From IMG/VR virus record IMGVR_UViG_3300030060_004020, positions 15,639 to 78,324 of that record: a DNA stretch of 62,686 bases; one strand, given 5' to 3'. This document shows positions 1 through 62,686 of this stretch, piece after piece (the stretch's first letter is position 1; every line of letters starts with the position of its first letter). The notes under the pieces were generated by a model. The model made no database searches and had not been told where the DNA came from. It was given only the letters and a program-made list of their open reading frames with translations. The DNA comes from a virus. Position numbers and translations under genes: made by a program.

Positions 1-1257
1 GCTTTCCTAAAACCTGTAATTGAAAAATTATATGCTAAGATAAATGCTAGTGAAGGCCATCCTGTAAATAAACATGTTAGTTCCGATGGTTCGGTAGATT
101 ATGCACAATGGGATGGAGAAGGTGAAGTTCCTACTTATGCCCCTAAGAAATTTAACATTATGTCCACTACTGAATATACCGACGCTGCGCTTATAGGTGG
201 CCATGAAGAAGAGATGGTAGAGAAGGAAGATGACGACGGAAACACAAAGAAAGTTCTTGAGTGGGTTAGAGATGCAGGTTTGTTGGAAGGTAGCGGATTA
301 GCACATTGGGATGAGTTTGAATATAGCGGTATCTTCAAACAAAGCCAAAACAAAGAACAAGCAATTGTTTATCTTAATACTCTTATGAATACATTAGCGG
401 GTGAATCTTGGAAAATAAGTAAGAAACTAAAGAGAGGTAGCATGATGAACTGCTACTGTGAAAGGTCTATCTTAGCCATGACTTATCCACCGGAAAAGTT
501 AGCGAAAGTTATTGCTAACAAAGGTGTATTACAAAGAATGATTTTGTTTATTTGGGATGTTCCTGAAAGTGTGCTAGATGTAATGAGAAGAATGCAAATA
601 GCAAAGGCAGGTAAACTTGAAGAGATTAATGCTCCTATTGAAGCATTTGCAGATGAGTTCTTTGAGATATATGAAGTTATGAAAGAAAGGTTTGAGGAGG
701 TTGGTAAAGACCCACTAAAAGCGATGAACTATACCCAAGACTTCAATGATGTTCTATTATTAGAATATGAAACCATGCAACAATTCATTAGGTCTAGCGA
801 CCCCGTAGTTAGAAAAATTGCTTCTAACTTCACAACTAGACTACTTAAGATACTGATTAAAATGTCAGTTCTTTGTTCTATTGCGGAAGCAAAGGACATA
901 AAGAACAAGAACAAGAGGTTTATTGTTAGTGGTAGAAATGTTAGACAAGCAGGAAATATCGTGCGACAATGTTATAATACATTGGTCTTATGGTTAGAAC
1001 GAAGCCTAAAGGTCACTAGGAGGGTCGGAAAGCAAACTCAATCACCAAATGAGCAATTGTTTTTGGAAACTATTAGGGCTACTAAAAAGGATGAGAATGG
1101 ATTTTTCAGTAAAAGAAAGGTTGTAGATGAACTAGAATCAACAGTAAATGAAAGAACCGTTAGAAGAATGTTCGATAAATATGAAGCAAAGAATCTATTA
1201 GAAAAAGATAAAGTAGGGCGTTCCGTTTATTATAAATTGAAGGAGGAGAAGAAATGA
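1..1257 (+). CDS. DUF3987-like replication ATPase, C-terminal part (partial)
   Basis: The frame is open from the first base, so the N-terminus, probably with the Walker A loop, lies outside the window. What remains has an acidic HWDEFEYSG stretch, LNTLAGESW, a polar strand, AMTYPPEKLAKVIANKGVLQRMILFIW, a helical region and a C-terminal winged-helix-like segment (FSKRKVVDELES..ERTVRRMFDKYEAKNLLEKD). The order 'DEF, target-loop, pattern ending in a GxxxRxxxF-like segment' is that of DUF3987-type helicase/primase-associated ATPases. It overlaps the next gene by ATGA, so the two are translationally coupled in an early or replication operon. The family call is by pattern only; another AAA+ or RecA-like replication protein is possible. 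Confidence 0.5.
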   Translation, partial: AFLKPVIEKLYAKINASEGHPVNKHVSSDGSVDYAQWDGEGEVPTYAPKKFNIMSTTEYTDAALIGGHEEEMVEKEDDDGNTKKVLEWVRDAGLLEGSGLAHWDEFEYSGIFKQSQNKEQAIVYLNTLMNTLAGESWKISKKLKRGSMMNCYCERSILAMTYPPEKLAKVIANKGVLQRMILFIWDVPESVLDVMRRMQIAKAGKLEEINAPIEAFADEFFEIYEVMKERFEEVGKDPLKAMNYTQDFNDVLLLEYETMQQFIRSSDPVVRKIASNFTTRLLKILIKMSVLCSIAEAKDIKNKNKRFIVSGRNVRQAGNIVRQCYNTLVLWLERSLKVTRRVGKQTQSPNEQLFLETIRATKKDENGFFSKRKVVDELESTVNERTVRRMFDKYEAKNLLEKDKVGRSVYYKLKEEKK

Positions 1258-1475
1258 AATACGAAAATACATATGTGGTGTTTGATGTAACAAAAGGGCC
1301 GAAAGTAATAATTGAAACATTAGATACTTACGGTGATGAAGGTTGGGAATGTTGTTCCATGCTAAGTATAGCAGGTGCAAACATTGTCGCTTTTCTAAAG
1401 AGAAGAATTGGTGCAGATGAACCATCAGTAGATGAAGAAGCAGAAAAGATTAGTAAACTTTGGTCTAGTGATTAA
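1254..1475 (+). CDS. DUF4177-like small protein
   Basis: A 73-residue protein that starts in the ATGA overlap with the upstream ATPase gene. The core YENTYVVFDVTKGPK..IETLDTYGDEGWECCSML..GANIVAFLKRR matches the DUF4177 layout: an initial strand, then LNxxGxEGWE, then a hydrophobic strand ending in FKR. DUF4177 proteins are small cytosolic proteins of unknown biochemical role and are common in viruses. The C-terminal 20 residues are acidic. Position in a replication operon is the only hint at its job. Confidence 0.6.
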   Translation: MKYENTYVVFDVTKGPKVIIETLDTYGDEGWECCSMLSIAGANIVAFLKRRIGADEPSVDEEAEKISKLWSSD

Positions 1476-1477
1476 GC

Positions 1478-2071
1478 ATGTCAGTTCTAGCATTAGATAT
1501 TGAAACTAAAAACATGTCACATGAGATTGGTGGCTTTAGTAATACGCATATGTTTCAAGTATCGACAGTGGCAACATGGGATGGTTCTAATGGAACTGTT
1601 TATGTTGATGAACCCGTTGATTCTTTTGCTAAGTCCGGTCATATAGTTAAAAGTCTAGGTGAACTAAAATATGATTTAGACGACCACTTATTTAAAGGTG
1701 GTAAGATTCTAGGTCACAATATCGCAGTATTTGATTTACCGATTCTTAGGGATTCTATGGATATATATTGTATTCATAAATATTTGGGGGATGAAAATTA
1801 TATTGACACTAGCAAGATATTACTTAAAGAACATGGAGAAAGATTCCCACTTAAGAATCTTGTAAAATGCACCATGAATGATTTTAAGTTAATGGATAGT
1901 GCCGATGCACCTAAGTTATGGAAGATGGGTCAATACGATGAGGTAGTTGAATACTGCATGAAAGATACACAATTAGTTTATGACTTATGGAAGTATGGAC
2001 AAGAACATGGGATTGTTAAAGCATTCTCGATAGAAAAAGAGGAATTTGTAAATTTGGAGGTTGATTGGTAA
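1478..2071 (+). CDS. DEDD-family 3'-5' exonuclease
   Basis: 197 residues with the three exonuclease motifs of the RNase H-like DEDD fold: Exo I ALDIET (D7, E9), Exo II GHNIAVFDLPIL (D86) and Exo III YCMKDTQLVYDLW (D163, preceded by Y159). It is a stand-alone exonuclease domain of the type seen in the predicted PolB-like 3'-5' exonucleases, with no polymerase domain. It starts two bases after the upstream stop and its own stop overlaps the next start (TAATG). Likely roles are proofreading, recombination or nucleotide salvage during viral replication. The exact substrate (DNA or RNA) cannot be read from the sequence. Confidence 0.85.
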   Translation: MSVLALDIETKNMSHEIGGFSNTHMFQVSTVATWDGSNGTVYVDEPVDSFAKSGHIVKSLGELKYDLDDHLFKGGKILGHNIAVFDLPILRDSMDIYCIHKYLGDENYIDTSKILLKEHGERFPLKNLVKCTMNDFKLMDSADAPKLWKMGQYDEVVEYCMKDTQLVYDLWKYGQEHGIVKAFSIEKEEFVNLEVDW

Positions 2072-2220
2072 TGTCTACGGCAGAATGGTTCGGCTTATTC
2101 ATCTTTATGATTATCTTGACGCTATTGTTTTTCGCCGCTTTTGGTGGAACAAACATTACAGAACAAAGCGTTGATGATTATATCAAAAGATTGATGGGTC
2201 AAACGGAAGAGAAGAAATGA
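2071..2220 (+). CDS. Single-pass membrane mini-protein
   Basis: 49 residues, start ATG overlapping the upstream TAA. A short N-terminus (MSTAEW) is followed by a hydrophobic helix at about residues 7-25 (FGLFIFMIILTLLFFAAFGG) and a charged tail ending in KK. No family recognised. It lies in the same translationally coupled operon as the exonuclease. Confidence 0.6.
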   Translation: MSTAEWFGLFIFMIILTLLFFAAFGGTNITEQSVDDYIKRLMGQTEEKK

Positions 2221-2363
2221 GTTTGAAACAAAAGTGCGCCTATTGTGGAGAGAAGACTTTAGCAAAGAGAATCTTAGGGTTTTATGTTGGTTCTAGCGAC
2301 CAAGTAAAACTTTGGGAGTGTAGGTCTTGTAAGGGTATATGGTCGGTAGACACTAAAATTTAG
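2217..2363 (+). CDS. Zinc-ribbon mini-protein
   Basis: 48 residues, ATGA overlap with the membrane mini-protein. Two CxxC knuckles, KCAYCGEK (C7, C10) and ECRSCKG near residues 38-41, are the spacing of a zinc ribbon. The linker LGFYVGSSDQVKLW is the usual beta hairpin. It is the last gene of the rightward operon and is followed at once by a hairpin terminator. Such proteins often bind nucleic acid, but the partner is unknown. Confidence 0.65.
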   Translation: MSLKQKCAYCGEKTLAKRILGFYVGSSDQVKLWECRSCKGIWSVDTKI

Positions 2364-2365
2364 AG

Positions 2366-2400
2366 GGAGAGTAGTTTAGGCTACTCTCCTTCTACTTTTT
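2366..2400 (+). terminator. Hairpin terminator between converging operons
   Basis: GGAGAGTAG at 2366-2374 pairs perfectly with CTACTCTCC at 2381-2389 across a six-base loop, then TCTAC and a T run follow. It closes the rightward operon. The leftward gene opposite has its stop codon inside the downstream arm (2381-2383), so the hairpin sits exactly where the two transcription units meet. Confidence 0.85.
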
Positions 2401-2587
2401 TTTTCGCAAATTTTTTTGAAAAATTTTTTTTTTCGATTTTTTCTGCATAAGTGCAAACTTCATCTTCCGTTGAATTTAAAATAATAACACCTAATGGTTT
2501 ATCTTCATCATAAAGTAGCCAAGTAATTGTAAATCCCCATATAATGCCAATGATTGAAATTAAAACTATGTAAGTTAAAAATGACAT
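2381..2587 (-). CDS. Small membrane protein, last gene of the late block
   Basis: 68 residues. An N-terminal hydrophobic segment (about residues 3-25, FLTYIVLISIIGIIWGFTITWLL) is followed by an acidic stretch and a very Lys-rich tail (KKNFSKKFAKKK). No family recognised. It starts a few bases after the methyltransferase-like gene and ends in the terminator stem, at the far end of the leftward late block. The topology, one helix plus a basic cytosolic tail, would fit a holin-like or other small membrane role, but nothing shows lysis function. Confidence 0.55.
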   Translation of the reverse strand: MSFLTYIVLISIIGIIWGFTITWLLYDEDKPLGVIILNSTEDEVCTYAEKIEKKNFSKKFAKKKVEGE

Positions 2588-2593
2588 GTTGAA

Positions 2594-3151
2594 CTATTGC
2601 GGTGGTAAACTTCCCCAAAAGCCAATTTCGGTGCAATAACTAGAGTATTTATTTCTCATAAGAGTCTCATATTCTGCACAACTTAATGGATTATTAGAAA
2701 CCCATGTATCAAACCAAGCAACATCCCATTGAGAACCCGAAGGAGGAATCCAAGTTTCTATATCAGCCTGTATTAAATTAAATCGGTTGTCTTTGGCACA
2801 ATGAGGCCAAACTAAATTAATTACATCTTGTGAATTTTCTATAATTGTAACAGAAGTAACATTTGGGTTAGTAAGTAAAGCCACATTAACCATACCTATT
2901 CCTAAACCTCCGATTAACACATGACCTGTTGCATTATCCCATAACCACTGATGTTCTCTATATTCTCCTTCGGAGTCTTGCATAATCGGCATAGGGCAAC
3001 CATTCTGCAATAAAACACAATAGTTTAAGTTGGATTCATTTTTCATTTCAAGATATAGTTGCCATTGTTTATCTGTAGTAGTATTAGTATAATGTGCAAC
3101 TTCAAAGTCTCCCGATGTTCCTTGTGGTATATTAACTGTTATTCTCGTCAT
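2594..3151 (-). CDS. SAM-dependent methyltransferase / spermidine-synthase-like fold
   Basis: 185 residues. GHVLIGGLGIGMVNVALL is a glycine-rich SAM-binding loop (motif I), followed by VTSVTIIENSQDVINLVWPH (acidic residue at the end of strand 2) and FNLIQADIETW..QWDVAWFDTW (motifs II/III region). The order matches class I methyltransferases and is closest to the spermidine synthase-like branch often seen in viruses. The N-terminal 60 residues form a small domain before the Rossmann core. It sits at the end of the tail gene run. Its substrate is unknown; modification of a virion protein or a small molecule are both possible. Confidence 0.65.
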   Translation of the reverse strand: MTRITVNIPQGTSGDFEVAHYTNTTTDKQWQLYLEMKNESNLNYCVLLQNGCPMPIMQDSEGEYREHQWLWDNATGHVLIGGLGIGMVNVALLTNPNVTSVTIIENSQDVINLVWPHCAKDNRFNLIQADIETWIPPSGSQWDVAWFDTWVSNNPLSCAEYETLMRNKYSSYCTEIGFWGSLPPQ

Positions 3152-3165
3152 TTTTAATCCCTCAA

Positions 3166-3909
3166 TTAGAATGTGACTATAATATCATGGACTACTTCTT
3201 GGGCAACTCCACCAATAGTTCCTTCGGCACTTAATCTAAGAGTAAAAGTATCATTAGTTGCAGGAAAAGTAGTGCTTCCCCTACCTCCTCCTAACTGTAG
3301 TGAAGCAAAATAAATACTAGCAGAACCCGAAACTCCGAACGCATAAATTCCTCCGGTGTGGTCTATACTAGCGGAAGGCATAGCCGTATTATCTTGAATA
3401 GGTGTTCTATCTCTATAAGTACCCGAAATATTGGAAGGATGAACAGAAGTTATTTGGGAGAATGTTATGGAAGTTCCATTACTCATACTACTACTTACTA
3501 ATCCCCCCGATTCAACTTTCCAATTTATACTGCTTACACCGCTATTGTTGGCAGTAGTAGAATCATCCCATCCTCTAAGATACCCTCCTATAACAAAACT
3601 TAAAGCACCAAAGGCACTACTAGAATGTGCGCTTTGTATTGTTGAAGTTGCTAGTGTGGCTGATTGTGTTGTTCTAGTTGGAGAAGATGCAGTACCAAGT
3701 CCACTTGACCCGTCAAATATTGCTCCTATTACAGTAGTTCCTTGAAAAAAACCAAATTTAACTGCTCCACCACTAGAACTGTTGGGATAATTACCACTAG
3801 CACTAGTAGCAATTTGTATAAAATCACTTGCCCCTCCCCCACCGGAAGCGGGAAATTGAATGTATGAATTTATTATATGAACAGGTATAACATCACGCCC
3901 TATAACCAT
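3166..3909 (-). CDS. Ser/Gly-rich tail fibre or appendage protein
   Basis: 247 residues, rich in Ser, Gly and Thr, without a recognised domain. It begins inside the last 17 bases of the upstream fibre gene. The composition (GGGGASDF, SSGGAVKFGFFQG, LGGGRGSTTF) and regular short hydrophobic strands fit a beta-structured virion appendage at the distal tail. The C-terminus TFTLRLSAEGTIGG..VVHDIIVTF reads like a beta-sandwich end. Position directly after the fibre gene supports a receptor-binding or fibre-tip role; this is inference. Confidence 0.5.
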   Translation of the reverse strand: MVIGRDVIPVHIINSYIQFPASGGGGASDFIQIATSASGNYPNSSSGGAVKFGFFQGTTVIGAIFDGSSGLGTASSPTRTTQSATLATSTIQSAHSSSAFGALSFVIGGYLRGWDDSTTANNSGVSSINWKVESGGLVSSSMSNGTSITFSQITSVHPSNISGTYRDRTPIQDNTAMPSASIDHTGGIYAFGVSGSASIYFASLQLGGGRGSTTFPATNDTFTLRLSAEGTIGGVAQEVVHDIIVTF

Positions 3910-5500
3910 ATAGTGTAACTTTTAATCCTTTACCGGCAGTTGAAGAACCTATTTGGTCTATATCAAAAGTAATTAAAGCATCATTGGCTAAGGCAGTATC
4001 GCTTATTACTGCTGCCGAAGCAGCCGAAGTGGAAGTAAGTTCGCTTGCATCAATAGATAATTTAGTGCTTAGTATTGTAGAACCTGCTTCATTAATGTCT
4101 ACTATAATTGTAGAACCTACCGGAGCAGTCGTGCAGTTTGCTTTAACTGCGGTTAATGTCATAGCAAATGGCATATTGAAACTTGCCTTAGCAGTTCCCG
4201 TAGTTAAGTCGGTAGTTTCATCCGATAAAGCCACAATAAAAACTTCTTCTGTAACTTTTACATCCGTTCCTGCACCATTAATAAAATGTAAATGATTATC
4301 AGCATTAGTGTATAATTGCCCTCTATCAGCAGTATTACTAGGGGCGGATATTTCATCTAAAGATATAGCACCTTCTACTGTTAATACTGCATTAGCATCA
4401 TTAGTATTAGTTCCAATACCAACATTATCATTACCTGCGTCTACAAATAACATATTAGCATTCCCATTAGATTCAATTCTAAAATTCATATCTTTTGATT
4501 CGTCGTTGAAAACAAATCCTTCCGAACCGCTTAATCTTAAAATTTCAACATTATCTGTGCCGCCTTTTGCGACCATAAATAAGAATCGACCATCTTCTGT
4601 TCCTGCCGTTTCATCTTGAGCATCTACAAACACGCTACCGTAAGTATGCGTATCCCCTCCATCATCTAAAGCCTTAAATTTAATATGCCCTATATCTTGA
4701 GATTGTCCCGCAGTTCCCGTTCTTTGAAAAATTATTTCCGCTTCTCCATCTTCTGTTCCTGTATTTTCTATTTTAATAGTCGGAGAACTTGCCGAGGCAG
4801 ACTTTAGATGTAGCATTGAATCGGGAGTAATTTCACCAATACCGATTCTTGATGAAGAACCATCTATTCTCATTACTTCGGTTGGTGTTCCTCCATCATT
4901 TACTTTGAAAATAATATCTTTATTACTTACTTTATTTTCTATTGTAGTGTCTCCGGCATTTGCACTTATTGACATAGCCTCCGTATAAGCCGAAGTTCCA
5001 TACCCAATACTTACATTGTTAGCAACTTTACTTGTTGTTAAGAATTGAACATTCATGGCATTGAAACCTGTTGTGTATGTAATAATAGCAATTATCGTAT
5101 CTCCATCGTCATAAGAAGGTATTTTGTTTGGGGTAGAACTTCCAAATTTTCTTATTTGTAAAGTATTATCGCTTGCTTGAGCAACTAGTAAATGATGATT
5201 ATTAGCAACTGCGTTAAAATCACTAGCAGTAAAATTTGTGTCATTACCGTTATTGATAGTATGTAATGCACCATCACGGAATATTTTACCGGATTTCACA
5301 ACAACAACATTCCCACTGCTTGCTTGAGTAATGTCAAAATCTGTTGCCGAACCCTTAACCACATAATTTCCTCTAACTCCTAAACTCAATGCTTTTATTA
5401 ATCCTGTATGGGGAAAATCTGTATCGTCTGTTATTTGTGCTATGCTAGTTTCATCATTGTCTACTGTCGAATAGTGATGTGGATTATGTTCATTTGTCAT
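3893..5500 (-). CDS. Tail fibre protein
   Basis: 535 residues. The middle has repeated units typical of phage fibres: SSRIGIGEITPDSMLHLKSA, NDNVGIGTNTNDANAVLTVEGA and DRGQLYTNADNHLHFINGAGTDVK. These VGIGT..P...L.V.G repeats are known from fibre shafts that often precede an S74 chaperone domain, but no such protease/chaperone is seen here. The C-terminal 120 residues (SFNMPFAMTLTAVKANCTTAPVGSTIIVDINEAGSTIL) look like a beta-sandwich receptor-binding domain. It is preceded by a baseplate-like small protein and followed by a second appendage gene. Confidence 0.75.
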   Translation of the reverse strand: MTNEHNPHHYSTVDNDETSIAQITDDTDFPHTGLIKALSLGVRGNYVVKGSATDFDITQASSGNVVVVKSGKIFRDGALHTINNGNDTNFTASDFNAVANNHHLLVAQASDNTLQIRKFGSSTPNKIPSYDDGDTIIAIITYTTGFNAMNVQFLTTSKVANNVSIGYGTSAYTEAMSISANAGDTTIENKVSNKDIIFKVNDGGTPTEVMRIDGSSSRIGIGEITPDSMLHLKSASASSPTIKIENTGTEDGEAEIIFQRTGTAGQSQDIGHIKFKALDDGGDTHTYGSVFVDAQDETAGTEDGRFLFMVAKGGTDNVEILRLSGSEGFVFNDESKDMNFRIESNGNANMLFVDAGNDNVGIGTNTNDANAVLTVEGAISLDEISAPSNTADRGQLYTNADNHLHFINGAGTDVKVTEEVFIVALSDETTDLTTGTAKASFNMPFAMTLTAVKANCTTAPVGSTIIVDINEAGSTILSTKLSIDASELTSTSAASAAVISDTALANDALITFDIDQIGSSTAGKGLKVTLYGYRA

Positions 5501-5501
5501 T

Positions 5502-5843
5502 CTACTCTACCTCCAAAAATATAAAAAATTCTACTGTTTCATTAGAAGCAAAAGGCCCAATGCCATCAAAATTTTGCCTAATTAACATATTAGAACTACT
5601 ATCAAAAACACCTACTTCTCTAAGTACTTGACCTGCTAATGTTCCTCCACCGGAAATTGAAACTTTCACTTGAACTACATTTTCATCCGACTTTGTAGCG
5701 GATGTACTTGTAGCATTTGCTAATTCAATATCTAAACCTGTTTGAGAACTAAAAGTAGAATTGCCTCCAAGACCTACCTTTCCACTACTTACCAAACTTA
5801 CTATTTGGTCGGCTAGTAAAGATTGTAATTTATCAACTATCAA
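5502..5843 (-). CDS. Small baseplate/collar-type tail protein
   Basis: 113 residues. The core QTGLDIELANATSTSATKSDENVVQVKVSISGG and LREVGVFDSSSNMLIRQNFDGIGPF resembles tail-collar and baseplate proteins, which carry a similar xREVGVFD...mlxRqnf..i.pf pattern. Its start lies in an ATGA overlap with the giant tail protein and it ends just before the fibre gene, so it may join the hub to the fibre. Family assignment is tentative. Confidence 0.55.
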   Translation of the reverse strand: MIVDKLQSLLADQIVSLVSSGKVGLGGNSTFSSQTGLDIELANATSTSATKSDENVVQVKVSISGGGTLAGQVLREVGVFDSSSNMLIRQNFDGIGPFASNETVEFFIFLEVE

Positions 5844-8800
5844 TGTTCTTCCTCCGTAAGTGTGGTAAAGGTAGTAGTTCCTATGTTAAGTGGAGAGGCA
5901 CTTGTATTTAGCATTGTTGAAAAGGTATTGAGGGTGAATCCTCCGGTCACCGTCTTTTTCCTAATTACTGTTTTTATTGGTTTTATTTTTACCTTTCCTA
6001 AGAAATTAAATTGGTTTTTATCCGAATCGATTAAATCTTCATTTAATCTGTTTTTGGTTTTTCTATTTTCTATTGCTAATTCAGCAAATCTATCTTCTAG
6101 TCCTTTGATGTATTTACCCAAATGTAGTTTCATTATTCCCGAAAGAGTATGCTCGATACTCAATACTAAAAATTCTGTTCTTGCTATATTCTCTTCAAGA
6201 ATTTCAACAGTTATTATGTCACCCGCTTTCAATTGTGACATGTTTTTATAGCCCACTTCCAAGTCTAAATTGAAGTTTTGTTCATTGTGTAATTTTAAAA
6301 GTTCTGTTGCTCTTTTATCTACTGATGATTGAGTAACAAGTTCTTCTTCAAATACTTGTAGTGACTTAAGACCTTTCTTTTTAATACTATTCATTTCTTT
6401 TCTAACGGCTTTGTGAAATCTTCCAAAGACTGTAATATCATTAAAAATATCAAAAGAACTTTTAGTTCTCTTATAACTAAATATATCATTATCTGTTGAT
6501 TTTGTAGTTAAAAATAACTTAGATTGGAAAGAACTATCGTCATCTTTTATAGAAAATGAACTACTATCCTCTATTAATTTTTTATTCTTTTTACCCATTA
6601 AAAATTTAATCGCTGAGTATAATTCTACTCCCTTGAAATTAGGAGCAACTATTAATGGGAATGTTTCATTTTTAGTTAATGTGAATTGTATGCTTTGGTC
6701 TTCCAATAAATCATTGATTAGTAAATCACTATCAGTTCCTATATTAACAACACTTCCTATTAATGCTCTTTTAGCCCCACTATCTACCTGTTGTGGAACA
6801 GTAATAGTAAATGTCTCGGAAGCAGAAACCACTCCTAATAGTTCTTCTTGTGATTCTAAAGAAATATAATATCCTATATCATCCCCTTCATCTATAAATT
6901 CAACTGCCGTATGGTTTTGATTTTCTCCATCGCTAAATAACATCTTAGTCGTTTCATTTTGTATAATATTATTTCTAAGATTACTTGGGTTTCTAACCAC
7001 TAAATGTCCGTCATTAGTTTGGTTATCGGGGTCAACTATAACATACATAGATAAAACACCCTCGTTGTCACCTTCCTTAGTAGAATCCCCTACCATATCG
7101 GGATAATTATAATGGTTTATATTTCCATATACTTGTTCCGAATCGGGTCGTTTTGTGTATTTTGAAGACATTTCATTTATTCTAATTTTCTTAGGGCTAA
7201 AATCATAAAAGCAAGTATGATTAGGTTGCATAACTCTAAAACCTTTTATTCTTTGATAGTGGTTCATTCTATGATAGCATCCTTTGTTAGTATCATCGGA
7301 GTCAGCAATATTTGAAATCATAATAGGGTCGGGTATTTCACCACTAACTGTTATTATGTGTTTTCTAATAGCAGAAGTAGTGTCTATTTCATGTGATAGA
7401 ATATACAGAATATATCTAGGAGTAAAGCCATTTATACTTTGAACTTCACTGTGACTACTTTCAAATATACCGTGTCCTCCCGAATAAGGAGTTCCTGTTC
7501 TTGAAAAACTAATCGTTTCATTATAATTAGGAGTCAAAATTCCTGTATCTCTATAATATTGATTTCCTTCTTCCGAGACTAAATAACAACCTGTTAAATC
7601 TACTTGGCTAAGCCATAATGGATTCAAAGTATATCCTAGCAATTCGGGATATATTGCTGAATCGTTAGGATTGTAAAGGTCACTATCTGTTAAATAAAAC
7701 ACATGAACATTAGTATTATTTGCTGCTTTTTTAGTGCCTACAAAATTCCTACTAACAACTATTTCATTATCAGTTGTTGCTTGTAGTGCATTCTTGTTCA
7801 TATTAACTTTATATGTATTACTAGACACTGTTGAAGTAAAGAAATTTATAGCCGTTCCAAATGGGATTGTAGCATTAGAAGTGCGATTTTCTCCTGTCAC
7901 AATATAATGAAAAGTAGCACCCGACCTATCATTAGTGTGGTAATTTTCGCACTGTGCATCACTTAAACCCGCACCATCCATAATAAACGGTGTGTTGGCA
8001 TTCATTACTGCCTCCGCCTTACTAGTTCCGGTAGTAAAATCTACATCGGGTAATTGATAGCCAAAATCTAATTTGATTAATGGTTTTAATCCGTAGAAAA
8101 CACCGTCAGCATCCTTTTGATAATCCCTACTGTTTAGACTTTCACTCTCCGGTGTTTTGCTCATAGCGAAACCACTATTTCTAAGAGTAGAACTAGCAAA
8201 TGTTCTTTTCATAGACATTCCTATTCTAGTAGAATAATAATTAGCATTTGCTACATAAGTAGTCTTAGTTGTTTTTGCTATTCTTGTTCCTGTCATTCCA
8301 ATATCGGCTTTTGCCCCCGAACCTCCTTCTATGTTAAATCTATCAAGAAATACGGGTTTAAAGTTCTGTAATAATATACCCTTTGATTCGGCTATTTTGG
8401 CTTGAAGATTACTTGTTTGTTGTTGACTATAATTAGATATGCCTATGCTATCAGCAGTGGAAGTGAAGGCAGAAGTAACCGTATCTAAGTATTGTGTTAT
8501 CAAAGGAAACGGTGAACTACTATTAGAAAGGTTTCTAGTTTGATTCCTAGAAGTTTGAAAAATATTTGGCTTATATCCTAAGTTTATTGGAAGCCATAAA
8601 TTAATGTCGTGCCACCTACTACCTAATCCATTATTATTAGTGCTTTCAGTTCCAATAAAACTAACATAATCATATCCTTCTCCATGTGCAAAATTACCAA
8701 CTTCTGTATACCAAGTAGTATCGGTTTCGTTAGAATCATCTCCCCCAAAACCGGCACTATGATTCCCCCTGTTTAGGTGAGTTCCTGTGACTTGTGAGCC

Positions 8801-11800
8801 GGAGGATTGTTCGGCAATACCTCTCATAACGGCACTTTTTAGCAAATGAATACCAAAACTCATGTCATTAAATCTATTTGTTGTAGCCAATCCTCTAACA
8901 ACTGCATGTCCTCTTTTATTATTTGGCGAAGCAGATTGCATATTATTTGCTTTAAGATAATATAATGGTGAGTTAGAAGAACTAGTAGGCACACTACCTG
9001 CTCTATTAAGTGTGTAATCTTTGTGTTCTGTGCTTACACCATCCGACTTTACCGTTGTTTTATGAGGAACTTCTTCTAATGTTATGCTATTAGTCCCAAA
9101 AGAAGCAATTACTCCTATATACCTACCTTCACCATCTATTAAAATATCTCCAACTGCTGCTCCGGTATTAATAACAGATTCAGCAGATTGTGAAGCATTT
9201 TGATTATCTTGTAAATTAATTGTTTTGCTTGATATGCTATCAATATAAAGACCTTTATTACTAACTCCTGAGTGCATCAATCTAGTTACTTCGTAGTTAG
9301 GTAAGTCAAAGGAAGGAATTACTTGTTCATTTGATGGAGGATTTTCGGGGTCAAATTGATTAAAGGCAAAATCATATACTACCTCTGTTAATCTCATTAT
9401 GCTAAATCTCTTCAAGTCTTTTAATTGTGGTGATGAATCCGATACGGAAGATATAGCACTAGAAGTATATGAACTGTCTAACCTAGTTATTGGGTTAGTA
9501 TTTCCAACAATATTATCTTTTATTTCATTGTCTAAAGAATCAGTTTCTTTACCTAAAAACATTACATTGTATTTAGTTAAATCTCTATTGGCGTTCTTAT
9601 ACATAATGCTATCTTTTCTAGTAGAAGAATGTGGTAAAAGGTCACAATTAGAGAACAAAAACATTCTAGCAACTTTAGAATCAATATGCTCTAATCTATC
9701 TTTTACTGTTAATGGACTATGTAAATTAGTAGTAACAGTAAATGTTCTATCAGCAGTATTAGAGCCTGTTGCACTAGCACTCATTGTTATGGCCGAAGAT
9801 GAAGAAATCGCAGTAATAGTAGTTCCCGTAGGAATGTCAGTTCCCGATATTACCATACCTACATTTAATCTTCCGGTGTCCGAAAAACCATCTAAAGTAG
9901 TATTGCCGTTAGTATCACACGCTAATGTAATGGTGTTTGTTTTTTGTTCTTCGGCAACTATTGGATTCGGAGGTAAAAGAACTATTGGGTAGTTTCCTTG
10001 ATGAAATCTAGCGTTGTGTTGAGTCGGTACTAAATTTGGTAATTCTATAATTTCATATGATTTTTTTTCTAGGGTTTTCATATCAAAAAACTTACTTCCC
10101 ATACACGATACATAGCCCCTAGATTCGGGGATTCTTTTATTGTCAAATGAAAAATAATCCGCTTCAACATCAAGCGCACTAGAATTACCCGTTGAATTAT
10201 TAGACAAAATCACTTCCCCTACATAAGAACCCGAAGAACCTGTTTTTGAGGTAATGGAGGTCACAAAGGTATTAGAGGGAATATTACTAGCAACTACTTT
10301 TTGTCCAACTCTAGGAACTTCAAGGCTATTTACATCGGGATTACTTGCAGAAATATTTTGCACATTTTCATAGTCAACATGAGCATCACCACTATATGTT
10401 TCTAGTAAATTAGTTCCTGTCCAAATCAACCCCATAATATCTGTTCCAATAATATTATGTTCATCAATTCCATCAATGTAATATCCGGCATTAAATCTAT
10501 ATGCACTAGCATAATATTTAATGTTACTTAGAGTTTCTAAATAATATTGTATGTTTGTAGAATATACAACTTTGGGCAGGGACTTATTGTAATTTCCTTT
10601 TTCTATATTTAATAATCTATACATAGGAGTCCCATAGACTTCTTGTGAGGATTTAGGAACTTCATCTATAATTGCAGAAGTTCCATCATAACTAGCACAA
10701 AAAGCAGAACTACCGCCACTAGTCAATCTTTGTCTAAACGGTTGTTCATAGGATAAAGGATAATTTAACAAACTACAAGCGTTGTTAGTCGCCGCAGTAT
10801 TTAGTAATGGATGAAGTAGCCCTATTGTTTTAGCACCATGCAGGTGTGCAGCATTTATAAAATTCAATTCATGTGTTAATTTAGAACTTTCTTTTGTTTC
10901 AGTTGTTGCTTTTGTTAATACTGAAACATCTTCATTTGCATGTCCTCTAAGTTTATCGACATACATACCCGCCTTGAGAACAAAAGTAAATGTGTTTTTT
11001 CCTGTGGCAGTTGCATTAGCACTTATGGTTATCTTTGTTTTGCTATTTATTTTAGTGACGGTTGTTGAGGCCGGTATTCCCGTTCCACTAATACCCATAC
11101 CAACAAATATTTTTTCTGTTGAGGTCATAGCAACAACACTATCGCTTGATATAGTTGAGCCACTTAAAGAAACAACTCCCACTTCTCTATCTAAATATAT
11201 TCTAGTTTGTGTTGAAGGTAAAGTAAATTGTGTAGTAGTGTCGGTAGCACTATTAGTAGCACTAGCACTCATTGTAAGGCTTGTTTCTCCTAATGAAGAT
11301 ATTGTTGTTCCATTAGGTATTCCCGAATGAGTTCCATTGACTATTTCCATACCATTAGATAAATTATCTGTATTAGCAGTTAAAGTAGTATTACCATTTG
11401 TAGTTGTGCTTATAGTAGTTTCAAAGTTCTTAACACTTTGAACAATATTTGCTAAAAATTTACCATTGATATAAATAGGCTTACCATGCAAATTTCTATT
11501 TCCTCTAATCTCATTAATACTAGACAAAACTCTTTCCGAGTCCACTTCAATGTGTTTTCTAGCAATAGACATATCATTGGTTAATTTACCCAAATTGTTT
11601 TCCGAAAAAGTTGTATCATTAGTGTTAGCATAATTAATGTCCACTCTTCCTAGTGTTAAAGGAACATAAGGTGCTAATGTCACTTGTGTTGAGTTTCCTA
11701 CGGTGTTTGTTTTAACTATTTCAAAATCCATAAGAGTATTTATTGTGTCGAAAGTAGAACTTTCTAATGTGCTTTGGAAGTAAGGGTCACTTTTCATTCT

Positions 11801-14437
11801 TTTTACTTCATTTATATTATAACCTAATGCGTCTTGATGAGTGCTATGACTAGTTCCAACTAAGTCTGTTGTTTCTAATCCCGAAGAATCTAATTTTGTT
11901 CCCGACTTAAAAAATAGTCCTTTGTTTGAAGTGCCTCCTAAACTAGTAGAAGATTGAACATAAGCATTACTAGCAAGGGCTTTATTCATTACATAATTAG
12001 TGTTCGATTCTTTGAATCCTGCCATAGTAGTTCCTTCGGCTCTTGGAAAATCTACCAATGTAAAACTAGTTCCTGTTGCTCCCGAAGATATTTCACCAAC
12101 ATAACTCATCATACCTGTTGGAAATTTGATGTGTATTTTATCTCCCGTTGCTAGAGTTATGCTAGTAGAAGCAGTAATTGTTTGACTATTAAAAGTGCAA
12201 GTAAAATTAGCCCCTGCTGATGTTAACTTATTGTAAGGGCTTTGTGATGAGTAAATTATATCTTCCGAAAATAAAGCATTTTTATTTATGATAGGTGAAA
12301 TTAATTTTCTAATATTACTTCTTCCTATAATTACCATTTGTGTTAAACCGTCTTCTTTGTATTCTTCGATTTTTTCAATCTCTCCATCAAACCTTTGTAA
12401 ATTAATTGAATACTTTCCTAGCATATAATCTAAAGAATTTCCTAATGAATGGTAAGACTCTTCATTTGAAGTTCCTCCATCCGAGTCAAAATATGCTTTA
12501 TCGGGAAAACTTAGAGTTAGTAGTTTTTTATTCTCATCTATATTAGATACAGAAGCATATAGGAATGAAAAATTCTTTGATAGCATTTTTATAAATACAT
12601 CTTGTTTTCTATCATTAATTCCTTTAAAGTCAGTTAGTAATGTTTTGTCTTTTTTATTGTAGGCTCTTCTTAATAATTCATCTTCCGCTTGTAAAGTATA
12701 TGTTGCACTAGAAACAATCGATTCTGTTTCTAATCTTCTTTTTGCCTCAAGAACTAATGTTTGTGTTCCGCCGCTAAAGTCAGCAGTAATACTAGATACA
12801 TAATAGATGTAATTACCTACCTTTACTTCATCACCCGCATTTAAAAAATTTGTAAGATTATGTTCTGTTCTCACTGTATAAGAAGTAGCAGCCGAAGAAG
12901 GAGTTGTTGCTATCTTTGCCCCAAACGATTTAAATTCGTTAAAGTCGCCTCTAAAAACTTGTTGTTTAACTCTAAAAGAATCTCCTTCTTTTATTTTCTT
13001 TGGTAATACTCTATAAGGGTCTGCTATTTTTATTTCTGCCAAACTTCCTTTTTCACCAAATGATTCTTCTAAAACACAATCTATTACATTATAAGATAGA
13101 TTTGATTTATCCTTTGAATAACCGTAAGAAACATATCTGTATTGTCCATTGTAGTCTTGACTTGCAGTATCAGTTATTGTATCGTTATCATCTCTTCTAG
13201 CATTAGTAAAACAAGCGTCGTTTGTAAATGGAGTATAGTCTAAAATTGTATTGCCTTCATTACTTGTATGAGTGGTTGGATTATCTTGTTCTTTTAGTTT
13301 ATCTATTAATTTAGTTTTTAGAGTGAAGTTGCTATAATCAATTATTGTAGTTCCAAAGTCCTCTTTAGTAGTAAAGTGGCTATCTATTGCCAATGTTTCA
13401 GTAGCATTAGAAACATAGTCTCCTTCTTTGAACATGATAGTGTGCTTTATGTCGTGGTCTAATTCATTCTTTTTATCTAAATATTCATTAAAGAAATAAA
13501 ATAGTGGCCTAGCACAATGTAATTCAAAGGTTGGATTATTTTTAATTCCCGCCCCTATAACTAATGGATGATTACTAGTTGGTATAGGAAAAGAAAACAA
13601 TCTAAATTTAACTCCATTAGCCACTTCATTTCCTAATTTTGGCTCAAATTCAAAAGCATCTCCCTCTACATCTTGAGTTAATTTTTCTGTGACTCTAACA
13701 AAATGATGTTTTGAAAAATCATCGGAATGAATCATAGCGAATAAATAATGAGTATCTTCATTCCAACTATTTATTCTAACTCCTGTATCACTAGTATTAT
13801 CATAACATTTTATTTTAAAGCCATCTGTCGTTGCTAAGTTAGCATATTCTAAACCTAGAACAACAGTTTGACTGCTTGCAGTAGTGCCTGTTGCCCTTTT
13901 AGAAATGGTGAATGAAGTTGAGGAAAGTATGTTGTCAATAGTAGTATCATCTTGTAATTTAGAATGATGAATACTTTGTCCAACAAATAAATCGTCTGTA
14001 TTGCCACTTGATAATGAAATCAAAGAACTGTTTTGTGTAATGGTGCAATTGGCTAAAGTGCTTCTTCCTAATGGAGTTAATACAACGCTTCCTGTGCTTT
14101 CGGGAGTAATTGCTATATTTAATCTACTAGTAGTTAGTGCTGAATCAAAAACATAAAGCATTGGATTAGTAGGACAAAGATATGCGGTCTTTGTAAATGT
14201 AAAAGACCTACTAGTAGTTATTGCATCATTAGAATTTTTATTCATTGTTGCCGTATTAGCCCCACTATTAATAGAAGTAATTATGCTTCCATCGGCTATT
14301 CCTGTTCCCGAAACTTTCATCCCAACAAATAAATTCGTAGTGGTTAAATTGCTAATAACCGCACTACCTGTTCCGGCAGTAGTTCCTGTTAAAACAACAG
14401 TATTTGGGCTAGAAGAAATGGCTACTATCTCGGTCAT
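5840..14437 (-). CDS. Giant baseplate hub / tail adhesin, 2,865 residues
   Basis: The largest gene of the window. The C-terminal part (about 2560-2800) has a baseplate-hub-like run: LDLEVGYKNMSQLKAGDIITVEI then ARTEFLVLSIEHTLSGIMKLHLG, as in gpD/gp27-type hub proteins. Inserted at about residues 25-80, 1010-1155 and 1495-1570 are related repeats of roughly 60 residues with the signature NVGMxISGTxIPxGTTITxISSxxxITMSAxAT. Much of the remaining length is Asn/Ser/Thr-rich with Tyr and Trp. It overlaps genes on both sides by ATGA. Expected role: distal tail hub and host-surface contact. The bulk of the protein has no recognised family. Confidence 0.7.
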   Translation of the reverse strand: MTEIVAISSSPNTVVLTGTTAGTGSAVISNLTTTNLFVGMKVSGTGIADGSIITSINSGANTATMNKNSNDAITTSRSFTFTKTAYLCPTNPMLYVFDSALTTSRLNIAITPESTGSVVLTPLGRSTLANCTITQNSSLISLSSGNTDDLFVGQSIHHSKLQDDTTIDNILSSTSFTISKRATGTTASSQTVVLGLEYANLATTDGFKIKCYDNTSDTGVRINSWNEDTHYLFAMIHSDDFSKHHFVRVTEKLTQDVEGDAFEFEPKLGNEVANGVKFRLFSFPIPTSNHPLVIGAGIKNNPTFELHCARPLFYFFNEYLDKKNELDHDIKHTIMFKEGDYVSNATETLAIDSHFTTKEDFGTTIIDYSNFTLKTKLIDKLKEQDNPTTHTSNEGNTILDYTPFTNDACFTNARRDDNDTITDTASQDYNGQYRYVSYGYSKDKSNLSYNVIDCVLEESFGEKGSLAEIKIADPYRVLPKKIKEGDSFRVKQQVFRGDFNEFKSFGAKIATTPSSAATSYTVRTEHNLTNFLNAGDEVKVGNYIYYVSSITADFSGGTQTLVLEAKRRLETESIVSSATYTLQAEDELLRRAYNKKDKTLLTDFKGINDRKQDVFIKMLSKNFSFLYASVSNIDENKKLLTLSFPDKAYFDSDGGTSNEESYHSLGNSLDYMLGKYSINLQRFDGEIEKIEEYKEDGLTQMVIIGRSNIRKLISPIINKNALFSEDIIYSSQSPYNKLTSAGANFTCTFNSQTITASTSITLATGDKIHIKFPTGMMSYVGEISSGATGTSFTLVDFPRAEGTTMAGFKESNTNYVMNKALASNAYVQSSTSLGGTSNKGLFFKSGTKLDSSGLETTDLVGTSHSTHQDALGYNINEVKRMKSDPYFQSTLESSTFDTINTLMDFEIVKTNTVGNSTQVTLAPYVPLTLGRVDINYANTNDTTFSENNLGKLTNDMSIARKHIEVDSERVLSSINEIRGNRNLHGKPIYINGKFLANIVQSVKNFETTISTTTNGNTTLTANTDNLSNGMEIVNGTHSGIPNGTTISSLGETSLTMSASATNSATDTTTQFTLPSTQTRIYLDREVGVVSLSGSTISSDSVVAMTSTEKIFVGMGISGTGIPASTTVTKINSKTKITISANATATGKNTFTFVLKAGMYVDKLRGHANEDVSVLTKATTETKESSKLTHELNFINAAHLHGAKTIGLLHPLLNTAATNNACSLLNYPLSYEQPFRQRLTSGGSSAFCASYDGTSAIIDEVPKSSQEVYGTPMYRLLNIEKGNYNKSLPKVVYSTNIQYYLETLSNIKYYASAYRFNAGYYIDGIDEHNIIGTDIMGLIWTGTNLLETYSGDAHVDYENVQNISASNPDVNSLEVPRVGQKVVASNIPSNTFVTSITSKTGSSGSYVGEVILSNNSTGNSSALDVEADYFSFDNKRIPESRGYVSCMGSKFFDMKTLEKKSYEIIELPNLVPTQHNARFHQGNYPIVLLPPNPIVAEEQKTNTITLACDTNGNTTLDGFSDTGRLNVGMVISGTDIPTGTTITAISSSSAITMSASATGSNTADRTFTVTTNLHSPLTVKDRLEHIDSKVARMFLFSNCDLLPHSSTRKDSIMYKNANRDLTKYNVMFLGKETDSLDNEIKDNIVGNTNPITRLDSSYTSSAISSVSDSSPQLKDLKRFSIMRLTEVVYDFAFNQFDPENPPSNEQVIPSFDLPNYEVTRLMHSGVSNKGLYIDSISSKTINLQDNQNASQSAESVINTGAAVGDILIDGEGRYIGVIASFGTNSITLEEVPHKTTVKSDGVSTEHKDYTLNRAGSVPTSSSNSPLYYLKANNMQSASPNNKRGHAVVRGLATTNRFNDMSFGIHLLKSAVMRGIAEQSSGSQVTGTHLNRGNHSAGFGGDDSNETDTTWYTEVGNFAHGEGYDYVSFIGTESTNNNGLGSRWHDINLWLPINLGYKPNIFQTSRNQTRNLSNSSSPFPLITQYLDTVTSAFTSTADSIGISNYSQQQTSNLQAKIAESKGILLQNFKPVFLDRFNIEGGSGAKADIGMTGTRIAKTTKTTYVANANYYSTRIGMSMKRTFASSTLRNSGFAMSKTPESESLNSRDYQKDADGVFYGLKPLIKLDFGYQLPDVDFTTGTSKAEAVMNANTPFIMDGAGLSDAQCENYHTNDRSGATFHYIVTGENRTSNATIPFGTAINFFTSTVSSNTYKVNMNKNALQATTDNEIVVSRNFVGTKKAANNTNVHVFYLTDSDLYNPNDSAIYPELLGYTLNPLWLSQVDLTGCYLVSEEGNQYYRDTGILTPNYNETISFSRTGTPYSGGHGIFESSHSEVQSINGFTPRYILYILSHEIDTTSAIRKHIITVSGEIPDPIMISNIADSDDTNKGCYHRMNHYQRIKGFRVMQPNHTCFYDFSPKKIRINEMSSKYTKRPDSEQVYGNINHYNYPDMVGDSTKEGDNEGVLSMYVIVDPDNQTNDGHLVVRNPSNLRNNIIQNETTKMLFSDGENQNHTAVEFIDEGDDIGYYISLESQEELLGVVSASETFTITVPQQVDSGAKRALIGSVVNIGTDSDLLINDLLEDQSIQFTLTKNETFPLIVAPNFKGVELYSAIKFLMGKKNKKLIEDSSSFSIKDDDSSFQSKLFLTTKSTDNDIFSYKRTKSSFDIFNDITVFGRFHKAVRKEMNSIKKKGLKSLQVFEEELVTQSSVDKRATELLKLHNEQNFNLDLEVGYKNMSQLKAGDIITVEILEENIARTEFLVLSIEHTLSGIMKLHLGKYIKGLEDRFAELAIENRKTKNRLNEDLIDSDKNQFNFLGKVKIKPIKTVIRKKTVTGGFTLNTFSTMLNTSASPLNIGTTTFTTLTEEEH

Positions 14438-15537
14438 TCGTCTATCTCCTCAAATCTAAAATAAAATAAAGTATCTTTTAAACTAGGTAATAAATTATTA
14501 ATTAAGAATTTATTTCTTATTGTTGTAGTCATGCACATTTCATGTAGTTCTCCCATAAACTGTTTGTTAGCCGTAGCACTATCTTCTCCTACTCCTTGAT
14601 TGTCGTTAGAACCAATAAACAAATCTTCCTGCGCCATAGAAAAATTAGAACTTACATCTATGCTTTGGCTTTTTTCAAGTTTTCCATCTAAATAAATATA
14701 GATGTTTTTTGTTATATCATTATAACAACAAGCAATATGATATTGATTTTCAATGTAAGAAGGATTCTTATAAGACGATATGAATATTTTTGTTCCACTA
14801 CCTATACTACTAGAGGGAGCAGTGTTTAGAACAATACTAACACCGGAATTGATAGAAGCGATAGTTCCTAAAGATGTAAATGTAAATTCATTTCTTGTAA
14901 ATACTTCTTGCCCTACATGAAACTTAGCAGTAGAAGCAACCGGAACTGTTGTAGTGCTATTAGTGCCATCAGTAGTTCCACCAATGACATGTGTTTGTCT
15001 ACTGTTGGTGTCAAATCCTTCTAATGTGTCCGAAGTATAAAAATGAGTAAATCCGGTAGTAGAAGTAATAACTGCATTATCTGTTGTTGCGGTATAATCA
15101 GTTCCTCCTATTTTCAAACCCACTTTAATTTTATATTCAGCAGGTTGATTTTCATTATGTAGTGTCGAGTTTAGCAAAGACACATAAAAATTAGTGCTAG
15201 AAAATATTCTCATTTCATGGGTTAGCCTAGCACTTTGAGTTAGGTAATCTTCACTTTGATGATTAGCACTATTAGCACTACTAAATATAACACTAGGAAT
15301 TACTTTTTGTGTAGAAGTTGTATTTGGTCTTGAAGTAGCCGAGTATTGCCCTACTCCATTTATGTCATAAGGAGTCAATATACTTTCAAAAGTAAATGAA
15401 CCTGTATGCGCCCAAATTCCATAATTTATATTATCTGTTGTAGAAGGAACATTGTCGCTATAATCTATTTTAACATGAGCATTACACATAACGGGGAATA
15501 TTAATCCCCTTTGTTTACCCACCAAAACATCATACAT
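14434..15537 (-). CDS. LamG/concanavalin-A-like tail protein
   Basis: 367 residues. The last third carries the laminin-G-like (ConA-like lectin) signature: NQYHIACCYNDITKNIYIYLDGKLEKS followed by DLFIGSNDNQG and KQFMGELHEM. The N-terminal half (GIWAHTGSFTFESILTPYD) fits the first strands of the same jelly roll, interrupted by a GTxxVPVASTAKFHVGQEV repeat like those of the neighbouring giant hub. It probably binds glycans or another surface ligand at the tail end. It starts right after a small tail gene and overlaps the giant hub gene by four bases. Confidence 0.7.
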   Translation of the reverse strand: MYDVLVGKQRGLIFPVMCNAHVKIDYSDNVPSTTDNINYGIWAHTGSFTFESILTPYDINGVGQYSATSRPNTTSTQKVIPSVIFSSANSANHQSEDYLTQSARLTHEMRIFSSTNFYVSLLNSTLHNENQPAEYKIKVGLKIGGTDYTATTDNAVITSTTGFTHFYTSDTLEGFDTNSRQTHVIGGTTDGTNSTTTVPVASTAKFHVGQEVFTRNEFTFTSLGTIASINSGVSIVLNTAPSSSIGSGTKIFISSYKNPSYIENQYHIACCYNDITKNIYIYLDGKLEKSQSIDVSSNFSMAQEDLFIGSNDNQGVGEDSATANKQFMGELHEMCMTTTIRNKFLINNLLPSLKDTLFYFRFEEIDE

Positions 15538-15545
15538 GCTATCAC

Positions 15546-16178
15546 CTATGGAATAATAATTGCCGTTTCAAATTCTAAACTAAAGGATAACTCATAAGTT
15601 TCTCCGCTTATATCGCAACTAAAACTTCTAATGAATCCTGTCAATCCTGTATCTGTTTGTGCATCGGGAAATGAAGATATTTTTGCAGGAACTCCTACAT
15701 TATCTAAAGCATTATTCTCTCCTCTTGAAGCAAAGGTAAATGGAACTAAAGTCCCTGTTTCTCTATCTGCCGTATCAATGCCTCCTCTTTGAACATAATT
15801 TGAATCAACAAAAGAAGGCATTAAAACTACTAATTCATTAAATGCTTGGTTTTCTGCAAATCCTGTCGAATCTACTCCCGACGCTATTAATTGAGCAATT
15901 TCATGTGCGGTAAAAACAACATCTGTTTCTGAGCCATCATGTGTTTTTTTGATTTGTTGGTCTAATATAATTCCTTGAACTGATACTGTCTTTTGAGCCA
16001 TTCCTAAATCTAAAGCAGCAGTAATTGATTCACCCGTAGCAACACCGGACAAAGGAATAGGAAATGCAGGGATTGTTTTACTTACTGATATAGAAACCGA
16101 ATTAGCCTTAAGAGGTATAGTGTTAATGTTCAAATCACTACCCGAAAAACTTTGTAGTTTTAAATATACATAACTCAT
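15546..16178 (-). CDS. Baseplate/distal tail protein
   Basis: 210 residues, no recognised family. The pattern YLKLQSFSGSDL..IPLKANSVSISVSKTIPAFPIPLSG, then MAQKTVSVQGII, and a C-terminal SFSCDISGETYELSFSLEFETA, is that of tail proteins that take part in a beta-barrel tube or distal-tail ring. Its position, directly after the tape measure and before the LamG and hub proteins, is where distal tail proteins lie in siphovirus-like gene orders. Confidence 0.5.
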   Translation of the reverse strand: MSYVYLKLQSFSGSDLNINTIPLKANSVSISVSKTIPAFPIPLSGVATGESITAALDLGMAQKTVSVQGIILDQQIKKTHDGSETDVVFTAHEIAQLIASGVDSTGFAENQAFNELVVLMPSFVDSNYVQRGGIDTADRETGTLVPFTFASRGENNALDNVGVPAKISSFPDAQTDTGLTGFIRSFSCDISGETYELSFSLEFETAIIIP

Positions 16179-16182
16179 ATCA

Positions 16183-17844
16183 TCACCTTACAAATCCACT
16201 AGAAGAAGTTCTCCTATTCAATTTGCCTGTTATCATATCGGCTAGTTTTTGCGCTATTCTTCTAAGTTCAGCATCCGAAGTATCTTTGGCATTTATTGTA
16301 ACGCTAACATTATTGTTCACTACACCACCGCCCATTTTCTTACTTTCATTATTGTTATGAACTCTAGCCCCTTTTGGTAAATTAACTAACTCCGGCCCTC
16401 TTTCTCCAACAACTGCCATACCGCCTCCCGAAACTCCTCCGTTAGCAAAAAAGTCTAATTTGAAAGTGTCTTTTATAATGTCACCTAATTTTTTAACTAC
16501 TGCAAAAAGCAAAGCAGTAAGACCAAGAATCATTAAAGCGGGAAGAGCATAAATAGCAACTACTGTTAGCATTTGAATCATTATTTGTTTCACTACATAG
16601 GCTGCTAAAAAGATAAATAAGGCTTTCTTCGCTATTTTAAACACTGTGCTTCTAAATTGTTCGTCGGTTAAGAATTTATGAATGAGGTCTAATCCCGTAT
16701 AAAACACCCCTATTGCTAGTGCCAATAGACCTTTTAATACTACTCCAAGCAAATTCAATCCTATTAATAATAAATTATCAACAAATTCTAAAGCATAGTC
16801 TAAAAATGTATAAATATCTCCCGATAATAAAGCACCTATCATACTAAATATTAACATAACATTATCTAATACTAATGACCCTATTCTCATTATATCATCT
16901 ATTACTCCCAAATCTTGTAGTATTCCTAATGAATCATGGATAAATTTAGCCAATACCAAGAATCCCATAATTCCAAGCATTAGCATTATTAACACTTTAA
17001 AGGCATAATTAAGAACAGGCTTCATAGTTTTTTGAAGACCAATCATCCCTTTTCTATATTTTAAAGTTTTTTTAGCCATTTTTTCTTGAAATTTTTGCCG
17101 TCTTTCTCCTAGTCTAAGAGTAGCGGAAATCTTATCTTCTATCTCTTTAAATATTTCAAGTTGAGTAGTTGCTTGTGGTTTCTTTTTAGTTAAAAAGAAC
17201 TCTTCTTTTAATGCCCTTTCTTGAGAGCGAATACCGGATTTTATTTTACCTCTACCTGCTTTTGATTCTAAATTTTCATCAAAAATTGCTTGTTTTTGTG
17301 CCGCCTCAAACACTTTACTTTGCTGAACCCCTTTATCTAGTAGTTCTTCTATTCCTGCTAATACTTGTTCATCCACACTCTTCATTGTTAGTTTAGCATT
17401 GGCATATGCGGCAGTTCCTTTTATTGCTTCTTGCATAGCCTTATTTTCTTTTAGCATATCAACTGCGGCTTGCTGACTTCCTTCCTGTATTAGTTTTTTT
17501 ACTTTATTTACTTCGACTAATTCTTTTGTGAGTTTTCCATGCGAGGAAACTAAATCAATAAGTTGTTTTTGTTCCTTAGAAGCGGCTAGAGTATTTTTCT
17601 TAGATGCTTCTTCTATTTGTGCCAATATATCCACAAATGCTCTTACTTTATTTTGTAGTCTCCATAACGGACTACCGGAAACAAGCCTAGCAAAAATTGT
17701 CCATTTTTTACCAGCGTCACTTGTTGCTTTAGAATATCCAATAATTCTTTTTGTGAAGCCTTGAAAACCCTTATCCGCTAATTTAGTAACATCGTTAAGA
17801 CTACCAAGACTATCTGCGAGTTTTTCGACTTCATTCTCGGCCAT
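16183..17844 (-). CDS. Tail tape measure protein
   Basis: 553 residues. The N-terminal half is alpha-helical and charged. At about residues 285-450 there are several long hydrophobic helices (LMLMLGIMGFLVLAKFI, LFIFLAAYVVKQIMIQML). Near the C-terminus stands the tape-measure signature FANGGVSGGGMAVVGERGPE followed by LVNLPKGARVHNN. It is preceded by two small genes that look like tail chaperones, as is usual. The modest length suggests a short tail if length scales as in siphoviruses. The hydrophobic helices may insert into the host membrane on DNA ejection. Confidence 0.88.
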   Translation of the reverse strand: MAENEVEKLADSLGSLNDVTKLADKGFQGFTKRIIGYSKATSDAGKKWTIFARLVSGSPLWRLQNKVRAFVDILAQIEEASKKNTLAASKEQKQLIDLVSSHGKLTKELVEVNKVKKLIQEGSQQAAVDMLKENKAMQEAIKGTAAYANAKLTMKSVDEQVLAGIEELLDKGVQQSKVFEAAQKQAIFDENLESKAGRGKIKSGIRSQERALKEEFFLTKKKPQATTQLEIFKEIEDKISATLRLGERRQKFQEKMAKKTLKYRKGMIGLQKTMKPVLNYAFKVLIMLMLGIMGFLVLAKFIHDSLGILQDLGVIDDIMRIGSLVLDNVMLIFSMIGALLSGDIYTFLDYALEFVDNLLLIGLNLLGVVLKGLLALAIGVFYTGLDLIHKFLTDEQFRSTVFKIAKKALFIFLAAYVVKQIMIQMLTVVAIYALPALMILGLTALLFAVVKKLGDIIKDTFKLDFFANGGVSGGGMAVVGERGPELVNLPKGARVHNNNESKKMGGGVVNNNVSVTINAKDTSDAELRRIAQKLADMITGKLNRRTSSSGFVR

Positions 17845-17845
17845 G

Positions 17846-18058
17846 TTATCTACCTGCGTTCTTTTTTGCTTTCTCTAACTCGTCATGTTTAATCTTTTCC
17901 ATACTAAAATGAACTCTCAATAAATCCATCACTAAACTTGATGGCATTTTATAAATTTCTAGTGGACTTATAGATAAAGCCGAAGCCAATGTATAAGTCA
18001 TAATTAAGAATACTGTTTCGGGAGTAGTCCCCTTCCCCTTAATAGCATTCTCAATCAC
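17846..18058 (-). CDS. Tail assembly chaperone (second, T-like)
   Basis: 70 residues between the longer putative chaperone and the tape measure gene, overlapping the former by four bases (ATGA). It is helical: PETVFLIMTYTLASALSISPLEIYKMPSSL..LLRVHFSMEKIK. Gene order (tail tube, chaperone G-like, chaperone T-like, tape measure) is the basis of the call. No slippery heptamer is obvious, so it seems to be made by restart rather than by frameshift. Confidence 0.55.
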   Translation of the reverse strand: MIENAIKGKGTTPETVFLIMTYTLASALSISPLEIYKMPSSLVMDLLRVHFSMEKIKHDELEKAKKNAGR

Positions 18059-18420
18059 TCGTTTTTTTCTTCATCCTCCTGTAAAACATTCATAGGATTA
18101 GGTAGGATTTCTTTTAATTGATTGCCAACATAAGGACTTAGCCTTAGCATATCAAGTGTTGAGAGTGAGGGTTCTGTTTTAGATATAAAATTCTCTACCA
18201 TATAACGATACATGGCGTTAATATCAATATCTACATTTTGTGTTCTAGTGTCTATTTTCATAACACTATTCATGGCTTTTTCAGCCTCTAGCCATGTAGG
18301 TTCTTTTACCCACACTTTTAGATATTCTTCTTGTTCGGGTGCTACTTTAACATAGTGTAGCGTAGGCTCTTGTAGTGCGAATAGCACATTCTTATCTTTT
18401 ATTACTTTCTTTTCAGTCAT
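18055..18420 (-). CDS. Tail assembly chaperone (first, G-like)
   Basis: 121 residues from ATG at 18420, chosen because AAGGTGG stands a few bases upstream; a longer reading from 18444 lacks such a site. The sequence has an N-terminal strand-rich part (FALQEPTLHYVKVAPEQEEYLKVWVKEPTWLEAEKAM) and a helical C-terminal part (MLRLSPYVGNQLKEILPNP) with an acidic tail. The phrase 'VWVKEPTWLEAEKAM' resembles the N-terminal strand of phage tail chaperones that handle the tape measure. Position supports this. Confidence 0.6.
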   Translation of the reverse strand: MTEKKVIKDKNVLFALQEPTLHYVKVAPEQEEYLKVWVKEPTWLEAEKAMNSVMKIDTRTQNVDIDINAMYRYMVENFISKTEPSLSTLDMLRLSPYVGNQLKEILPNPMNVLQEDEEKNE

Positions 18421-18472
18421 ATTATCCACCTTCAAAACCAACAAACAAACAAACGGTGTTGGTGGAATTTAA

Positions 18473-18583
18473 TCACTTGGCTATTGGAGTTTTCTTTTTC
18501 TCCTCCTTAGCCTTCTTTTTTGCTTTAGCCTTTTCTTGTTTTTCCGCTAAAGCCTTTAATCTTAATTTTTCTCTTTTATCCAA
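18473..18583 (-). CDS. Lys/Ala-rich mini-protein (TTG start)
   Basis: A 36-residue frame, DKREKLRLKALAEKQEKAKA followed by KKKAKEEKKKTPIAK, starting at TTG 18583. It has a GGGGTGA sequence just upstream and lies between the tail tube and chaperone genes. Composition is a single charged helix. It fills what would otherwise be a 165-base gap in a densely packed block, but with a TTG start and low complexity it remains a candidate. Confidence 0.4.
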   Translation of the reverse strand: MDKREKLRLKALAEKQEKAKAKKKAKEEKKKTPIAK

Positions 18584-18587
18584 AGAA

Positions 18588-20225
18588 TCACCCCTGTAAA
18601 ACCCAATGTGTTGTTACTTCACACAAATGTAAGTCTCTCGGCATTACTGTTCCTTCAATAGTAATTGGCCCTTTGTCGTCGGGAATAGTAACATTAGCCG
18701 CACTTAAGAAATAATTTTTCAATTGTATTTTTATCTTCTCTCCATTGTCTTTATCAAATTCTAAATTTAATAAACCATTCGCTACTGTATCGGTGGCAAT
18801 TTCTTCTGTTTGTGAATTAACCCCAACTAATTCTTCATAGAGTTTATCATCAGTAATCATAGCGGTAAAAGAAATTTCATATGTTCTTTGAGCAGGTATA
18901 GCGTCTTTTATCTTTTTATTTCCTATTCCTAAAAATCTCTTGTCTTGTAGGTTGTTGTTGATTGTCAAAGTAAAATTAGTTATCTTCAAAAATTGTTGTC
19001 CAAATATACTAAAAGAACCACTTGAGAAAAAGAATGGCTCTAGCGATTCTGCCCCTGTTGCTGCTAAAGTATTTGAGCCGCTACCATAATTAAATAGAGT
19101 TGTGTTGGTTAAATCTGAATTTCCTCCTCTTGCTTGGTATGCTTCTTGTTGTTTTAGAGTATGAACTGTTCTAGTGTTTAAATCCATAGTCATTTTAACT
19201 TCTTCATTTTCATTAGCCGTCATAGTTAATGTATTGACTCTATTGCCTCTTGCTATTCTAACAAAATTCTTTGACTCGGAAGCCGCCGTCGTTTCTGTAT
19301 TGTAGGTATTGGAAGATTCTAATTTACTTAGCGTTTGTTCAAGAGCAAAAGAAGGTAAGTCTTCTCCGTTTGCTTCTGCAAATGTATATTTGATTGGGTC
19401 TTGAATAACACCCGAAGCATTGTGACTAGGTAATGTAAGTAATGCAAAATGTGTAGCAGTATCTTGGTGCGCTACAGGAGGTATCATAAATGAAGAATCA
19501 GTGGCAGTTCTATAAAATATAGGGCCTGTTGAAGTGTGTCCTTCTAAAGTATCGCTAAATGTTTTAGCGGTAGCGGTTTCTCCAATATCTAAATAATGAA
19601 CATTATTAGCATGTGCAGTATAAGGTGGAGTTGCAGGGTCTAATGAACTTGAACCTGTAAATGTAGCATTAACCTTAGAACATTGTCCTAGCGCATAATA
19701 TAACCATGCTCCATGATTTGTAATGTATGCTAAATTCCCACCACTAGAAGTTTCGATACCTTTGTATTGATGAGTAAAATTTCTTTTTCCTCCTAATGAA
19801 AGATTGAGTTGTTTCATCTCAACCTCAACACTTGGGAAGGTTGCAGTTTCTAAAATACCTAGCCAATTGTCAGCACTTAATCTAGCAATCGAGCCTGTTT
19901 TAGTAGTAGGGGCGGGTGTTCCATAAGCATGTAATACAATAAAATCTGTTGCATCTTGTATAGTTAAAGTATGTGCGGGGGTTATAGTAAAAGAAGTTGT
20001 GTCATTTGATGAAACAGTATGTGTTGAAACATAAGTTCCATTATCATACAAGTCAACCTTACAACCAACATATAAGTCTTCAACCAATCTTACATTGTCA
20101 CTCCATAAAGCATCAGCAACTAATTGAGTGCTTGAACTTGAACTGTCTAAAATAATCTTTAAGTCTAACTCCGGTATGAATGTTAAACTTGCTCCACTTC
20201 CTAAAAATATATCTGTATTTGTCAT
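18588..20225 (-). CDS. Major tail tube protein
   Basis: 545 residues. The middle (SADNWLGILETATFPSVEVEMKQLNLSLGG..NFTHQYKG) and C-terminal part (FLKITNFTLTINNNLQDKRFL..AIPAQRTYEISFTAMITDDKLYEEL..LEFDKDNGEKIKIQLKNYFL..TIEGTVMPRDL) have the strand pattern of tail tube proteins: an antiparallel sheet with a long loop ending in PRDL-like residues. N-terminal and central insertions make it longer than bacterial tail tubes (150-300 residues). It precedes the chaperones and tape measure, the standard order. Confidence 0.75.
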   Translation of the reverse strand: MTNTDIFLGSGASLTFIPELDLKIILDSSSSSTQLVADALWSDNVRLVEDLYVGCKVDLYDNGTYVSTHTVSSNDTTSFTITPAHTLTIQDATDFIVLHAYGTPAPTTKTGSIARLSADNWLGILETATFPSVEVEMKQLNLSLGGKRNFTHQYKGIETSSGGNLAYITNHGAWLYYALGQCSKVNATFTGSSSLDPATPPYTAHANNVHYLDIGETATAKTFSDTLEGHTSTGPIFYRTATDSSFMIPPVAHQDTATHFALLTLPSHNASGVIQDPIKYTFAEANGEDLPSFALEQTLSKLESSNTYNTETTAASESKNFVRIARGNRVNTLTMTANENEEVKMTMDLNTRTVHTLKQQEAYQARGGNSDLTNTTLFNYGSGSNTLAATGAESLEPFFFSSGSFSIFGQQFLKITNFTLTINNNLQDKRFLGIGNKKIKDAIPAQRTYEISFTAMITDDKLYEELVGVNSQTEEIATDTVANGLLNLEFDKDNGEKIKIQLKNYFLSAANVTIPDDKGPITIEGTVMPRDLHLCEVTTHWVLQG

Positions 20226-20254
20226 GCTTATCTCCCCTCTCCTTTACTTACTTA

Positions 20255-20764
20255 CTAGGGAATACTTAATGCGAATCGTTTTGCTTCTACTGTTAATTTA
20301 TATCCGAATAACCTCTTTGCTCTATCGTTGCTCTCGCTTCTTGAACCTACAAACACTTGATTAAACTTAGAACCATCACTTGCAGTATATCCCTTACGAC
20401 CTCGCTCAAGCGTATGACGGGCTATCAAGTATAAAGCCTTTAGCCTATCTTTACCAAAGGCGGCATCTGTTCCGGCTCTTTCATCATGTATGGTTCTCAT
20501 GTGCATTGTAAATGAATAGGTTTCATTTCTTACATCAAAATGAACTGTTGGATATTCTATATTTTGAGAGTCTTCAAAGAATACTATAACATCTTTCGCC
20601 GTTAAATCATATCTAACTCCTCTATTCTTATCTAATGTTCTAACATCAACAAAGTTAGGAGTTCCTGCATGGTCGGCAGTTATTTTTCCTTCACTAATTA
20701 ATGTTGTAACAGAAGAACTCCAATTAGTAGAGACTAAATCAATAAGTAAACTTACTTCATCCAT
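20255..20764 (-). CDS. Tail terminator / neck protein
   Basis: 169 residues. N-terminal helix VSLLIDLVSTNWSSSVTTLISEGKI, then KNRGVRYDLTAKDVIVFFE, TVHFDVRNETYSFTMHMRTI, and a helical C-terminal half. This helix-plus-strands order between the head-tail adaptor genes and the tail tube is typical of tail terminator or tail completion proteins. Family assignment rests on order and length. Confidence 0.55.
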   Translation of the reverse strand: MDEVSLLIDLVSTNWSSSVTTLISEGKITADHAGTPNFVDVRTLDKNRGVRYDLTAKDVIVFFEDSQNIEYPTVHFDVRNETYSFTMHMRTIHDERAGTDAAFGKDRLKALYLIARHTLERGRKGYTASDGSKFNQVFVGSRSESNDRAKRLFGYKLTVEAKRFALSIP

Positions 20765-20765
20765 A

Positions 20766-20963
20766 TTATCGCCTCAATGCTTTTTTAAAATCATCACTTA
20801 TTTTTTGAGATAAAGCCCTGCTAAAGTTTTCTTGAGCATTCTTTATTATTTCTTTATTGCTAAACGATACATCAATTCCTAATACTTCCGATAATTCTTG
20901 CATAGCCTTTTGTCTTTCCATTTCTATTTCTAAAAATTTCTTGAACATCTGTATTTCTTGCAT
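20766..20963 (-). CDS. Small helical connector-region protein
   Basis: 65 residues if started at ATG 20963 (GAGTGAT upstream). A GTG three codons earlier, overlapping the upstream TGA, is an alternative. The sequence is a charged helix pair (MFKKFLEIEMERQKAMQELSEVLGI..NAQENFSRALSQKISDDFKKALRR). It sits two bases from the tail terminator gene. In many tailed viruses a short helical head-closure or minor protein lies here; no motif confirms it. Confidence 0.45.
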   Translation of the reverse strand: MQEIQMFKKFLEIEMERQKAMQELSEVLGIDVSFSNKEIIKNAQENFSRALSQKISDDFKKALRR

Positions 20964-20968
20964 ACAAA

Positions 20969-22087
20969 TCACTCAAGTAAATAAACTAAGTCTCCCTTTC
21001 CTTTCAGTATATCCATAGCCTCTTTTGTTAGAATATCATATTTTTCTTTAGTTGAAATATTACCGCCTGTTTCAGCAATCATTATTGTTTGGTCGTCATG
21101 TCTTAACAATTCAGCCGCAACTAACATTGTAGTTGCTTTATGTATAGCCGAAGGAACTCTTGAAGAACCCGCAACATAAGTAATTATAATTGAGTTTTGA
21201 GTGTGATATGGATAATCTCTTAGGAAAAATATTCTTCCATCATCTTTAATACTCCAAAAACTACCCAATCTTTTCATGTCTTGCATATCTGTAAATGCTT
21301 CCGAAGTTGATTGTGAATCTTGACCTGCTTTATCTGTAAGTGTTATTGTGCATCCCGAACCATCTTCTCCTGCTAACAAACTTGAAATATTAATCTTATA
21401 TCCATTATCGGGGTCAATAGAAGCATAAAAGAAATCACTTATGCTTAAATTATTAGGTGAAGAAGTTCTTTCTTTTTCTCTATTAGCCCCTGTAAATTGA
21501 GCAGTATTAGCAGGAAACTCTTCATTAATTAAATGGCAAATATCCCTAGCAGTTGTCTTTGCACCGAATCTACTATCAAATGTATTATGTGCCGACATAG
21601 TTCCTTCCCCTTGAAAAAACAACTCAAAGGTATCGCCACTATTAGGAAGTTGTAAAGTTATTTTTCTAAGATGTTGAAAACTATCGGGGTTTAGTGTGAC
21701 GCTTGCTTGAGCCGAAGCCAACTCTTGATAACTATTGCCTTGCCAAACTTTCAAAGATATTACTTTCTTTAATTTCATTGTGGCTAATTGTATAAATCCA
21801 ACATAGCCACCATAGTATGCTTGCATTGGGTGTCTAACAAATTCAAAATCATGGAACTCGTCTTTATGAATAATAGGTCTGTATGACCTCTTTACTTTAT
21901 CATCAACAATACCTTCTATGTTTTTTATAATTTTACCAACTTGGGCTTGACTAGGATAAGTAGAAGATGAAAATGCAGGAACTTGTAGCATATCCGATAC
22001 TGCATCTTTATCAGTGTAGAAACCTTTTCCTGTTGAATAATCAACATCAATAGATGTATAGTCGCTTGGGGATGATGCTATTGCCAT
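20969..22087 (-). CDS. Head-tail adaptor/connector protein
   Basis: 372 residues. The N-terminal part (SVSDMLQVPAFSSSTYPSQAQ-like stretch, VGKIIKNIEGIVDDKVKRSY) and C-terminal part (HKATTMLVAAELLRHDDQTIMIAETGGNIS..YDILTKEAMDILKGKGDLVYL) resemble gp6/gp15-type head-tail connectors: an N-terminal helix for each DNA-facing subunit and a helical C-terminus. A beta-rich insertion separates them. It precedes the neck and tail genes. Call by architecture and gene order. Confidence 0.55.
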   Translation of the reverse strand: MAIASSPSDYTSIDVDYSTGKGFYTDKDAVSDMLQVPAFSSSTYPSQAQVGKIIKNIEGIVDDKVKRSYRPIIHKDEFHDFEFVRHPMQAYYGGYVGFIQLATMKLKKVISLKVWQGNSYQELASAQASVTLNPDSFQHLRKITLQLPNSGDTFELFFQGEGTMSAHNTFDSRFGAKTTARDICHLINEEFPANTAQFTGANREKERTSSPNNLSISDFFYASIDPDNGYKINISSLLAGEDGSGCTITLTDKAGQDSQSTSEAFTDMQDMKRLGSFWSIKDDGRIFFLRDYPYHTQNSIIITYVAGSSRVPSAIHKATTMLVAAELLRHDDQTIMIAETGGNISTKEKYDILTKEAMDILKGKGDLVYLLE

Positions 22088-22088
22088 T

Positions 22089-23720
22089 TTAAATACCTAC
22101 CTCTAGTGTTTTTACTCTACTTAATATCGAATTTATAAATGTGTTTAAATGAGAAATATCTACTCTACTTTCTATAATACGAGTTTTTTTCTTTTTAGGA
22201 TTGAAACTTCCTCCTTGAAATATTATAGATGTAGGAGTAGCGTATAATCTTTTTATTTTATAATTAGTTGATTTTTTTGTTTTTGTTTTTTCCACTTCAA
22301 AATCAATTTTATACGCATTTTCCAAATCATTCAAGTATGGTTTTAATCTTTTTTTTAAGAAATCTTTTGTTTTTTCAAAAGAATTTTTTCCGTCGTCACT
22401 ACTAAACTTACTAGGAGCATCTTTATATTTTTTATAAAATTCACTTTCCATTTTTTCTACTTCTTCTTTTTTAGCATTAATAATTGTTTTTGTTTTAGTT
22501 TCTAATGCAGGTGACTTTTCAAAAATATTATCCTTGCCATCAAAAAAATCCTCATAAGTAAATTCTTGAAACTTGTCTATCGAGTTTGCTTTTTTGTCGC
22601 CAAGTAATTCCGGTGAAGAAGTCCCTCTAAAAATATTAGCCAAAGTAAGCCCTGTTTCTCCTATTAGTTTTTCTACTTCTTTTTGAAAATCAAATAATTC
22701 TGTTGCTAGTTTATTAGAAATTTCTTGTTTTTTGGCTTCTTTTTCTAAGTCTTTAAGTGTAGGTCTAACTATATTTACTTCTTTTCCCTTTTTATCTTTT
22801 ACTTCATCTAATTTTCTATCTATTTCTCTTTCCTTTTCATCTTCAAAATCAAGTAACATTTTTCGATATTCAGTTTTGAATGTTCTATTTATTTCATTCC
22901 TTAATTTTTTTTCAAGATTTTTTATTTGCCTATATTTAGCAACTTCTTCTTTATTATTATCTTCATATTTTTTACCTAATTGAACAACTATTGGGTCTAC
23001 TGCGCTTGTTGGGGTAACAGTTCTTCTGCTTCCCATAGTTTCTACAACCAATGGAATAACTTGGTCTGTTAGTGTAGAAACTAAATCCGAAGGAGTGTCT
23101 TTTCCTAACTGTGGGTTTTTTCCTTGTTCCGCCAAATCACCGGAAGTTTTTGTGTAGGGTTCTGCAAGTTTAATATTAGTAAATCCTAAATTAACTAAGG
23201 TTTTGAATTTATCTCCATCTTTGAATTTGTTTAATTCATCTATTTTAACTCGCTTAATATTATCAGCATCAGTTGTTATATTATACAAATCATCAAAGTA
23301 AGAATCATAATCTTCAACTCCTTTCTTTAATTGGACTTTTGTTTCTTTAGAGTCTAGTGGGAACTCATACATTCTTTTCAAAGTGCTAGGAGTAAGTTCA
23401 TTCAACTTATAATCCATAATTCTATCATCTAACTTGACAGAATTAAATCTTTTTTTAACTTTTTTATTTCCTAATAGTTCTTTTAAAGTAGTATCTTTGA
23501 TTTTATCTAGGGCTTGTTTGTATATTTTTTTATATTCTCTCGCTTTGCCTTGATTTACTTTCTTTAAATTATCCCACTCGTAGTTATCATCGATGTTATT
23601 ATTAGCCTTTCTTATTCCGACCTTTATATCTAAAATATTATTTAAGATATATTTCAAAAAAACATCATTTGCTATGTCACTATTCCATTGTTTAGGCACA
23701 CCGTTTATAATGACTTTCAA
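22089..23720 (-). CDS. Large charged helical protein
   Basis: About 543 residues from TTG 23720, which has AAGGTGA five bases upstream and lies after the stop of the preceding gene. An ATG at 23744 would give eight more residues and overlap that gene. Most of the protein is Lys/Glu-rich and predicted helical (KNLEKKLRNEINRTFKTEYR, LLDFEDEKEREIDRKLDEVK). The C-terminal region is more folded (YKIKRLYATPTSIIFQGGSF). No family recognised. It lies between connector genes and may be a minor head or internal protein. It resembles the other giant helical proteins of the block in composition only. Confidence 0.5.
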   Translation of the reverse strand: MKVIINGVPKQWNSDIANDVFLKYILNNILDIKVGIRKANNNIDDNYEWDNLKKVNQGKAREYKKIYKQALDKIKDTTLKELLGNKKVKKRFNSVKLDDRIMDYKLNELTPSTLKRMYEFPLDSKETKVQLKKGVEDYDSYFDDLYNITTDADNIKRVKIDELNKFKDGDKFKTLVNLGFTNIKLAEPYTKTSGDLAEQGKNPQLGKDTPSDLVSTLTDQVIPLVVETMGSRRTVTPTSAVDPIVVQLGKKYEDNNKEEVAKYRQIKNLEKKLRNEINRTFKTEYRKMLLDFEDEKEREIDRKLDEVKDKKGKEVNIVRPTLKDLEKEAKKQEISNKLATELFDFQKEVEKLIGETGLTLANIFRGTSSPELLGDKKANSIDKFQEFTYEDFFDGKDNIFEKSPALETKTKTIINAKKEEVEKMESEFYKKYKDAPSKFSSDDGKNSFEKTKDFLKKRLKPYLNDLENAYKIDFEVEKTKTKKSTNYKIKRLYATPTSIIFQGGSFNPKKKKTRIIESRVDISHLNTFINSILSRVKTLEVGI

Positions 23721-23731
23721 AAAAATCACCT

Positions 23732-24409
23732 TCACATTAACCATTTAGCCCAAGCCGCACCTTTCTGTATGGCACTACCTAAACCTAAACCGCTTGAAGG
23801 TGGCTCATAACTCATTTGTCCTTGAGCATCTATCCAATATGGCCTACCATAATTGTCAGTTCCCGATGGTGGAATAGGATAACCACTACCATTATTCATA
23901 GCCCCTTGTACTTGTTGATATTGTTGAACATTACCTGTTAGTCCCGCTACTGCCATACCTGCTGATGCCTGTTGCATAGGCATTTGTCCTGCTCCTCCAC
24001 TAAATCCTTGTGATTCTAAGTATTGTTGCTTCGCCAATTTTCTTTGATTAACAACTTCTGTATTAATCGCAGCGTCTAGTATTCTTTGTATATCTAACTC
24101 AATGTTTTCTTGAGTAATCTTTTCAAACTCTCTCATAGCATCATTATGAATCTTTAACATTCCTGTTGTAGAATCAGTTGTGAATTGTAATTTAGCCAAC
24201 ATCTTACTAACTACTCTTTCTACAACATCTTCCATGAGTTTTTCCATCTGTGTCAAAAACATTTGACCGTGATATTGAAAGAACTCTTCAACATGATTAT
24301 CTTGTAAAGAAAGTAAATTATTTACATTCTTAAATTGTTGGTCGCTTTGTTGTTGAACTGCCCCTAAAACTGTGCTATTACTTGTTCCTAAAATCCCCAT
24401 ATTACTCAC
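23732..24409 (-). CDS. Gln-rich structural-region protein
   Basis: 225 residues. Residues 15-110 form helices (DQQFKNVNNLLSLQDNHVEEF, MLTQMEKLMEDVVERVVSKMLAKLQ-like); residues 130-205 are Gln/Gly/Pro-rich (GQMPMQQASAGMAVAGL, YQQVQGAMNNGSGYPIPP). The low-complexity C-terminal half suggests a flexible virion or assembly protein. It overlaps the upstream zinc-binding protein gene by eight bases. No family recognised. Confidence 0.5.
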   Translation of the reverse strand: MSNMGILGTSNSTVLGAVQQQSDQQFKNVNNLLSLQDNHVEEFFQYHGQMFLTQMEKLMEDVVERVVSKMLAKLQFTTDSTTGMLKIHNDAMREFEKITQENIELDIQRILDAAINTEVVNQRKLAKQQYLESQGFSGGAGQMPMQQASAGMAVAGLTGNVQQYQQVQGAMNNGSGYPIPPSGTDNYGRPYWIDAQGQMSYEPPSSGLGLGSAIQKGAAWAKWLM

Positions 24410-25034
24410 CCTGCTCTCCTTTAATTAGATAATTAATCCTTTCTGTATTTAATTGTATTTCCGCCGTCAATCTAACTATTTCTGCCATTTGTGTTTCTGC
24501 ATCTTTAGCCGGAGTTGGTGGCGTTATAGTCCACCCCATGCTAGTCAGCCTCATAACATCTTCTTTAGTTAATGTGTTTAATTGTTGTCTTTTTAACATA
24601 GAAGGCATTTTCGCTTTAGGAATAAATGCTTTAAAATCTAAGCCGTGTTCATCAGCCAATATTTGTTGTTGTAGCATTTCCATTTGTTTATGAATTGCTG
24701 CGTGTTTTTGACAATAAGTTCCTCTCAGTGGCCTACCTTTCTCTACTTTGTCTAATGGTATTGGTGGTCTTAGATAATCACCGGACTCCCAAACATGATG
24801 AGTTCCACATACTACGCATCTATCTTTAAAGTTAAACTTATAGCCGTATTTTAAGAAAAGAATCTTTTTCTTCTCCGGTAGTAATACTTTTCTTATTTCT
24901 TTCATTTGTTTCTTTGGTTTTAGTGCATCATATTTGTAGTCCTCAATTGGCCCAACTGCTCTATATTGTTGCAGTTTGGGTAAAAAAGCATTCTTCGCTT
25001 GTTGCGTCTGTATTAAATTCGGTTGTTGATACAT
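24402..25034 (-). CDS. Zinc-binding protein of the head-connector region
   Basis: 210 residues. A zinc site is visible as CVVCGTHHVWE..GTYCQKHAAIH: C-x2-C at about residues 73-76, then C-x2-H near 110. Before it lies KEIRKVLLPEKKKILFLKYGYKFNFKD and after it a run of helices with Gln- and Lys-rich stretches. The C-terminal part (AEIVRLTAEIQLNTERINYL) is a coiled coil. It is encoded between the SGCIWN-family protein and the Gln-rich protein. Function unknown. Confidence 0.55.
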   Translation of the reverse strand: MYQQPNLIQTQQAKNAFLPKLQQYRAVGPIEDYKYDALKPKKQMKEIRKVLLPEKKKILFLKYGYKFNFKDRCVVCGTHHVWESGDYLRPPIPLDKVEKGRPLRGTYCQKHAAIHKQMEMLQQQILADEHGLDFKAFIPKAKMPSMLKRQQLNTLTKEDVMRLTSMGWTITPPTPAKDAETQMAEIVRLTAEIQLNTERINYLIKGEQGE

Positions 25035-25036
25035 CT

Positions 25037-25612
25037 TTAATCATCCTCGTAAAGTTCTCTTCTTTCTCGCTTTATTCTCTCGCTTTCTTTTCGGTGTCTT
25101 TCTTCTACTTCTTTAACTTTTTTAACTTTAACATTATTAACATTCCAAATACAACCCGAATCCATATCCCAACTATCGGGCCAATAAAGTTTATGCCAAT
25201 TATAATCAACATTTCTAATTTCAATACCATCGTAGTCTTCTGTCACTGCGGGTAATTCGGGTTTAGTAGGGTTTTTAACCCATCTTATTTCATTTCCAAA
25301 TGTTTTTGTTTTAACTCCGTATTTATCATCGAAGTCTTGTAGTTGTTTTTCACCATTTATTTTTAAAATTTTAACATTAGACACATCTAATTCTAAGATA
25401 TAATTATATTTGTCTATCCAACCATAATCATATAAGGTTCTTGATAGCCAACCCCCTGCACCTAATGTAAAAGAATACCACAACCCCGTTTGCCCCCCAC
25501 TAATAGAGCGAGGCTTATTAGAAACAGGTTTTAATTCATATGTTCTTTTTTCTATTTTGTGATTCTTAGATAAAGCAAATCTTCTAACAGACTTTAGCAA
25601 ATTAAACCACAT
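25037..25612 (-). CDS. Virus-type SGCIWN-family protein with W-tag N-terminus
   Basis: 191 residues. The N-terminus MWFNLLK fits the shared late-gene tag (W-x-x-[IVL]-[IVL]-K). The rest matches a family I know only as conserved hypotheticals in phages and other large DNA viruses: GLWYSFTLGAGGWLSRTL, YNYILELDVSNVKIL, a central YDGIEIRN and the closing WPDSWDMDSGCIWN. The order of strands (ligand-like WYSF, L-D-V, DGIEI) could be an ADP-ribosyltransferase-like fold; that is inference. The last 30 residues are a charged helix. It lies next to the GTPase gene. If packaged, it would parallel T4 Alt. Confidence 0.55.
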   Translation of the reverse strand: MWFNLLKSVRRFALSKNHKIEKRTYELKPVSNKPRSISGGQTGLWYSFTLGAGGWLSRTLYDYGWIDKYNYILELDVSNVKILKINGEKQLQDFDDKYGVKTKTFGNEIRWVKNPTKPELPAVTEDYDGIEIRNVDYNWHKLYWPDSWDMDSGCIWNVNNVKVKKVKEVEERHRKESERIKRERRELYEDD

Positions 25613-25616
25613 AATA

Positions 25617-26279
25617 TCAATAATCCTTTATCATAGTAGTTATTCCTTTATACACCATTTCGGGGTCGGACTTTGCTGATACTATATATTTAAAACAAGG
25701 TATTCCCTTGTCATTCAACTGCCTCATCCCATATGTAAACGGTTCAAATATTTCATGTTTGTCTATGGGTCTTTCGCTTTTATACTTCTCTCCCCACATA
25801 TCATATTTGTTAGCCCATATACCAACTGCCATAGGATAGTCTACTTCTTTTTTCTTTCTACCCGAAGGCCACCTTTCTGCTACGATAGTATCTACTAAAA
25901 ATTTCCATGCTAACTGATGGTCTAAATTAGAAGGAGAATCTAAATGCCTATGGTCTATCATAAAAATAATATATCTTACTCTACGCTTTTGCATATCTTT
26001 AACCCATTCTTTCCAATAAATTGCTTCTCCTCCTAAGTCAGCACTTTTAATTGTATGAGAATCTCCATCAATTTTTACATTCTTTCTAGTGGCTCTATGT
26101 AAACCAACTGTTCTATCATTTATTGTAGGGACTTCCCCTCTTGTTCTAAGTTGGTGGCTTAATGTTGTTTTACCAACCATTGTAGAACCATAGACTCCAA
26201 AGTTAATTGCATGGACTCTTTTGTAAAATCCTATAATTGCTTCACCTACTAATATAGCAAAGCCTGTCATTATGGACAT
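25617..26279 (-). CDS. Arf/SR-beta-like small GTPase
   Basis: 220 residues with all GTPase motifs: G1 GSTMVGKTT (31-39), switch-I region VPTINDRTVG (threonine in TVG), G3 DLGGE (81-85), G4 NKYD (157-160) and G5 SAKSD near 202. DLGG instead of DTAG places it nearer Arf and SRP-receptor-beta GTPases than Ras/Rab. An N-terminal hydrophobic helix (ILVGEAIIGFYKRV) may be a membrane anchor. It directly follows two genes for membrane proteins and lies within the capsid-to-tail block, which is unusual for a virus. Cytosolic-face membrane role is inferred. Confidence 0.85.
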   Translation of the reverse strand: MSIMTGFAILVGEAIIGFYKRVHAINFGVYGSTMVGKTTLSHQLRTRGEVPTINDRTVGLHRATRKNVKIDGDSHTIKSADLGGEAIYWKEWVKDMQKRRVRYIIFMIDHRHLDSPSNLDHQLAWKFLVDTIVAERWPSGRKKKEVDYPMAVGIWANKYDMWGEKYKSERPIDKHEIFEPFTYGMRQLNDKGIPCFKYIVSAKSDPEMVYKGITTMIKDY

Positions 26280-26480
26280 TTAATGCCCCCAAATATCTTT
26301 AGCCCTCTCTATAATCCAACCCATTATATTAATGTCAAAGACTCCCATTATATTACCAACTAGAAAAGCGGATAGTGCTAAACAACTTCCCCAAAAATAC
26401 ATTTTCATTTTAATAAAAAACATATCTGCTGAATGCGCCCTACTTTGATTATACACATAGTCGGACTCACTAAAGCCCAT
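26280..26480 (-). CDS. Membrane protein next to the GTPase gene
   Basis: 66 residues from ATG 26480, chosen for the GGAG six bases upstream; an upstream in-frame TTG at 26498 is less likely. One clear hydrophobic segment (MYFWGSCLALSAFLVGNIMG) and a second weaker one (FDINIMGWII). It ends one base before the GTPase start. The three genes (two-helix protein, this one, GTPase) probably work as a membrane unit. Confidence 0.55.
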   Translation of the reverse strand: MGFSESDYVYNQSRAHSADMFFIKMKMYFWGSCLALSAFLVGNIMGVFDINIMGWIIERAKDIWGH

Positions 26481-26509
26481 TATGTCTCCAAAGACCAATT
26501 AATCACAAC

Positions 26510-26926
26510 CTATTGTTGTATAGTTGCTAGGAACTCATTACTGATAGTGTTGTCTTCAAAGGTAGCGGTAGGTTCTTCCGCTACTACATTGTTTCTCCAA
26601 CTATCTCTTCTAGCCGTTCCAAATTGCCTCATGCTTTCTTGAAGTTTAGCCTTGATTTGTTCTTCTCTTTGTAGTCTTTGGAAGTGGTTTTCTATCTGTC
26701 TATCCAACAATCTAATTTCTATCTTGTCATTGAGTGACAAGTCGAATAGTGCTTTCATAACCATTATTCCCCCTACTGTAATAAGACCAAATAAAACAGA
26801 ATGTGCTAATGCTCCATATGGGAAGTTTAATCCATATGCGGAGTAGAAATATACATTTGCTCCGCTAACTGTTCCGACAAATAAAATTGTCATAATCAAT
26901 CTTGTATCTTGACTTAGTGCCGCCAT
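26510..26926 (-). CDS. Two-helix membrane protein with cytosolic coiled coil
   Basis: 138 residues; the start ATG has GAGGT nearby. Two hydrophobic helices, LIMTILFVGTVSGANVYFYS (about 9-28) and LAHSVLFGLITVGGIMVMKA (about 36-55), are followed by a charged helix (DRQIENHFQRLQREEQIKAKL) and a polar tail. No family recognised. Located immediately before the small membrane protein and the GTPase; may recruit the GTPase or be a virion membrane/entry component. Confidence 0.55.
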   Translation of the reverse strand: MAALSQDTRLIMTILFVGTVSGANVYFYSAYGLNFPYGALAHSVLFGLITVGGIMVMKALFDLSLNDKIEIRLLDRQIENHFQRLQREEQIKAKLQESMRQFGTARRDSWRNNVVAEEPTATFEDNTISNEFLATIQQ

Positions 26927-26935
26927 AATAAAACC

Positions 26936-27241
26936 TCAATTAAACTCTACTGAAATGTTAGCAGTAGAACTTCCGGCTTCTGTTATTTCTAGGAAAATAC
27001 CGTTCCTACAAAGAACTCCGTGCATATCATATTCTAAATTATAATGTCCATTAGTTGCTTGATGTATTCTAGCAATTTCTGTCCCGCCGTTATCAGTTCC
27101 GTTGAATACCTTAACTGTTACTGCGTCTCCACCCGATATTGAAATCGCCGAATGTATGCTAATTAACTTAGCCCCTTCATTACTCACAATCGCACTTGAG
27201 CCTAAAACTCCACTACTTCTACAACCGCCTATGCCCGTCAT
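26936..27241 (-). CDS. Small beta-rich virion-type protein
   Basis: 101 residues with alternating strands (AKLISIHSAISISGGDAVTVKVFNG, NLEYDMHGVLCRNGIFLEITEAG, ANISVEFN). Such short beta proteins are common next to major capsid genes as decoration or head-fibre parts. Two Cys residues (C7, C79 region). No family recognised. Confidence 0.5.
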   Translation of the reverse strand: MTGIGGCRSSGVLGSSAIVSNEGAKLISIHSAISISGGDAVTVKVFNGTDNGGTEIARIHQATNGHYNLEYDMHGVLCRNGIFLEITEAGSSTANISVEFN

Positions 27242-27293
27242 ACTATCACCTGTTCATTCAATGGAGATAGACTCCACCTATTTAATGTAGCGA

Positions 27294-27632
27294 TTACTCT
27301 TTCTTAGATTTAGAAGGAGTTTTTGCCTTTGTTTTAGGCTTAGGCTTGGGTTTAGGTTTTACCTTTTTTGGTAAAAGTTCATCCGCTAATTCCTTAACAG
27401 TTGAAATATCCTTGCCTGTTTCTTTACATCCCAATAGAACGATTTTTTCATCCAATGCTAATAATTCTTCTCGGTCTTCTTCATTAAACACAAAGAAATA
27501 GTTAGGGTCGGAAAGACGAAGAACCGCCCATTTTACTGAAACGGTTTCTTCATCTTTCCTTGTAATTTCTTTCTTTGGTGTAATGTTAAGTCTACCGATT
27601 TTAGAATCATCAGTTAATCTAACTGTTACCAA
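27294..27632 (-). CDS. Small protein with Lys-Pro tail
   Basis: 112 residues. Residues 1-85 form a compact domain (VRLTDDSKIGRLNITPKKEI, VKWAVLRLSDPNYFFVFNEED, LLALDEKIVLLGC). The last 25 residues are a basic Lys-Pro repeat (KVKPKPKPKPKTKAKTPSKS) that is probably disordered and could touch DNA or capsid. It lies among the decoration candidates. No family recognised. Confidence 0.5.
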   Translation of the reverse strand: MVTVRLTDDSKIGRLNITPKKEITRKDEETVSVKWAVLRLSDPNYFFVFNEEDREELLALDEKIVLLGCKETGKDISTVKELADELLPKKVKPKPKPKPKTKAKTPSKSKKE

Positions 27633-27642
27633 TTAAATCCCC

Positions 27643-27996
27643 TCAAAGGTTGCCCCAAACTCTCAATCTAACAGAGCCACCGTTGCCATCATCGGAAACA
27701 GTAGCGTTTGTTCCATCGAGTGAAGTAAACATAAGAGCAAGTGAAGTGCTTGACTCATAAGCCCCTGTTGCTGAACACTCAATTTGTGGTTGTATTCCGT
27801 TAGCGTTATCAAAACCTGTAATTGTTGCACAATGTATTGTAGATAATCCAAAGTCAGCCGCAGGTATAACTGAACCTGCCGCAACAATAGATGTTACATC
27901 AACTAGTGCATCAACAACATATTCATCACCGCATACTTTAGGTCTAGTTACCCCCTTGTGGTCTGCTAGTAACTTTACTGTAAATGCCAATGCCAT
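27643..27996 (-). CDS. Capsid decoration-like protein A
   Basis: 117 residues, one of two adjacent genes with matching starts (MALAFTVKLLADHKG.. and MAFATVIHLEMNLEGN..). It carries VCGDEYVVDALVDVTSIVAAGSVIPAADFGLSTIHCATI, a pattern seen in small beta proteins encoded next to major capsid genes. A decoration or capsid-stabilising role is inferred from position and size. A frame on the same strand inside it is a shadow. Confidence 0.5.
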   Translation of the reverse strand: MALAFTVKLLADHKGVTRPKVCGDEYVVDALVDVTSIVAAGSVIPAADFGLSTIHCATITGFDNANGIQPQIECSATGAYESSTSLALMFTSLDGTNATVSDDGNGGSVRLRVWGNL

Positions 27997-28007
27997 TTAA
28001 AATCACC

Positions 28008-28271
28008 TTACTGTCCAATAGCCATGAAATAAACTACATCACCGCTAACACAATGTATTGCTACATCACCACTTGCTAGTGGTAAATCTGCATTAACTAC
28101 TGCTGCTGCCGCTTCTTCTGCTGTACCTTTATGGGTAAAAACTAGACTTTCAACTAGTGATAGTCCAGTTTCAATGTTTCCATCGGTGCTGTCCGAAGTA
28201 GTTTGACCACAAACTATCTTTCTGTTTCCTTCTAAATTCATTTCTAAATGTATTACTGTCGCAAATGCCAT
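28008..28271 (-). CDS. Capsid decoration-like protein B
   Basis: 87 residues, directly downstream of the major capsid gene. MAFATVIHLEMNLEGNRKIVCGQTTSDSTDGNIETGLSLVESLVFTHKG resembles the neighbouring 117-residue protein in its start and in the VCG..D pattern, so the two may be diverged paralogs. The rest (ADLPLASGDVAIHCVSGDVVYFMAIGQ) is beta-rich. Probable outer-capsid protein. Confidence 0.5.
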   Translation of the reverse strand: MAFATVIHLEMNLEGNRKIVCGQTTSDSTDGNIETGLSLVESLVFTHKGTAEEAAAAVVNADLPLASGDVAIHCVSGDVVYFMAIGQ

Positions 28272-28292
28272 ATATATCCTCTCCTTTTTTCC

Positions 28293-29630
28293 TCATTGTA
28301 TGTTTGTTATCTTTCCTTGACCTTTGAAGAAGGAACATCCGACTTCACCAATTGTTCGATACAAAGCCCTGTTACCTAGAGTTCCGACACCGAATGGATT
28401 TCCATTAGCGATACCATCTTCAAAGTATTGTGTTGGCTTCATAACCGATAGCCACAAATGGTCTGTATCAAGGAATAGTAAATCACTTAGTTTTGTTGAA
28501 GCACTACCTGTTTGGCACATATCCTTAACAGGGATTAGTGGAATATCGTAGTATGTTGCTACTCTAAATCCAACTTCTTGTCCTTTAACTCCTCTAACAC
28601 CGTTTACAGTTGGCACAACTTCTTTTCTGTCCATGAATCTTTCTTGGCTTTGTAACAAGTCAGCAATTGCTTGAATTGTATCATATCCAGTTAGAATAAC
28701 CTTTGGAGAACCACCGGCTAGTCTTAGGTTTCTAATCATATCATTAAGTCTAGTTAGAGTTAGTGAACGAACATCGCCGGAAGTGTAGCCAGTTCCACAA
28801 TCTACTTCTGCATCAAGGAAAGATGCCGCAGTAAATCTCTCACTACCGTAAATCTTTCCTAGAGCGTTAGAAGCGGAAGTTGTATCAGTAGCGATAACTC
28901 CCTCGTCAATTTTTAGCAATTCATCTCTTGAAGTAATAACCTTGTTTAGAGAAGTATAGTTGTTTCCGATATTTGGCATAGCGGATGATTCACCATAATG
29001 CTCTAGTGGCATAACCAACATTTTGTTTTGTACTTCAGCATGGTGCTTACCCATATCTTCACGCATTTGCGCTCTAATATCGCCAATACCATCATCAATT
29101 TGTGCCATTTCCATAGCAAGTTCGCTGAAATCAAATTGGTGTGCAACTACTTTAGGACTCATGTTTAGTTGAGCGTAAGTTGGTGCAATTGGGCCAAGTC
29201 CATCTTGTGCTGTTGATAGTCCCGCATTCTCCGGTACACCACCAATCATATCTGCTCTTGGACTATCGGAACCTAGTTCTGCTAAGTTTTCTGTTCCAGT
29301 TGCGTCAACAGTAAACAAGTTACCGCTTCCACCGGCAGGTCGTGACTTTAGAACTCTCCATCCACTAGATGAATAAGGTCTTTTTGAAATCATTGAAAGA
29401 GCGTTAACTTCTCTATTCAACATTGACCATACTTTTTGTCCATAAACAATATTGTATAATGCAGATACATCACTAACAGCACTACCGGAGAATGCCGGAG
29501 AACCATCATGTCCTGTGTGTATTCCACCAATAGCACCTGCTTGCTTCAAAAGAGCGTTACCGGCAGGTAGATTGTTTATTCCATATGTGCTTGCTTCTAA
29601 ATCTGCGATTGTGTTAATATAACCTGTCAT
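28293..29630 (-). CDS. Major capsid protein (HK97 fold)
   Basis: 445 residues, directly after the protease/scaffold gene. Features of HK97-type capsid proteins of archaeal and marine tailed viruses are visible: an N-terminal arm region (SALYNIVYGQKVWSMLNREVNALSMISKRPYSSSGWRVLKSRP), a central YAQLNMSPKVVAHQFDFSELAMEMAQIDDGIGDI (E-loop to spine region), and a C-terminal part with RVATYYDIPLIPVKDM..DLLFLDTDHLWLSVMKP (P-domain strands). It has no obvious delta domain of its own; the scaffold seems to be the tail of the protease protein. Order protease-MCP-decoration supports the call strongly. Confidence 0.87.
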   Translation of the reverse strand: MTGYINTIADLEASTYGINNLPAGNALLKQAGAIGGIHTGHDGSPAFSGSAVSDVSALYNIVYGQKVWSMLNREVNALSMISKRPYSSSGWRVLKSRPAGGSGNLFTVDATGTENLAELGSDSPRADMIGGVPENAGLSTAQDGLGPIAPTYAQLNMSPKVVAHQFDFSELAMEMAQIDDGIGDIRAQMREDMGKHHAEVQNKMLVMPLEHYGESSAMPNIGNNYTSLNKVITSRDELLKIDEGVIATDTTSASNALGKIYGSERFTAASFLDAEVDCGTGYTSGDVRSLTLTRLNDMIRNLRLAGGSPKVILTGYDTIQAIADLLQSQERFMDRKEVVPTVNGVRGVKGQEVGFRVATYYDIPLIPVKDMCQTGSASTKLSDLLFLDTDHLWLSVMKPTQYFEDGIANGNPFGVGTLGNRALYRTIGEVGCSFFKGQGKITNIQ

Positions 29631-29631
29631 C

Positions 29632-30864
29632 TTAAATTCCTCCTACCATTTTGTGAATGTCCGACCAATCCATGTTAGCCATTTCATCCATACTTGGGAG
29701 TTGTACTGCGGATTCTTCTTGAGCCTTTAGAATAGTTTCCTTTTCTGCTGTCAAAGATTTCCTTAGTTGTGTAAATTCATCTTTAAGAGAAGCAATTTCG
29801 CTTTGTGCATCATAGTTTTGCTTTGCGATTGTGTTTTCCCTTGATGTAATTTCAGTAGCGAATCTTGCTTCAAATGATTTCTTTAGGTTATCATAAGCAA
29901 GAGTTTCTAACTGCTCTTGTCGGAAAGCCTCATAAGCCTTCTCGATGTTTCCAACTGACAAATCAAGAGTATCGAACTCTCCATTGTTAAATGCCTTTAC
30001 AACAGGCATGTCGGAAGCAGTTGGCTTACCGTTGTTAATAACAATACGGTCAGCAGGTTCTCCAATTTGGTTTCCTGCACCATCAAGGGTTCTTAGATAT
30101 GCTTTGTTTGAATCGTCTTGGTATTCGCCCATGTTTTCATCTTCTACATCAGCATGTTCCATGTCTTCTTCATCAGTCATTTCGGAGTCTCCTCTTTCCA
30201 TGTAATCTGCCATTTCTTCATCTTTGTGCATGCCCTTTTCATCGAGCAACTCTTCTTCTTTACGAAGCGTATTTACTTCTTCTAGCAAAGTATCTAACTC
30301 CGCTAATGCTTTTTCTAGTTTTTCACTCATATCATTGTCTCCTTTATCTTGTTTCAAAATATCGAATCTCGCTTCGGGGTTAATTCCTTTTTCGCATATA
30401 GTAATTTCATGCAACTCTAACTTGCTGATTTCATTATACTCACCTAAGTTTTCATTACTTTTCTTTACTTTTTGGAGGGCTTGACCTCCTATGCTAAAAG
30501 ACCTCAATGACCCTTTGCGAATGTTTCTGCCAACTTCTTTGGCTTTCTCTATATCATCTCGTAGTTTAATTACTACAAAGAAACCAACATCATCTACTTC
30601 GGATTTCCAAAGCCTACCTGTGCTGTCTCTATAAGAATCTACAACTTCTCCAACTTGAACATTGGAATGGTTTGTCATGACATTTCTAAATTTAGAATCT
30701 TTCATGAACTTAATAACTGCTTCTTCCAATGCAGGTAAAGTAATTAAATCATTTTGTTTATCTACAATTTCAATACTAGCGTAGCCACCAATCATTAATT
30801 CATCACTTCTAGCCTTGAGGATGGAAAACCCATCATTTCTCGTTGCTAAAACTGCCGATGTCAT
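29632..30864 (-). CDS. Prohead protease with fused scaffold tail
   Basis: 410 residues from ATG 30864. This start is preferred because an archaeal TATA box lies about 30 bases upstream, so an earlier GTG at 30906 would be inside the promoter. Residues 1-160 are a U35/HK97-type protease: catalytic His in VMTNHSNVQVGEV (H66) and Ser in LRSFSIGG (S124), with a following ELHEITICEKGINP strand. Residues 175-390 are acidic and coiled-coil, the layout of an internal scaffold. The last 14 residues, NMDWSDIHKMVGGI, recur in another capsid-region protein and echo the W-tag of the small late proteins. It is followed by the major capsid gene. Confidence 0.88.
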   Translation of the reverse strand: MTSAVLATRNDGFSILKARSDELMIGGYASIEIVDKQNDLITLPALEEAVIKFMKDSKFRNVMTNHSNVQVGEVVDSYRDSTGRLWKSEVDDVGFFVVIKLRDDIEKAKEVGRNIRKGSLRSFSIGGQALQKVKKSNENLGEYNEISKLELHEITICEKGINPEARFDILKQDKGDNDMSEKLEKALAELDTLLEEVNTLRKEEELLDEKGMHKDEEMADYMERGDSEMTDEEDMEHADVEDENMGEYQDDSNKAYLRTLDGAGNQIGEPADRIVINNGKPTASDMPVVKAFNNGEFDTLDLSVGNIEKAYEAFRQEQLETLAYDNLKKSFEARFATEITSRENTIAKQNYDAQSEIASLKDEFTQLRKSLTAEKETILKAQEESAVQLPSMDEMANMDWSDIHKMVGGI

Positions 30865-30883
30865 TTCGCTCAAAGGGAAAAAA

Positions 30884-30905
30884 TTTCCTTTTAATATATA
30901 ATACA
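30884..30905 (-). promoter_or_regulatory. TATA-box promoter for the capsid operon
   Basis: On the minus strand GTGTATTATATATTAAAAGG forms a strong archaeal TATA box centred near 30896. Transcription would begin about 25 bases on, a few bases before ATG 30864. It lies in the only gap of note between the ligase and protease genes and would give capsid genes their own promoter. Confidence 0.6.
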
Positions 30906-30923
30906 CACGGTTATTTTAAACTA

Positions 30924-33482
30924 TTAATCCTCTTTTGGAGGTAATTTAAGACTACTATACTTATCTTCGTAAATATTCCACAATCCTTTATCTGCGTCAG
31001 TATCAGCAGGTTTCTGTTCATAGCCTGTCCATGCTAACCACATTCTTTTTCCTTTAACTTCAAGCATTCTAACATGAAGTTTAGTTTCAAACTTATTACC
31101 ATCTAGGAAATATTCGTGATAGCCTTCCTTTTGAACGCCCAACTTAACATCACCACTATCAATTAGTTTCCGCTTAGATATATTCTTAGCAACAATAGCA
31201 GGGAATTTGCCCGCCTTTCCAAATAATTCAAACACATCATCTTGTGAATCTAATCTAACCATCCAATTGATACTTTCATCACCTAACTTCATTACTATGT
31301 TTAGATTATCGTCATCTCTAAGGTATATCTTAAACTCACCACTTCTATATTTTTCAGGAGTTTCGTATTCTTTCTTAATGGTGTCCATCAATATTTTATC
31401 ATTTTCAGCAAACAACTTTTTTGTTTTAGCATCAAATGATATGCCGTCTCTATTTTCAAACCAATCCTTAACTCGGCTTTCTTTACTTTCTAGTATGTCT
31501 TGATATTCTTTTTTGTGATTTTTAACTAAGAAATTGTGAACAACTTTTGGTACTTGTGCGCCCTTCTCCTTTAAGAAATTAAATACAGCAACAGTAAGTT
31601 TAGATTGTTTTGTTTTCATTATCTCTTCTGCTTGTTCTTTCCACAAGTCTAAATCCATTAGTGCATTCTTAGCCATTAGATTGTTTTCTTCAAATCCATA
31701 GATAGTAAAACCATCCATGTCTCCTTTGATTATAATATTGGCTTCACCGTGAATATGGTCAGAAACTACAATACCTTTCTCTACTTCTTCTACATTATAT
31801 TTCAAAGATTTATCCGTATCATTAATTAGCATTTGTAGAGTAACTAACTTATCCGGTGTCTTACTTTCAGCGATTTCATTTATCTTTGCTGAATAAACAA
31901 CCGGCTTACCCTTAACTTCTTTTACCTTATCAATAGAAACTCTAACCACTTCTCCGACATCTGCTGAAACTTTAGTATTAGTGGCACTACCAACATTAAG
32001 ATAATTTACTCCTTCTATCTTTTCACCTTCCTCTTCAACCGGCCCTGCTCCTAATTTGTAAGAAAAGTTAGAACCACTTTTCTTTTTATCAAGAACAATT
32101 AAATCTAATTCTACAAATGGTTTCCAACGAATCCACTTAGGATTCTTTTTTGTTCCTAAGAAATATGTAGATGTAGAATCTTTAATCATAGCCCCTTCTG
32201 CTGTCGGCATTTCCATAATTTTCTTAGCGTATTCTTCTACATCTTTTAGATTATCTGCAACTCTAGTATCTTTTTTAGATGGGAATGTCAAGTCTTCACT
32301 AGAATGTATAGAATAGTTGTTAAACATTATCTGCATTCTGTTTTGTAGTGTATCTTCCATGAGGTTTTCTTCATTGTGTCTCATGATGTCAAACACATGA
32401 ATTCTAACCTTGCCCTCTCTTTTTCCCTCTAAGTATTCTACTGCATCTTTTCTTTTAAGAGAGTCATCTCCATCAAATAAAACTAAAGAAGCATCCAAGA
32501 TACAATCACCAAAATGTTTTTTCTTTAGTTCCTCAACGGCTTCTTTACACTTTGATGTAATATCTTTTCCTGTATAATCATAAACTTTTATATTCTTATC
32601 TATTTTATGTAATTGAATTCTAAAACCATCGTATTTTTCTTGAACATAAAACTCACCACTGAATCCCTTTAATTCGTTCATATCTTCTATTGTAAATATT
32701 CTATACATTGGTTTGTTAGGGATTATGAAATCACTTTGGGCTTTTTCTTCATCGGACTTCTTTTCTTTTAAAATAATTTTATCATTTTCTTTTTTATTAC
32801 CCTTTTCGTCTTTAGCCTTAGCCTCATCTAAATCTGTATCTATATCTTCTAGTTCAGCCCATTCTTCTTTAGTATTCTTAGATAAGAATATTAATTCTAA
32901 CATATTCATAGCGGCCTTTACCTTAGACTCCACTTTCTTAGAATCTTTATCGTCACCATAATGCTCTATGATATAAAGTGCAACATCATCTACTTCTAAA
33001 TCTAATCCCATAAGTCCTTCTGTAATGTCATCGGGCTTCATGTCTTTAATTGAATATGCTTCTTTTGGTAGTGCCTTATCATCTTCTCTAATAGCATAGT
33101 GAACAAACTTAATCATAAGTTCGGGTGATTCTAATAATGCCTCTAATACATTACCTTTAAATTTTTTAGCGAAGGGGTCACTAACTTCTTCCGAAGAATA
33201 CCTAAGTGCCTTTATTGCTTCATACAATTTTTCAGCATTATTTGTTGTTGAGTCGGAAACATCATTTGATTCTAATAAATCTTCATCAATATAATCCTTA
33301 AGTTCATTTGAAAGAGCATCCGTCATTTCATATGCGTCTTTAATTTTATTTACTGCGTTTCTCCACTTAGAACCGTATTCCTTTGGGTCGGTTCTTGCTG
33401 AAAGATAAGCGACTCTTGTTCTTTCAAAGAGTCTTAGAATATCTGTGGATATTGACTTATCCTTCTCAATAAGAAGCGGCAT
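30924..33482 (-). CDS. ATP-dependent DNA ligase with extra N- and C-terminal domains
   Basis: 852 residues from ATG 33482 (GAGGT nearby, just after the upstream stop). Residues 1-240 are a charged helical extension. The nucleotidyltransferase core follows: motif I YVQEKYDGFRIQL with catalytic Lys near 283, motif III VRIHVFDIM near 363, motif IV AEGAMIKD near 429 and motif V PKWIRWKPF near 460, then an OB-fold-like part (KIEGVNYLNVGSA..VGEVVRVSIDKV). About 300 further residues end in EYFLDGNKFETKLHVRMLEV and RMWLAWTG, not part of a usual ligase. It joins DNA nicks with ATP. Its place inside the capsid operon, away from replication genes, is unusual. Confidence 0.92.
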   Translation of the reverse strand: MPLLIEKDKSISTDILRLFERTRVAYLSARTDPKEYGSKWRNAVNKIKDAYEMTDALSNELKDYIDEDLLESNDVSDSTTNNAEKLYEAIKALRYSSEEVSDPFAKKFKGNVLEALLESPELMIKFVHYAIREDDKALPKEAYSIKDMKPDDITEGLMGLDLEVDDVALYIIEHYGDDKDSKKVESKVKAAMNMLELIFLSKNTKEEWAELEDIDTDLDEAKAKDEKGNKKENDKIILKEKKSDEEKAQSDFIIPNKPMYRIFTIEDMNELKGFSGEFYVQEKYDGFRIQLHKIDKNIKVYDYTGKDITSKCKEAVEELKKKHFGDCILDASLVLFDGDDSLKRKDAVEYLEGKREGKVRIHVFDIMRHNEENLMEDTLQNRMQIMFNNYSIHSSEDLTFPSKKDTRVADNLKDVEEYAKKIMEMPTAEGAMIKDSTSTYFLGTKKNPKWIRWKPFVELDLIVLDKKKSGSNFSYKLGAGPVEEEGEKIEGVNYLNVGSATNTKVSADVGEVVRVSIDKVKEVKGKPVVYSAKINEIAESKTPDKLVTLQMLINDTDKSLKYNVEEVEKGIVVSDHIHGEANIIIKGDMDGFTIYGFEENNLMAKNALMDLDLWKEQAEEIMKTKQSKLTVAVFNFLKEKGAQVPKVVHNFLVKNHKKEYQDILESKESRVKDWFENRDGISFDAKTKKLFAENDKILMDTIKKEYETPEKYRSGEFKIYLRDDDNLNIVMKLGDESINWMVRLDSQDDVFELFGKAGKFPAIVAKNISKRKLIDSGDVKLGVQKEGYHEYFLDGNKFETKLHVRMLEVKGKRMWLAWTGYEQKPADTDADKGLWNIYEDKYSSLKLPPKED

Positions 33483-33492
33483 GTAAAATACC

Positions 33493-34254
33493 TCAAATAA
33501 TAGATTCAATGTTTTGCACTATTGATAGTATTCCATTATCGGGGTCACTAATGCGTTCTCTAATAGTTTCTATCTTATCTAAATTTCTTCTATTCTCTTT
33601 AGTTTCATTTTCTCTAAAGTTTTTTTCCATGTCTCTAATTAATAAAGGTAACATAAGGTCTAAATCTTTAATTCGGTCTTTTATTCTTCTATATCTCATT
33701 TGTATAGGTTTCTTAGTTTTATCTTGTTTCTTTAAACTCTTTGTTATCGGCCCAACTCTATCTTTTTTGAGTCTTGGACTTGTTGGAGGAATGACTTTTA
33801 TTTTTTCAATAATATATCTTTCCGAACTACCATCGGCTGACTTGGCTATAATCTGTAATTTTGCATCAGCAATAAAACTAGGATTAGATGAGGAAGAAGA
33901 TTCTTGTTTTACATCACTAAATCGGTTAGCAAGAGTTTCCGTAAGTTTATCCATAGAAAATGTTTTACCAATCAAGGATTTTCCAACTAATTGTAAACCC
34001 CCCTCATCTTGTTTCTTTAAACTCTCACCTGCTAAACCATATCCTTCTTTCTTTTGAGTTTGATTAGTAATCTTAGAAGCATCTTGCACCTTTGGCCTCT
34101 TAATCTTTTCAACTTCGGGGTCTGTATCTATTTCCAATACTTGAGTTGGCTCAATGTTCTTTCTTTTCTTTGCGCTTAATTCTTCTTTAGCCTTTCTTGC
34201 TTTTTCAATAGCAAGGCTAACTATTCTTTCTTCTTTTGTTACTCTTTCCGGCAT
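33493..34254 (-). CDS. Charged protein upstream of the ligase
   Basis: 253 residues, highly charged, with a possibly disordered N-terminal half (KEELSAKKRKNIEPTQVLEI) and a central folded stretch (IADAKLQIIAKSADGSSERYIIEKIKVIPPTSPR). The C-terminal 70 residues are helical (RYRRIKDRIKDLDLMLPLLIRDMEKNF). It ends eleven bases before the ligase start. Capsid-associated or ligase partner; no family recognised. Confidence 0.45.
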   Translation of the reverse strand: MPERVTKEERIVSLAIEKARKAKEELSAKKRKNIEPTQVLEIDTDPEVEKIKRPKVQDASKITNQTQKKEGYGLAGESLKKQDEGGLQLVGKSLIGKTFSMDKLTETLANRFSDVKQESSSSSNPSFIADAKLQIIAKSADGSSERYIIEKIKVIPPTSPRLKKDRVGPITKSLKKQDKTKKPIQMRYRRIKDRIKDLDLMLPLLIRDMEKNFRENETKENRRNLDKIETIRERISDPDNGILSIVQNIESII

Positions 34255-34261
34255 AGTATCA

Positions 34262-34555
34262 TCACTCCAAATAAAACACTAAATCTCGATTAGTTAGTGT
34301 TATTTTTTCGTAGCCCATATTTTCGTATAATTTATTTGCTACCTCTAATGCTTTTTCTCTACTCATATCTAAATCCTCTAAAGTATCAATAAAGGCATAA
34401 GTTTTTTTTCTTTTTCCTGCGCTTTCGATTATAGGGTCTACAATTTCTTCAAACAATTTTTCATATTCTTTCATAGAAAGATTATCATTTTTTGGCACTT
34501 CATCTGCTCTTGGATTCCTAATCGGTGGCATCTTTAACACATCTTCCCAACTCAT
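34262..34555 (-). CDS. W-tagged small late protein (34.3 kb)
   Basis: 97 residues beginning MSWEDVLKMPPIRNPRADEV. The tag W-E-D-V-L-K-M is the closest N-terminal match to the scaffold/protease C-terminus (W-S-D-I-H-K-M), and the gene lies next to that region. The rest has AYAFIDTLEDLDMSREKALEVANKLYENMGYEKITL-type helices. The start directly abuts the stop of the protein that carries the C-terminal version of the motif. Proposed capsid-interior protein; function otherwise unknown. Confidence 0.6.
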   Translation of the reverse strand: MSWEDVLKMPPIRNPRADEVPKNDNLSMKEYEKLFEEIVDPIIESAGKRKKTYAFIDTLEDLDMSREKALEVANKLYENMGYEKITLTNRDLVFYLE

Positions 34556-34804
34556 CTATTGACCCCCTACATTCTCTACCATTTTATGAATATCTTTCCA
34601 GTCCATGTTTCCAACATCCTTTAGTGGTGAACCACCGATAGTTCCGTTATTCATCTTGGGAGTCGGACTATCAACAACAACAAAACCGGACTTCATTAGT
34701 AAGTTATCATCATTGTAAACTGCTTTCTCTAAACTCTCTATCTTAGCACTAAGGGCTTTGATAATCTCAAGTAGTTCTTCATTAATTGTATTTTCTTCGC
34801 TCAT
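34556..34804 (-). CDS. Small protein with C-terminal NMDWKDIHKMV motif
   Basis: 82 residues. N-terminal coiled coil (NEELLEIIKALSAKIESLEKA), a Gly/Pro linker, and the C-terminus GNMDWKDIHKMVENVGGQ. Ten of eleven residues of NMDWxDIHKMV are identical to the end of the protease/scaffold protein, so both probably bind the same partner, most simply the major capsid protein. It starts in an ATGA overlap. A small scaffold or capsid-assembly helper is inferred. Confidence 0.6.
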   Translation of the reverse strand: MSEENTINEELLEIIKALSAKIESLEKAVYNDDNLLMKSGFVVVDSPTPKMNNGTIGGSPLKDVGNMDWKDIHKMVENVGGQ

Positions 34805-35160
34805 CTCTTTTCCTCCTTTGGTGGATATACTAAATCTCTTAATTGTCTGTAAAGCAACTCATAGTCCTTACGAAGTTCCGTAGCCGAAGCAACTATATCT
34901 ATATTCCGTTCATCCATAGACTTCATTTTCTTTGTAAGTTTCTTATCGGACTTAACTAACTCTACATCTTTTAATGCAGTAATCAATTCACCTAGTTTTG
35001 TAAAGTCCTGTCCAAAAAATTCAGTTGGTTGTGCCGCCTGTAATACTTTCTTTAGACGCTTAGTTTGTTTCTTATCCAGTGTGTCTAATATATTCTTCTT
35101 TACTTTCTCTTCTTTCTTTATGGTAAATTCTTTACCTTCTTCATAATAATCCCATGTCAT
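34801..35160 (-). CDS. Small late protein with diverged W-tag
   Basis: 119 residues from ATG 35160, which overlaps the upstream TGA and has GGTGAT upstream. The N-terminus MTWDYYEEGKEF keeps M-T-W but not the hydrophobic-Lys end of the tag. The rest is a helical, very charged protein (KKEEKVKKNILDTLDKKQTKR, ATELRKDYELLYRQLRDLVY). It overlaps genes on both sides. Confidence 0.5.
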   Translation of the reverse strand: MTWDYYEEGKEFTIKKEEKVKKNILDTLDKKQTKRLKKVLQAAQPTEFFGQDFTKLGELITALKDVELVKSDKKLTKKMKSMDERNIDIVASATELRKDYELLYRQLRDLVYPPKEEKR

Positions 35161-38100
35161 CACTTATCACCTTTTTTTCCAATACCCAAAGACTGACTAT
35201 AAACAGACAATATTCTTTCTAAATATCCCAACGGTTCTGTTTTGTCATCTAATTGTCCTTTTTCATCTATTTTATTCAAATTATTTTCTAGTGTTTTAAG
35301 TTGCTCTATTCTAAAATCTACTACATCTATAAATTGAACTTCTAGTTTATTTGCGGCCTTAACTGATTCTTCGTGTTCTTTTTCTAATCTTCTTAACTCT
35401 TTTAGATAGTCTCTAAACTCATCAACTGCAAAGGCCGCTAATGTCATTCGACTAAAACCTTCTTTTTCGGGGTCTAATATTTCTGCTGTTTTTTCTTCTT
35501 TTATTTGTCTACCAATATCAAAAGCATCATATAAAGAAACATTTTCTTTCTCTCCTTGTCTTCCCTCAACCATAGGTATATATTCAAAGGTCAATTGGGA
35601 CAAGTCTATAAAAGTTTTATTTTTACTAAATGTTTCTATTAAATTATCAATTCCTTTGTTTAATTCCTCGATACCTTCATTGTATTTGTCAATAATTCCT
35701 TTAGACCTATCTCTAACTTTATCCGTTGAAATATATTCTTCGATTGCTCTTTTTATCTGTTTTAATGCTCCCTTATACACTCTAGGTTTTCTTAATGGTT
35801 GCCCGCCATCAAATACCTCTAGTATAATATCGAAACTAGGGAATAGTTTACTTACAATGCTGAATACTTCCGAACCTGCTAATGGAATAATATCTTTTGT
35901 TAAGGACACGGGTAAACTTACATCCATTCTTAACTTATCTAATGTTTCCTTAGTAGACATTTCTTTAAGAGCATTAGTAACAGTTACTTCTTTAGGTTTT
36001 TTGCTGTAGCCTCCACCTTTGAAATCTCTAACATCAAGTTTATCCATAAATTTTAATTCTTCTTTTATGGTTGTCAATTTCTTTACAGTATTAGCATCAA
36101 CAAGCACTTGTTCAAACTTTTTAGTATAGGCTTGCGCTATTTTTGCTATTCTTTTCTTATCTTTCCCTGCATAGATAGATTCTCTTTCGCCTTCTAATTG
36201 CGATATCATATTTTTGAAACTTTCAAACATTTCAGTAAAGTCATCTAGTGCATCAAAAAGATTTTCTCCGGTTTCAGCATCTTTTATATTTTTCTTCAAA
36301 AATTCAGAAATAGCCTTGTGGTTCTTTTCTGCCCTAGACTTATTTTGTTCGGAAAATTCTTTCTTCATTGATTGATTAGACTTCATTAATATCCGTAGTT
36401 CTTGACGAATCTTATCTAGTAATTTTTGTCCCTCTTTACTTAGAGTTTTCTCCTTTATCTTTCCCTCTTTAGGGTCAAAATCTTGAAGACCGGCTATTGT
36501 CTTTATCTTCTTTTTGATTTGTTCTTCAGTATAATTTAAAATTTGTATTTGTTTAGAGGGTTTACCGGCCTTCAACTCTTTTTCTAGTTCTTCTGCTCTT
36601 TCTATATATCTATCCCAAACCTGTTCTAATACTTCGGGAGTTGTTAGTTTCTCATTATCTTTTGATTCTATTGAAGGAAAGTAAGAAACATATTTTGGTT
36701 TCTCTATTTCTTTGTTATACTTCAAACCCTTTTCATCTAAGGTTATTTTCTTTACCATCGGTGTAACAGTTTTTGCTCGAACCTTCAAATCTCCTTCAGT
36801 GTCTTTTGTATCATTTACAACTATGCTGTCATCTACCATAAATACTCCACGAACTATTCTCATCTTAGCAAGTCTTTCTAATACTTTGAATAGTCCTGTG
36901 GATGCTTCTTCTTCTGCCTTTATGTATTTATTTACGACAGTCTTTGGTATTCCTATACCTGCTATCATCATTTTTCTGCGTCTATCTGTTATCTTTTTGA
37001 ATCTCTTTTCTTTGATACTTCTCAACTTCTTTCTTTTCTTTTTAGTTTCAGTATCTATACCTTGAACACTCCTTCCTGTAAGTTCCTCAAATGCATCTAC
37101 AACAGCATTCATTACTTCGCTATCTTTCAAAATACTACTAAGACCATCTATTACTGCTTTTAGCGTATTAACTCCGGCTTCTCCATCAGCGAGTGGAAAT
37201 TGTCTAACATCCCACACCCACTTTCCTTTTACTTTCTTAGCATCAAAATACCTAAACATTTCACCAGTATCTTGTTTCTTGAATTGTAATTTTTTTCTTT
37301 CTGCTTCTCTCATTCTTTTTGAAGCCTCCGATAATGCCCCTTTCCTACCTTGAGGTCTTCTTCCTCTTATTCTTTCTTTATCAAAGACTTCCCTTCCAAA
37401 CAACTTTCTTTTAGGGTATTTATCTTCTGGAAGACTAAGCACTTCCGGTTTTGCTTTCGGGGGTTCTTCTTTTGGCTTCATTTTGTTTAAAACAATATTT
37501 ATTCCATCCATAATAAATTGAGGATTATCATAATTAGTATTTTTAAACATAGTTCTTAATTTATTAGAAGCGGCAGTTTTACCACCTTTCTCTAAGTTTT
37601 CTTTTGCCTCTTCAAGATTCTTCAACAAGAAATTAAAAAATTTAGGAGTGCTTTCACTAACTTCTTGTTCTTTTCTTTCGTCAGCAAACAGTTTGTTATC
37701 TACTACTTCCTTTCTGTTTGCTAGCGTATCTATGAAGTCTTGAATTTTCTTTCCTTTTTCGGGATTTTCTTTCTTTGTTTTGTTAAGAGCAGTAACTAGT
37801 TGATTGTATATTTTGATATAAGTGTCTTTTATTTTTCCATATCCTAAAGTATCTTTCATTCCCTTCGGTTTTTCTTTACCCGACGCTAATCTATTTAGTT
37901 GGGTTTTTATCTGTTTATCACTTAACTTCTTTCCTTTGCGCTGTAGCCTAATTGTTTTCTTAGACATTGTATCTAATACTCTTTTAACTTCGGGATTATC
38001 TTTGAGTGTTTCTAATTCTGCTACAGTATCTTTACCGCTATAAATTCCCAACAATCTTTTTGGGCTTATTGCTTCAAAATCGCTTTCTTCCGGTGAAGTC

Positions 38101-38684
38101 GGTTGAAAAAAAGGCTTGCCGCTTTTACTTTCACGACGCTTTACTTCCTTTATTCTTTCTTTTAATTCTTTAGCCTCCATAATTTGCTTTAGTCGCTTGC
38201 TTTCATTATCTGCAACCCAATCGAGTATTTCTTCTTGATATTTTTCCTCTAATTCCGCAAGGGCTTCTTGTAATTCTTTGTCTTCACGGGATGAAGAGAC
38301 TCTTTTAAAATCTAATTTTACAGGAAGTTTGTTAAATTTTGCACTTCTTTCTTTAGCCTCTCTAAATAATGTAACTTTTTCTTTATCACCAACTAAATCT
38401 AAAAGTCTTTTCATGGCTAGTTTAGTCTTGTCGTATCTTTTTGTTGCTCTCGATGATTCGCCAGTCGTCGCTCTTTCCCCTCTTTTGTAATCTAAGTCCG
38501 GTAATGCTCCTAATTCCACTAACTTTTTTTCTGCTTTATCTTTTACATCGTTGGCTAATTTATCTTTAGGCATATCTTTTTGTGCAACTTTTAGAATAGA
38601 ATTATCCTGTAACTCTTCTATCAAACACTTCAAAAGAAAATGAAGGTCATCTTCTCTATTGTGTAAGATAGCCTTCATAAACAT
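35160..38684 (-). CDS. Giant helical protein, 1,174 residues
   Basis: A Lys/Glu-dominated, almost entirely helical protein with long coiled-coil-like stretches and few folded landmarks (KPFFQPTSPEESDFEAISPKRLLG, MFRYFDAKKVKGKWVWDVRQFPLADG, IVRGVFMVDDSIVVND). No family recognised. RBS GAGGCGAT precedes ATG 38684. It lies between the portal and protease genes, where internal core or ejection proteins can be found, and such a role is a reasonable guess. The MxxKAILHN start is only vaguely like the W-tag. Confidence 0.5.
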   Translation of the reverse strand: MFMKAILHNREDDLHFLLKCLIEELQDNSILKVAQKDMPKDKLANDVKDKAEKKLVELGALPDLDYKRGERATTGESSRATKRYDKTKLAMKRLLDLVGDKEKVTLFREAKERSAKFNKLPVKLDFKRVSSSREDKELQEALAELEEKYQEEILDWVADNESKRLKQIMEAKELKERIKEVKRRESKSGKPFFQPTSPEESDFEAISPKRLLGIYSGKDTVAELETLKDNPEVKRVLDTMSKKTIRLQRKGKKLSDKQIKTQLNRLASGKEKPKGMKDTLGYGKIKDTYIKIYNQLVTALNKTKKENPEKGKKIQDFIDTLANRKEVVDNKLFADERKEQEVSESTPKFFNFLLKNLEEAKENLEKGGKTAASNKLRTMFKNTNYDNPQFIMDGINIVLNKMKPKEEPPKAKPEVLSLPEDKYPKRKLFGREVFDKERIRGRRPQGRKGALSEASKRMREAERKKLQFKKQDTGEMFRYFDAKKVKGKWVWDVRQFPLADGEAGVNTLKAVIDGLSSILKDSEVMNAVVDAFEELTGRSVQGIDTETKKKRKKLRSIKEKRFKKITDRRRKMMIAGIGIPKTVVNKYIKAEEEASTGLFKVLERLAKMRIVRGVFMVDDSIVVNDTKDTEGDLKVRAKTVTPMVKKITLDEKGLKYNKEIEKPKYVSYFPSIESKDNEKLTTPEVLEQVWDRYIERAEELEKELKAGKPSKQIQILNYTEEQIKKKIKTIAGLQDFDPKEGKIKEKTLSKEGQKLLDKIRQELRILMKSNQSMKKEFSEQNKSRAEKNHKAISEFLKKNIKDAETGENLFDALDDFTEMFESFKNMISQLEGERESIYAGKDKKRIAKIAQAYTKKFEQVLVDANTVKKLTTIKEELKFMDKLDVRDFKGGGYSKKPKEVTVTNALKEMSTKETLDKLRMDVSLPVSLTKDIIPLAGSEVFSIVSKLFPSFDIILEVFDGGQPLRKPRVYKGALKQIKRAIEEYISTDKVRDRSKGIIDKYNEGIEELNKGIDNLIETFSKNKTFIDLSQLTFEYIPMVEGRQGEKENVSLYDAFDIGRQIKEEKTAEILDPEKEGFSRMTLAAFAVDEFRDYLKELRRLEKEHEESVKAANKLEVQFIDVVDFRIEQLKTLENNLNKIDEKGQLDDKTEPLGYLERILSVYSQSLGIGKKGDK

Positions 38685-38693
38685 ATTATCGCC

Positions 38694-38921
38694 TCAAAAC
38701 GGAATATTCTCTTTCTTACCTCTCCTTTTTTGTGGGGGTAAGATAACATCGGGAACATCATTAGATGCTCTTGTTGCTTTATGAGTTGTGTCCGGTGGTA
38801 ATCCACCAACAGAAAAATCACGATTCTTCGTAGTCTTTCTAGTTTCATTTGCATTCTGTGTTCTAACTCTCGCTAATTCTTTCTTTAGTCTAATCTCTTT
38901 CTGTCTATTATCTTCTGTCAT
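38694..38921 (-). CDS. Small basic protein after the portal gene
   Basis: 75 residues, basic and low in hydrophobics (NRQKEIRLKKELARVRTQNA, PPQKRRGKKENIPF). It overlaps the portal stop by one base. No family recognised. Could be a disordered portal- or DNA-associated peptide. Confidence 0.45.
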   Translation of the reverse strand: MTEDNRQKEIRLKKELARVRTQNANETRKTTKNRDFSVGGLPPDTTHKATRASNDVPDVILPPQKRRGKKENIPF

Positions 38922-40567
38922 TAACCTGTCCTCCTTTCACTTCTTCTATCTACATTTTGATTACCTGCGTCTTCCGGTAATCCGCTTAATCTTTTATCCG
39001 GCCCAACACTCATAGATGGTTTATTCCTAGTAGCGGGTGGATTTTCTTGTGGCTTACTGCCGCCACCTTCTGCAAACTGTCTTGTTTGTTCGTCTAAATC
39101 TCTTTGGTCTAAATTAGAACCGGCTAATGGGTCTTTTTCCATTTGTCCATCTTCGCCTTGTGGTTGTTGTTCTTCCGGTTGTGGTTCGGGCTTCTTGTAA
39201 GTAAAATTACCATCTTCGTCCATATCAACTTCAAAGCCTAAGTTCTTTATTGATGCCGCAATATTAACTTCAATCTCTTTCTTTCTTAATCCTGCAATCT
39301 CATCTTCTTCTTCACTTGGAGGCAACTTTAGTTTCCAATCTGTAATACCAAATTGCTTTACAAGATAAGGGAATACATATTCATTGTAAACATTTTGAGC
39401 CATTTGAACGGCTCTATTAGTAACAAGAATTTGCATACCTTCATTATTCAATCCACCACTTGTAGTATTATCAGCCATAAAGACTTTGCTTACTCCATAA
39501 AACGCTGATATTCTATCTCTTAAATCATCCTTAACAGAAATATAATCCATTTCTTTTAGGCTATCCATGAACTTAATCCATTCAACTGCACCCTTTCCAC
39601 CTTCTGCTTCTATCCCCATAACAGGAATAAAATGAGGGTCTGCTTCCATCTTTTCTTTTACTCCTCTCCAAAAGGCTCTCATTGAATCCATGTTTCTAGT
39701 TTGAACTGCTAGTAATCCTCTCGGCATTCTACTCTTAGTATAGGCTGAATTAACATAATTCTCCATAGCAATTAAAGTCATAATGTGATTATACAATGTA
39801 ATCACAGGAGAGAAACCATAAAGTCTTGAAGGACTATATTTACTGAAATGCAATACTTCTCCTTTAATGAAATACTGTTCATCGCCCTTTGCTCTATTAA
39901 CATAGTGTATAGGCTTCAAAGGAGAACCACAAGTTTCGCAAGTATCGTGCGGTTCTGTTGAAATAACATCTCTATGGTGAACACAAGTAAATCCTTTGTT
40001 ACCTTTTACGCCATCTTCATCAGCATAGATAAACATAGTAACAGGGTCGCCACGATACACTTCCTTGACACGGTGCATTCTAATTTTACCATTACCGTCT
40101 AAGAAATATTCCTTAACCATAACTATGTATGCGTCATCCATAATATTCAAATCATCCTCTAGTTCTTTTAAGACATCAATAAACAATTGCTCGGATGAAT
40201 TTACATATCCCTCTAAAAACTTTTCAGCATATTCTAATTGTTTAACATCGGGTATTTTTAAATCAGTAGAGCCACATCTTGAACATTCTTGAACAGGTCT
40301 TGTGTGGGTTTTTCCGCAATTATTACACTTTGCTTCAAATGCTTTTTCCCAAACATAACCTCTCCTGTAGACTTCCTGCTTCAGTTGAGTTATACAAGTT
40401 CTAACAATAACTGATTGTTGAACCATAGAGTAGATGATGGGGGCGGTCATCATGTAGTTATTTTGCCTTTCTTGAATACCCATGTTGTAAATATTCCTGT
40501 CGGCAGGTTTTGGTGTAGTACGCCTGAAAAGATTTGTGAAAGAGAACCGTCTTCGTTTTTCTGCCAT
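38921..40567 (-). CDS. Portal protein with embedded zinc ribbons
   Basis: 548 residues. Portal hallmarks are present: N-terminal clip-side start, IYSMVQQSVIVRTCITQLKQEVYRRGYVWEK, a wing with VKEVYRGDPVTMFIYAD, FSKYSPSRLYGFSPVITLYNHIMTLIAMENYVNSAYTKSRMPRGLL and the stem/crown part SVKDDLRDRISAFYGVSKVFMADNTTSGGLNNEGMQILVTNRAVQ. Two zinc-ribbon-like insertions stand out: CNNCGKTHTRPVQECSRCG (about 80-100) and CVHH..CETCG (about 197-220). The last 100 residues are Pro/Gln-rich. It forms the DNA gateway at one capsid vertex. Zinc sites in a portal are unusual. Confidence 0.92.
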   Translation of the reverse strand: MAEKRRRFSFTNLFRRTTPKPADRNIYNMGIQERQNNYMMTAPIIYSMVQQSVIVRTCITQLKQEVYRRGYVWEKAFEAKCNNCGKTHTRPVQECSRCGSTDLKIPDVKQLEYAEKFLEGYVNSSEQLFIDVLKELEDDLNIMDDAYIVMVKEYFLDGNGKIRMHRVKEVYRGDPVTMFIYADEDGVKGNKGFTCVHHRDVISTEPHDTCETCGSPLKPIHYVNRAKGDEQYFIKGEVLHFSKYSPSRLYGFSPVITLYNHIMTLIAMENYVNSAYTKSRMPRGLLAVQTRNMDSMRAFWRGVKEKMEADPHFIPVMGIEAEGGKGAVEWIKFMDSLKEMDYISVKDDLRDRISAFYGVSKVFMADNTTSGGLNNEGMQILVTNRAVQMAQNVYNEYVFPYLVKQFGITDWKLKLPPSEEEDEIAGLRKKEIEVNIAASIKNLGFEVDMDEDGNFTYKKPEPQPEEQQPQGEDGQMEKDPLAGSNLDQRDLDEQTRQFAEGGGSKPQENPPATRNKPSMSVGPDKRLSGLPEDAGNQNVDRRSERRTG

Positions 40568-40604
40568 AACAACTACCCCCGTTTACTTTGGACTATTCTA
40601 TCTA

Positions 40605-40841
40605 TTATAGAATCTTCGCAAAGGCTTTCCTCAAAACTCTACGCCAACCACCGCTAATGCTTTTCTTTCTTTTAGGTTTAGCATCATATTCTTTGGTGCT
40701 TTTATTAGCATACAAAGCGGCCATGTATTTCTTTGCTTTTGACTTAGACATGCCATGTTTGTTCTTTCTTTTATTGGTATCAGTATTAACAACATAGTAG
40801 CCGTTCTTTCCGACTCTTAATTCATAGGGCAAAATGTTCAC
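40605..40841 (-). CDS. Basic mini-protein with a C-terminal W-motif
   Basis: 78 residues if GTG 40841 is used (GTGA overlap with the upstream stop); the preceding GTG is an alternative. Very basic: GYYVVNTDTNKRKNKHGMSK then SKAKKYMAALYANK and PKRKKSISGGWRRVLRKAFA. The GYYVVNTDTNKRKNKHGMSKSKAKKYMAAL phrase is reminiscent of small phage proteins that carry a short SAP-like helix pair. The end, GGWRRVLRKAFAKIL, fits the tag pattern W-x-x-V-L-[KR] but at the C-terminus. Directly follows the basic mini-protein cluster and precedes the portal. Confidence 0.5.
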   Translation of the reverse strand: MNILPYELRVGKNGYYVVNTDTNKRKNKHGMSKSKAKKYMAALYANKSTKEYDAKPKRKKSISGGWRRVLRKAFAKIL

Positions 40842-41125
40842 CACAATTTCTTACATGCTAGACATTTAGGTGTTGTGATTCTACCTTTGCATTGGTCACA
40901 ATTATGTCTTGATTTGAAATTAGCCCTGCGCTTTTTGTTGGTATGAGTTCCGCCTCCTCTATTCTTTCCTTTACCTTTGTAATTGCCATATCCTTTAGCA
41001 CCCGCATGAATCTTTTTTCCTTCATGAGTAAGCATCATAATTTTTTTACCTGCTCTATCGGAAGGATATACTCGACCTACTCTCATGTCTTTCTTATCTT
41101 TTTTACACACATCGAACCAAGTCAT
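40838..41125 (-). CDS. W-tagged basic zinc-ribbon protein
   Basis: 95 residues, start MTWFDVCKKDKKDM (tag W-F-D-V-C-K). A glycine- and lysine-rich middle (KGYGNYKGKGKNRGGGTHTN, KKRRANFKSRH) leads to a C-terminal zinc ribbon CDQCKGRITTPKCLACKK. Overlaps both neighbours by four to seven bases. The basic, zinc-bearing body suggests nucleic-acid binding, perhaps as a DNA-associated virion protein. Confidence 0.55.
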   Translation of the reverse strand: MTWFDVCKKDKKDMRVGRVYPSDRAGKKIMMLTHEGKKIHAGAKGYGNYKGKGKNRGGGTHTNKKRRANFKSRHNCDQCKGRITTPKCLACKKLW

Positions 41126-41526
41126 TGTTTACCCCTCATTTGATTTTCTTTAGAACGCTTATCGTCTTTTATCGGGCCACCTTTAGCCCATGTTCTACAA
41201 GACCTAGCAGAATGACATTTGAAATGGTGCATCCAACAATAACCTAGTTTACCATCATCATCTAATTCTAACGGCATACATTTTTCCATTCGAGGAGATA
41301 TATCAAACGCTACACAATTACTACAGTTAGAATCCATAGCGGCATCTACCGATGTATTCCAAAAGTCTGCAATCTCTTCCCAATACCCTTCGGGCTTCTT
41401 TACATTAAGTGGGCCATATTGTATATGTTCTGCTTTTATGGCGGCATTTCTATTCTCAGTGTTTAACTTCAAATCCTGTGTTGCTCTAGGACATTCTAGT
41501 TGTTTAAGAATAATGTGCCAAGTCAT
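41122..41526 (-). CDS. W-tagged Cys-rich protein
   Basis: 134 residues from ATG 41526, four bases after the upstream stop; a longer frame to 41562 would overlap that gene. Starts MTWHIILKQLECPRATQDLK. The body has at least eight Cys: NCSNCVAFDI, EKCMPLELDDDGKLGYCWMHHFKCHSARSCRTWAKGG. This spacing (C..C...C......GyCw.h.f.C...sC..w) is found in small viral proteins thought to bind a metal or Fe-S cluster. Not identified more closely. Confidence 0.55.
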   Translation of the reverse strand: MTWHIILKQLECPRATQDLKLNTENRNAAIKAEHIQYGPLNVKKPEGYWEEIADFWNTSVDAAMDSNCSNCVAFDISPRMEKCMPLELDDDGKLGYCWMHHFKCHSARSCRTWAKGGPIKDDKRSKENQMRGKQ

Positions 41527-41530
41527 AAAA

Positions 41531-41947
41531 TCATCTCGGACTATGTGTGTAAATATCTCCATCTTTGTGCATGAATATTTTACCTTCTTTTTCTAATTTC
41601 TTCAAGGCCGCTTTAATCTCAGTTTCCTTTCCAAATTGTTTTAGGTTTTTCATTCCTAATGCTCCGCCCTCTTTCTTAATTTCTCTTAAGATTTGACGCT
41701 CTAATTTTGCTGTCTTCATTCTAGGACTAATGTTCATGAAGTCTGTCATTTCTTCGGGGTCTTTACCAAAAATAGATTTCTTAACCTTTCTTCGTTTAAG
41801 TTCATCAAAATCTGCAACTGTTATTTTTCCTTTCGGTTTAGCCACATCTAATTCTTTCTGCCCACCATAAAGCATCTTTTCATCTTCTTTATGAGTTCCA
41901 CAATGGGCTTTCTCTTCTTCTGTTTTTAGTATATATTTCCAATTCAT
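41531..41947 (-). CDS. W-tagged winged-helix-like protein
   Basis: 138 residues, start MNWKYILKTEEEKAHCG. The C-terminal 65 residues (KLERQILREIKKEGGALGMK, IKAALKKLEKEGKIFMHKDGDIY) have the helix-helix-wing pattern of a winged helix-turn-helix. A linker with VADFDELKRRKVKKSIFGKDPEE joins it to the tag. A DNA-binding protein that could be carried in the virion. ATGA-type overlap with the next gene. Confidence 0.55.
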   Translation of the reverse strand: MNWKYILKTEEEKAHCGTHKEDEKMLYGGQKELDVAKPKGKITVADFDELKRRKVKKSIFGKDPEEMTDFMNISPRMKTAKLERQILREIKKEGGALGMKNLKQFGKETEIKAALKKLEKEGKIFMHKDGDIYTHSPR

Positions 41948-42297
41948 CTTGTAAACGCTCCTCTACTTCTGCTCTTTGTTTTTTGCTTACTCGCTTCCTT
42001 TCTTTGTTTAGCGTAAGTATGTGCCGCTTTTAGCCTTTTCTTAGTATCGGGGTCTTTAGCATTTTTAACTGCGGCTCGTAATCTTTGCTCCACTAAATTA
42101 ATTATTTGTGATTGTCTTTTATGAGACTTAGATTTGAATGCACTACTACTAAATGTTTCTTGAACATCTTTTCTTGTTTTAAATTTTACAGGAACAGTAT
42201 CTTTTGGGTTTTCATCTGTGTATAATCTTCTTGCTGAACCTTTTGGTTTTTTACCCGTTCCCTTTTTCGGGTCAGTCTTTAAGATATTTTGCCACAT
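41944..42297 (-). CDS. W-tagged basic protein (MWQNILK)
   Basis: 117 residues from ATG 42297; a GTG at 42306 overlapping the upstream stop would add three residues. Starts MWQNILKTDPKKGTGKKPKG. Body basic and helical (RKDVQETFSSSAFKSKSHKR, VEQRLRAAVKNAKDPDTKKRLKAAHTYAKQRKEASKQ-type). The C-terminus is Lys/Arg/Ser-rich. One of a run of tagged basic proteins upstream of the portal, likely DNA-associated. Confidence 0.5.
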   Translation of the reverse strand: MWQNILKTDPKKGTGKKPKGSARRLYTDENPKDTVPVKFKTRKDVQETFSSSAFKSKSHKRQSQIINLVEQRLRAAVKNAKDPDTKKRLKAAHTYAKQRKEASKQKTKSRSRGAFTR

Positions 42298-42302
42298 AAT
42301 AA

Positions 42303-42572
42303 TCACTTTTGACTAAACTTTTTTCCTGTCGGAACATGCTGAATACCTTTCTTACGACCCTTTCTTTTCTTAGCGTCTTGATACCTTAGAGTTTTTTTAT
42401 CTGTTCTTTGATAAGTTGCTCTCGGCATATATCTTCCTTTAGTTCTTGACTTAGGCTTCTTTCCTTTTGCTTTCGCTCTATGCTGTTCGGCACTTCCCCA
42501 ATCTTCTTGTGTCCATTGGGTTAAATCCTGTTGCCTTTTTGATTTGGCTTTTAGGATATTCCACCATCTAAT
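42303..42572 (-). CDS. W-tagged basic protein with unclear start (RWWNILK)
   Basis: About 89 residues. The tag appears as I-R-W-W-N-I-L-K-A-K. The only in-frame codon that places W at the usual position is ATT at 42572, overlapping the upstream TAG (ATTAG), with GGTGG about eleven bases before. An ATG at 42611 exists but would overlap the previous gene by 44 bases. Body strongly basic (RAKAKGKKPKSRTKGRYMPR, RYQDAKKRKGRKKGIQHV). Probable DNA-binding mini-protein. The start is a guess. Confidence 0.45.
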   Translation of the reverse strand: MRWWNILKAKSKRQQDLTQWTQEDWGSAEQHRAKAKGKKPKSRTKGRYMPRATYQRTDKKTLRYQDAKKRKGRKKGIQHVPTGKKFSQK

Positions 42573-42819
42573 TACGATAGCCGCCACCTGCCGCTTTATA
42601 TCTTCTAGCAACTATCTGTGCTTTTCTAGCCGACCATTGACCTGCCGCCCCTCCTTTGCTTCCTCTTTTAACTTCATTGAATATTCTTCTACGAAGTGCA
42701 GGTTTAGTATAATTACCCGCTTGATTTACTGTTGATTTTCTCTTAGGCTTTTTTCTTTTTTTACGGGCTTTCTTGCCTCTTCTACCGGATTTTCTTTTCA
42801 AAATTTCTTGCCAACTCAT
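42568..42819 (-). CDS. W-tagged Arg/Lys-rich protein
   Basis: 83 residues, start MSWQEILKRKSGRRGKKARK. Nearly half of the first 30 residues are Lys or Arg; the middle NYTKPALRRRIFNEVKRGSK and the end ARKAQIVARRYKAAGGGYRN resemble short DNA-binding segments; KPALRRRIFNEVK..GG.AGQWSARKAQIVARRYKAAGG looks like the DUF5872-type pattern seen in small viral basic proteins. Overlaps the upstream zinc-ribbon gene by ATGA. Confidence 0.55.
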   Translation of the reverse strand: MSWQEILKRKSGRRGKKARKKRKKPKRKSTVNQAGNYTKPALRRRIFNEVKRGSKGGAAGQWSARKAQIVARRYKAAGGGYRN

Positions 42820-42962
42820 ACTTTCATCCCCTTTGGTTTACCCGCTTGCTCCCAACACTTTCTACAAAATCCAAATGGGTGAACATCTTTAACAGTAAAA
42901 CATCTACCACAATACTTGAATTGTAGTTTCTGTTTACTAATTACCCATTCTTTTGTATTCAT
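42816..42962 (-). CDS. Zinc-ribbon mini-protein between Nudix fusion and basic cluster
   Basis: 48 residues, MNTKEWVISKQKLQFKYCGR and so on, with YCGRC and FCRKC knuckles 12 residues apart, a compact zinc ribbon. The stop overlaps the next ATG (ATGA) and the start lies four bases after the Nudix fusion stop. EWVISK near the N-terminus is only loosely like the W-tag. Function unknown. Confidence 0.6.
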   Translation of the reverse strand: MNTKEWVISKQKLQFKYCGRCFTVKDVHPFGFCRKCWEQAGKPKGMKV

Positions 42963-42966
42963 ATTA

Positions 42967-45210
42967 TCACATCTTGTCTATTAAGTAAGCAACATGGTGG
43001 CTTAGTTTATCGTCGGGGTATTCTTTTAATTCATCAATAGTAATCCATTTGTAATCACTATGTTCAAACGATAGAGTGGGATTCCAGTCATCATCTACTT
43101 CTATCCTAAAACAATGGTATTTCTTTGGTGGTTTCATATTCCTATCAAAGTGAACGCCTAATTTAGATGAAGGTTTTTTCTTTAATCCTAACTCTTCACC
43201 TGCTTCAATCATACAAACTTTTTCTGCATCGGGAGTTCCATCAGCATTAAACTCATCAAGTTCTTCTACTTTACCTCCGGCAAATTCCCACATACCTATC
43301 ATAGTATCTTCTTCGGGAGAACGCTGAACAATTAAAACTTTATCTCCTTTGAAAACTGCCGCACCTGCCGCATGTCTAACACCATCTTTATCCAATAAGA
43401 ATTTCTTTTTGTTGTTTCCTTTAGCATACCAAGAAAGACCCTTATCTTCCATTTCCGACTTTTCAATAGTAGTTCCCGTAATAAAATCATCAATTGTATA
43501 GTTTTTATCAACAGAACCAACGGCTTTTCCGTAGCCTATATTCAACGCTATCTGCATTATCGCTTCAGCAGTTGGTTCTTTTCTTTGCGGTATTCTAACT
43601 AGTTGATTATAAAAATGAGAAGGCTTTGCACCATCATCATCAAAATCATCGGACTTATCATCTAAGTTTACCTTGCCATCTTTGATAGGGGTTTTCCATT
43701 CATAGTTCAGTGGCTCTTTACCAAACTCTTTTTCTATTTTTGGTATTTGCTCATTCCACCATTTTCTACCATCAAAGTCTTTATCTTGTCTTAAGAAACC
43801 TTCAGCATCTTTTTTTAAATCCTCAAACATTTCATCCAATTCATCCATGCTCGCTTTGATAATAACTCCGCCAATGTTTTCCATACTATCCATTATAGAC
43901 ATCTTACAGTTATCTTTGTATTTCTGTATGTTATCAAGATATATTCCTTCTTTTAGCCAATCGAAACCTACATGGTCTTTGTGATTCTCCCACTTCATTA
44001 ACTTGAATATCTCATCGCATCTTTCTTTATACCAATCTTGTTTTTTGTAAGACTTCTTCATTCGTATAAGTTCCATAAGCAATTTAGCATTGCCTTTCTT
44101 TAGTCTAAAATGAGGAAGGCATTTTTCCAATAAACCATAAACATCATCTTGAGAATAAAAGTTTAATCTTTGAACAGGTCTAGTTTGTTGAGGAGACTTT
44201 TGATTTAGATGTAACTTACCGAAACCTATGCTCTTGTGCATTTCTTCCATGAATGCTCTACCTCTTTCTCCTGTGGCAATAAGTCCGACTCTAGGGTTGT
44301 GGTTTCTATCCATTGTGATATAACCATCCGAATCAATAAAAGCCGCAGTATAAGCCCAAATATTTTTCTTAAGCATTGTTGGTAATTTATAATATGCCCC
44401 ATCAACATTAGCAACATCTAACTTCTTTACCATTTTAGAAATCATATTTGTTGTTGTGCTTTTATGCAAAGTGTTTGGCATTCTATCATGTATTTGTTTA
44501 GCACCGATAGAAGGACTCTTGATAATTTCACTTTCAATAAATGACATGATTCTTTCTTTCTTGCTCTTAGTGATAGATTGGTCTGTAATGTTTTTTATCT
44601 GTTGCTTGTAGTCTCTTTTAGCAACTCGACATTCTTTTTCTAATTGAGCATATTCTTTAGAGTAAACCATATCTGTTTTCTTTAAGTCACCCTCCCAATA
44701 CTTGCATATTGCATCAATAATATTTCTTCTACCATTTACAGAATCAATCTTATTTATTTTCATTAGGTCTTTCTCACTAAAGCCCATCTTAAGTATTGCA
44801 GGTTTGTATGGTTTAATCCAATAAATAGAATCTATGCATTTGTTGATATGGTCGGAGTAGCCATCAATAACAGTATCAATGGCCTTAGCCATTCTAGTTC
44901 TTTGCTCTCCCTTTAGTTTTCTTCGAGCCTTTCTCATTTTCTTTACGAGGTCGGGTATGTTTTCACCATCAATAGAATATTCACTTGGGAAAGAACTCAA
45001 TTGTTTTCTAGCATCACTAGCGTTAATGTTTAGATTCTTAGATAGTAAATTTACTGCTTCATAATCCGACATAATATAATCATTAACAGAAGCAAGTTTA
45101 GTTCCTAATACTTCTTCCATTTCATCCTTAGTATCTTCTTGTTCTTCTTCGAGTTCAGCGAGCCTAGCCATGTTTTGTGAACCTTGTCTATACTCTTCTG
45201 CTGTTGGCAT
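42967..45210 (-). CDS. LAGLIDADG endonuclease-like / Nudix fusion protein
   Basis: 747 residues with at least four parts. Residues 1-210: charged helices. About 215-275: winged-helix-like IMSFIESEIIKSPSIGAKQI..TNMISKMVKKL. About 283-400: WAYTAAFIDSDGYITMDRN, GLIATGERGRAFMEEMHKSIGFGKL and LLEKCLPHFRLKKGNAKLLMEL, the pattern of a single-motif LAGLIDADG homing endonuclease. About 620-747: Nudix hydrolase, GMWEFAGGKVEELDE then EAGEELGL; the Nudix-box Arg is replaced by Ile. Coupled to neighbours by short gaps between terminase and portal. Nudix cleaves nucleoside-diphosphate-linked substrates; the combined role is unknown. Confidence 0.75.
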   Translation of the reverse strand: MPTAEEYRQGSQNMARLAELEEEQEDTKDEMEEVLGTKLASVNDYIMSDYEAVNLLSKNLNINASDARKQLSSFPSEYSIDGENIPDLVKKMRKARRKLKGEQRTRMAKAIDTVIDGYSDHINKCIDSIYWIKPYKPAILKMGFSEKDLMKINKIDSVNGRRNIIDAICKYWEGDLKKTDMVYSKEYAQLEKECRVAKRDYKQQIKNITDQSITKSKKERIMSFIESEIIKSPSIGAKQIHDRMPNTLHKSTTTNMISKMVKKLDVANVDGAYYKLPTMLKKNIWAYTAAFIDSDGYITMDRNHNPRVGLIATGERGRAFMEEMHKSIGFGKLHLNQKSPQQTRPVQRLNFYSQDDVYGLLEKCLPHFRLKKGNAKLLMELIRMKKSYKKQDWYKERCDEIFKLMKWENHKDHVGFDWLKEGIYLDNIQKYKDNCKMSIMDSMENIGGVIIKASMDELDEMFEDLKKDAEGFLRQDKDFDGRKWWNEQIPKIEKEFGKEPLNYEWKTPIKDGKVNLDDKSDDFDDDGAKPSHFYNQLVRIPQRKEPTAEAIMQIALNIGYGKAVGSVDKNYTIDDFITGTTIEKSEMEDKGLSWYAKGNNKKKFLLDKDGVRHAAGAAVFKGDKVLIVQRSPEEDTMIGMWEFAGGKVEELDEFNADGTPDAEKVCMIEAGEELGLKKKPSSKLGVHFDRNMKPPKKYHCFRIEVDDDWNPTLSFEHSDYKWITIDELKEYPDDKLSHHVAYLIDKM

Positions 45211-45220
45211 TTATATCACC

Positions 45221-46651
45221 TTAAAAATTAATTCCCATAACTCCTTGAGAGCGTTTATACTTATTGACCTTTGGCGGGTCAAATAGTCCCATGTCATCTA
45301 AGAGTATGAATGTTTCACTCATTGTATGGGTGGCGGCATTAGCCAATGCTAAACTCATAACCATGTCATCATGCGCTCCTATACCCTCAAACTTTCCTTT
45401 GTCTGTAATAGCAAACATAGATAGTTCTTCAATCAAAGTAGAAGTAACTCGACGGCTTTCTTCATTAGCGTAAGGTAATATTATCTTACCATTCTCAAAA
45501 TTCATTTGTAAACTTAGAATAATCTCTTCTTTCTTTTTTCTAGTAGTATTAAAGTCATGAACATTTAAGTCTGTAACATTTCTAATCTCTTGTGTAAATG
45601 ATTTAGCAAATGTATTTGTTTCAAACAATATTGCTTCGGGCTGAAACACTTTACCAATTAATTTCACCTTCTGTATGTTCTCTCTAAACTCTACATTCTT
45701 AGAACGGTCAATAAACACAATAGTTTTATTATCATTTTCATCTACCTCTAATACAGTAATTACATTGTAGTCACCATCAGTAGAGATAGCGGGGTCAATG
45801 CCAACATAGTATTTGTAGCCCTCTCTACGCATGGGTTTCAAAACATGGTCTTTGCTTTTTGCCGCTTCTAAATATTCGGGATTAAATAGAGAAGTTCCCG
45901 TAGATATAGGAACACACATATATTCTCTTGTAAACATTAGAGAGCCGACTTCAGCCTTTCTCGCCATAAGAGCATCATAATCCCATCTGTTCGGCCATAG
46001 CGGTTCATTAAGAGCATTAAGACAGGGGTATGTTCTAAGAGTATATGCAGGGTTTTCAGCGAGTTGTTGGTAAATATCTGTATAACTAAATGGAGTTCCA
46101 ATAACTCTTAGAGAAGCAGTATGGTGAAGTGTTGGTATCATGTCACCATAAAACCAATCTGTAACCTTTTGAATTCCTGTCATACTAAACTCTTTCAACG
46201 GGTCATCAATAATAATCTCTTGAGGGTGAAGACCACGAATCTGTGAGCCAACAGAACGCTCTAAGATTTGATTACCATTAGTAAGTGTGATATTTCCAAT
46301 TGCCCAACCCTTTGCCGGTTTGTATTTTTTTAACATTGGATGATTGAATAGTTTATCTATGTCTCTCATGTGAACCAAAGTCTGTTTTTGGTTAGAGGAA
46401 ATATATAGCATTTGATATGGTGGTTCTCTAAAGACTAAATTCCATACAACCCAAGCATGCATAAATACTGATTTACCGTGACCTCTTGAACAAATAATAA
46501 CAGTCCTTTGTGTATCGTTCATCAAGTCATGCCACTCTTCTTGATGCTTGGCAAACTCCCAACCTAAAACATTTTGAAAGAAATAAGGAAATGAGTTTTT
46601 GGATAGTTCCATATCCATTTGATGCTCAAAGTTAAATGCGTCTATATCCAT
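45221..46651 (-). CDS. Terminase large subunit
   Basis: 476 residues. ATPase domain: Walker A CSRGHGKS (54-61), Walker B IIIDD (146-150) followed by coupling motif IGTPF near 184. Nuclease domain: GIDPA (284-288) for the first metal-binding Asp, ILFETN near 345, and a C-terminal HDDMVMSLALANAA near 435. It packages DNA into the prohead through the portal and cuts concatemers. GGTGGGATT precedes the ATG. The neighbours are the GNAT-like gene upstream and the LAGLIDADG-Nudix fusion downstream. Confidence 0.97.
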   Translation of the reverse strand: MDIDAFNFEHQMDMELSKNSFPYFFQNVLGWEFAKHQEEWHDLMNDTQRTVIICSRGHGKSVFMHAWVVWNLVFREPPYQMLYISSNQKQTLVHMRDIDKLFNHPMLKKYKPAKGWAIGNITLTNGNQILERSVGSQIRGLHPQEIIIDDPLKEFSMTGIQKVTDWFYGDMIPTLHHTASLRVIGTPFSYTDIYQQLAENPAYTLRTYPCLNALNEPLWPNRWDYDALMARKAEVGSLMFTREYMCVPISTGTSLFNPEYLEAAKSKDHVLKPMRREGYKYYVGIDPAISTDGDYNVITVLEVDENDNKTIVFIDRSKNVEFRENIQKVKLIGKVFQPEAILFETNTFAKSFTQEIRNVTDLNVHDFNTTRKKKEEIILSLQMNFENGKIILPYANEESRRVTSTLIEELSMFAITDKGKFEGIGAHDDMVMSLALANAATHTMSETFILLDDMGLFDPPKVNKYKRSQGVMGINF

Positions 46652-46659
46652 AATCCCAC

Positions 46660-47403
46660 CTACTGATATAGTTCTCCCTTTCTTCTTTGAATAATCTTAT
46701 TTAGTTCTTCTTTTAGTTGTTTACCATCTCTATATTTATTCTCTATTATATCAACAATTTTTCTAAATAGTTTCATAATATCTTTATGTTCAGCACCCTC
46801 TCCCATATAGGCAATCGTTTGTATTATATTTGTTATAGCAATCCAATCATGCCCTGCTCCTCTATCTAATCTTCCGTGCATTTCATATATTGAATTTATA
46901 AAAACTTGCATCCATTCTTCCATTTCATTTAATGGAGTAAAACTTTTTTTTAATACCATCTGCCATTTCTTTATCCCGAAGTCTTCTCCATACCTATTTC
47001 TAAACTGTTCTATTAATTTAGAGTCTATACCCATTTCATCTTCGGGAGGTATGTCGAAATTATACACTTGTCTATTCTTTTCTTTCCAAGTTTCATTGGG
47101 TATTGTCTTTGCCTTGAATCCTGCAATCTTAGGCTTATCTCCTATTAACTCCAATCTTTTTTCGGACATCGGCCTCCAACTTTTTGAGTCTTCTTTGGAT
47201 TTCATTCCGCCCAATATAGCATAAGTTCCCTTATCACTATACCCTGCAATACCAACTACTTTACCATCTACTCTTCTTATAACATACTTATCCAAGTCAT
47301 ACCAAACAGGAACACTCCTATTTATTTTATCATCGGGATTATCATTATTCCAAGCACCTTCCGCTTCTGTTTTAGAATGTGGGCCGGTTACTTCATCAGT
47401 CAT
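46660..47403 (-). CDS. GNAT-like N-terminal domain protein
   Basis: 247 residues from ATG 47403 (AGGTGATGAT upstream). Residues 25-100 read VWYDLDKYVIRRVDGKVVGIAGYSDKGTYAILGGMKSKEDSKSWRPMSEKRLELIGDKPKIAGFKAKTIP, a pattern shared with GNAT-type proteins found in viruses (strand, VGxxGY, ...R....KPxIAg). The C-terminal half is helical. An internal IKKWQMVLKKSF (about residue 142) fits the W-tag pattern exactly but not at the terminus. It precedes terminase. Acetyltransferase activity is not proven by the sequence. Confidence 0.5.
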   Translation of the reverse strand: MTDEVTGPHSKTEAEGAWNNDNPDDKINRSVPVWYDLDKYVIRRVDGKVVGIAGYSDKGTYAILGGMKSKEDSKSWRPMSEKRLELIGDKPKIAGFKAKTIPNETWKEKNRQVYNFDIPPEDEMGIDSKLIEQFRNRYGEDFGIKKWQMVLKKSFTPLNEMEEWMQVFINSIYEMHGRLDRGAGHDWIAITNIIQTIAYMGEGAEHKDIMKLFRKIVDIIENKYRDGKQLKEELNKIIQRRKGELYQ

Positions 47404-47407
47404 ATCA

Positions 47408-49861
47408 TCACCTAAAGTTAGCCTTAATAAAATACACATGCTCGCTATTTATTCCATATGTCTTACTAATGCTATCAAAAGAATCAATCTCATTAACAAT
47501 ACTTACTAATTCACTAGCCGACATATCAACATTATATTTAGTTTCCATTTTTTGTAAGATAGCATCCACATCGTCAAAGTCTTCTTCATTCCTCTTAGCA
47601 AAGAATATCTCTTTTCCTTTGAGTATTCTCAAAGAATCGTGTGCTTCCAATATTCTACTGTAAATAGTGGACTTGGCTATCCTATCAACTTGCTTCAAAA
47701 ATTCTAAGGTTTGCTTATACAACGGCTCGTTTTCTGTTTCCAAAACTTTCTGTTTTTCTCTAAGAGTATCTATTAGAATCCTAATAGGTGTCATTTCATC
47801 AACATCATCAATGCCTCGACTTCTAAATGCGTCGGAGGTATCTAATCCCATAAACTTGTCAAGTATTTTTTTACCCGATGACATTGATTCTAAGCCGCCA
47901 AAAATAGATGCTACATCTTTCTTTATTTGTTGCTTTATGCTAGACTTACCCCTATATATTTCACCAAGAGCATTAACAAAACTCTCGGCTTTCTTTTCAC
48001 TTTGTTTTGGGTTTGTGAATATTTCACCGGAGTTTATTGACTCAAGGAAAGGTAGAAGTTTTTTCAATCTTCTTGGTTTAATGAATCTACTTTGCGAATC
48101 AACAATTTTATCATTCATCGTTCGATAGGCTTGATATTTTTCTCCGGTTATTTGAGTAGAAACTATAATTCTCAAATGACCGTCTTTCGCAAATGGTAGT
48201 GCAACTCCTAATGTATTTTTGGAATGTATTGGCTCTAAAAATAATTCACCTATCATTTCCGATATTTCCTTGAAAAGAGTTTTCATATCTTCTGTTATTT
48301 CTTTTGAGGCTCTAACCGTACCTCTTCTTCCCAATGTGGTTTTCATATACTTTTCATACGCTCTATGTTGAAAACCGGAATCCTTTACTCCTTTACCTGT
48401 CATATCCAAGTATGTTGTAAAGTCAAATAGGGTTTTTTCTTCTTCTAATAATTCAGCAAACAAGCGCAAAAATTCCTGTATGTTTTCTCTTTTTTCGCTT
48501 GCCTTGCTAACTTCCGAACTATACCTTTCTCTTAATGCAGGTTCTTTGAATATTTCAAAAGGTAAAGAAAAAGTGGTTTCGTCTAATTTGTCTATTGATT
48601 TGATTGTAGCCTTTAGTTTATTTAGAGTAGTTTGTGTATCTTCACCATCTAGTATTTCTTTTACTTCGTCTTTAATTGATAGGAAAAACTCTTCCACCGT
48701 TTCTACAAAATTAACATCATTAAAGGTATCAACTATTCCATCCATTTCGTCTTTCAAATACAAAATAGCCAACGGGTCTAAATCTATATCTTCGGGAATT
48801 GATTTGGTTTGAGTATTAGAAATAGAGTCTTTGGCAGACATTATATCACTAATCTCTTTCATTTCTTTTTCTTCACCCGTTTCTTTATCTTGCACTTTAT
48901 CGTAGATTAACTCTATATCACTTTCATCAGTTAATGCACTCAACGCTCTAATTTCAGTAAGGAAATTAGTTATCAACCTATCTGCTCTTTCATATACATC
49001 TGCCAACTCATATGTCTTTTTTGTTGAAGTAGATATATAATTTAAAGAGTCTTTATCAAAACCACCTATTAGTTCTACGAAGGCTTTAGCATCTTCGGCC
49101 AAAACTTCATCTTTACTTTCTTGTAGTGGCTCAATCAACTTAGTTAATTCTAATATTTTTGTATGTAAGTCTGCAAACTTAGGAGACATATCTTCCCAAA
49201 ACTGATAAATGTCACCTCTTTTTGATATGTCTTTTAGTTTTTTATTTCCTAGTAAGTAAGCGACATCAATATCTACGATTTTAAATTCAAAGAGGCTTTT
49301 ATCTTCATAAGCACCCTCTATTTCATCTATAATCATCTCTATATTTTTAACAATGGTTTCGTCATCTATTGTGTCTTTTACACCATTAAATTTATTCTTC
49401 ATAATTTTAATATCAAACAAGTCTTCACCATCTTTATCCTTTAGATTTATTGAAGAAGCATCTATGCTCAAATTAGGATTTTCTAAATCTCTTTCTAACA
49501 AATTACTTCCGTCGGTTTTCTTAATTGTTCTTATGCCTCTACCCTTCTTGAACAATATCTCATCTTTAAAAACTTCAATTGCTGTCTGTAAGTCGGTGTT
49601 ATCATCTTCCTCTACTACTCTTCTATCAGCAAGAGTTAGAGTTTTTGCTAGATTTTTCTTAACATACTCAAGAACTGCGTTGTTTATATCTCTCTTTACT
49701 GCGAACTTAGCACCTTCGGGATATTTTATATTGGCTTTCTTTTTAATTAATTTTTTTAGTTCTTTGTCTCGTTGTTCTAAATTAGAATATTCTCTATATA
49801 TTTCTACGAATTCAGCCTTTATTTCTTGTAAGAATTCTTCGGGGTTGTCTAAGTATTCCAT
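47408..49861 (-). CDS. Giant helical protein, 817 residues
   Basis: Mostly helical and acidic in its N-terminal half (YLDNPEEFLQEIKAEFVEIY, LEQRDKELKKLIKKKANIKY), more mixed toward the C-terminus, where HLRIIVSTQITGEKYQAYRT and MDLDTSDAFRSRGIDDVDEM-type stretches suggest a folded core. No family recognised. Start overlaps the upstream stop (TAATG) with GGAGG before it, so it is coupled to the 770-residue protein. The two could form one large virion or packaging complex. Confidence 0.5.
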   Translation of the reverse strand: MEYLDNPEEFLQEIKAEFVEIYREYSNLEQRDKELKKLIKKKANIKYPEGAKFAVKRDINNAVLEYVKKNLAKTLTLADRRVVEEDDNTDLQTAIEVFKDEILFKKGRGIRTIKKTDGSNLLERDLENPNLSIDASSINLKDKDGEDLFDIKIMKNKFNGVKDTIDDETIVKNIEMIIDEIEGAYEDKSLFEFKIVDIDVAYLLGNKKLKDISKRGDIYQFWEDMSPKFADLHTKILELTKLIEPLQESKDEVLAEDAKAFVELIGGFDKDSLNYISTSTKKTYELADVYERADRLITNFLTEIRALSALTDESDIELIYDKVQDKETGEEKEMKEISDIMSAKDSISNTQTKSIPEDIDLDPLAILYLKDEMDGIVDTFNDVNFVETVEEFFLSIKDEVKEILDGEDTQTTLNKLKATIKSIDKLDETTFSLPFEIFKEPALRERYSSEVSKASEKRENIQEFLRLFAELLEEEKTLFDFTTYLDMTGKGVKDSGFQHRAYEKYMKTTLGRRGTVRASKEITEDMKTLFKEISEMIGELFLEPIHSKNTLGVALPFAKDGHLRIIVSTQITGEKYQAYRTMNDKIVDSQSRFIKPRRLKKLLPFLESINSGEIFTNPKQSEKKAESFVNALGEIYRGKSSIKQQIKKDVASIFGGLESMSSGKKILDKFMGLDTSDAFRSRGIDDVDEMTPIRILIDTLREKQKVLETENEPLYKQTLEFLKQVDRIAKSTIYSRILEAHDSLRILKGKEIFFAKRNEEDFDDVDAILQKMETKYNVDMSASELVSIVNEIDSFDSISKTYGINSEHVYFIKANFR

Positions 49862-52173
49862 TATTTCTCCTCCTTGAATAGTTTTCCGTCTATCATTTGT
49901 CTTAGCAAGTTCTCATCATAGTATAATGTCTTATAGTTCTCCGGCCTATTTGCTATGTCTTCTAATTTCTTCTTTAAAGATTTCTTAAACAATTCCCTTA
50001 TTTTGTTTAAATCTTCATTAACTTTATTGGCGAGTTCTTCTATGGCTTCTTTAAGAGATTCATTTTCTAGTGAAAGATTTTCTCTAGCAATGTCACCGAC
50101 TATCTCTTTCAAAGGTTTATTTGCTTCAACGGTTATTTCGTTTTCTTCGGCATCTAAGTCCTTTACTTCTACTTTCTTTTTGTATTCAGCCGCAGGGAAT
50201 AGAAGTTCTGCCGTGTATAGGGCGACAGCAAAGGCTTGAGACTTATCCATTTTTTTAGACAGTAAATTTTCTATATTAGACTTTGATATGACCTTACCTA
50301 ATGTTTGGTCTTTTGGTAAAGAAACTAATAACTCATAAAACGCCTTAGCAATCTCATTAGAAAAATCATCGGCTGTTATTGGTTCTAGGTCTTCTAGTTC
50401 ATCAATAAATTCACCAAGTTTTTCATCATCTTCATCCCACGATTCTTCTTCTTGCATTGTTTCTCTTACAAGGGGTTCTAGTCTTTTAATGAAGTCTCCT
50501 AACTCTTTATTGGTTGTAATGTATTTATTTCCTGCTCTTATCAAGTATTTACTCTTATCATCTGTGTTTTGAGTATCTAGGTTTTGAGTTCTAAACTTTC
50601 CATAAAGGTCTTCAAAGGTATCATCCTCTAAATTTTCTTTACTAAACAGCCATTTTATTACTTCTGCGTCAAACTCTTCAAAGTTTTCATCTCCGACTAA
50701 TTCGTTGTATTCTTTTTCTGCTTCTGCTAATTCTTTATCACTTAACTCCGATGTCTTCTTATTTAATGCCCTAGCGACTGTTGCTTTAGCAGAATCTAAC
50801 GAATATTTTGCAGTTCTTTTTGATAATCCCTTACTTGCTTCAAAAAAGGCATCCGAACCACTAGTAGTTAGCAATTGTTCAAAAAATGGGTGAATTTCTA
50901 ACTTTCTTGCCCCTCTAGCACCTTTTTGGAACATAAGATTATCAATTTTTTCATTATTTATCTTGAAAAGTAGAGGAGTTTTGTCTAATTGTCGCTTTGC
51001 TCTCTTTTCTCCACGAACTTTTATGCCAAATTGCATTTTGCTTGCTCCTAAGACATTCAAATATGTCTCTACTTGTTTTTCTCCGACATTTTCAGCAATC
51101 AACTTAGTCAATTCAGCATCTTCCATAGCATAGCCGCCAATTTTTGTTTTATTTTGCAGTTTTTCATCCGAACTCACTAACAATTCATACAATTCGGGAT
51201 AATCAACATAAAAAAGGATTCTTGCTTTCTCATTTGCTCTCATTTTAGCGGCTCTTTGTGAATATTTAGCCGGTTTTAGGTCTTTTTGCTCTATATCCTT
51301 AAATGATTTTTTGCCACCAAGAATAATTCTTTTCTTTGTCCTTGCTTCAGCCGTAAATCCTTGTCTAAATGTCAAACGAACACCATCTTTATCAACAAAT
51401 TTAGATAAAAATTCTTCTTGTTCAATTTTTTTCCTTACGGGGATGTCTACAACCTTACCATAAAGCGTAAGATTTTCGTTTATCTTGTTTTTTGACTTAA
51501 ATTTGTTGCTATTTGCTGTAAATTTTTTGAAATCTCCTACCTTTTTAGCATAAACTATACCTTCGATGTTTTCAATTCCAATCACAATCAAGGCTTTGTT
51601 GAAAATAACACGGTCTTTGAAGAAATCTTGAACACTTACATTACTATCCTTGATACTGTTTTTCAAAACAACGGTCAATTTTTTTAGATTTTGTTGCCCT
51701 ATTACCTTTCTTAGTCTATCTTTGCCTCCACCGGACAAATTTTTCTTTTGTTCTTCTAGTGAATTTCTCAAGTCTTGTAGTTGGTTTGAATTTAGCGTTT
51801 CTAAATTAGCATATTTGTTTATTTTTTCTATAAAACTTAAAGACTCAACAACTCTTTTTTCTTTACTATAATCTCTTTTAGTGGCCATGTGTTTTTCCAT
51901 AACCTTTGTGAATCTTTCGTAGACTTCCTCTAGCCTGTCTTTGTATTTTCTGTATGCCTCATTGAAATTTCTACGAAAAATATTTTTAAATTCTGTAACA
52001 TTTGAGTAAAAATATTCTACTGAACCGGAAGAAGTAGTTTTTCCAAACTTAGACAGAACTTCTCTTTTAGCATCCTTTTTGTTTTCTGTTTTCTTATCAG
52101 AAAGCATGTCTTGATAAGTAGAATCACCCATCAAAAAATCCCAAAAGAAAGAAGCAGGAAAAGGAAATACCAC
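49861..52173 (-). CDS. Giant helical protein, 770 residues
   Basis: Starts at GTG 52173 with AGGTGG four bases upstream; a later ATG at 52131 lacks an RBS of this quality. Charged helices dominate (EAYRKYKDRLEEVYERFTKV, IEELANKVNEDLNKIRELFK). A middle part has short beta-like stretches (FNKALIVIGIENIEGIVYAK, LTLYGKVVDIPVRKKIEQEE, KMQFGIKVRGEKRAKRQLDK). No family recognised. Sits between the tagged mini-protein cluster and the 817-residue protein. Confidence 0.5.
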   Translation of the reverse strand: MVFPFPASFFWDFLMGDSTYQDMLSDKKTENKKDAKREVLSKFGKTTSSGSVEYFYSNVTEFKNIFRRNFNEAYRKYKDRLEEVYERFTKVMEKHMATKRDYSKEKRVVESLSFIEKINKYANLETLNSNQLQDLRNSLEEQKKNLSGGGKDRLRKVIGQQNLKKLTVVLKNSIKDSNVSVQDFFKDRVIFNKALIVIGIENIEGIVYAKKVGDFKKFTANSNKFKSKNKINENLTLYGKVVDIPVRKKIEQEEFLSKFVDKDGVRLTFRQGFTAEARTKKRIILGGKKSFKDIEQKDLKPAKYSQRAAKMRANEKARILFYVDYPELYELLVSSDEKLQNKTKIGGYAMEDAELTKLIAENVGEKQVETYLNVLGASKMQFGIKVRGEKRAKRQLDKTPLLFKINNEKIDNLMFQKGARGARKLEIHPFFEQLLTTSGSDAFFEASKGLSKRTAKYSLDSAKATVARALNKKTSELSDKELAEAEKEYNELVGDENFEEFDAEVIKWLFSKENLEDDTFEDLYGKFRTQNLDTQNTDDKSKYLIRAGNKYITTNKELGDFIKRLEPLVRETMQEEESWDEDDEKLGEFIDELEDLEPITADDFSNEIAKAFYELLVSLPKDQTLGKVISKSNIENLLSKKMDKSQAFAVALYTAELLFPAAEYKKKVEVKDLDAEENEITVEANKPLKEIVGDIARENLSLENESLKEAIEELANKVNEDLNKIRELFKKSLKKKLEDIANRPENYKTLYYDENLLRQMIDGKLFKEEK

Positions 52174-52181
52174 TAAACCAC

Positions 52182-52325
52182 CTACTTCATAGCATATCTT
52201 TCTATTTCATCTATTGCTGTCTTAACATACTTAGGGGCTGACTTCATACTATCTCTTAGTGTTGCTAAGGCTTGAGCAATCATAGCCTCATCCATATCTT
52301 CTTTAATTATATCTTGCCAATTCAT
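52182..52325 (-). CDS. W-tagged mini-protein, 47 residues
   Basis: MNWQDIIKEDMDEAMIAQAL, then ATLRDSMKSAPKYVKTAIDE and IERYAMK: the tag plus a single amphipathic helical unit, the smallest fully tagged protein here. Its ATG overlaps the upstream TGA and its ribosome-binding site (AGGAGAAATT) is encoded within the last codons of that gene. Ends nine bases before the GTG of the 770-residue protein. Confidence 0.6.
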   Translation of the reverse strand: MNWQDIIKEDMDEAMIAQALATLRDSMKSAPKYVKTAIDEIERYAMK

Positions 52326-52591
52326 TGTAATTTCTCCTGCATTTTTCTAGTTATCATAACCATTTCATTATAGAAATCCCTCGCTTCATCTCTATTTTTT
52401 GCATTTTTTATTTTATCATAATATATTTTATATGTTTCAACAAAATCGTTCTGTTTCTTTTTCCAAAATTTATTTGTGATAAAAGGTCTAATATTGGTTT
52501 CCATGTTTTCTATTTGGTTTTGAATCCATTGGTAGTCGGGGTTTGATGCTCTTTCCCTAATGCTAAGTTTAACAATTTTTTCCCAACTCAT
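52322..52591 (-). CDS. W-tagged helical protein, 89 residues
   Basis: Starts MSWEKIVKLSIRERASNPDY and is helical throughout (NKFWKKKQNDFVETYKIYYD, DEARDFYNEMVMITRKMQEK). Its last six residues, MQEKLQ, and the bases behind them are identical to the end of the upstream gene, so the gene looks like an inserted or duplicated cassette. ATGA overlaps at both ends. Confidence 0.6.
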   Translation of the reverse strand: MSWEKIVKLSIRERASNPDYQWIQNQIENMETNIRPFITNKFWKKKQNDFVETYKIYYDKIKNAKNRDEARDFYNEMVMITRKMQEKLQ

Positions 52592-52609
52592 TGTAATTTC
52601 TCCTGCATT
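52322..52609. repeat. 22-base direct repeat flanking a W-tagged gene
   Basis: Identical 22-base copies at 52322-52343 and 52588-52609, 266 bases apart. Each copy encodes, on the minus strand, the end MQEKLQ of one gene, the ribosome-binding site AGGAGAAATT and the overlapping ATG of the next tagged gene. The unit between them is exactly one tagged gene, as expected after insertion or duplication of a gene cassette. Confidence 0.8.
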
Positions 52610-53244
52610 CTTTTCTTAATGTCTAACCAAATTTCGGGATTGTTTTCAGCAAGCACTTCTTGAACAATTTGCATCTGTGCAAATATAATTGTGTCCTGTC
52701 TCTTATGTATAAGTTTGCCCTTAAACTCCATGAGATATTTTAGCGACTCTCTAACTTCTTTCGCAAGTTTAGTTAGGCTATCTATCTCTCTAGGCTCTAA
52801 ATCAACTGCACCAAACAAGTCATCTAACTTGCTATCCAGTCTTTGTATGTTATTACTTAGCAAATCAATTTCATTAACTTCTTTCTTTGCTATCATTACT
52901 GCGGCTGACTCTTGAACAATCGGTGCTAGATGGTGTTTCATATGTCGTTGCACTTGTTCTTTAGTAGTGTCTAATGCTTCGGCAATTGCTTCAGCACTTA
53001 TCTCACCATTGGCTAAGTTTTCTTCGTAGTGTTTTCTCATTGGGTCTGTGCATAATACACACTTAGGATTACTACTATTGACATAATCTCCCATGTGGTT
53101 TCTTTGGTGTTGTGCCGCAGTTCCACTTCTCCAATCGTGTCTTGAATCTAAATCATCACAAGAAACCTCACCGGCTTCCAACATTCTTTCGAGTTCTTCT
53201 CTATCTTCATGTTGGCAAAAACCACAACGCTTTCTTGTTACCAT
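52588..53244 (-). CDS. Putative terminase small subunit (zinc HTH repeats)
   Basis: 218 residues. Two similar N-terminal units, CGFCQHEDREELERMLEAGE..AAQHQRNHM and CVLCTDPMRKHYEENLANGEISAEAIAEALDTTKEQVQRHMKHHL, each join a CxxC and a pair of His to a helix-turn-helix. The C-terminal half is coiled coil (LLSNNIQRLDSKLDDLFGAV, LTKLAKEVRESLKYLMEFKG). A DNA-binding N-terminus plus helical oligomerisation domain is the layout of small terminases. The pattern CxxC..H...H with HTH is common in viral TerS-like proteins. The large subunit lies 6 kb further on, so the call is tentative. Confidence 0.5.
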   Translation of the reverse strand: MVTRKRCGFCQHEDREELERMLEAGEVSCDDLDSRHDWRSGTAAQHQRNHMGDYVNSSNPKCVLCTDPMRKHYEENLANGEISAEAIAEALDTTKEQVQRHMKHHLAPIVQESAAVMIAKKEVNEIDLLSNNIQRLDSKLDDLFGAVDLEPREIDSLTKLAKEVRESLKYLMEFKGKLIHKRQDTIIFAQMQIVQEVLAENNPEIWLDIKKRMQEKLQ

Positions 53245-53254
53245 TTTAAATCAC

Positions 53255-53596
53255 CTATTCGCTCCAAAGAACATCATATCTATTGTCGGAATATCTTACA
53301 ATATCTACAGGAGAAACCTTAGAATGAAGTATTTTATCTGGGTCTACATCGTTAATTCCACTACCCTCTATGTCTATGTCTAATTCTTCTCCTGTATCAT
53401 TAAAAACAACTTTATTGATACTCACTCCCATATCCCTAAACATAGATTTTCTAACTCCAAATTCCATACTCCAAAAAACTGTCACTTCTCTATCTTCTAA
53501 ATATTTTCCATCCCGTTTTTCTGTATCTGTAAATGTAACATTATCCGTTTCAAATTCAAAATACTGTTGCGATTTTTTCAGTTCGTTTTTCCACAT
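53255..53596 (-). CDS. W-tagged beta-rich protein (MWKNELK)
   Basis: 113 residues from ATG 53596, four bases after the upstream stop, with GGAG nearby. Starts MWKNELKKSQQYFEFETDNV. Body is beta-rich: REVTVFWSMEFGVRKSMFRD, VSINKVVFNDTGEELDIDIE, ending RYSDNRYDVLWSE. It resembles the tagged protein at 56972-57403 in start (WKNxxKK) and in the central W-S-[ML]-[ET] strand followed by IxKxxxxxxxxxxDxD, so the two may be paralogs. Confidence 0.55.
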   Translation of the reverse strand: MWKNELKKSQQYFEFETDNVTFTDTEKRDGKYLEDREVTVFWSMEFGVRKSMFRDMGVSINKVVFNDTGEELDIDIEGSGINDVDPDKILHSKVSPVDIVRYSDNRYDVLWSE

Positions 53597-53600
53597 TTTA

Positions 53601-54719
53601 TCAACTCCATAAATATTCATGCCATGACTTTTGTATGTCATCCTTTGGAACTTTTAATCCTTTTAGATTTAGATGCTCGCCCCATGCTAACTTCTTTGAC
53701 TTACCCTTTCCAACAACCGCTACGATAAGTGATGACATAGCAGTTGCTTTGAAAGGCTTTAATGAAAATGTTTTGATTTGACCCGCAGGTGGTTCTATAC
53801 CTGCTATCTTTGAAAGTGCCTCTTTACTTGTTTTTTTGTTATCTAATGTAAACTTCATACCCGAAAAAGTGCTTGCCATTTCTGCCAACTTAGGAACTCC
53901 ATTTTTCTTAAACAAGGTTTTTCTTTTTAGTAATCCCAATACATGCTTTCTAACAGGTGGGAAAATTGCTAACTTAGAAGGTAACTTAACCTGCAAGTGC
54001 ATATTCTCAATTGCTTTATTTGATTCTGCCAAAGCAATCTTCAATATATCTTTTAATCCAACTTTAATCAAATCACCCCTACCGAAAAGGGCTTGAGCCA
54101 AAGGTGGGTTAGCCGTATTTGGTGTATCACTATACCATGTTGGAGGTGCTTTCTTTCCATATTTTTTCTTATACCACTCATTTGCATAGTGGCCGTAAAC
54201 TTTGTCTTTCTCTTTACCTATGGCATTACCATCAGCATCCGACTTTGCAGGAAAATTAAATACAGTATTTTTAGGATTTAAGGTGCTTGTTGCTTCTTCA
54301 AAACCTTCAATAGCATCTTGGAATTCTTGTAGTTTTTTTACATGGCTTACTAACAGAATCTTATCTTCTTTGAATTCTTCCATAAATTCTTCTATGTCAT
54401 CTAATAGAGTAAATGCTCCTGTGCTTCCCCTATTTGGCGACCTATCCCTTCTATATCCGCTAGTTACATGCTCTTTCAATTGTAAATATAGATTAGCAGG
54501 GTGAGGCTGTCCACTCTTAGTATCTATTTGTCCAACCTTCTTTCCCTCTCTAGGTTTTCTAATTCTTCTACCTTCACTAAGTAATTTTTTCCTACCTATG
54601 CCTTGACACTTCTTAACCCAAGCCTCATACTCATCAATAAACTTGAATGAACCTCTAACTTCAATATCAGTGCTTCCAACCTTAATCACGGACTTTTTCT
54701 TCTCGTCTTTTCTTACCAC
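53601..54719 (-). CDS. Unknown 372-residue late protein
   Basis: Start taken at GTG 54719, which has GGAGG eight bases upstream; GTG 54728 would sit inside that site. N-terminal basic region (GRKKLLSEGRRIRKPREGKK), then ANLYLQLKEHVTSGYRRDRS, a helical middle and a C-terminal part rich in Lys and Ala (LAIFPPVRKHVLGLLKRKTL). Overlaps the upstream tagged gene by 38 bases. No family recognised. It is the largest protein inside the tagged cluster and has no N-terminal tag. Confidence 0.5.
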   Translation of the reverse strand: MVRKDEKKKSVIKVGSTDIEVRGSFKFIDEYEAWVKKCQGIGRKKLLSEGRRIRKPREGKKVGQIDTKSGQPHPANLYLQLKEHVTSGYRRDRSPNRGSTGAFTLLDDIEEFMEEFKEDKILLVSHVKKLQEFQDAIEGFEEATSTLNPKNTVFNFPAKSDADGNAIGKEKDKVYGHYANEWYKKKYGKKAPPTWYSDTPNTANPPLAQALFGRGDLIKVGLKDILKIALAESNKAIENMHLQVKLPSKLAIFPPVRKHVLGLLKRKTLFKKNGVPKLAEMASTFSGMKFTLDNKKTSKEALSKIAGIEPPAGQIKTFSLKPFKATAMSSLIVAVVGKGKSKKLAWGEHLNLKGLKVPKDDIQKSWHEYLWS

Positions 54720-55173
54720 GCTTTCCACCTCCGTATTTTATATTGAATAGTTCGGGGTTAGCCCCATGACTACCAAAAGAATATCCCCCTGCTTTTTTTT
54801 CAAAAGTATCTCCATCAGTTTTTTTAGTCCTTTCAATCAGTTTGTCTAAATCCTGTTCTATTGGATAAAGGGCATCATTAGCGTGATATTGCTCAATGCG
54901 AGGCAAATCCTCGATTAGTTTTTTTAGTTCTTCAATTCGATTCTTTAATTTGTCTGCTCGCTGTTTAAAGTTAATGGGTTCTCTTTTAGGCTTAAATTGT
55001 TTTCCACTAGGTTGTTTTCGTTGTGACTTTGGTGTAGTTGGAAAAGCCTTTGGTTTTTCTTTACTTTCCTTTTGGGCAGGTCTTGAATAAAATTTACTAG
55101 TGTCTATTTCACCACGCTTTTTCCTTTTAGGAATTTTTATTTCTCTATTCTTTACTATATTTTGCCAACTCAT
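54682..55173 (-). CDS. W-tagged basic protein, 163 residues
   Basis: Starts MSWQNIVKNREIKIPKRKKR. Long basic, Pro-rich stretch (AFPTTPKSQRKQPSGKQFKP), then a helix (ADKLKNRIEELKKLIEDLPR) and a Gly-rich basic end (GGGKRGKKRREEKVRD). Only the first eight residues resemble the other tagged proteins. Likely nucleic-acid-binding. Confidence 0.55.
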   Translation of the reverse strand: MSWQNIVKNREIKIPKRKKRGEIDTSKFYSRPAQKESKEKPKAFPTTPKSQRKQPSGKQFKPKREPINFKQRADKLKNRIEELKKLIEDLPRIEQYHANDALYPIEQDLDKLIERTKKTDGDTFEKKAGGYSFGSHGANPELFNIKYGGGKRGKKRREEKVRD

Positions 55174-55185
55174 GTCAAACCCTCT

Positions 55186-55485
55186 TTAATCATCTAAAGC
55201 AATAGTCATTATTTTTTCTATTTGTTTTTCAAGTCCTTCTATCGTTTTATTCATTGACTCTCTTTTTTCAGCATCAAAATCTTTACTCATCGTTTGTAAT
55301 TTCTTGATTGTTTTCTTTAGTTCATCCACTCTTTTCAAAAAGTAACTCATGTCTCTTTTATCTTGACCTCTAATTGCTTTGCCCTTTAGTCTTCTTCTTT
55401 CCAAAGCCCTTTGCTTTCTTCTGTCAATTTTATCTTTCTCTCGTTCAAAACGACTATCTTCTTTAATTATATTTTCCCAACTCAT
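55186..55485 (-). CDS. W-tagged coiled-coil protein, 99 residues
   Basis: Starts MSWENIIKEDSRFEREKDKI. Basic middle (DRRKQRALERRRLKGKAIRG) and a coiled coil (RVDELKKTIKKLQTMSKDFD, MNKTIEGLEKQIEKI). The tag W-E-N-I-I-K-E-D is close to that of the 47-residue protein (W-Q-D-I-I-K-E-D). One-base gap to the upstream gene. Confidence 0.55.
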   Translation of the reverse strand: MSWENIIKEDSRFEREKDKIDRRKQRALERRRLKGKAIRGQDKRDMSYFLKRVDELKKTIKKLQTMSKDFDAEKRESMNKTIEGLEKQIEKIMTIALDD

Positions 55486-55486
55486 A

Positions 55487-55714
55487 TCAAGCCCTCGCTA
55501 AACTTCCAATTATTCTCTTAATGCTATCCATAGTAGTCTTATGCAATCTATGATATTCTCCGGCAATATCTTCAAATTCATCAGCATCAATCATTTCTTC
55601 ACCTTGATACTGCCTAACAATCTCATCCAACTCTTTCAAAACATCTCTTTGTTTGCCAAAGTTATCAATGGCATTTTGCGTAGTGTTACGCTTTAGAATA
55701 CTTTGCCATGTCAT
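55487..55714 (-). CDS. W-tagged helical protein, 75 residues
   Basis: Starts MTWQSILKRNTTQNAIDNFG; helical remainder (QRDVLKELDEIVRQYQGEEM, DEFEDIAGEYHRLHKTTMDS). ATGA overlap with the upstream tagged gene. No family recognised. Confidence 0.55.
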   Translation of the reverse strand: MTWQSILKRNTTQNAIDNFGKQRDVLKELDEIVRQYQGEEMIDADEFEDIAGEYHRLHKTTMDSIKRIIGSLARA

Positions 55715-55977
55715 TTCTTACCACCCTTTCTTTCTATTCTATTTATGTAGTATTCAAGAGTTTTAAGGCTATCTTTATCTCCTGTTTCTAAGTATTCTTC
55801 TTCTTCCATTCTAACAACCATATCTTCATTTTTATTATCTATTGGCAGTAGTGCTTCTAATCTTCTTTTTAAATTAACATATTCTGGATTTGAAGCATAC
55901 ATATCTTTCGGTGCATATTTTCTACCAAGCCTTCTTGCTTCTCTTATGTCTATTTTAAGAATAGTTTGCCAAGTCAT
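55711..55977 (-). CDS. W-tagged protein, 88 residues
   Basis: Starts MTWQTILKIDIREARRLGRK. Contains YAPKDMYASNPEYVNLKRRL and a charged C-terminal helix (LKTLEYYINRIERKGGKK). The tag is followed by an Arg/Lys-rich helix as in several siblings. Ten bases separate it from the upstream stop. Confidence 0.55.
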   Translation of the reverse strand: MTWQTILKIDIREARRLGRKYAPKDMYASNPEYVNLKRRLEALLPIDNKNEDMVVRMEEEEYLETGDKDSLKTLEYYINRIERKGGKK

Positions 55978-55987
55978 TTTAAAACAC

Positions 55988-56221
55988 CTACTTTCTTTTT
56001 GCTTTTAATTCGTTGAATAGTTTAACAATATATTCCGACAACTCATTTAATCTTTCAACAACTTCTTCTACTTCTTCGTAGTGTTCACCAAGTTCCATAA
56101 TGTTCATCGGTAACTGACCCTTTTCTTTTAGTTTCTCTAAGTAGTCCATAAACTCTTCATGTTCTTTTATGGCTTCTAATAATTCAGCCTCATTGCCTTT
56201 TAGAACATCTTGCCAAGCCAT
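55988..56221 (-). CDS. W-tagged acidic helical protein, 77 residues
   Basis: ATG 56221 is used: the upstream stop ends at 56223 and a longer frame to 56257 would overlap it. Starts MAWQDVLKGNEAELLEAIKE; the rest is an acidic coiled coil (HYEEVEEVVERLNELSEYIV). Unlike most siblings it is acidic, so the tag is not tied to DNA-binding bodies. Confidence 0.55.
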   Translation of the reverse strand: MAWQDVLKGNEAELLEAIKEHEEFMDYLEKLKEKGQLPMNIMELGEHYEEVEEVVERLNELSEYIVKLFNELKAKRK

Positions 56222-56222
56222 A

Positions 56223-56495
56223 TTAATCATCTCTTTTAAACGGATTAAATGGCACATCTCTTCTTCTTCTTCTTCTATCCTTTCTTCCGATAGTTGCCTT
56301 TCTTTTTTTATCTTCTTGAATTATTCTAGCCATTTCTTCTTTTGTAGGTAGTGGCTTTGGCTCCTTTACCTTTGTTGGTTTAGGCTCTTTAGGAATAAAC
56401 TCCCTTTCGCTTTCACTGTCTATTTTCCGTTGTTGTGCTTCTCTAACTTTTTTAGAATCTCTAGGATTCCTCTTTACTATATCTTTCCAACTCAT
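56223..56495 (-). CDS. W-tagged basic protein, 90 residues
   Basis: Starts MSWKDIVKRNPRDSKKVREA. Charged, Pro- and Lys-rich body (EFIPKEPKPTKVKEPKPLPT) with an Arg run (KDRRRRRRDVPFNPFKRDD) at the C-terminus. Probably disordered and DNA-binding. Confidence 0.55.
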   Translation of the reverse strand: MSWKDIVKRNPRDSKKVREAQQRKIDSESEREFIPKEPKPTKVKEPKPLPTKEEMARIIQEDKKRKATIGRKDRRRRRRDVPFNPFKRDD

Positions 56496-56507
56496 TTCTT
56501 ATCACCT

Positions 56508-56858
56508 TTAATTATATATCTCACTTGCTATTTTCTTCATTCGTTCATCAAGTTCTTTAGTGGCTTTTTCGTATTCTTGCCTTATTTTCTTTTGATTTTC
56601 TTCATATTGTTTATTATCAAAATCGTCATTACCACCATATTTTGAATAATCTCCGTGATATTTCCTTTTCAATCCCATTTTTATATTTCTCATTTCTTCG
56701 GATATTTTTTCCATCTCGATTTCGCCAGCCTTTATTCTAGCATTCACCGCCCTGTCTTCTTGTTTTTTCTTTTTAGCCTCTCTTTTGAGTTCTTTTTTAT
56801 GTCGTTTTGTTCGTCTATCAGTATAGTAACTACTTTTCAATACATCTTCCCAACTCAT
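56508..56858 (-). CDS. W-tagged basic helical protein, 116 residues
   Basis: Starts MSWEDVLKSSYYTDRRTKRH, with the same first seven residues as the 97-residue tagged protein near 34.5 kb (MSWEDVLK), 22 kb away. Body: KKELKREAKKKKQEDRAVNA, IEMEKISEEMRNIKMGLKRK, YEKATKELDERMKKIASEIY, a charged coiled coil. ATGA overlap with the upstream mini-gene. Confidence 0.55.
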   Translation of the reverse strand: MSWEDVLKSSYYTDRRTKRHKKELKREAKKKKQEDRAVNARIKAGEIEMEKISEEMRNIKMGLKRKYHGDYSKYGGNDDFDNKQYEENQKKIRQEYEKATKELDERMKKIASEIYN

Positions 56859-56962
56859 TTCTTACCACCTGTAATAAAATCTTTCTTGGTTTTCTTTTCT
56901 GTTTCATCAATCTTCTTTGACTGAACATCAAACCAAGCATCTAAGTTATTGCACCTTGTCAT
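56855..56962 (-). CDS. 35-residue mini-protein with tag-like WFDV
   Basis: MTRCNNLDAWFDVQSKKIDE, then TEKKTKKDFITGGKK, ending in the TGA that overlaps the next tagged ATG. RBS AGGTG lies six bases before the ATG, and it exactly fills a gap between two tagged genes. W-F-D-V occurs at residue 10, as in MTWFDVCKK, but the following residues differ. Supported by RBS, overlap and spacing. Confidence 0.5.
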   Translation of the reverse strand: MTRCNNLDAWFDVQSKKIDETEKKTKKDFITGGKK

Positions 56963-56971
56963 ATTTTTCAC

Positions 56972-57403
56972 CTACTCAAATGTAATAGCAATATTATCTA
57001 ATGTCAATCCATCTCCGTCTTTTACCAATTCAGCATCTATGTAAGGAATTAAAGTCATAGGTAATTCCTTAGTGTTAAAATTCATATCTACTTGAAAATC
57101 ATCTACTACAACATCTTTATCTTGTATGTCCCATTCCTCATTAGCCGCATCAAAATCCTTATCAAAAGAAGCATCTACTCCTACTACAGTAATTTTGTCA
57201 ATATTCGGCTCTTGAATATATACTGAATCATCACTATGCTCAAGAGTCAAACTCCAATTAATTATTACTCTTTCATAATCAGTTTCATAGACACCTTTTC
57301 CACCAGTAATAGAATGCAATCTACCATCTTTACGCTTCTCAAGTTCAGTAGTATATGTAAAGTCTTGAACTCTCGCTTTACGAATAGCGTTTTTCCATGT
57401 CAT
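56972..57403 (-). CDS. W-tagged beta-rich protein, 143 residues
   Basis: Starts MTWKNAIRKARVQDFTYTTE (ATG 57403; AGGTGA just upstream; a GTG nine bases earlier is inside that site). Beta-rich body: RVIINWSLTLEHSDDSVYIQ, IDKITVVGVDASFDKDFDAA, VVVDDFQVDMNFNTKELPMT, and a C-terminal LTLDNIAITFE. Similar in layout to the tagged protein at 53255-53596. Probably a small beta-sandwich delivered or assembled through the tag. Confidence 0.55.
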   Translation of the reverse strand: MTWKNAIRKARVQDFTYTTELEKRKDGRLHSITGGKGVYETDYERVIINWSLTLEHSDDSVYIQEPNIDKITVVGVDASFDKDFDAANEEWDIQDKDVVVDDFQVDMNFNTKELPMTLIPYIDAELVKDGDGLTLDNIAITFE

Positions 57404-57687
57404 ATTATTCACCTATATACTTTCTTCAAGAGGGGTTTTATCTTCATATACTTTAGTCGCATAAAAAAGCGGGTCGTCGCCTTCCCTTTCTAAATCCATC
57501 AAATAATCGTCAAATGTTCTTGATTTATCCCTAAGTTCCATTATTCTATCAACCATTTCATTAGCCTCTTTTAGAGTTAATGTTCCTCTATCCATACCTT
57601 CTTCTAATTTATCTAACAATTCAAAACCCTCTTTCATCGTAGCACTTGTTCTTTTTAGTATATCTTCCCATGTCATATTATTCACCT
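57395..57687. repeat. 20-base start-region repeat of two W-tagged genes
   Basis: The sequence CCATGTCATATTATTCACCT occurs at 57395-57414 and 57668-57687. On the minus strand it reads AGGTGAATAATATGACATGG: ribosome-binding site, ATG and the first two tag codons (T, W). Beyond it the two genes differ completely. Confidence 0.8.
57413..57676 (-). CDS. W-tagged helical protein, 87 residues
   Basis: ATG 57676, with a ribosome-binding and start region of 20 bases identical to that of the next gene. Starts MTWEDILKRTSATMKEGFEL; helical acidic body (LDKLEEGMDRGTLTLKEANE, MVDRIMELRDKSRTFDDYLM). No family recognised. Confidence 0.55.
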   Translation of the reverse strand: MTWEDILKRTSATMKEGFELLDKLEEGMDRGTLTLKEANEMVDRIMELRDKSRTFDDYLMDLEREGDDPLFYATKVYEDKTPLEESI

Positions 57688-57730
57688 TTTATTTTAGACG
57701 ACTTTTTCAAAAATTTTTCTAGGAATTTTT

Positions 57731-57961
57731 TTAACTCCTACTATATCCGGTTTTTGAAACGCTAATCTTAGCACCGTTTACATCTGCGTATGTTAGTGGC
57801 GTTCCGCTTTTTTGTTGAGCGATTCTATTCAATTCATATTCAAAATCATTTTGAACTTGTTTATTAGGCAAACCTTGCATATCTGCTAATGTTTTTCTAT
57901 AAAACTGTTCAGCATCGTTTTCATATCTTATGTTTTTTCTAATCATATCTTTCCAATTCAT
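57731..57961 (-). CDS. W-tagged protein, 76 residues, first of the tagged run
   Basis: Starts MNWKDMIRKNIRYENDAEQF. Body NKQVQNDFEYELNRIAQQKS then TYADVNGAKISVSKTGYS. It is the promoter-proximal member of the long leftward run; about 118 bases of non-coding DNA with a TATA-like box lie upstream. Confidence 0.55.
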   Translation of the reverse strand: MNWKDMIRKNIRYENDAEQFYRKTLADMQGLPNKQVQNDFEYELNRIAQQKSGTPLTYADVNGAKISVSKTGYSRS

Positions 57962-58079
57962 TTAATTTCAACTCTTTTTTTAAAAATGTGGCGGATTTTG
58001 TTTGTCACTAGCGTAAAAATTTTTTTTATAACTATTGTATTTCCAGAATAAAAGTTATACTATTCATCATTAACTATAC
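57962..58079 (-). promoter_or_regulatory. Probable late-block promoter region
   Basis: A 118-base gap in an otherwise tight block. On the minus strand GTTATAAAAAAAATTTTT near 58019-58034 is a TATA-like box, about 25 bases before a likely start site near 57998, giving a leader of about 37 bases before ATG 57961. No terminator for the upstream small gene is obvious. This is the best candidate for the start of the long leftward transcript. Confidence 0.45.
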
Positions 58080-58331
58080 TTAATTAAAATCAAATAAACT
58101 AGTATTCTTAGTATCTTTAACCTTACCTTGCATAGTCATTTTATTCTTAGCCTTAATGTCTCTAATGTATCTTAGTAGTGTATTTAACTTAGTTTTAATG
58201 TCTTTTAACTCATCATCTAACTCTTCAGTATAACTACCACTCTTAGTTTTAGTCTCATTAAGTATTTCCTTAAGTTTTTGTGATATTGTATTTAACCTAG
58301 AAACTAAGCCAAATTCAATATCTTGACTAAT
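58080..58331 (-). CDS. Small coiled-coil protein (possible ATT start)
   Basis: 83 residues if started at ATT 58331, which follows an excellent site AAAGGAGG at a spacing of seven to eight bases. An ordinary start exists only at 58409, giving 26 more residues with a hydrophobic stretch. The protein is a charged coiled coil (LVSRLNTISQKLKEILNETK, TEELDDELKDIKTKLNTLLR) with the end KDTKNTSLFDFN. Position next to the divergent promoter region suggests a regulator or accessory protein. No family recognised. Confidence 0.4.
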   Translation of the reverse strand: MSQDIEFGLVSRLNTISQKLKEILNETKTKSGSYTEELDDELKDIKTKLNTLLRYIRDIKAKNKMTMQGKVKDTKNTSLFDFN

Positions 58332-58487
58332 GCAACAACCTCCTTTAACAGGTCGTAGTAAGATAAGGGTAATAAATGTAGTAGTTTTATGGGTTAATAT
58401 GTTATACACAGTAGTTAATAGGTCAAAATTAACGATGAATGCTTATATTATTCAAATTAATAAAGAATAAAAAATTTTGGAACAAAG

Positions 58488-58554
58488 CCATATGGTTGTA
58501 GAGCAACCGATTAACAAGCATATGGTTCACTTTGAGAACACGAATTATATATTA
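58488..58554 (+). promoter_or_regulatory. Cassette promoter A
   Basis: CATATGGTTCACTTTGAGAA (58519-58538) followed seven bases later by TATA box TTATATATTA (58545-58554). A second CCATATGG stands at 58488-58495, and GGTTG/CAACC (58494-58498, 58504-58508) forms a short hairpin. It drives the zinc-ribbon gene at 58579, with the start codon about 30 bases from the TATA centre. First of seven related promoters. Confidence 0.75.
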
Positions 58555-58578
58555 TATCTATATTAAAGGGTAGAAAGA

Positions 58579-59010
58579 GTGATTAAAATGGTATGTGAAG
58601 AATGCGGAAAAGCGAGTGAATATAATTTGTGTGTTGAATGTGTTAGAGACTTAGACGAAGATGACAGATTTGAACGCTTTATGCAAGCAGAAGAAATGGT
58701 AATGCCAAAAGACCCAAGAGAAAGGCAAGAATATCAATGCCCTAAGTGCAATGGCTTAGACTGTATCTATGGCGATTTTGTTTTGAATGACTGGGAAGAG
58801 TTTAAACCTAAATTAACACCGACTGATAATGATATGTGGTGCCAATACTCGTATAACGGTGAAATAGTACAAGGTAATACCTTACTTGATGAAATTCAAG
58901 AGTTATCTTTCGCTTGTACTAAATGCGGCTATAATTTCAATGGTGATGATGAGGAACTCAATGAGAACATAGTTACTGTCATAGAGGCTTATAGGTGGGA
59001 TGATGAATGA
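58579..59010 (+). CDS. Multi-zinc-ribbon protein
   Basis: 143 residues from GTG 58579, or 140 from ATG 58588; both lie where the TATA box predicts the transcript start, so the mRNA may be leaderless. Cys pairs: CEEC (7-10 region), CVEC, CPKCNGLDC and CTKCGYNF, i.e. two zinc ribbons or a treble set, in an acidic protein (ERFMQAEEMVMPKDPRERQE). Overlaps the next gene by ATGA. Likely an early regulatory or nucleic-acid-binding protein; family not recognised. Confidence 0.65.
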   Translation: MIKMVCEECGKASEYNLCVECVRDLDEDDRFERFMQAEEMVMPKDPRERQEYQCPKCNGLDCIYGDFVLNDWEEFKPKLTPTDNDMWCQYSYNGEIVQGNTLLDEIQELSFACTKCGYNFNGDDEELNENIVTVIEAYRWDDE

Positions 59011-59201
59011 TAGGAATTAAAGGTTGGGCAGTTTGGAATAATGAGGCTTGGTGTGTGGAATATGAAAACCTATACCGCACAAAAGAAGAGGCTATGAAGG
59101 CGGCTAAAAAGCACTATAGTTACATTGGAGACACTGAAGAAGACTATGGCGACCACATGGTGTGTGAAATTAAAATAACAGTTCATTTTTCTTTATTTTG
59201 A
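59007..59201 (+). CDS. Small protein of cassette A
   Basis: 64 residues, ATGA-coupled to the zinc protein. MIGIKGWAVWNNEAWCVEYE then NLYRTKEEAMKAAKKHYSYI and a C-terminal EIKITVHFSLF: a strand, helix, strand layout with several Trp. No family recognised. Followed by terminator 1. Confidence 0.55.
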   Translation: MIGIKGWAVWNNEAWCVEYENLYRTKEEAMKAAKKHYSYIGDTEEDYGDHMVCEIKITVHFSLF

Positions 59202-59212
59202 TTTAAGCGGTT

Positions 59213-59258
59213 AAAAAACAACCCTGTATTTAGGTGCAGGGTTGTTTTTCCTTTTTTT
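59213..59258 (+). terminator. Terminator 1 (copy 1 of an identical pair)
   Basis: AAAAACAACCCTG (59214-59226) and CAGGGTTGTTTTT (59237-59249) pair perfectly over 13 bp, loop TATTTAGGTG, then CC and seven T. The whole element recurs base for base at 59692-59738. Confidence 0.92.
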
Positions 59259-59261
59259 CGA

Positions 59262-59340
59262 GGTTTGGTGTCGTTATATATTATAACGGTGATTGTGACA
59301 CCAAACCATATGGTTTACTTTGGAATACCCGTTTCATATA
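59262..59340 (+). promoter_or_regulatory. Inverted repeat and cassette promoter B
   Basis: Arms GGTTTGGTGTC (59262-59272) and GACACCAAACC (59297-59307) with an inner palindrome CGTTATATATTATAACG, then ATAT, the box GGTTTACTTTGGAA and TATA box CATATA (59335-59340). ATG 59361 lies about 24 bases from the TATA centre, so the transcript is probably leaderless. Confidence 0.75.
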
Positions 59341-59360
59341 GTTATATAGAGATAGTATGC

Positions 59361-59678
59361 ATGTCAAGCGTAATAGACAAATTTGAGCAAGAATTAAAGG
59401 ACAACAATGTAGTTAAGTATGTACAATCAACAAATCAAAATATCAATCCTAAAAAAATAACTGAAATGTTAAATCGTAGGACTACACTACATAAAATAAT
59501 TAATGTTATGAAACAAATGAATTTGAGTGAGTCAATTTGGAATAAATTTAATCATGAAGAAATTGAAGAAATAGCAACAGCATTTCACGCTGTTATAGAT
59601 GAATTCAAGGAAGATAGTGAGGCACTATTCCAAACTGTCCAAGATTGGGAAGATTGGGCAGATAGGCGACCTTATTGA
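59361..59678 (+). CDS. Small helical protein of cassette B
   Basis: 105 residues. The start at ATG 59361 is set by the promoter: an earlier in-frame start at 59265 would lie upstream of the TATA box. Sequence SSVIDKFEQELKDNNVVKYV, ITEMLNRRTTLHKIINVMKQ, FNHEEIEEIATAFHAVIDEF and an end VQDWEDWADRRPY. All-helical, no family recognised. Ends before terminator 2. Confidence 0.6.
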   Translation: MSSVIDKFEQELKDNNVVKYVQSTNQNINPKKITEMLNRRTTLHKIINVMKQMNLSESIWNKFNHEEIEEIATAFHAVIDEFKEDSEALFQTVQDWEDWADRRPY

Positions 59679-59691
59679 GGTCAAAACGGTC

Positions 59692-59738
59692 AAAAAAACA
59701 ACCCTGTATTTAGGTGCAGGGTTGTTTTTCCTTTTTTT
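59692..59738 (+). terminator. Terminator 2 (copy 2 of an identical pair)
   Basis: Same 13-bp stem, loop and T run as terminator 1: AAAAACAACCCTG (59694-59706) with CAGGGTTGTTTTT (59717-59729). The identity over about 46 bases while the flanking genes differ implies recent copying or gene conversion. Confidence 0.92.
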
Positions 59739-59743
59739 ATTGA

Positions 59744-59820
59744 GGTTTGAGGTCGTTTTTATTAACTTACAAGATAGTAACCTCAAACCATATGGTTCAC
59801 TTTGAGAACTCAGTTCTTAT
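59744..59820 (+). promoter_or_regulatory. Inverted repeat and cassette promoter C
   Basis: Arms GGTTTGAGGT (59744-59753) and ACCTCAAACC (59780-59789), then ATAT and GGTTCACTTTGAGAAC, then TATA-like TTCTTATAC (around 59815). Spacing predicts a start near 59841, leaving a leader of about 40 bases, unlike the leaderless cassettes. Confidence 0.72.
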
Positions 59821-59841
59821 ACCAAACCATAGATAGGAGGT

Positions 59842-59880
59842 GCTTCAAGGGGTTGAAGTGTAATTATCATTGAGGTGAAA
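59842..59880 (+). promoter_or_regulatory. 5' leader hairpin of paralog 1
   Basis: CTTCAA (59843-59848) pairs with TTGAAG (59853-59858) around GGGG, at the predicted 5' end of the mRNA. The RBS GAGGTGA lies further down. The paralogous gene at 61648 has a matching hairpin at the same distance from its promoter box. Confidence 0.6.
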
Positions 59881-59883
59881 ATT

Positions 59884-60360
59884 ATGAATTTGGAAAAACT
59901 AGAAACTAATAGAAATAACATACGAACATGGATGAAAGAAAATGAAAGCCCGCTTAATGATGCTTTAGAGGGTCTACTCACAGCATCGGAGTTGGCTAAA
60001 ACTGATGATGAAGCGGTCAAGTATTGGTCGTCAATTCGTTCACTTTGTGGCAACATGAGTCCTTCTCCTGTTAGAAAAGGTGTGCAATCAAAATACTCTA
60101 CTGAGGTTTTGGCAGTATTAGACGCTATTGGAACAGAAGTTGATGAGGCTTCAGTTCGCTACCATAACGACGGTATTATGTCTAAGGTATTGTTTTCTCA
60201 CGGTAAATCCGGCGGAAAACAAATGCTAGCAGAAGTATTTGGAAAGACTATGAGAAACATGACCATTGGAAAACTTAAGAAAAAGTTGGATGATGGTATA
60301 TGGGATGGAACTCTAGCCGGTTTAGACTCCTTGACCGAAATAACGGAGGATAATGAGTGA
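59884..60360 (+). CDS. Cassette paralog 1 (YWxSIRxxCGN family)
   Basis: 158 residues from ATG 59884 (GAGGTGA six bases upstream). Shared with the protein at 61648: YWSSIRSLCGNMSPSPVRKG versus YWGSIRQMCGNLPNSPIRKG, EVLAVLDAI versus EAQAVVDSV, and DDGIWDGTL versus KDGRWDGTL. Alpha-helical, no known family. Both genes have a leader hairpin and a large branched 3' stem-loop, so they form a module with an RNA element. Binding of the protein to its own RNA is a plausible but untested role. Confidence 0.7.
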   Translation: MNLEKLETNRNNIRTWMKENESPLNDALEGLLTASELAKTDDEAVKYWSSIRSLCGNMSPSPVRKGVQSKYSTEVLAVLDAIGTEVDEASVRYHNDGIMSKVLFSHGKSGGKQMLAEVFGKTMRNMTIGKLKKKLDDGIWDGTLAGLDSLTEITEDNE

Positions 60361-60395
60361 TTAACATTTCAACCCCTTGTTGCCCCTACTCCCGA

Positions 60396-60491
60396 TTAGG
60401 CCGAATAGTGAAACTACTCTTACAGTGCAGTAAATAAGCACTTCTTAAGAGATTTGAAAAAATAGTTTCACTATTCGGTCTAAGTTTTTTT
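60396..60491 (+). terminator. Large branched 3' stem-loop of paralog 1
   Basis: A 21-bp stem (60396-60416 with 60463-60483, one G-U wobble) encloses an inner hairpin: CTCTTA (60417-60422) with TAAGAG (60446-60451) and AGTGC (60424-60428) with GCACT (60438-60442). A T run follows at 60485-60491. It is preceded by TTGTTGCCCCTACT, a phrase also found downstream of paralog 2. Far larger than a simple terminator needs to be. Confidence 0.8.
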
Positions 60492-60497
60492 ATTTAG

Positions 60498-60580
60498 GGT
60501 TTGATGCGGCCTACGGCCTAAATGTTTAAAGAACATTTCATCAAACCATATGGTTTACTTTGAGAACCTGATTCATATAT
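60498..60580 (+). promoter_or_regulatory. Inverted repeat and cassette promoter D
   Basis: Arms GGTTTGATG (60498-60506) and CATCAAACC (60539-60547); inside lie GGCC/GGCC and a perfect hairpin AAATGTT/AACATTT, so the element can fold as a three- or four-way junction. Then ATAT, GGTTTACTTTGAGAAC and TATA box CATATAT (60574-60580). ATG 60600 is about 23 bases from the TATA centre: leaderless. Confidence 0.75.
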
Positions 60581-60599
60581 CTATTGGTATAGAGATAGC

Positions 60600-60959
60600 A
60601 TGCGAAAGATAACAAAAGACGCAGTAAGAGCATTTGAACAGCACAAGAAATTTAAGAGAGGAAATACGACGGTTGAAGTTAGTGAAAGTAAATTATTTGC
60701 CGAACTAAAACTACACGGCAACACAATAGCCAAGAGTGGAGTATTTGAGGGCTTAATGATTTCATCAGCCGGTTGGAATACTGTAACAACTAAGGAACGC
60801 TTGAACGGCCTTGAAGGTGTAAACATCCATCAAAAGGACTTCACATGGTATCTTAACGGCCGTGAGTGGAATGGTGCTTGGGTTGATGTTGGAACTTGGA
60901 ATTTATTAGATAAATTCCCCAATAAAACCTATAATTATTCGATGCACTACCTTAACTAA
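60600..60959 (+). CDS. Widespread mobile-element small protein (RLNGL/WYLNG family)
   Basis: 119 residues. The layout MRKITKDAVRAFEQHKKFKR, NTTVEV, LFAELKLHGNTIAKS, ISSAGWNTVTTKERLNGLEG, VNIHQKDFTWYLNGREWNGA WV is that of a small protein family very common in bacterial phages and plasmids, of unknown function. Finding it in a virus with archaeal promoters points to exchange across domains. Single-gene cassette: leaderless promoter D before, two hairpins after. Confidence 0.7.
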   Translation: MRKITKDAVRAFEQHKKFKRGNTTVEVSESKLFAELKLHGNTIAKSGVFEGLMISSAGWNTVTTKERLNGLEGVNIHQKDFTWYLNGREWNGAWVDVGTWNLLDKFPNKTYNYSMHYLN

Positions 60960-60970
60960 TTATGAACTAA

Positions 60971-61030
60971 TATAGTCTGAGGACTATAACTGCCTTCCTT
61001 GCCCTTTCGGGGGCAGGGTTGGCTTTTTTT
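60971..61030 (+). terminator. Double hairpin terminator of cassette D
   Basis: First hairpin TATAGTC (60971-60977) with GACTATA (60982-60988), loop TGAG. Second hairpin in 60992-61023, GCC..CCTTGCCC with GGGCAGG..GGC, followed by T8. The second stem plus T run is the terminator proper. Confidence 0.8.
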
Positions 61031-61033
61031 TGG

Positions 61034-61114
61034 GGTTGTGAGTAATGTATTTTATAATACTAGGAGAGTATTACTCACAACCATATGGTTCACTTTCGGA
61101 ATACAGATTATATA
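61034..61114 (+). promoter_or_regulatory. Inverted repeat and cassette promoter E (non-coding RNA)
   Basis: Arms GGTTGTGAGTAAT (61034-61046) and ATTACTCACAACC (61070-61082), 13 bp, inner hairpin GTATT/AATAC, then ATATGGTTCACTTTCGGAA and TATA box TTATATA (61108-61114). The expected start is near 61138, exactly before the first stem of the structured region, and no open frame follows. Confidence 0.75.
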
Positions 61115-61137
61115 CCAAACAACAAGGAGGTTAATGT

Positions 61138-61500
61138 AGGGCGACACCTTCGGGTGGTGCGGTCTTATGAAACATGAGCGAGGCGACTGTGCATAGTCGC
61201 TACTCTTTGAGTGTAATTAAAACACGATGAACTGTGTTCGCAATAAGGTGAATTAGACCTATCTTTATGTTGAGGTGACGACCTCTTAACCTGCACGATA
61301 TTCCAATGGCTATTAGTGGCCATAACACCATTGAGAAACAAAGGCGAAAGTCAAAGTTGAAAATGTAAGACGGCAGGATATAGAAAGAGATTGTAAGTCA
61401 TACCAATACTAGTTGGGACTAGTATGACCTCTCATCAAACATGCTAAGTATCACGCATTCCCTTGCTTTGAACGAGTAGCCGGAGTTTCTCATTTTTTTA
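61138..61500 (+). ncRNA. Candidate structured non-coding RNA, about 360 nt
   Basis: No credible coding frame, own promoter, and dense secondary structure. Helices visible: CACC-UUCG-GGUG (61145-61156, a UUCG tetraloop); GCGACT/AGTCGC (61183-61188, 61195-61200); GAGGT-GACG-ACCTC (61272-61285); CAATGG/CCATTG (61304-61309, 61328-61333); ATACTAGT-TGGG-ACTAGTAT (61406-61425). Long-range pairs: CCTGC (61290) with GCAGG (61373), and CTACTC (61200) with GAGTAG (61474). A T7 run at 61493-61499 may end it. It does not show the conserved cores of RNase P, SRP, tmRNA or group I introns that I could test by eye. GC is higher than around it. Confidence 0.7.
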
Positions 61501-61504
61501 TTGA

Positions 61505-61581
61505 GGTTTGGCATCGTTATTATTACTTTACTGGTAGTAATGCCAAACCATATGGTTCACTTTGAGAACTTGAATTATATA
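61505..61581 (+). promoter_or_regulatory. Inverted repeat and cassette promoter F
   Basis: Arms GGTTTGGCAT (61505-61514) and ATGCCAAACC (61540-61549), then ATAT, GGTTCACTTTGAGAAC, and TATA box TTATATA (61575-61581). Spacing places the transcript start near 61603, at the foot of the leader hairpin of paralog 2. Confidence 0.75.
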
Positions 61582-61601
61582 CTATTAGACAAAGAGAAGT
61601 T

Positions 61602-61645
61602 GCTTCACAGGGTATGAAGTGAACTTACAAACATCGGAGAGATAA
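61602..61645 (+). promoter_or_regulatory. 5' leader hairpin of paralog 2
   Basis: CTTCA (61603-61607) pairs with TGAAG (61615-61619), loop CAGGGTA. Same position relative to promoter box as the hairpin of paralog 1 (32 bases after GAGAACT) and the same flanking GCTTCA..GAAGTG. RBS GGAGAG follows at 61636. Confidence 0.6.
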
Positions 61646-61647
61646 AT

Positions 61648-62157
61648 ATGATGGAATATAGTAAATTAATTAGCAAAACAGACGATATATTGACATGGCT
61701 TGATGTTAATGATGCAGGTGCTTTAGATAGTGCCATTCGAGGCATCATTGCAGTTGCTAGAGTCGAAGGACAAACAGAAAAACAATACGGTAACTATTGG
61801 GGTAGTATTCGCCAAATGTGCGGAAACCTCCCAAACTCACCAATCCGCAAAGGAACACAACCGTCGCTACCTGTAGAAGCACAAGCAGTTGTGGATTCTG
61901 TAATGACTCAAGTGCAAACTGCCTTTGCGGGTATTACTGAAAACACTGACCTACTTCTTGAAGTAGTGCTACCTTTTAGAAATACAACTGGTAAAGGATT
62001 TGAGTCTATGGATGACCTAGCCGCATATTTGGCGGGTCGAGCCAAAGATGCTTTAGTCAAGGCTCACAAAGATGGTCGTTGGGATGGTACTCTTAACGAT
62101 GGACTAACAGGTATGACTCCCCCTCAACCTGCATCAAAGAAGGAGGATAGCGAGTAA
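61648..62157 (+). CDS. Cassette paralog 2 (YWxSIRxxCGN family)
   Basis: 169 residues from ATG 61648 (GGAGAG upstream; ATG 61651 is also possible). Paralog of the protein at 59884: shared YWxSIRxxCGN, SPxRKGxQ and WDGTL. It has an insertion of about ten residues (GKGFESMDDLAAYLAGRAKD) and a Pro-rich end (MTPPQPASKKEDSE). Helical, no known family. Same cassette plan: leader hairpin, gene, TGTTGCCCCT phrase, branched 3' stem-loop. Confidence 0.7.
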   Translation: MMEYSKLISKTDDILTWLDVNDAGALDSAIRGIIAVARVEGQTEKQYGNYWGSIRQMCGNLPNSPIRKGTQPSLPVEAQAVVDSVMTQVQTAFAGITENTDLLLEVVLPFRNTTGKGFESMDDLAAYLAGRAKDALVKAHKDGRWDGTLNDGLTGMTPPQPASKKEDSE

Positions 62158-62207
62158 GGCTAACTGATTACCCTGTGTTGCCCCTCTACTAAATAAATTC
62201 GACAAAT

Positions 62208-62308
62208 TAGCACCCAAAGGACATTACAACTCATACAGTCAAGAGAGTTCACGACTTCTTATGAGATAGTAAAAAATAAAGTGTCCTTTGGGTGTCTATG
62301 CTTTTTTT
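62208..62308 (+). terminator. Large branched 3' stem-loop of paralog 2
   Basis: Outer stem CACCCAAAGGACA (62211-62223) with TGTCCTTTGGGTG (62282-62294), inner stem CTCATA (62230-62235) with TATGAG (62260-62265), innermost AGTC (62237-62240) with GACT (62253-62256), T7 at 62302-62308. Same plan as the element after paralog 1. The inner helix differs by a compensatory change (CTCTTA/TAAGAG there, CTCATA/TATGAG here), direct evidence that the structure is kept. Confidence 0.8.
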
Positions 62309-62314
62309 ATGCAG

Positions 62315-62393
62315 GGTTTGAGGCGTAGAATAATATTCAACAAAAGAATGTGCCTCAAACCATATGGTTCACTTTCGGAACACAATTGATATA
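62315..62393 (+). promoter_or_regulatory. Inverted repeat and cassette promoter G
   Basis: Arms GGTTTGAGGC (62315-62324) and GCCTCAAACC (62352-62361), then ATAT, GGTTCACTTTCGGAA and TATA-like GATATA (62388-62393). ATG 62414 is about 24 bases from the TATA centre: leaderless. Confidence 0.75.
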
Positions 62394-62413
62394 GGCTATG
62401 ACATGAAGATACC

Positions 62414-62686
62414 ATGACAGTAATAGATTGGCATGCAGAAGTTAAAGAATATAAAAAACACTATGATGATGATGATGGAATTCATGAATATGTAGACGGG
62501 TTACTCCCTGTATATTTTGGTGACATCAATCAAACATATCATGATGAGATAGGAACACCTCTCACCATTGAGATTGAACATCATCATGTCGGCCTTGAGT
62601 TTTGGCGTATAATGGTAGGTCATATATTCGAGGCATATCTTGAGAAATTCGTAGAGGCTTGGAATGAATTAGAACAGGAGGAAGAA
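62414..62686 (+). CDS. Unknown acidic protein of cassette G (partial)
   Basis: 91 residues and still open at the window end. MTVIDWHAEVKEYKKHYDDD, then YVDGLLPVYFGDINQTYHDE, LTIEIEHHHVGLEFWRIMVG and an acidic helix to the edge. Start set by promoter spacing; an ATG at 62403 is out of frame and closes after four codons. No family recognised. Confidence 0.6.
   Translation, partial: MTVIDWHAEVKEYKKHYDDDDGIHEYVDGLLPVYFGDINQTYHDEIGTPLTIEIEHHHVGLEFWRIMVGHIFEAYLEKFVEAWNELEQEEE

Follow-up and report, generated by a model that had tools for sequence, protein, structure and literature searches.

Two genes in the window (the whole stretch of 62,686 nucleotides analysed here) encode similar proteins, and each carries a repeated leader motif and a branched structure at its 3' end. 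This raises the question of whether protein and RNA fold were duplicated together, as a ribonucleoprotein (RNP) or an autoregulated module, which the initial annotation had proposed. Across about 20 virus contigs, RNA features were indeed found to accompany the protein family; the branched stem that had been singled out, however, was narrowly distributed. The features that track the family are a helix closing each mRNA, formed by its 5' end and the sequence past its own stop codon (P1), and a pairing in trans with a separate RNA, the c-RNA (P2). The relevant features of genes a and b are as follows.

59786-59797, + strand: AACCATATGGTT palindrome upstream of the gene a promoter; the same palindrome precedes other units of the array
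59814-59821, + strand: TATA-like box of gene a, TTCTTATA; centre 28 nt before P1, a spacing alike in most copies
59846-59861, + strand: 5' strand of P1 in gene a, CAAGGGGTTGAAGTGT; by prediction at the transcript 5' end or close to it
59884-60360, + strand: gene a, encoding a 158-aa protein of a new all-helical family
60364-60379, + strand: 3' strand of P1 in gene a, ACATTTCAACCCCTTG, directly past the stop codon
60379-60386, + strand: P2 site of gene a, GTTGCCCC; complements loop GGGGCAAC of the c-RNA as found in G001 and G009, two relatives
60396-60484, + strand: branched 3' stem of gene a, then a T-run at 60485-60491 (terminator)
61546-61557, + strand: AACCATATGGTT palindrome upstream of the gene b promoter
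61574-61581, + strand: TATA-like box of gene b, ATTATATA
61606-61614, + strand: 5' strand of P1 in gene b, CACAGGGTA
61648-62157, + strand: gene b, encoding a 168/169-aa protein of the same family as gene a
62169-62177, + strand: 3' strand of P1 in gene b, TACCCTGTG
62177-62184, + strand: P2 site of gene b, GTTGCCCC, identical to that of gene a
62209-62298, + strand: branched 3' stem of gene b, then a T-run at 62302-62308 (terminator)

The protein family and its branched 3' stems

Homology of genes a and b, as annotated, was borne out by BLASTP (31% identity, E 1e-21), and a third locus (c) codes for another homologous protein. The a and b proteins are 150-186 aa long and all-helical with acidic tails, rather than small hydrophobic peptides; their ORFs are full-length and conserved at the protein level, and the model for gene b comprised six helices (mean pLDDT 86.5). 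The family's C-terminal domain was also found in G002 and G003, in a protein whose gene directly precedes the ligase and head genes (L023:3644-4114), and as a stand-alone protein of ~98 aa. No significant sequence or fold match was obtained in Pfam, PHROGs or the PDB (Foldseek included), nor was any RNA-binding fold recognised in the fold searches; matches in BFVD were to two unnamed viral proteins only. A DIL domain match below the cut-off (E 0.012) was taken as chance. A scan with a c-type profile, covering 84,980 species by one genome each, returned no cellular homologs.

As the annotation had described, each transcript ends in a large stem (60396-60483 and 62211-62294); a T-run was found to follow. 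The stem of gene a has 29-nt arms that are 86% complementary and is followed directly by T7, while that of gene b is a perfect 13 bp with a few bases before the T-run. The compensatory change reported for the inner helix (CTC-W-TA/TA-W-GAG) is also present, being a T-A to A-T swap between a and b; in the apical hairpin there were two further two-sided changes, and a third that covaries in one sequence and is broken in two. A covariance model, the check suggested for this element, matched 60396-60484, 62209-62298 and relatives G001, G007 and G008 (L026, L064, L065); every match adjoined the protein gene and none occurred elsewhere in the 281 kb searched, a search space consisting only of loci gathered because of the protein. 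Other a/b genes were without the element, and the model reached only those viruses behind its building. Stable stems followed by T-runs occur after most gene copies, as in intrinsic terminators, from which these stems differ in enclosing a branched inner helix and A-rich strand that are conserved in the four related viruses known to have them. Because of this narrow spread and the terminator position, which the annotation had itself counted against its proposal, the branched stem is weak evidence for a joint function, and the fold is terminator decoration.

Pairing between the ends of each mRNA

The sequence common to both genes after the stop codon, TGTTGCCCCT, was found as annotated; it is one part of a longer, bipartite site, the first half of which complements the leader of the same gene (P1) while the second complements the c-RNA loop in relatives (P2). 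The P1 strands are reverse complements in both gene a (59846-59861 with 60364-60379) and gene b (61606-61614 with 62169-62177). Where the 5' strand of gene b reads CACGGGGTA in the near relative G001, the opposite strand carries a compensating change.

Every one of the 29 gene copies examined, which come from 16 virus contigs, has P1. Duplexes between a leader and its own post-stop sequence had a mean energy of -38.4 kcal/mol, against -21.0 kcal/mol with swapped partners; the true partner ranked first in 22 copies and second in six. Perfect cores of at least 10 bp were present in 23/29 copies compared with 0.7% of shuffles, and such a core was seen in just three of the 264 further ORFs of these regions. 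When 21 mRNAs were folded, the mean pairing probability of P1 was 0.99. With few exceptions, the 5' arm is located between the TATA box and the ORF, and the 3' arm between the stop codon and the terminator. Comparison across these sequences indicates that end-to-end pairing of the mRNA is a covarying feature, conserved more deeply than the branched stem.

In most copies P1 starts ~28 nt past the centre of the TATA-like box, which would place its start near +1 if the usual archaeal spacing applies, transcript starts being predicted here from sequence. The CTTCA..TGAAG repeats described as a leader hairpin do occur in both leaders, equally far from the promoter box; but with P1 starting near +1, the CTT arm is possibly initiator DNA, and the RNA may have no such hairpin. 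The end of P1 typically lies 22-46 nt before the start codon, and P1 did not affect the ribosome-binding site (RBS), for which the mean unpaired probability was 0.51 in full-length mRNA and 0.50 once the 3' arm was removed (in silico, 21 genes). Sequestration of the RBS by P1 was thereby ruled out in silico, and no repression mechanism follows directly from P1.

The docking site and a trans-encoded RNA

The c-RNA is a separate structured RNA of ~70-130 nt, encoded beside the third paralog and predicted from sequence to be transcribed. A closed outer stem surrounds a largely unpaired antisense loop, and the folds are stable (z -1.5 to -5.7). P2 has eight clade versions (GTTGCCCC, GTTGCCAC, GTTGCGCC, GTAGCCCC, AAGCCCC, GTCGCCCC, GTTGCACC and GGCCACC), and each finds its exact complement in that virus's own c-RNA. 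Assigning each site to its own virus gave the best score, equalled by no other of the 40,320 permutations among clades. Nearly all scanned regions had the P2 motif past the a and b stop codons and a single complement to it in the c-RNA; elsewhere the two were rare. Three viruses added after the rule was fixed also paired as predicted, with new sequences (GTCGCACCC:GGGTGCGAC, AGGCCCCT:AGGGGCCT and, with one G-U pair, GTTGCACCC:GGGTGCGAC).

P2 is only 7-10 bp long, and folding of the mRNA did not leave the docking site clearly unpaired (0.02-0.56). In some viruses a tRNA lies next to the c-RNA. Divergent c-RNA versions aligned poorly by automatic means; in the most divergent relatives (N088-N090) P1 is kept and a c-RNA was not recognised. 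The contig of the window stops before its c-RNA gene; the virus's own c-RNA is predicted to lie beyond the contig end and to contain AGGGGCAAC. P2 had escaped the initial annotation because the partner RNA is outside the window. Two other proposals were rejected. A three-way junction through pairing of leader CTTC with c-RNA GAAG (P3) was matched or bettered by 7,128 of 40,320 permutations, and is doubtful also because transcription may begin downstream of CTTC. Identity of the c-RNA as an H/ACA or C/D guide was dismissed, since the antisense is on one strand and C/D boxes were not seen on inspection.

A putative circuit and its alternatives

P1, P2, the c-RNA fold and the protein family are supported by sequence and covariation, and we lean, by a little, towards their forming a virus-encoded post-transcriptional circuit in which a trans-acting RNA controls a set of paralogous mRNAs. 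The first nucleotides of each mRNA would pair with the stretch directly past its own stop codon, leaving the ORF and RBS in a loop and displaying the C-rich docking strand beside P1. One c-RNA per virus would then bind this strand in both a and b mRNAs, and so could reach every paralog together; most likely it would set when the a and b proteins are made during infection, how much of them, or how stable they are. We infer that all parts are transcribed as described and that binding is regulatory, and any direction of control and role of the proteins are likewise putative; the paralogous helical proteins probably bind these RNAs.

The same components could instead build a structural particle, regulation not being the point: two or three bifunctional, end-closed mRNAs joined by the c-RNA as scaffold and coated by their own three paralogous proteins, for use perhaps in packaging, virion assembly or host takeover. 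This is a tentative alternative, consistent with homologous proteins at all three loci, an ORF looped out by P1 with its ribosome site unaffected, the well-defined c-RNA fold, and recurrence of the C-terminal domain both upstream of the ligase and head genes and alone. A P2 of 7-10 bp is typical for regulatory contacts, however, the ORFs are full-length and conserved as proteins, and the family has no recognised RNA-binding fold. Were a particle formed, the messengers would themselves be building elements of a machine, and this would be a viral RNP of a new kind. Simple stabilisation of transcripts, with P1 burying the 5' end, the 3' stem shielding the other and P2 as an accessory clamp, accords with the position of P1 relative to the TATA-like box and with the stems and T-runs after most genes, yet is improbable; it leaves unexplained both the confinement of P1 to this gene family and covariation of the docking site with an RNA encoded kilobases away. 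Least probable, and already disfavoured, is an origin at the DNA level, with the arms as inverted repeats of some cassette that moves or recombines and their likeness to the c locus as incidental. The arms do flank the gene, and in other array units variable inverted repeats adjoin the AACCATATGGTT palindrome; but in nearly all copies the arms keep between TATA box and ORF and between stop and terminator, at a fixed TATA spacing, while complementarity reaches a third strand kilobases away and includes G-U pairs in places.

The hok/sok and aapA/IsoA systems work by end-to-end mRNA pairing combined with an antisense RNA (PMC8309996, PMC6733600). The present system shares with these type I toxin-antitoxins the long-distance 5'-3' contact in a coding mRNA, antisense RNA pairing (here as indicated by covariation) and covariation across homologs. 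On such a model a and b would be toxic or growth-arresting, P1 the fold-back of full-length mRNA and the c-RNA an antitoxin, which seems unlikely: P1 stops short of the start codon and leaves RBS accessibility unchanged in silico, so the circuit is not a copy of hok/sok; the RNA is encoded elsewhere, is common to several paralogous mRNAs and pairs past the stop codon; and the proteins are large, soluble and helical, unlike small hydrophobic toxin peptides, and belong to an archaeal virus. As regards type III systems, in which tandem RNA repeats precede an endoribonuclease gene, there were no tandem repeats near the genes and no Pfam match above cut-off for the proteins.

Trans-encoded bacterial small RNAs act on 3' untranslated regions and on several mRNAs through short pairings of 7-10 bp. 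The putative circuit resembles these in the length of P2 and in reaching several mRNAs in trans, and differs in that the antisense is inside a closed-stem RNA, the target helix adjoins a second covarying helix of mRNA ends, and the targets are paralogs of the c-RNA's neighbour gene. In ColE1, RNA I and RNA II interact and Rop is small and all-helical. Here too a small all-helical protein is encoded with two interacting RNAs, although no sequence or fold relation to Rop was found, and RNA binding is predicted only.

The major capsid protein is closest to those of HCTV-1/HVTV-1 and methanogen-associated viruses, and an ATP-dependent ligase and prohead protease are also encoded, with a UvrD-like helicase in a relative. 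Capsid kinship, ligase, helicase and protease resemble Magrovirus-like tailed archaeal viruses (Magrovirales/Adrikavirales); the a/b/c family was absent from every described genome in the phage collection. Magrovirus-like viruses of Poseidoniales, abundant in the surface ocean, are known from metagenomes only (PMC12999244). Searches of the open-access literature turned up no trans-acting RNAs described from archaeal viruses of this kind. The comparison reveals, in uncultured archaeal viruses, a candidate circuit previously undescribed, in which two or more paralogous mRNAs with paired ends would dock one small RNA encoded nearby. Since the small RNA and its several mRNAs have changed together, letter for letter, in many virus contigs, the pairing partners are defined without experiment and exact compensatory mutations are testable. 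A protein family without known relatives becomes a candidate RNA-binding partner, and mRNA end-to-end pairing gains a new example, apparently not acting through a hidden ribosome site.

Against Rfam 15, the leader, 3' element, c-RNA and ORF-less unit gave no match above gathering, which only tRNAs reached. A sub-threshold match to manA RNA was seen at L025:5713-5977(-), with 28.3 bits against 55.2.

Paralogous proteins and the branched 3' element

Genes a and b were confirmed as paralogous (proteins 31% identical, E = 1e-21), as the initial annotation had proposed; also recovered were all the RNA features that it described, namely a post-stop sequence common to both genes, motifs in the leaders, an extensive stem at each 3' end and a base-pair swap within the inner helix. 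Profile searches placed the family in about 20 virus contigs. Most of those of sufficient length carried at least one a/b-type copy within a palindrome array and one copy of a third paralog, c, located upstream of a helicase gene in several viruses. The family's C-terminal domain has been put to use elsewhere as well: two viruses carry it in a protein encoded immediately 5' of the ligase gene, and it also exists as a stand-alone domain.

Features of the family in the window and in fetched loci (L)
59884–60360, plus strand: gene a
60396–60484: branched stem after gene a, followed by a T-run
61648–62157, plus strand: gene b
62209–62298: branched stem after gene b, followed by a T-run
L023, 3644–4114: C-terminal-domain protein, near ligase and prohead-protease genes
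L082 and L083, minus strand: ORFs of about 98 aa, stand-alone C-terminal domain

AlphaFold produced a confident, all-helical model (pLDDT 86.5, pTM 0.78), for which there was no match in the PDB and two viral matches, both to unnamed proteins. None of the curated protein families fitted the a/b/c family, and no cellular relatives were found in the genomes of 84,980 cellular species.

The branched 3' element was real but narrow in distribution: in a covariance model search of the loci fetched because of the protein, matches were confined to four related viruses. Every match adjoined the gene and lay immediately before a T-run, a position that says terminator.

Pairing in cis (P1) and in trans (P2)

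All a/b copies examined had a leader complementary to the sequence directly 3' of the stop codon (helix P1). Among 29 copies, the mean duplex energy was -38.4 kcal/mol with the copy's own partner, versus -21.0 when partners were swapped; the own partner gave the strongest pairing in 22 copies and the second strongest in another six. A perfect core of at least 10 bp was present in 23 of the 29, as against 0.7% of shuffles, and in only 3 of 264 other ORFs of the same regions. Gene b and its close relative displayed a compensatory change, from CACAGGGTA/TACCCTGTG to CACGGGGTA/TACCCCGTG. In most copies P1 began about 28 nt 3' of the TATA-like centre, a spacing that probably places its 5' strand right at the transcript start. 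The end of P1 was typically 22–46 nt upstream of the start codon, and in silico folding gave a ribosome-site accessibility of 0.51 with the 3' arm and 0.50 without it.

Adjoining the 3' strand of P1 was a docking site, GTTGCCCC or a variant. Every virus with a recognisable c-RNA (a small structured RNA encoded beside the c gene) carried the complement of this site downstream of the c gene, in the loop that the stem of that RNA encloses (helix P2).

P2 pairs (docking site:c-RNA) in relative virus contigs
G001: GTTGCCCC:GGGGCAAC
G007: GTTGCCAC:GTGGCAAC
G008: GTTGCGCC:GGCGCAAC
G004: GTAGCCCC:GGGGCTAC
G002, G003: AAGCCCC:GGGGCTT
N079, N080: GTCGCCCC:GGGGCGAC
N081: GTTGCACC:GGTGCAAC
N082–N084: GGCCACC:GGTGGCC
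Three further contigs, later: GTCGCACCC:GGGTGCGAC; AGGCCCCT:AGGGGCCT; GTTGCACCC:GGGTGCGAC (one G-U)

Viruses with two a/b genes had their own docking version in both (with one G-U in G004 gene b). When eight c-RNAs were permuted across eight clades, the true assignment scored best of 40,320, the c-RNA segments having been located with the complement already known; an independent check on later contigs therefore matters. Contigs fetched after the P2 rule was set included three with both partners, all of which paired, through new sequences. The partners in P1 and P2 are established by sequence covariation. N088–N090 kept P1 and had no recognised c-RNA. The G005 and G006 contigs contained no c gene; judging from their docking sites, the corresponding c-RNA loops are expected to contain GGGGCC and AAGGCTAC. 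A third helix, completing a three-way junction, was tested by permutation and not supported.

The c-RNA and its proposed role

The c-RNA measured 69–127 nt. Its outer stem was kept despite sequence variation among viruses; the antisense strand lay towards the 5' side, with an unpaired probability of 0.40–0.77, and at least one hairpin was also present. Fold z-scores ranged from -1.5 to -5.7. It lay immediately 3' of a tRNA gene in several viruses, and immediately 5' of an intron-containing tRNA in G002/G003; such a gene occupies 8401–8562 of L025, directly downstream of the c-RNA. This adjacency, on either side, suggests joint transcription and tRNA-type processing. Other viruses had a TATA-like box upstream of the c-RNA. 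The window comprises bases 15639–78324 of the 78,324-base virus record, and the contig ends before the c locus; the contig of a relative, G009, opens with the ortholog of the final ORF in the window and runs on through the c gene to the c-RNA. Immediately 5' of the c gene is a candidate replication origin (L026 8720–9340; L025 7000–7500), a long, AT-rich non-coding region that contains repeats.

We favour a regulatory circuit in which this one viral RNA would act on every mRNA of this protein family; P1 would present the docking strand to the c-RNA, and might also shield the mRNA 5' end. The leading alternative is a ribonucleoprotein of which the mRNAs would be structural parts. The proposed circuit resembles hok/sok and aapA/IsoA in logic only, that is, in end-to-end pairing combined with an antisense RNA; unlike in those systems, neither ribosome-site sequestration nor a small hydrophobic toxin was found here when tested. 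No description of archaeal-virus RNAs of such a kind was found in the open-access literature.

Virus and array setting

The major capsid protein of the window was closest to those of haloarchaeal HCTV-1/HVTV-1 and methanogen-associated viruses. This, together with the ATP-dependent ligase, prohead protease and terminase encoded by the virus and a UvrD-like helicase in a close relative, is consistent with tailed viruses of Poseidoniales of the magrovirus-like kind (PMC12999244, PMC13108676).

Genes a and b belong to an array composed of small units, with the palindrome AACCATATGGTT and a TATA-like box preceding each one. Throughout 58486–62369, units were separated by an inverted repeat whose stem varied from unit to unit and ran into the constant palindrome, as if each array promoter had its own hairpin or cruciform. 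The gene between a and b (60600–60959) matched Pfam Kyano_Gp96 (E = 1e-17), a family named from cyanobacterial viruses, and PHROG 554. A promoter-palindrome unit ending in a T-run and devoid of ORFs was observed at 61110–61490, at L006 2340–2850 and 3' of the G008 copy of gene a (L065); its 3' half was conserved (ATTCCAATGGCTATTAGTGGCCATAACACCATTGAGAAACAAAGGCGAAAGTC...) while its 5' half differed, and it is probably another viral non-coding RNA. One unit in L025 (5713–5977, minus strand) gave a weak, sub-threshold match to the manA RNA. Elsewhere in the window (41122–42306 and 54682–57961, minus strand), many unrelated small proteins had in common an N-terminal W-x-x-x-(I/L)-(K/R) motif (e.g., MSWEDVLK, MTWKNAIR, MNWKDMIR, MSWQNIVK); the motif has the look of a shared tag for sorting or packaging.
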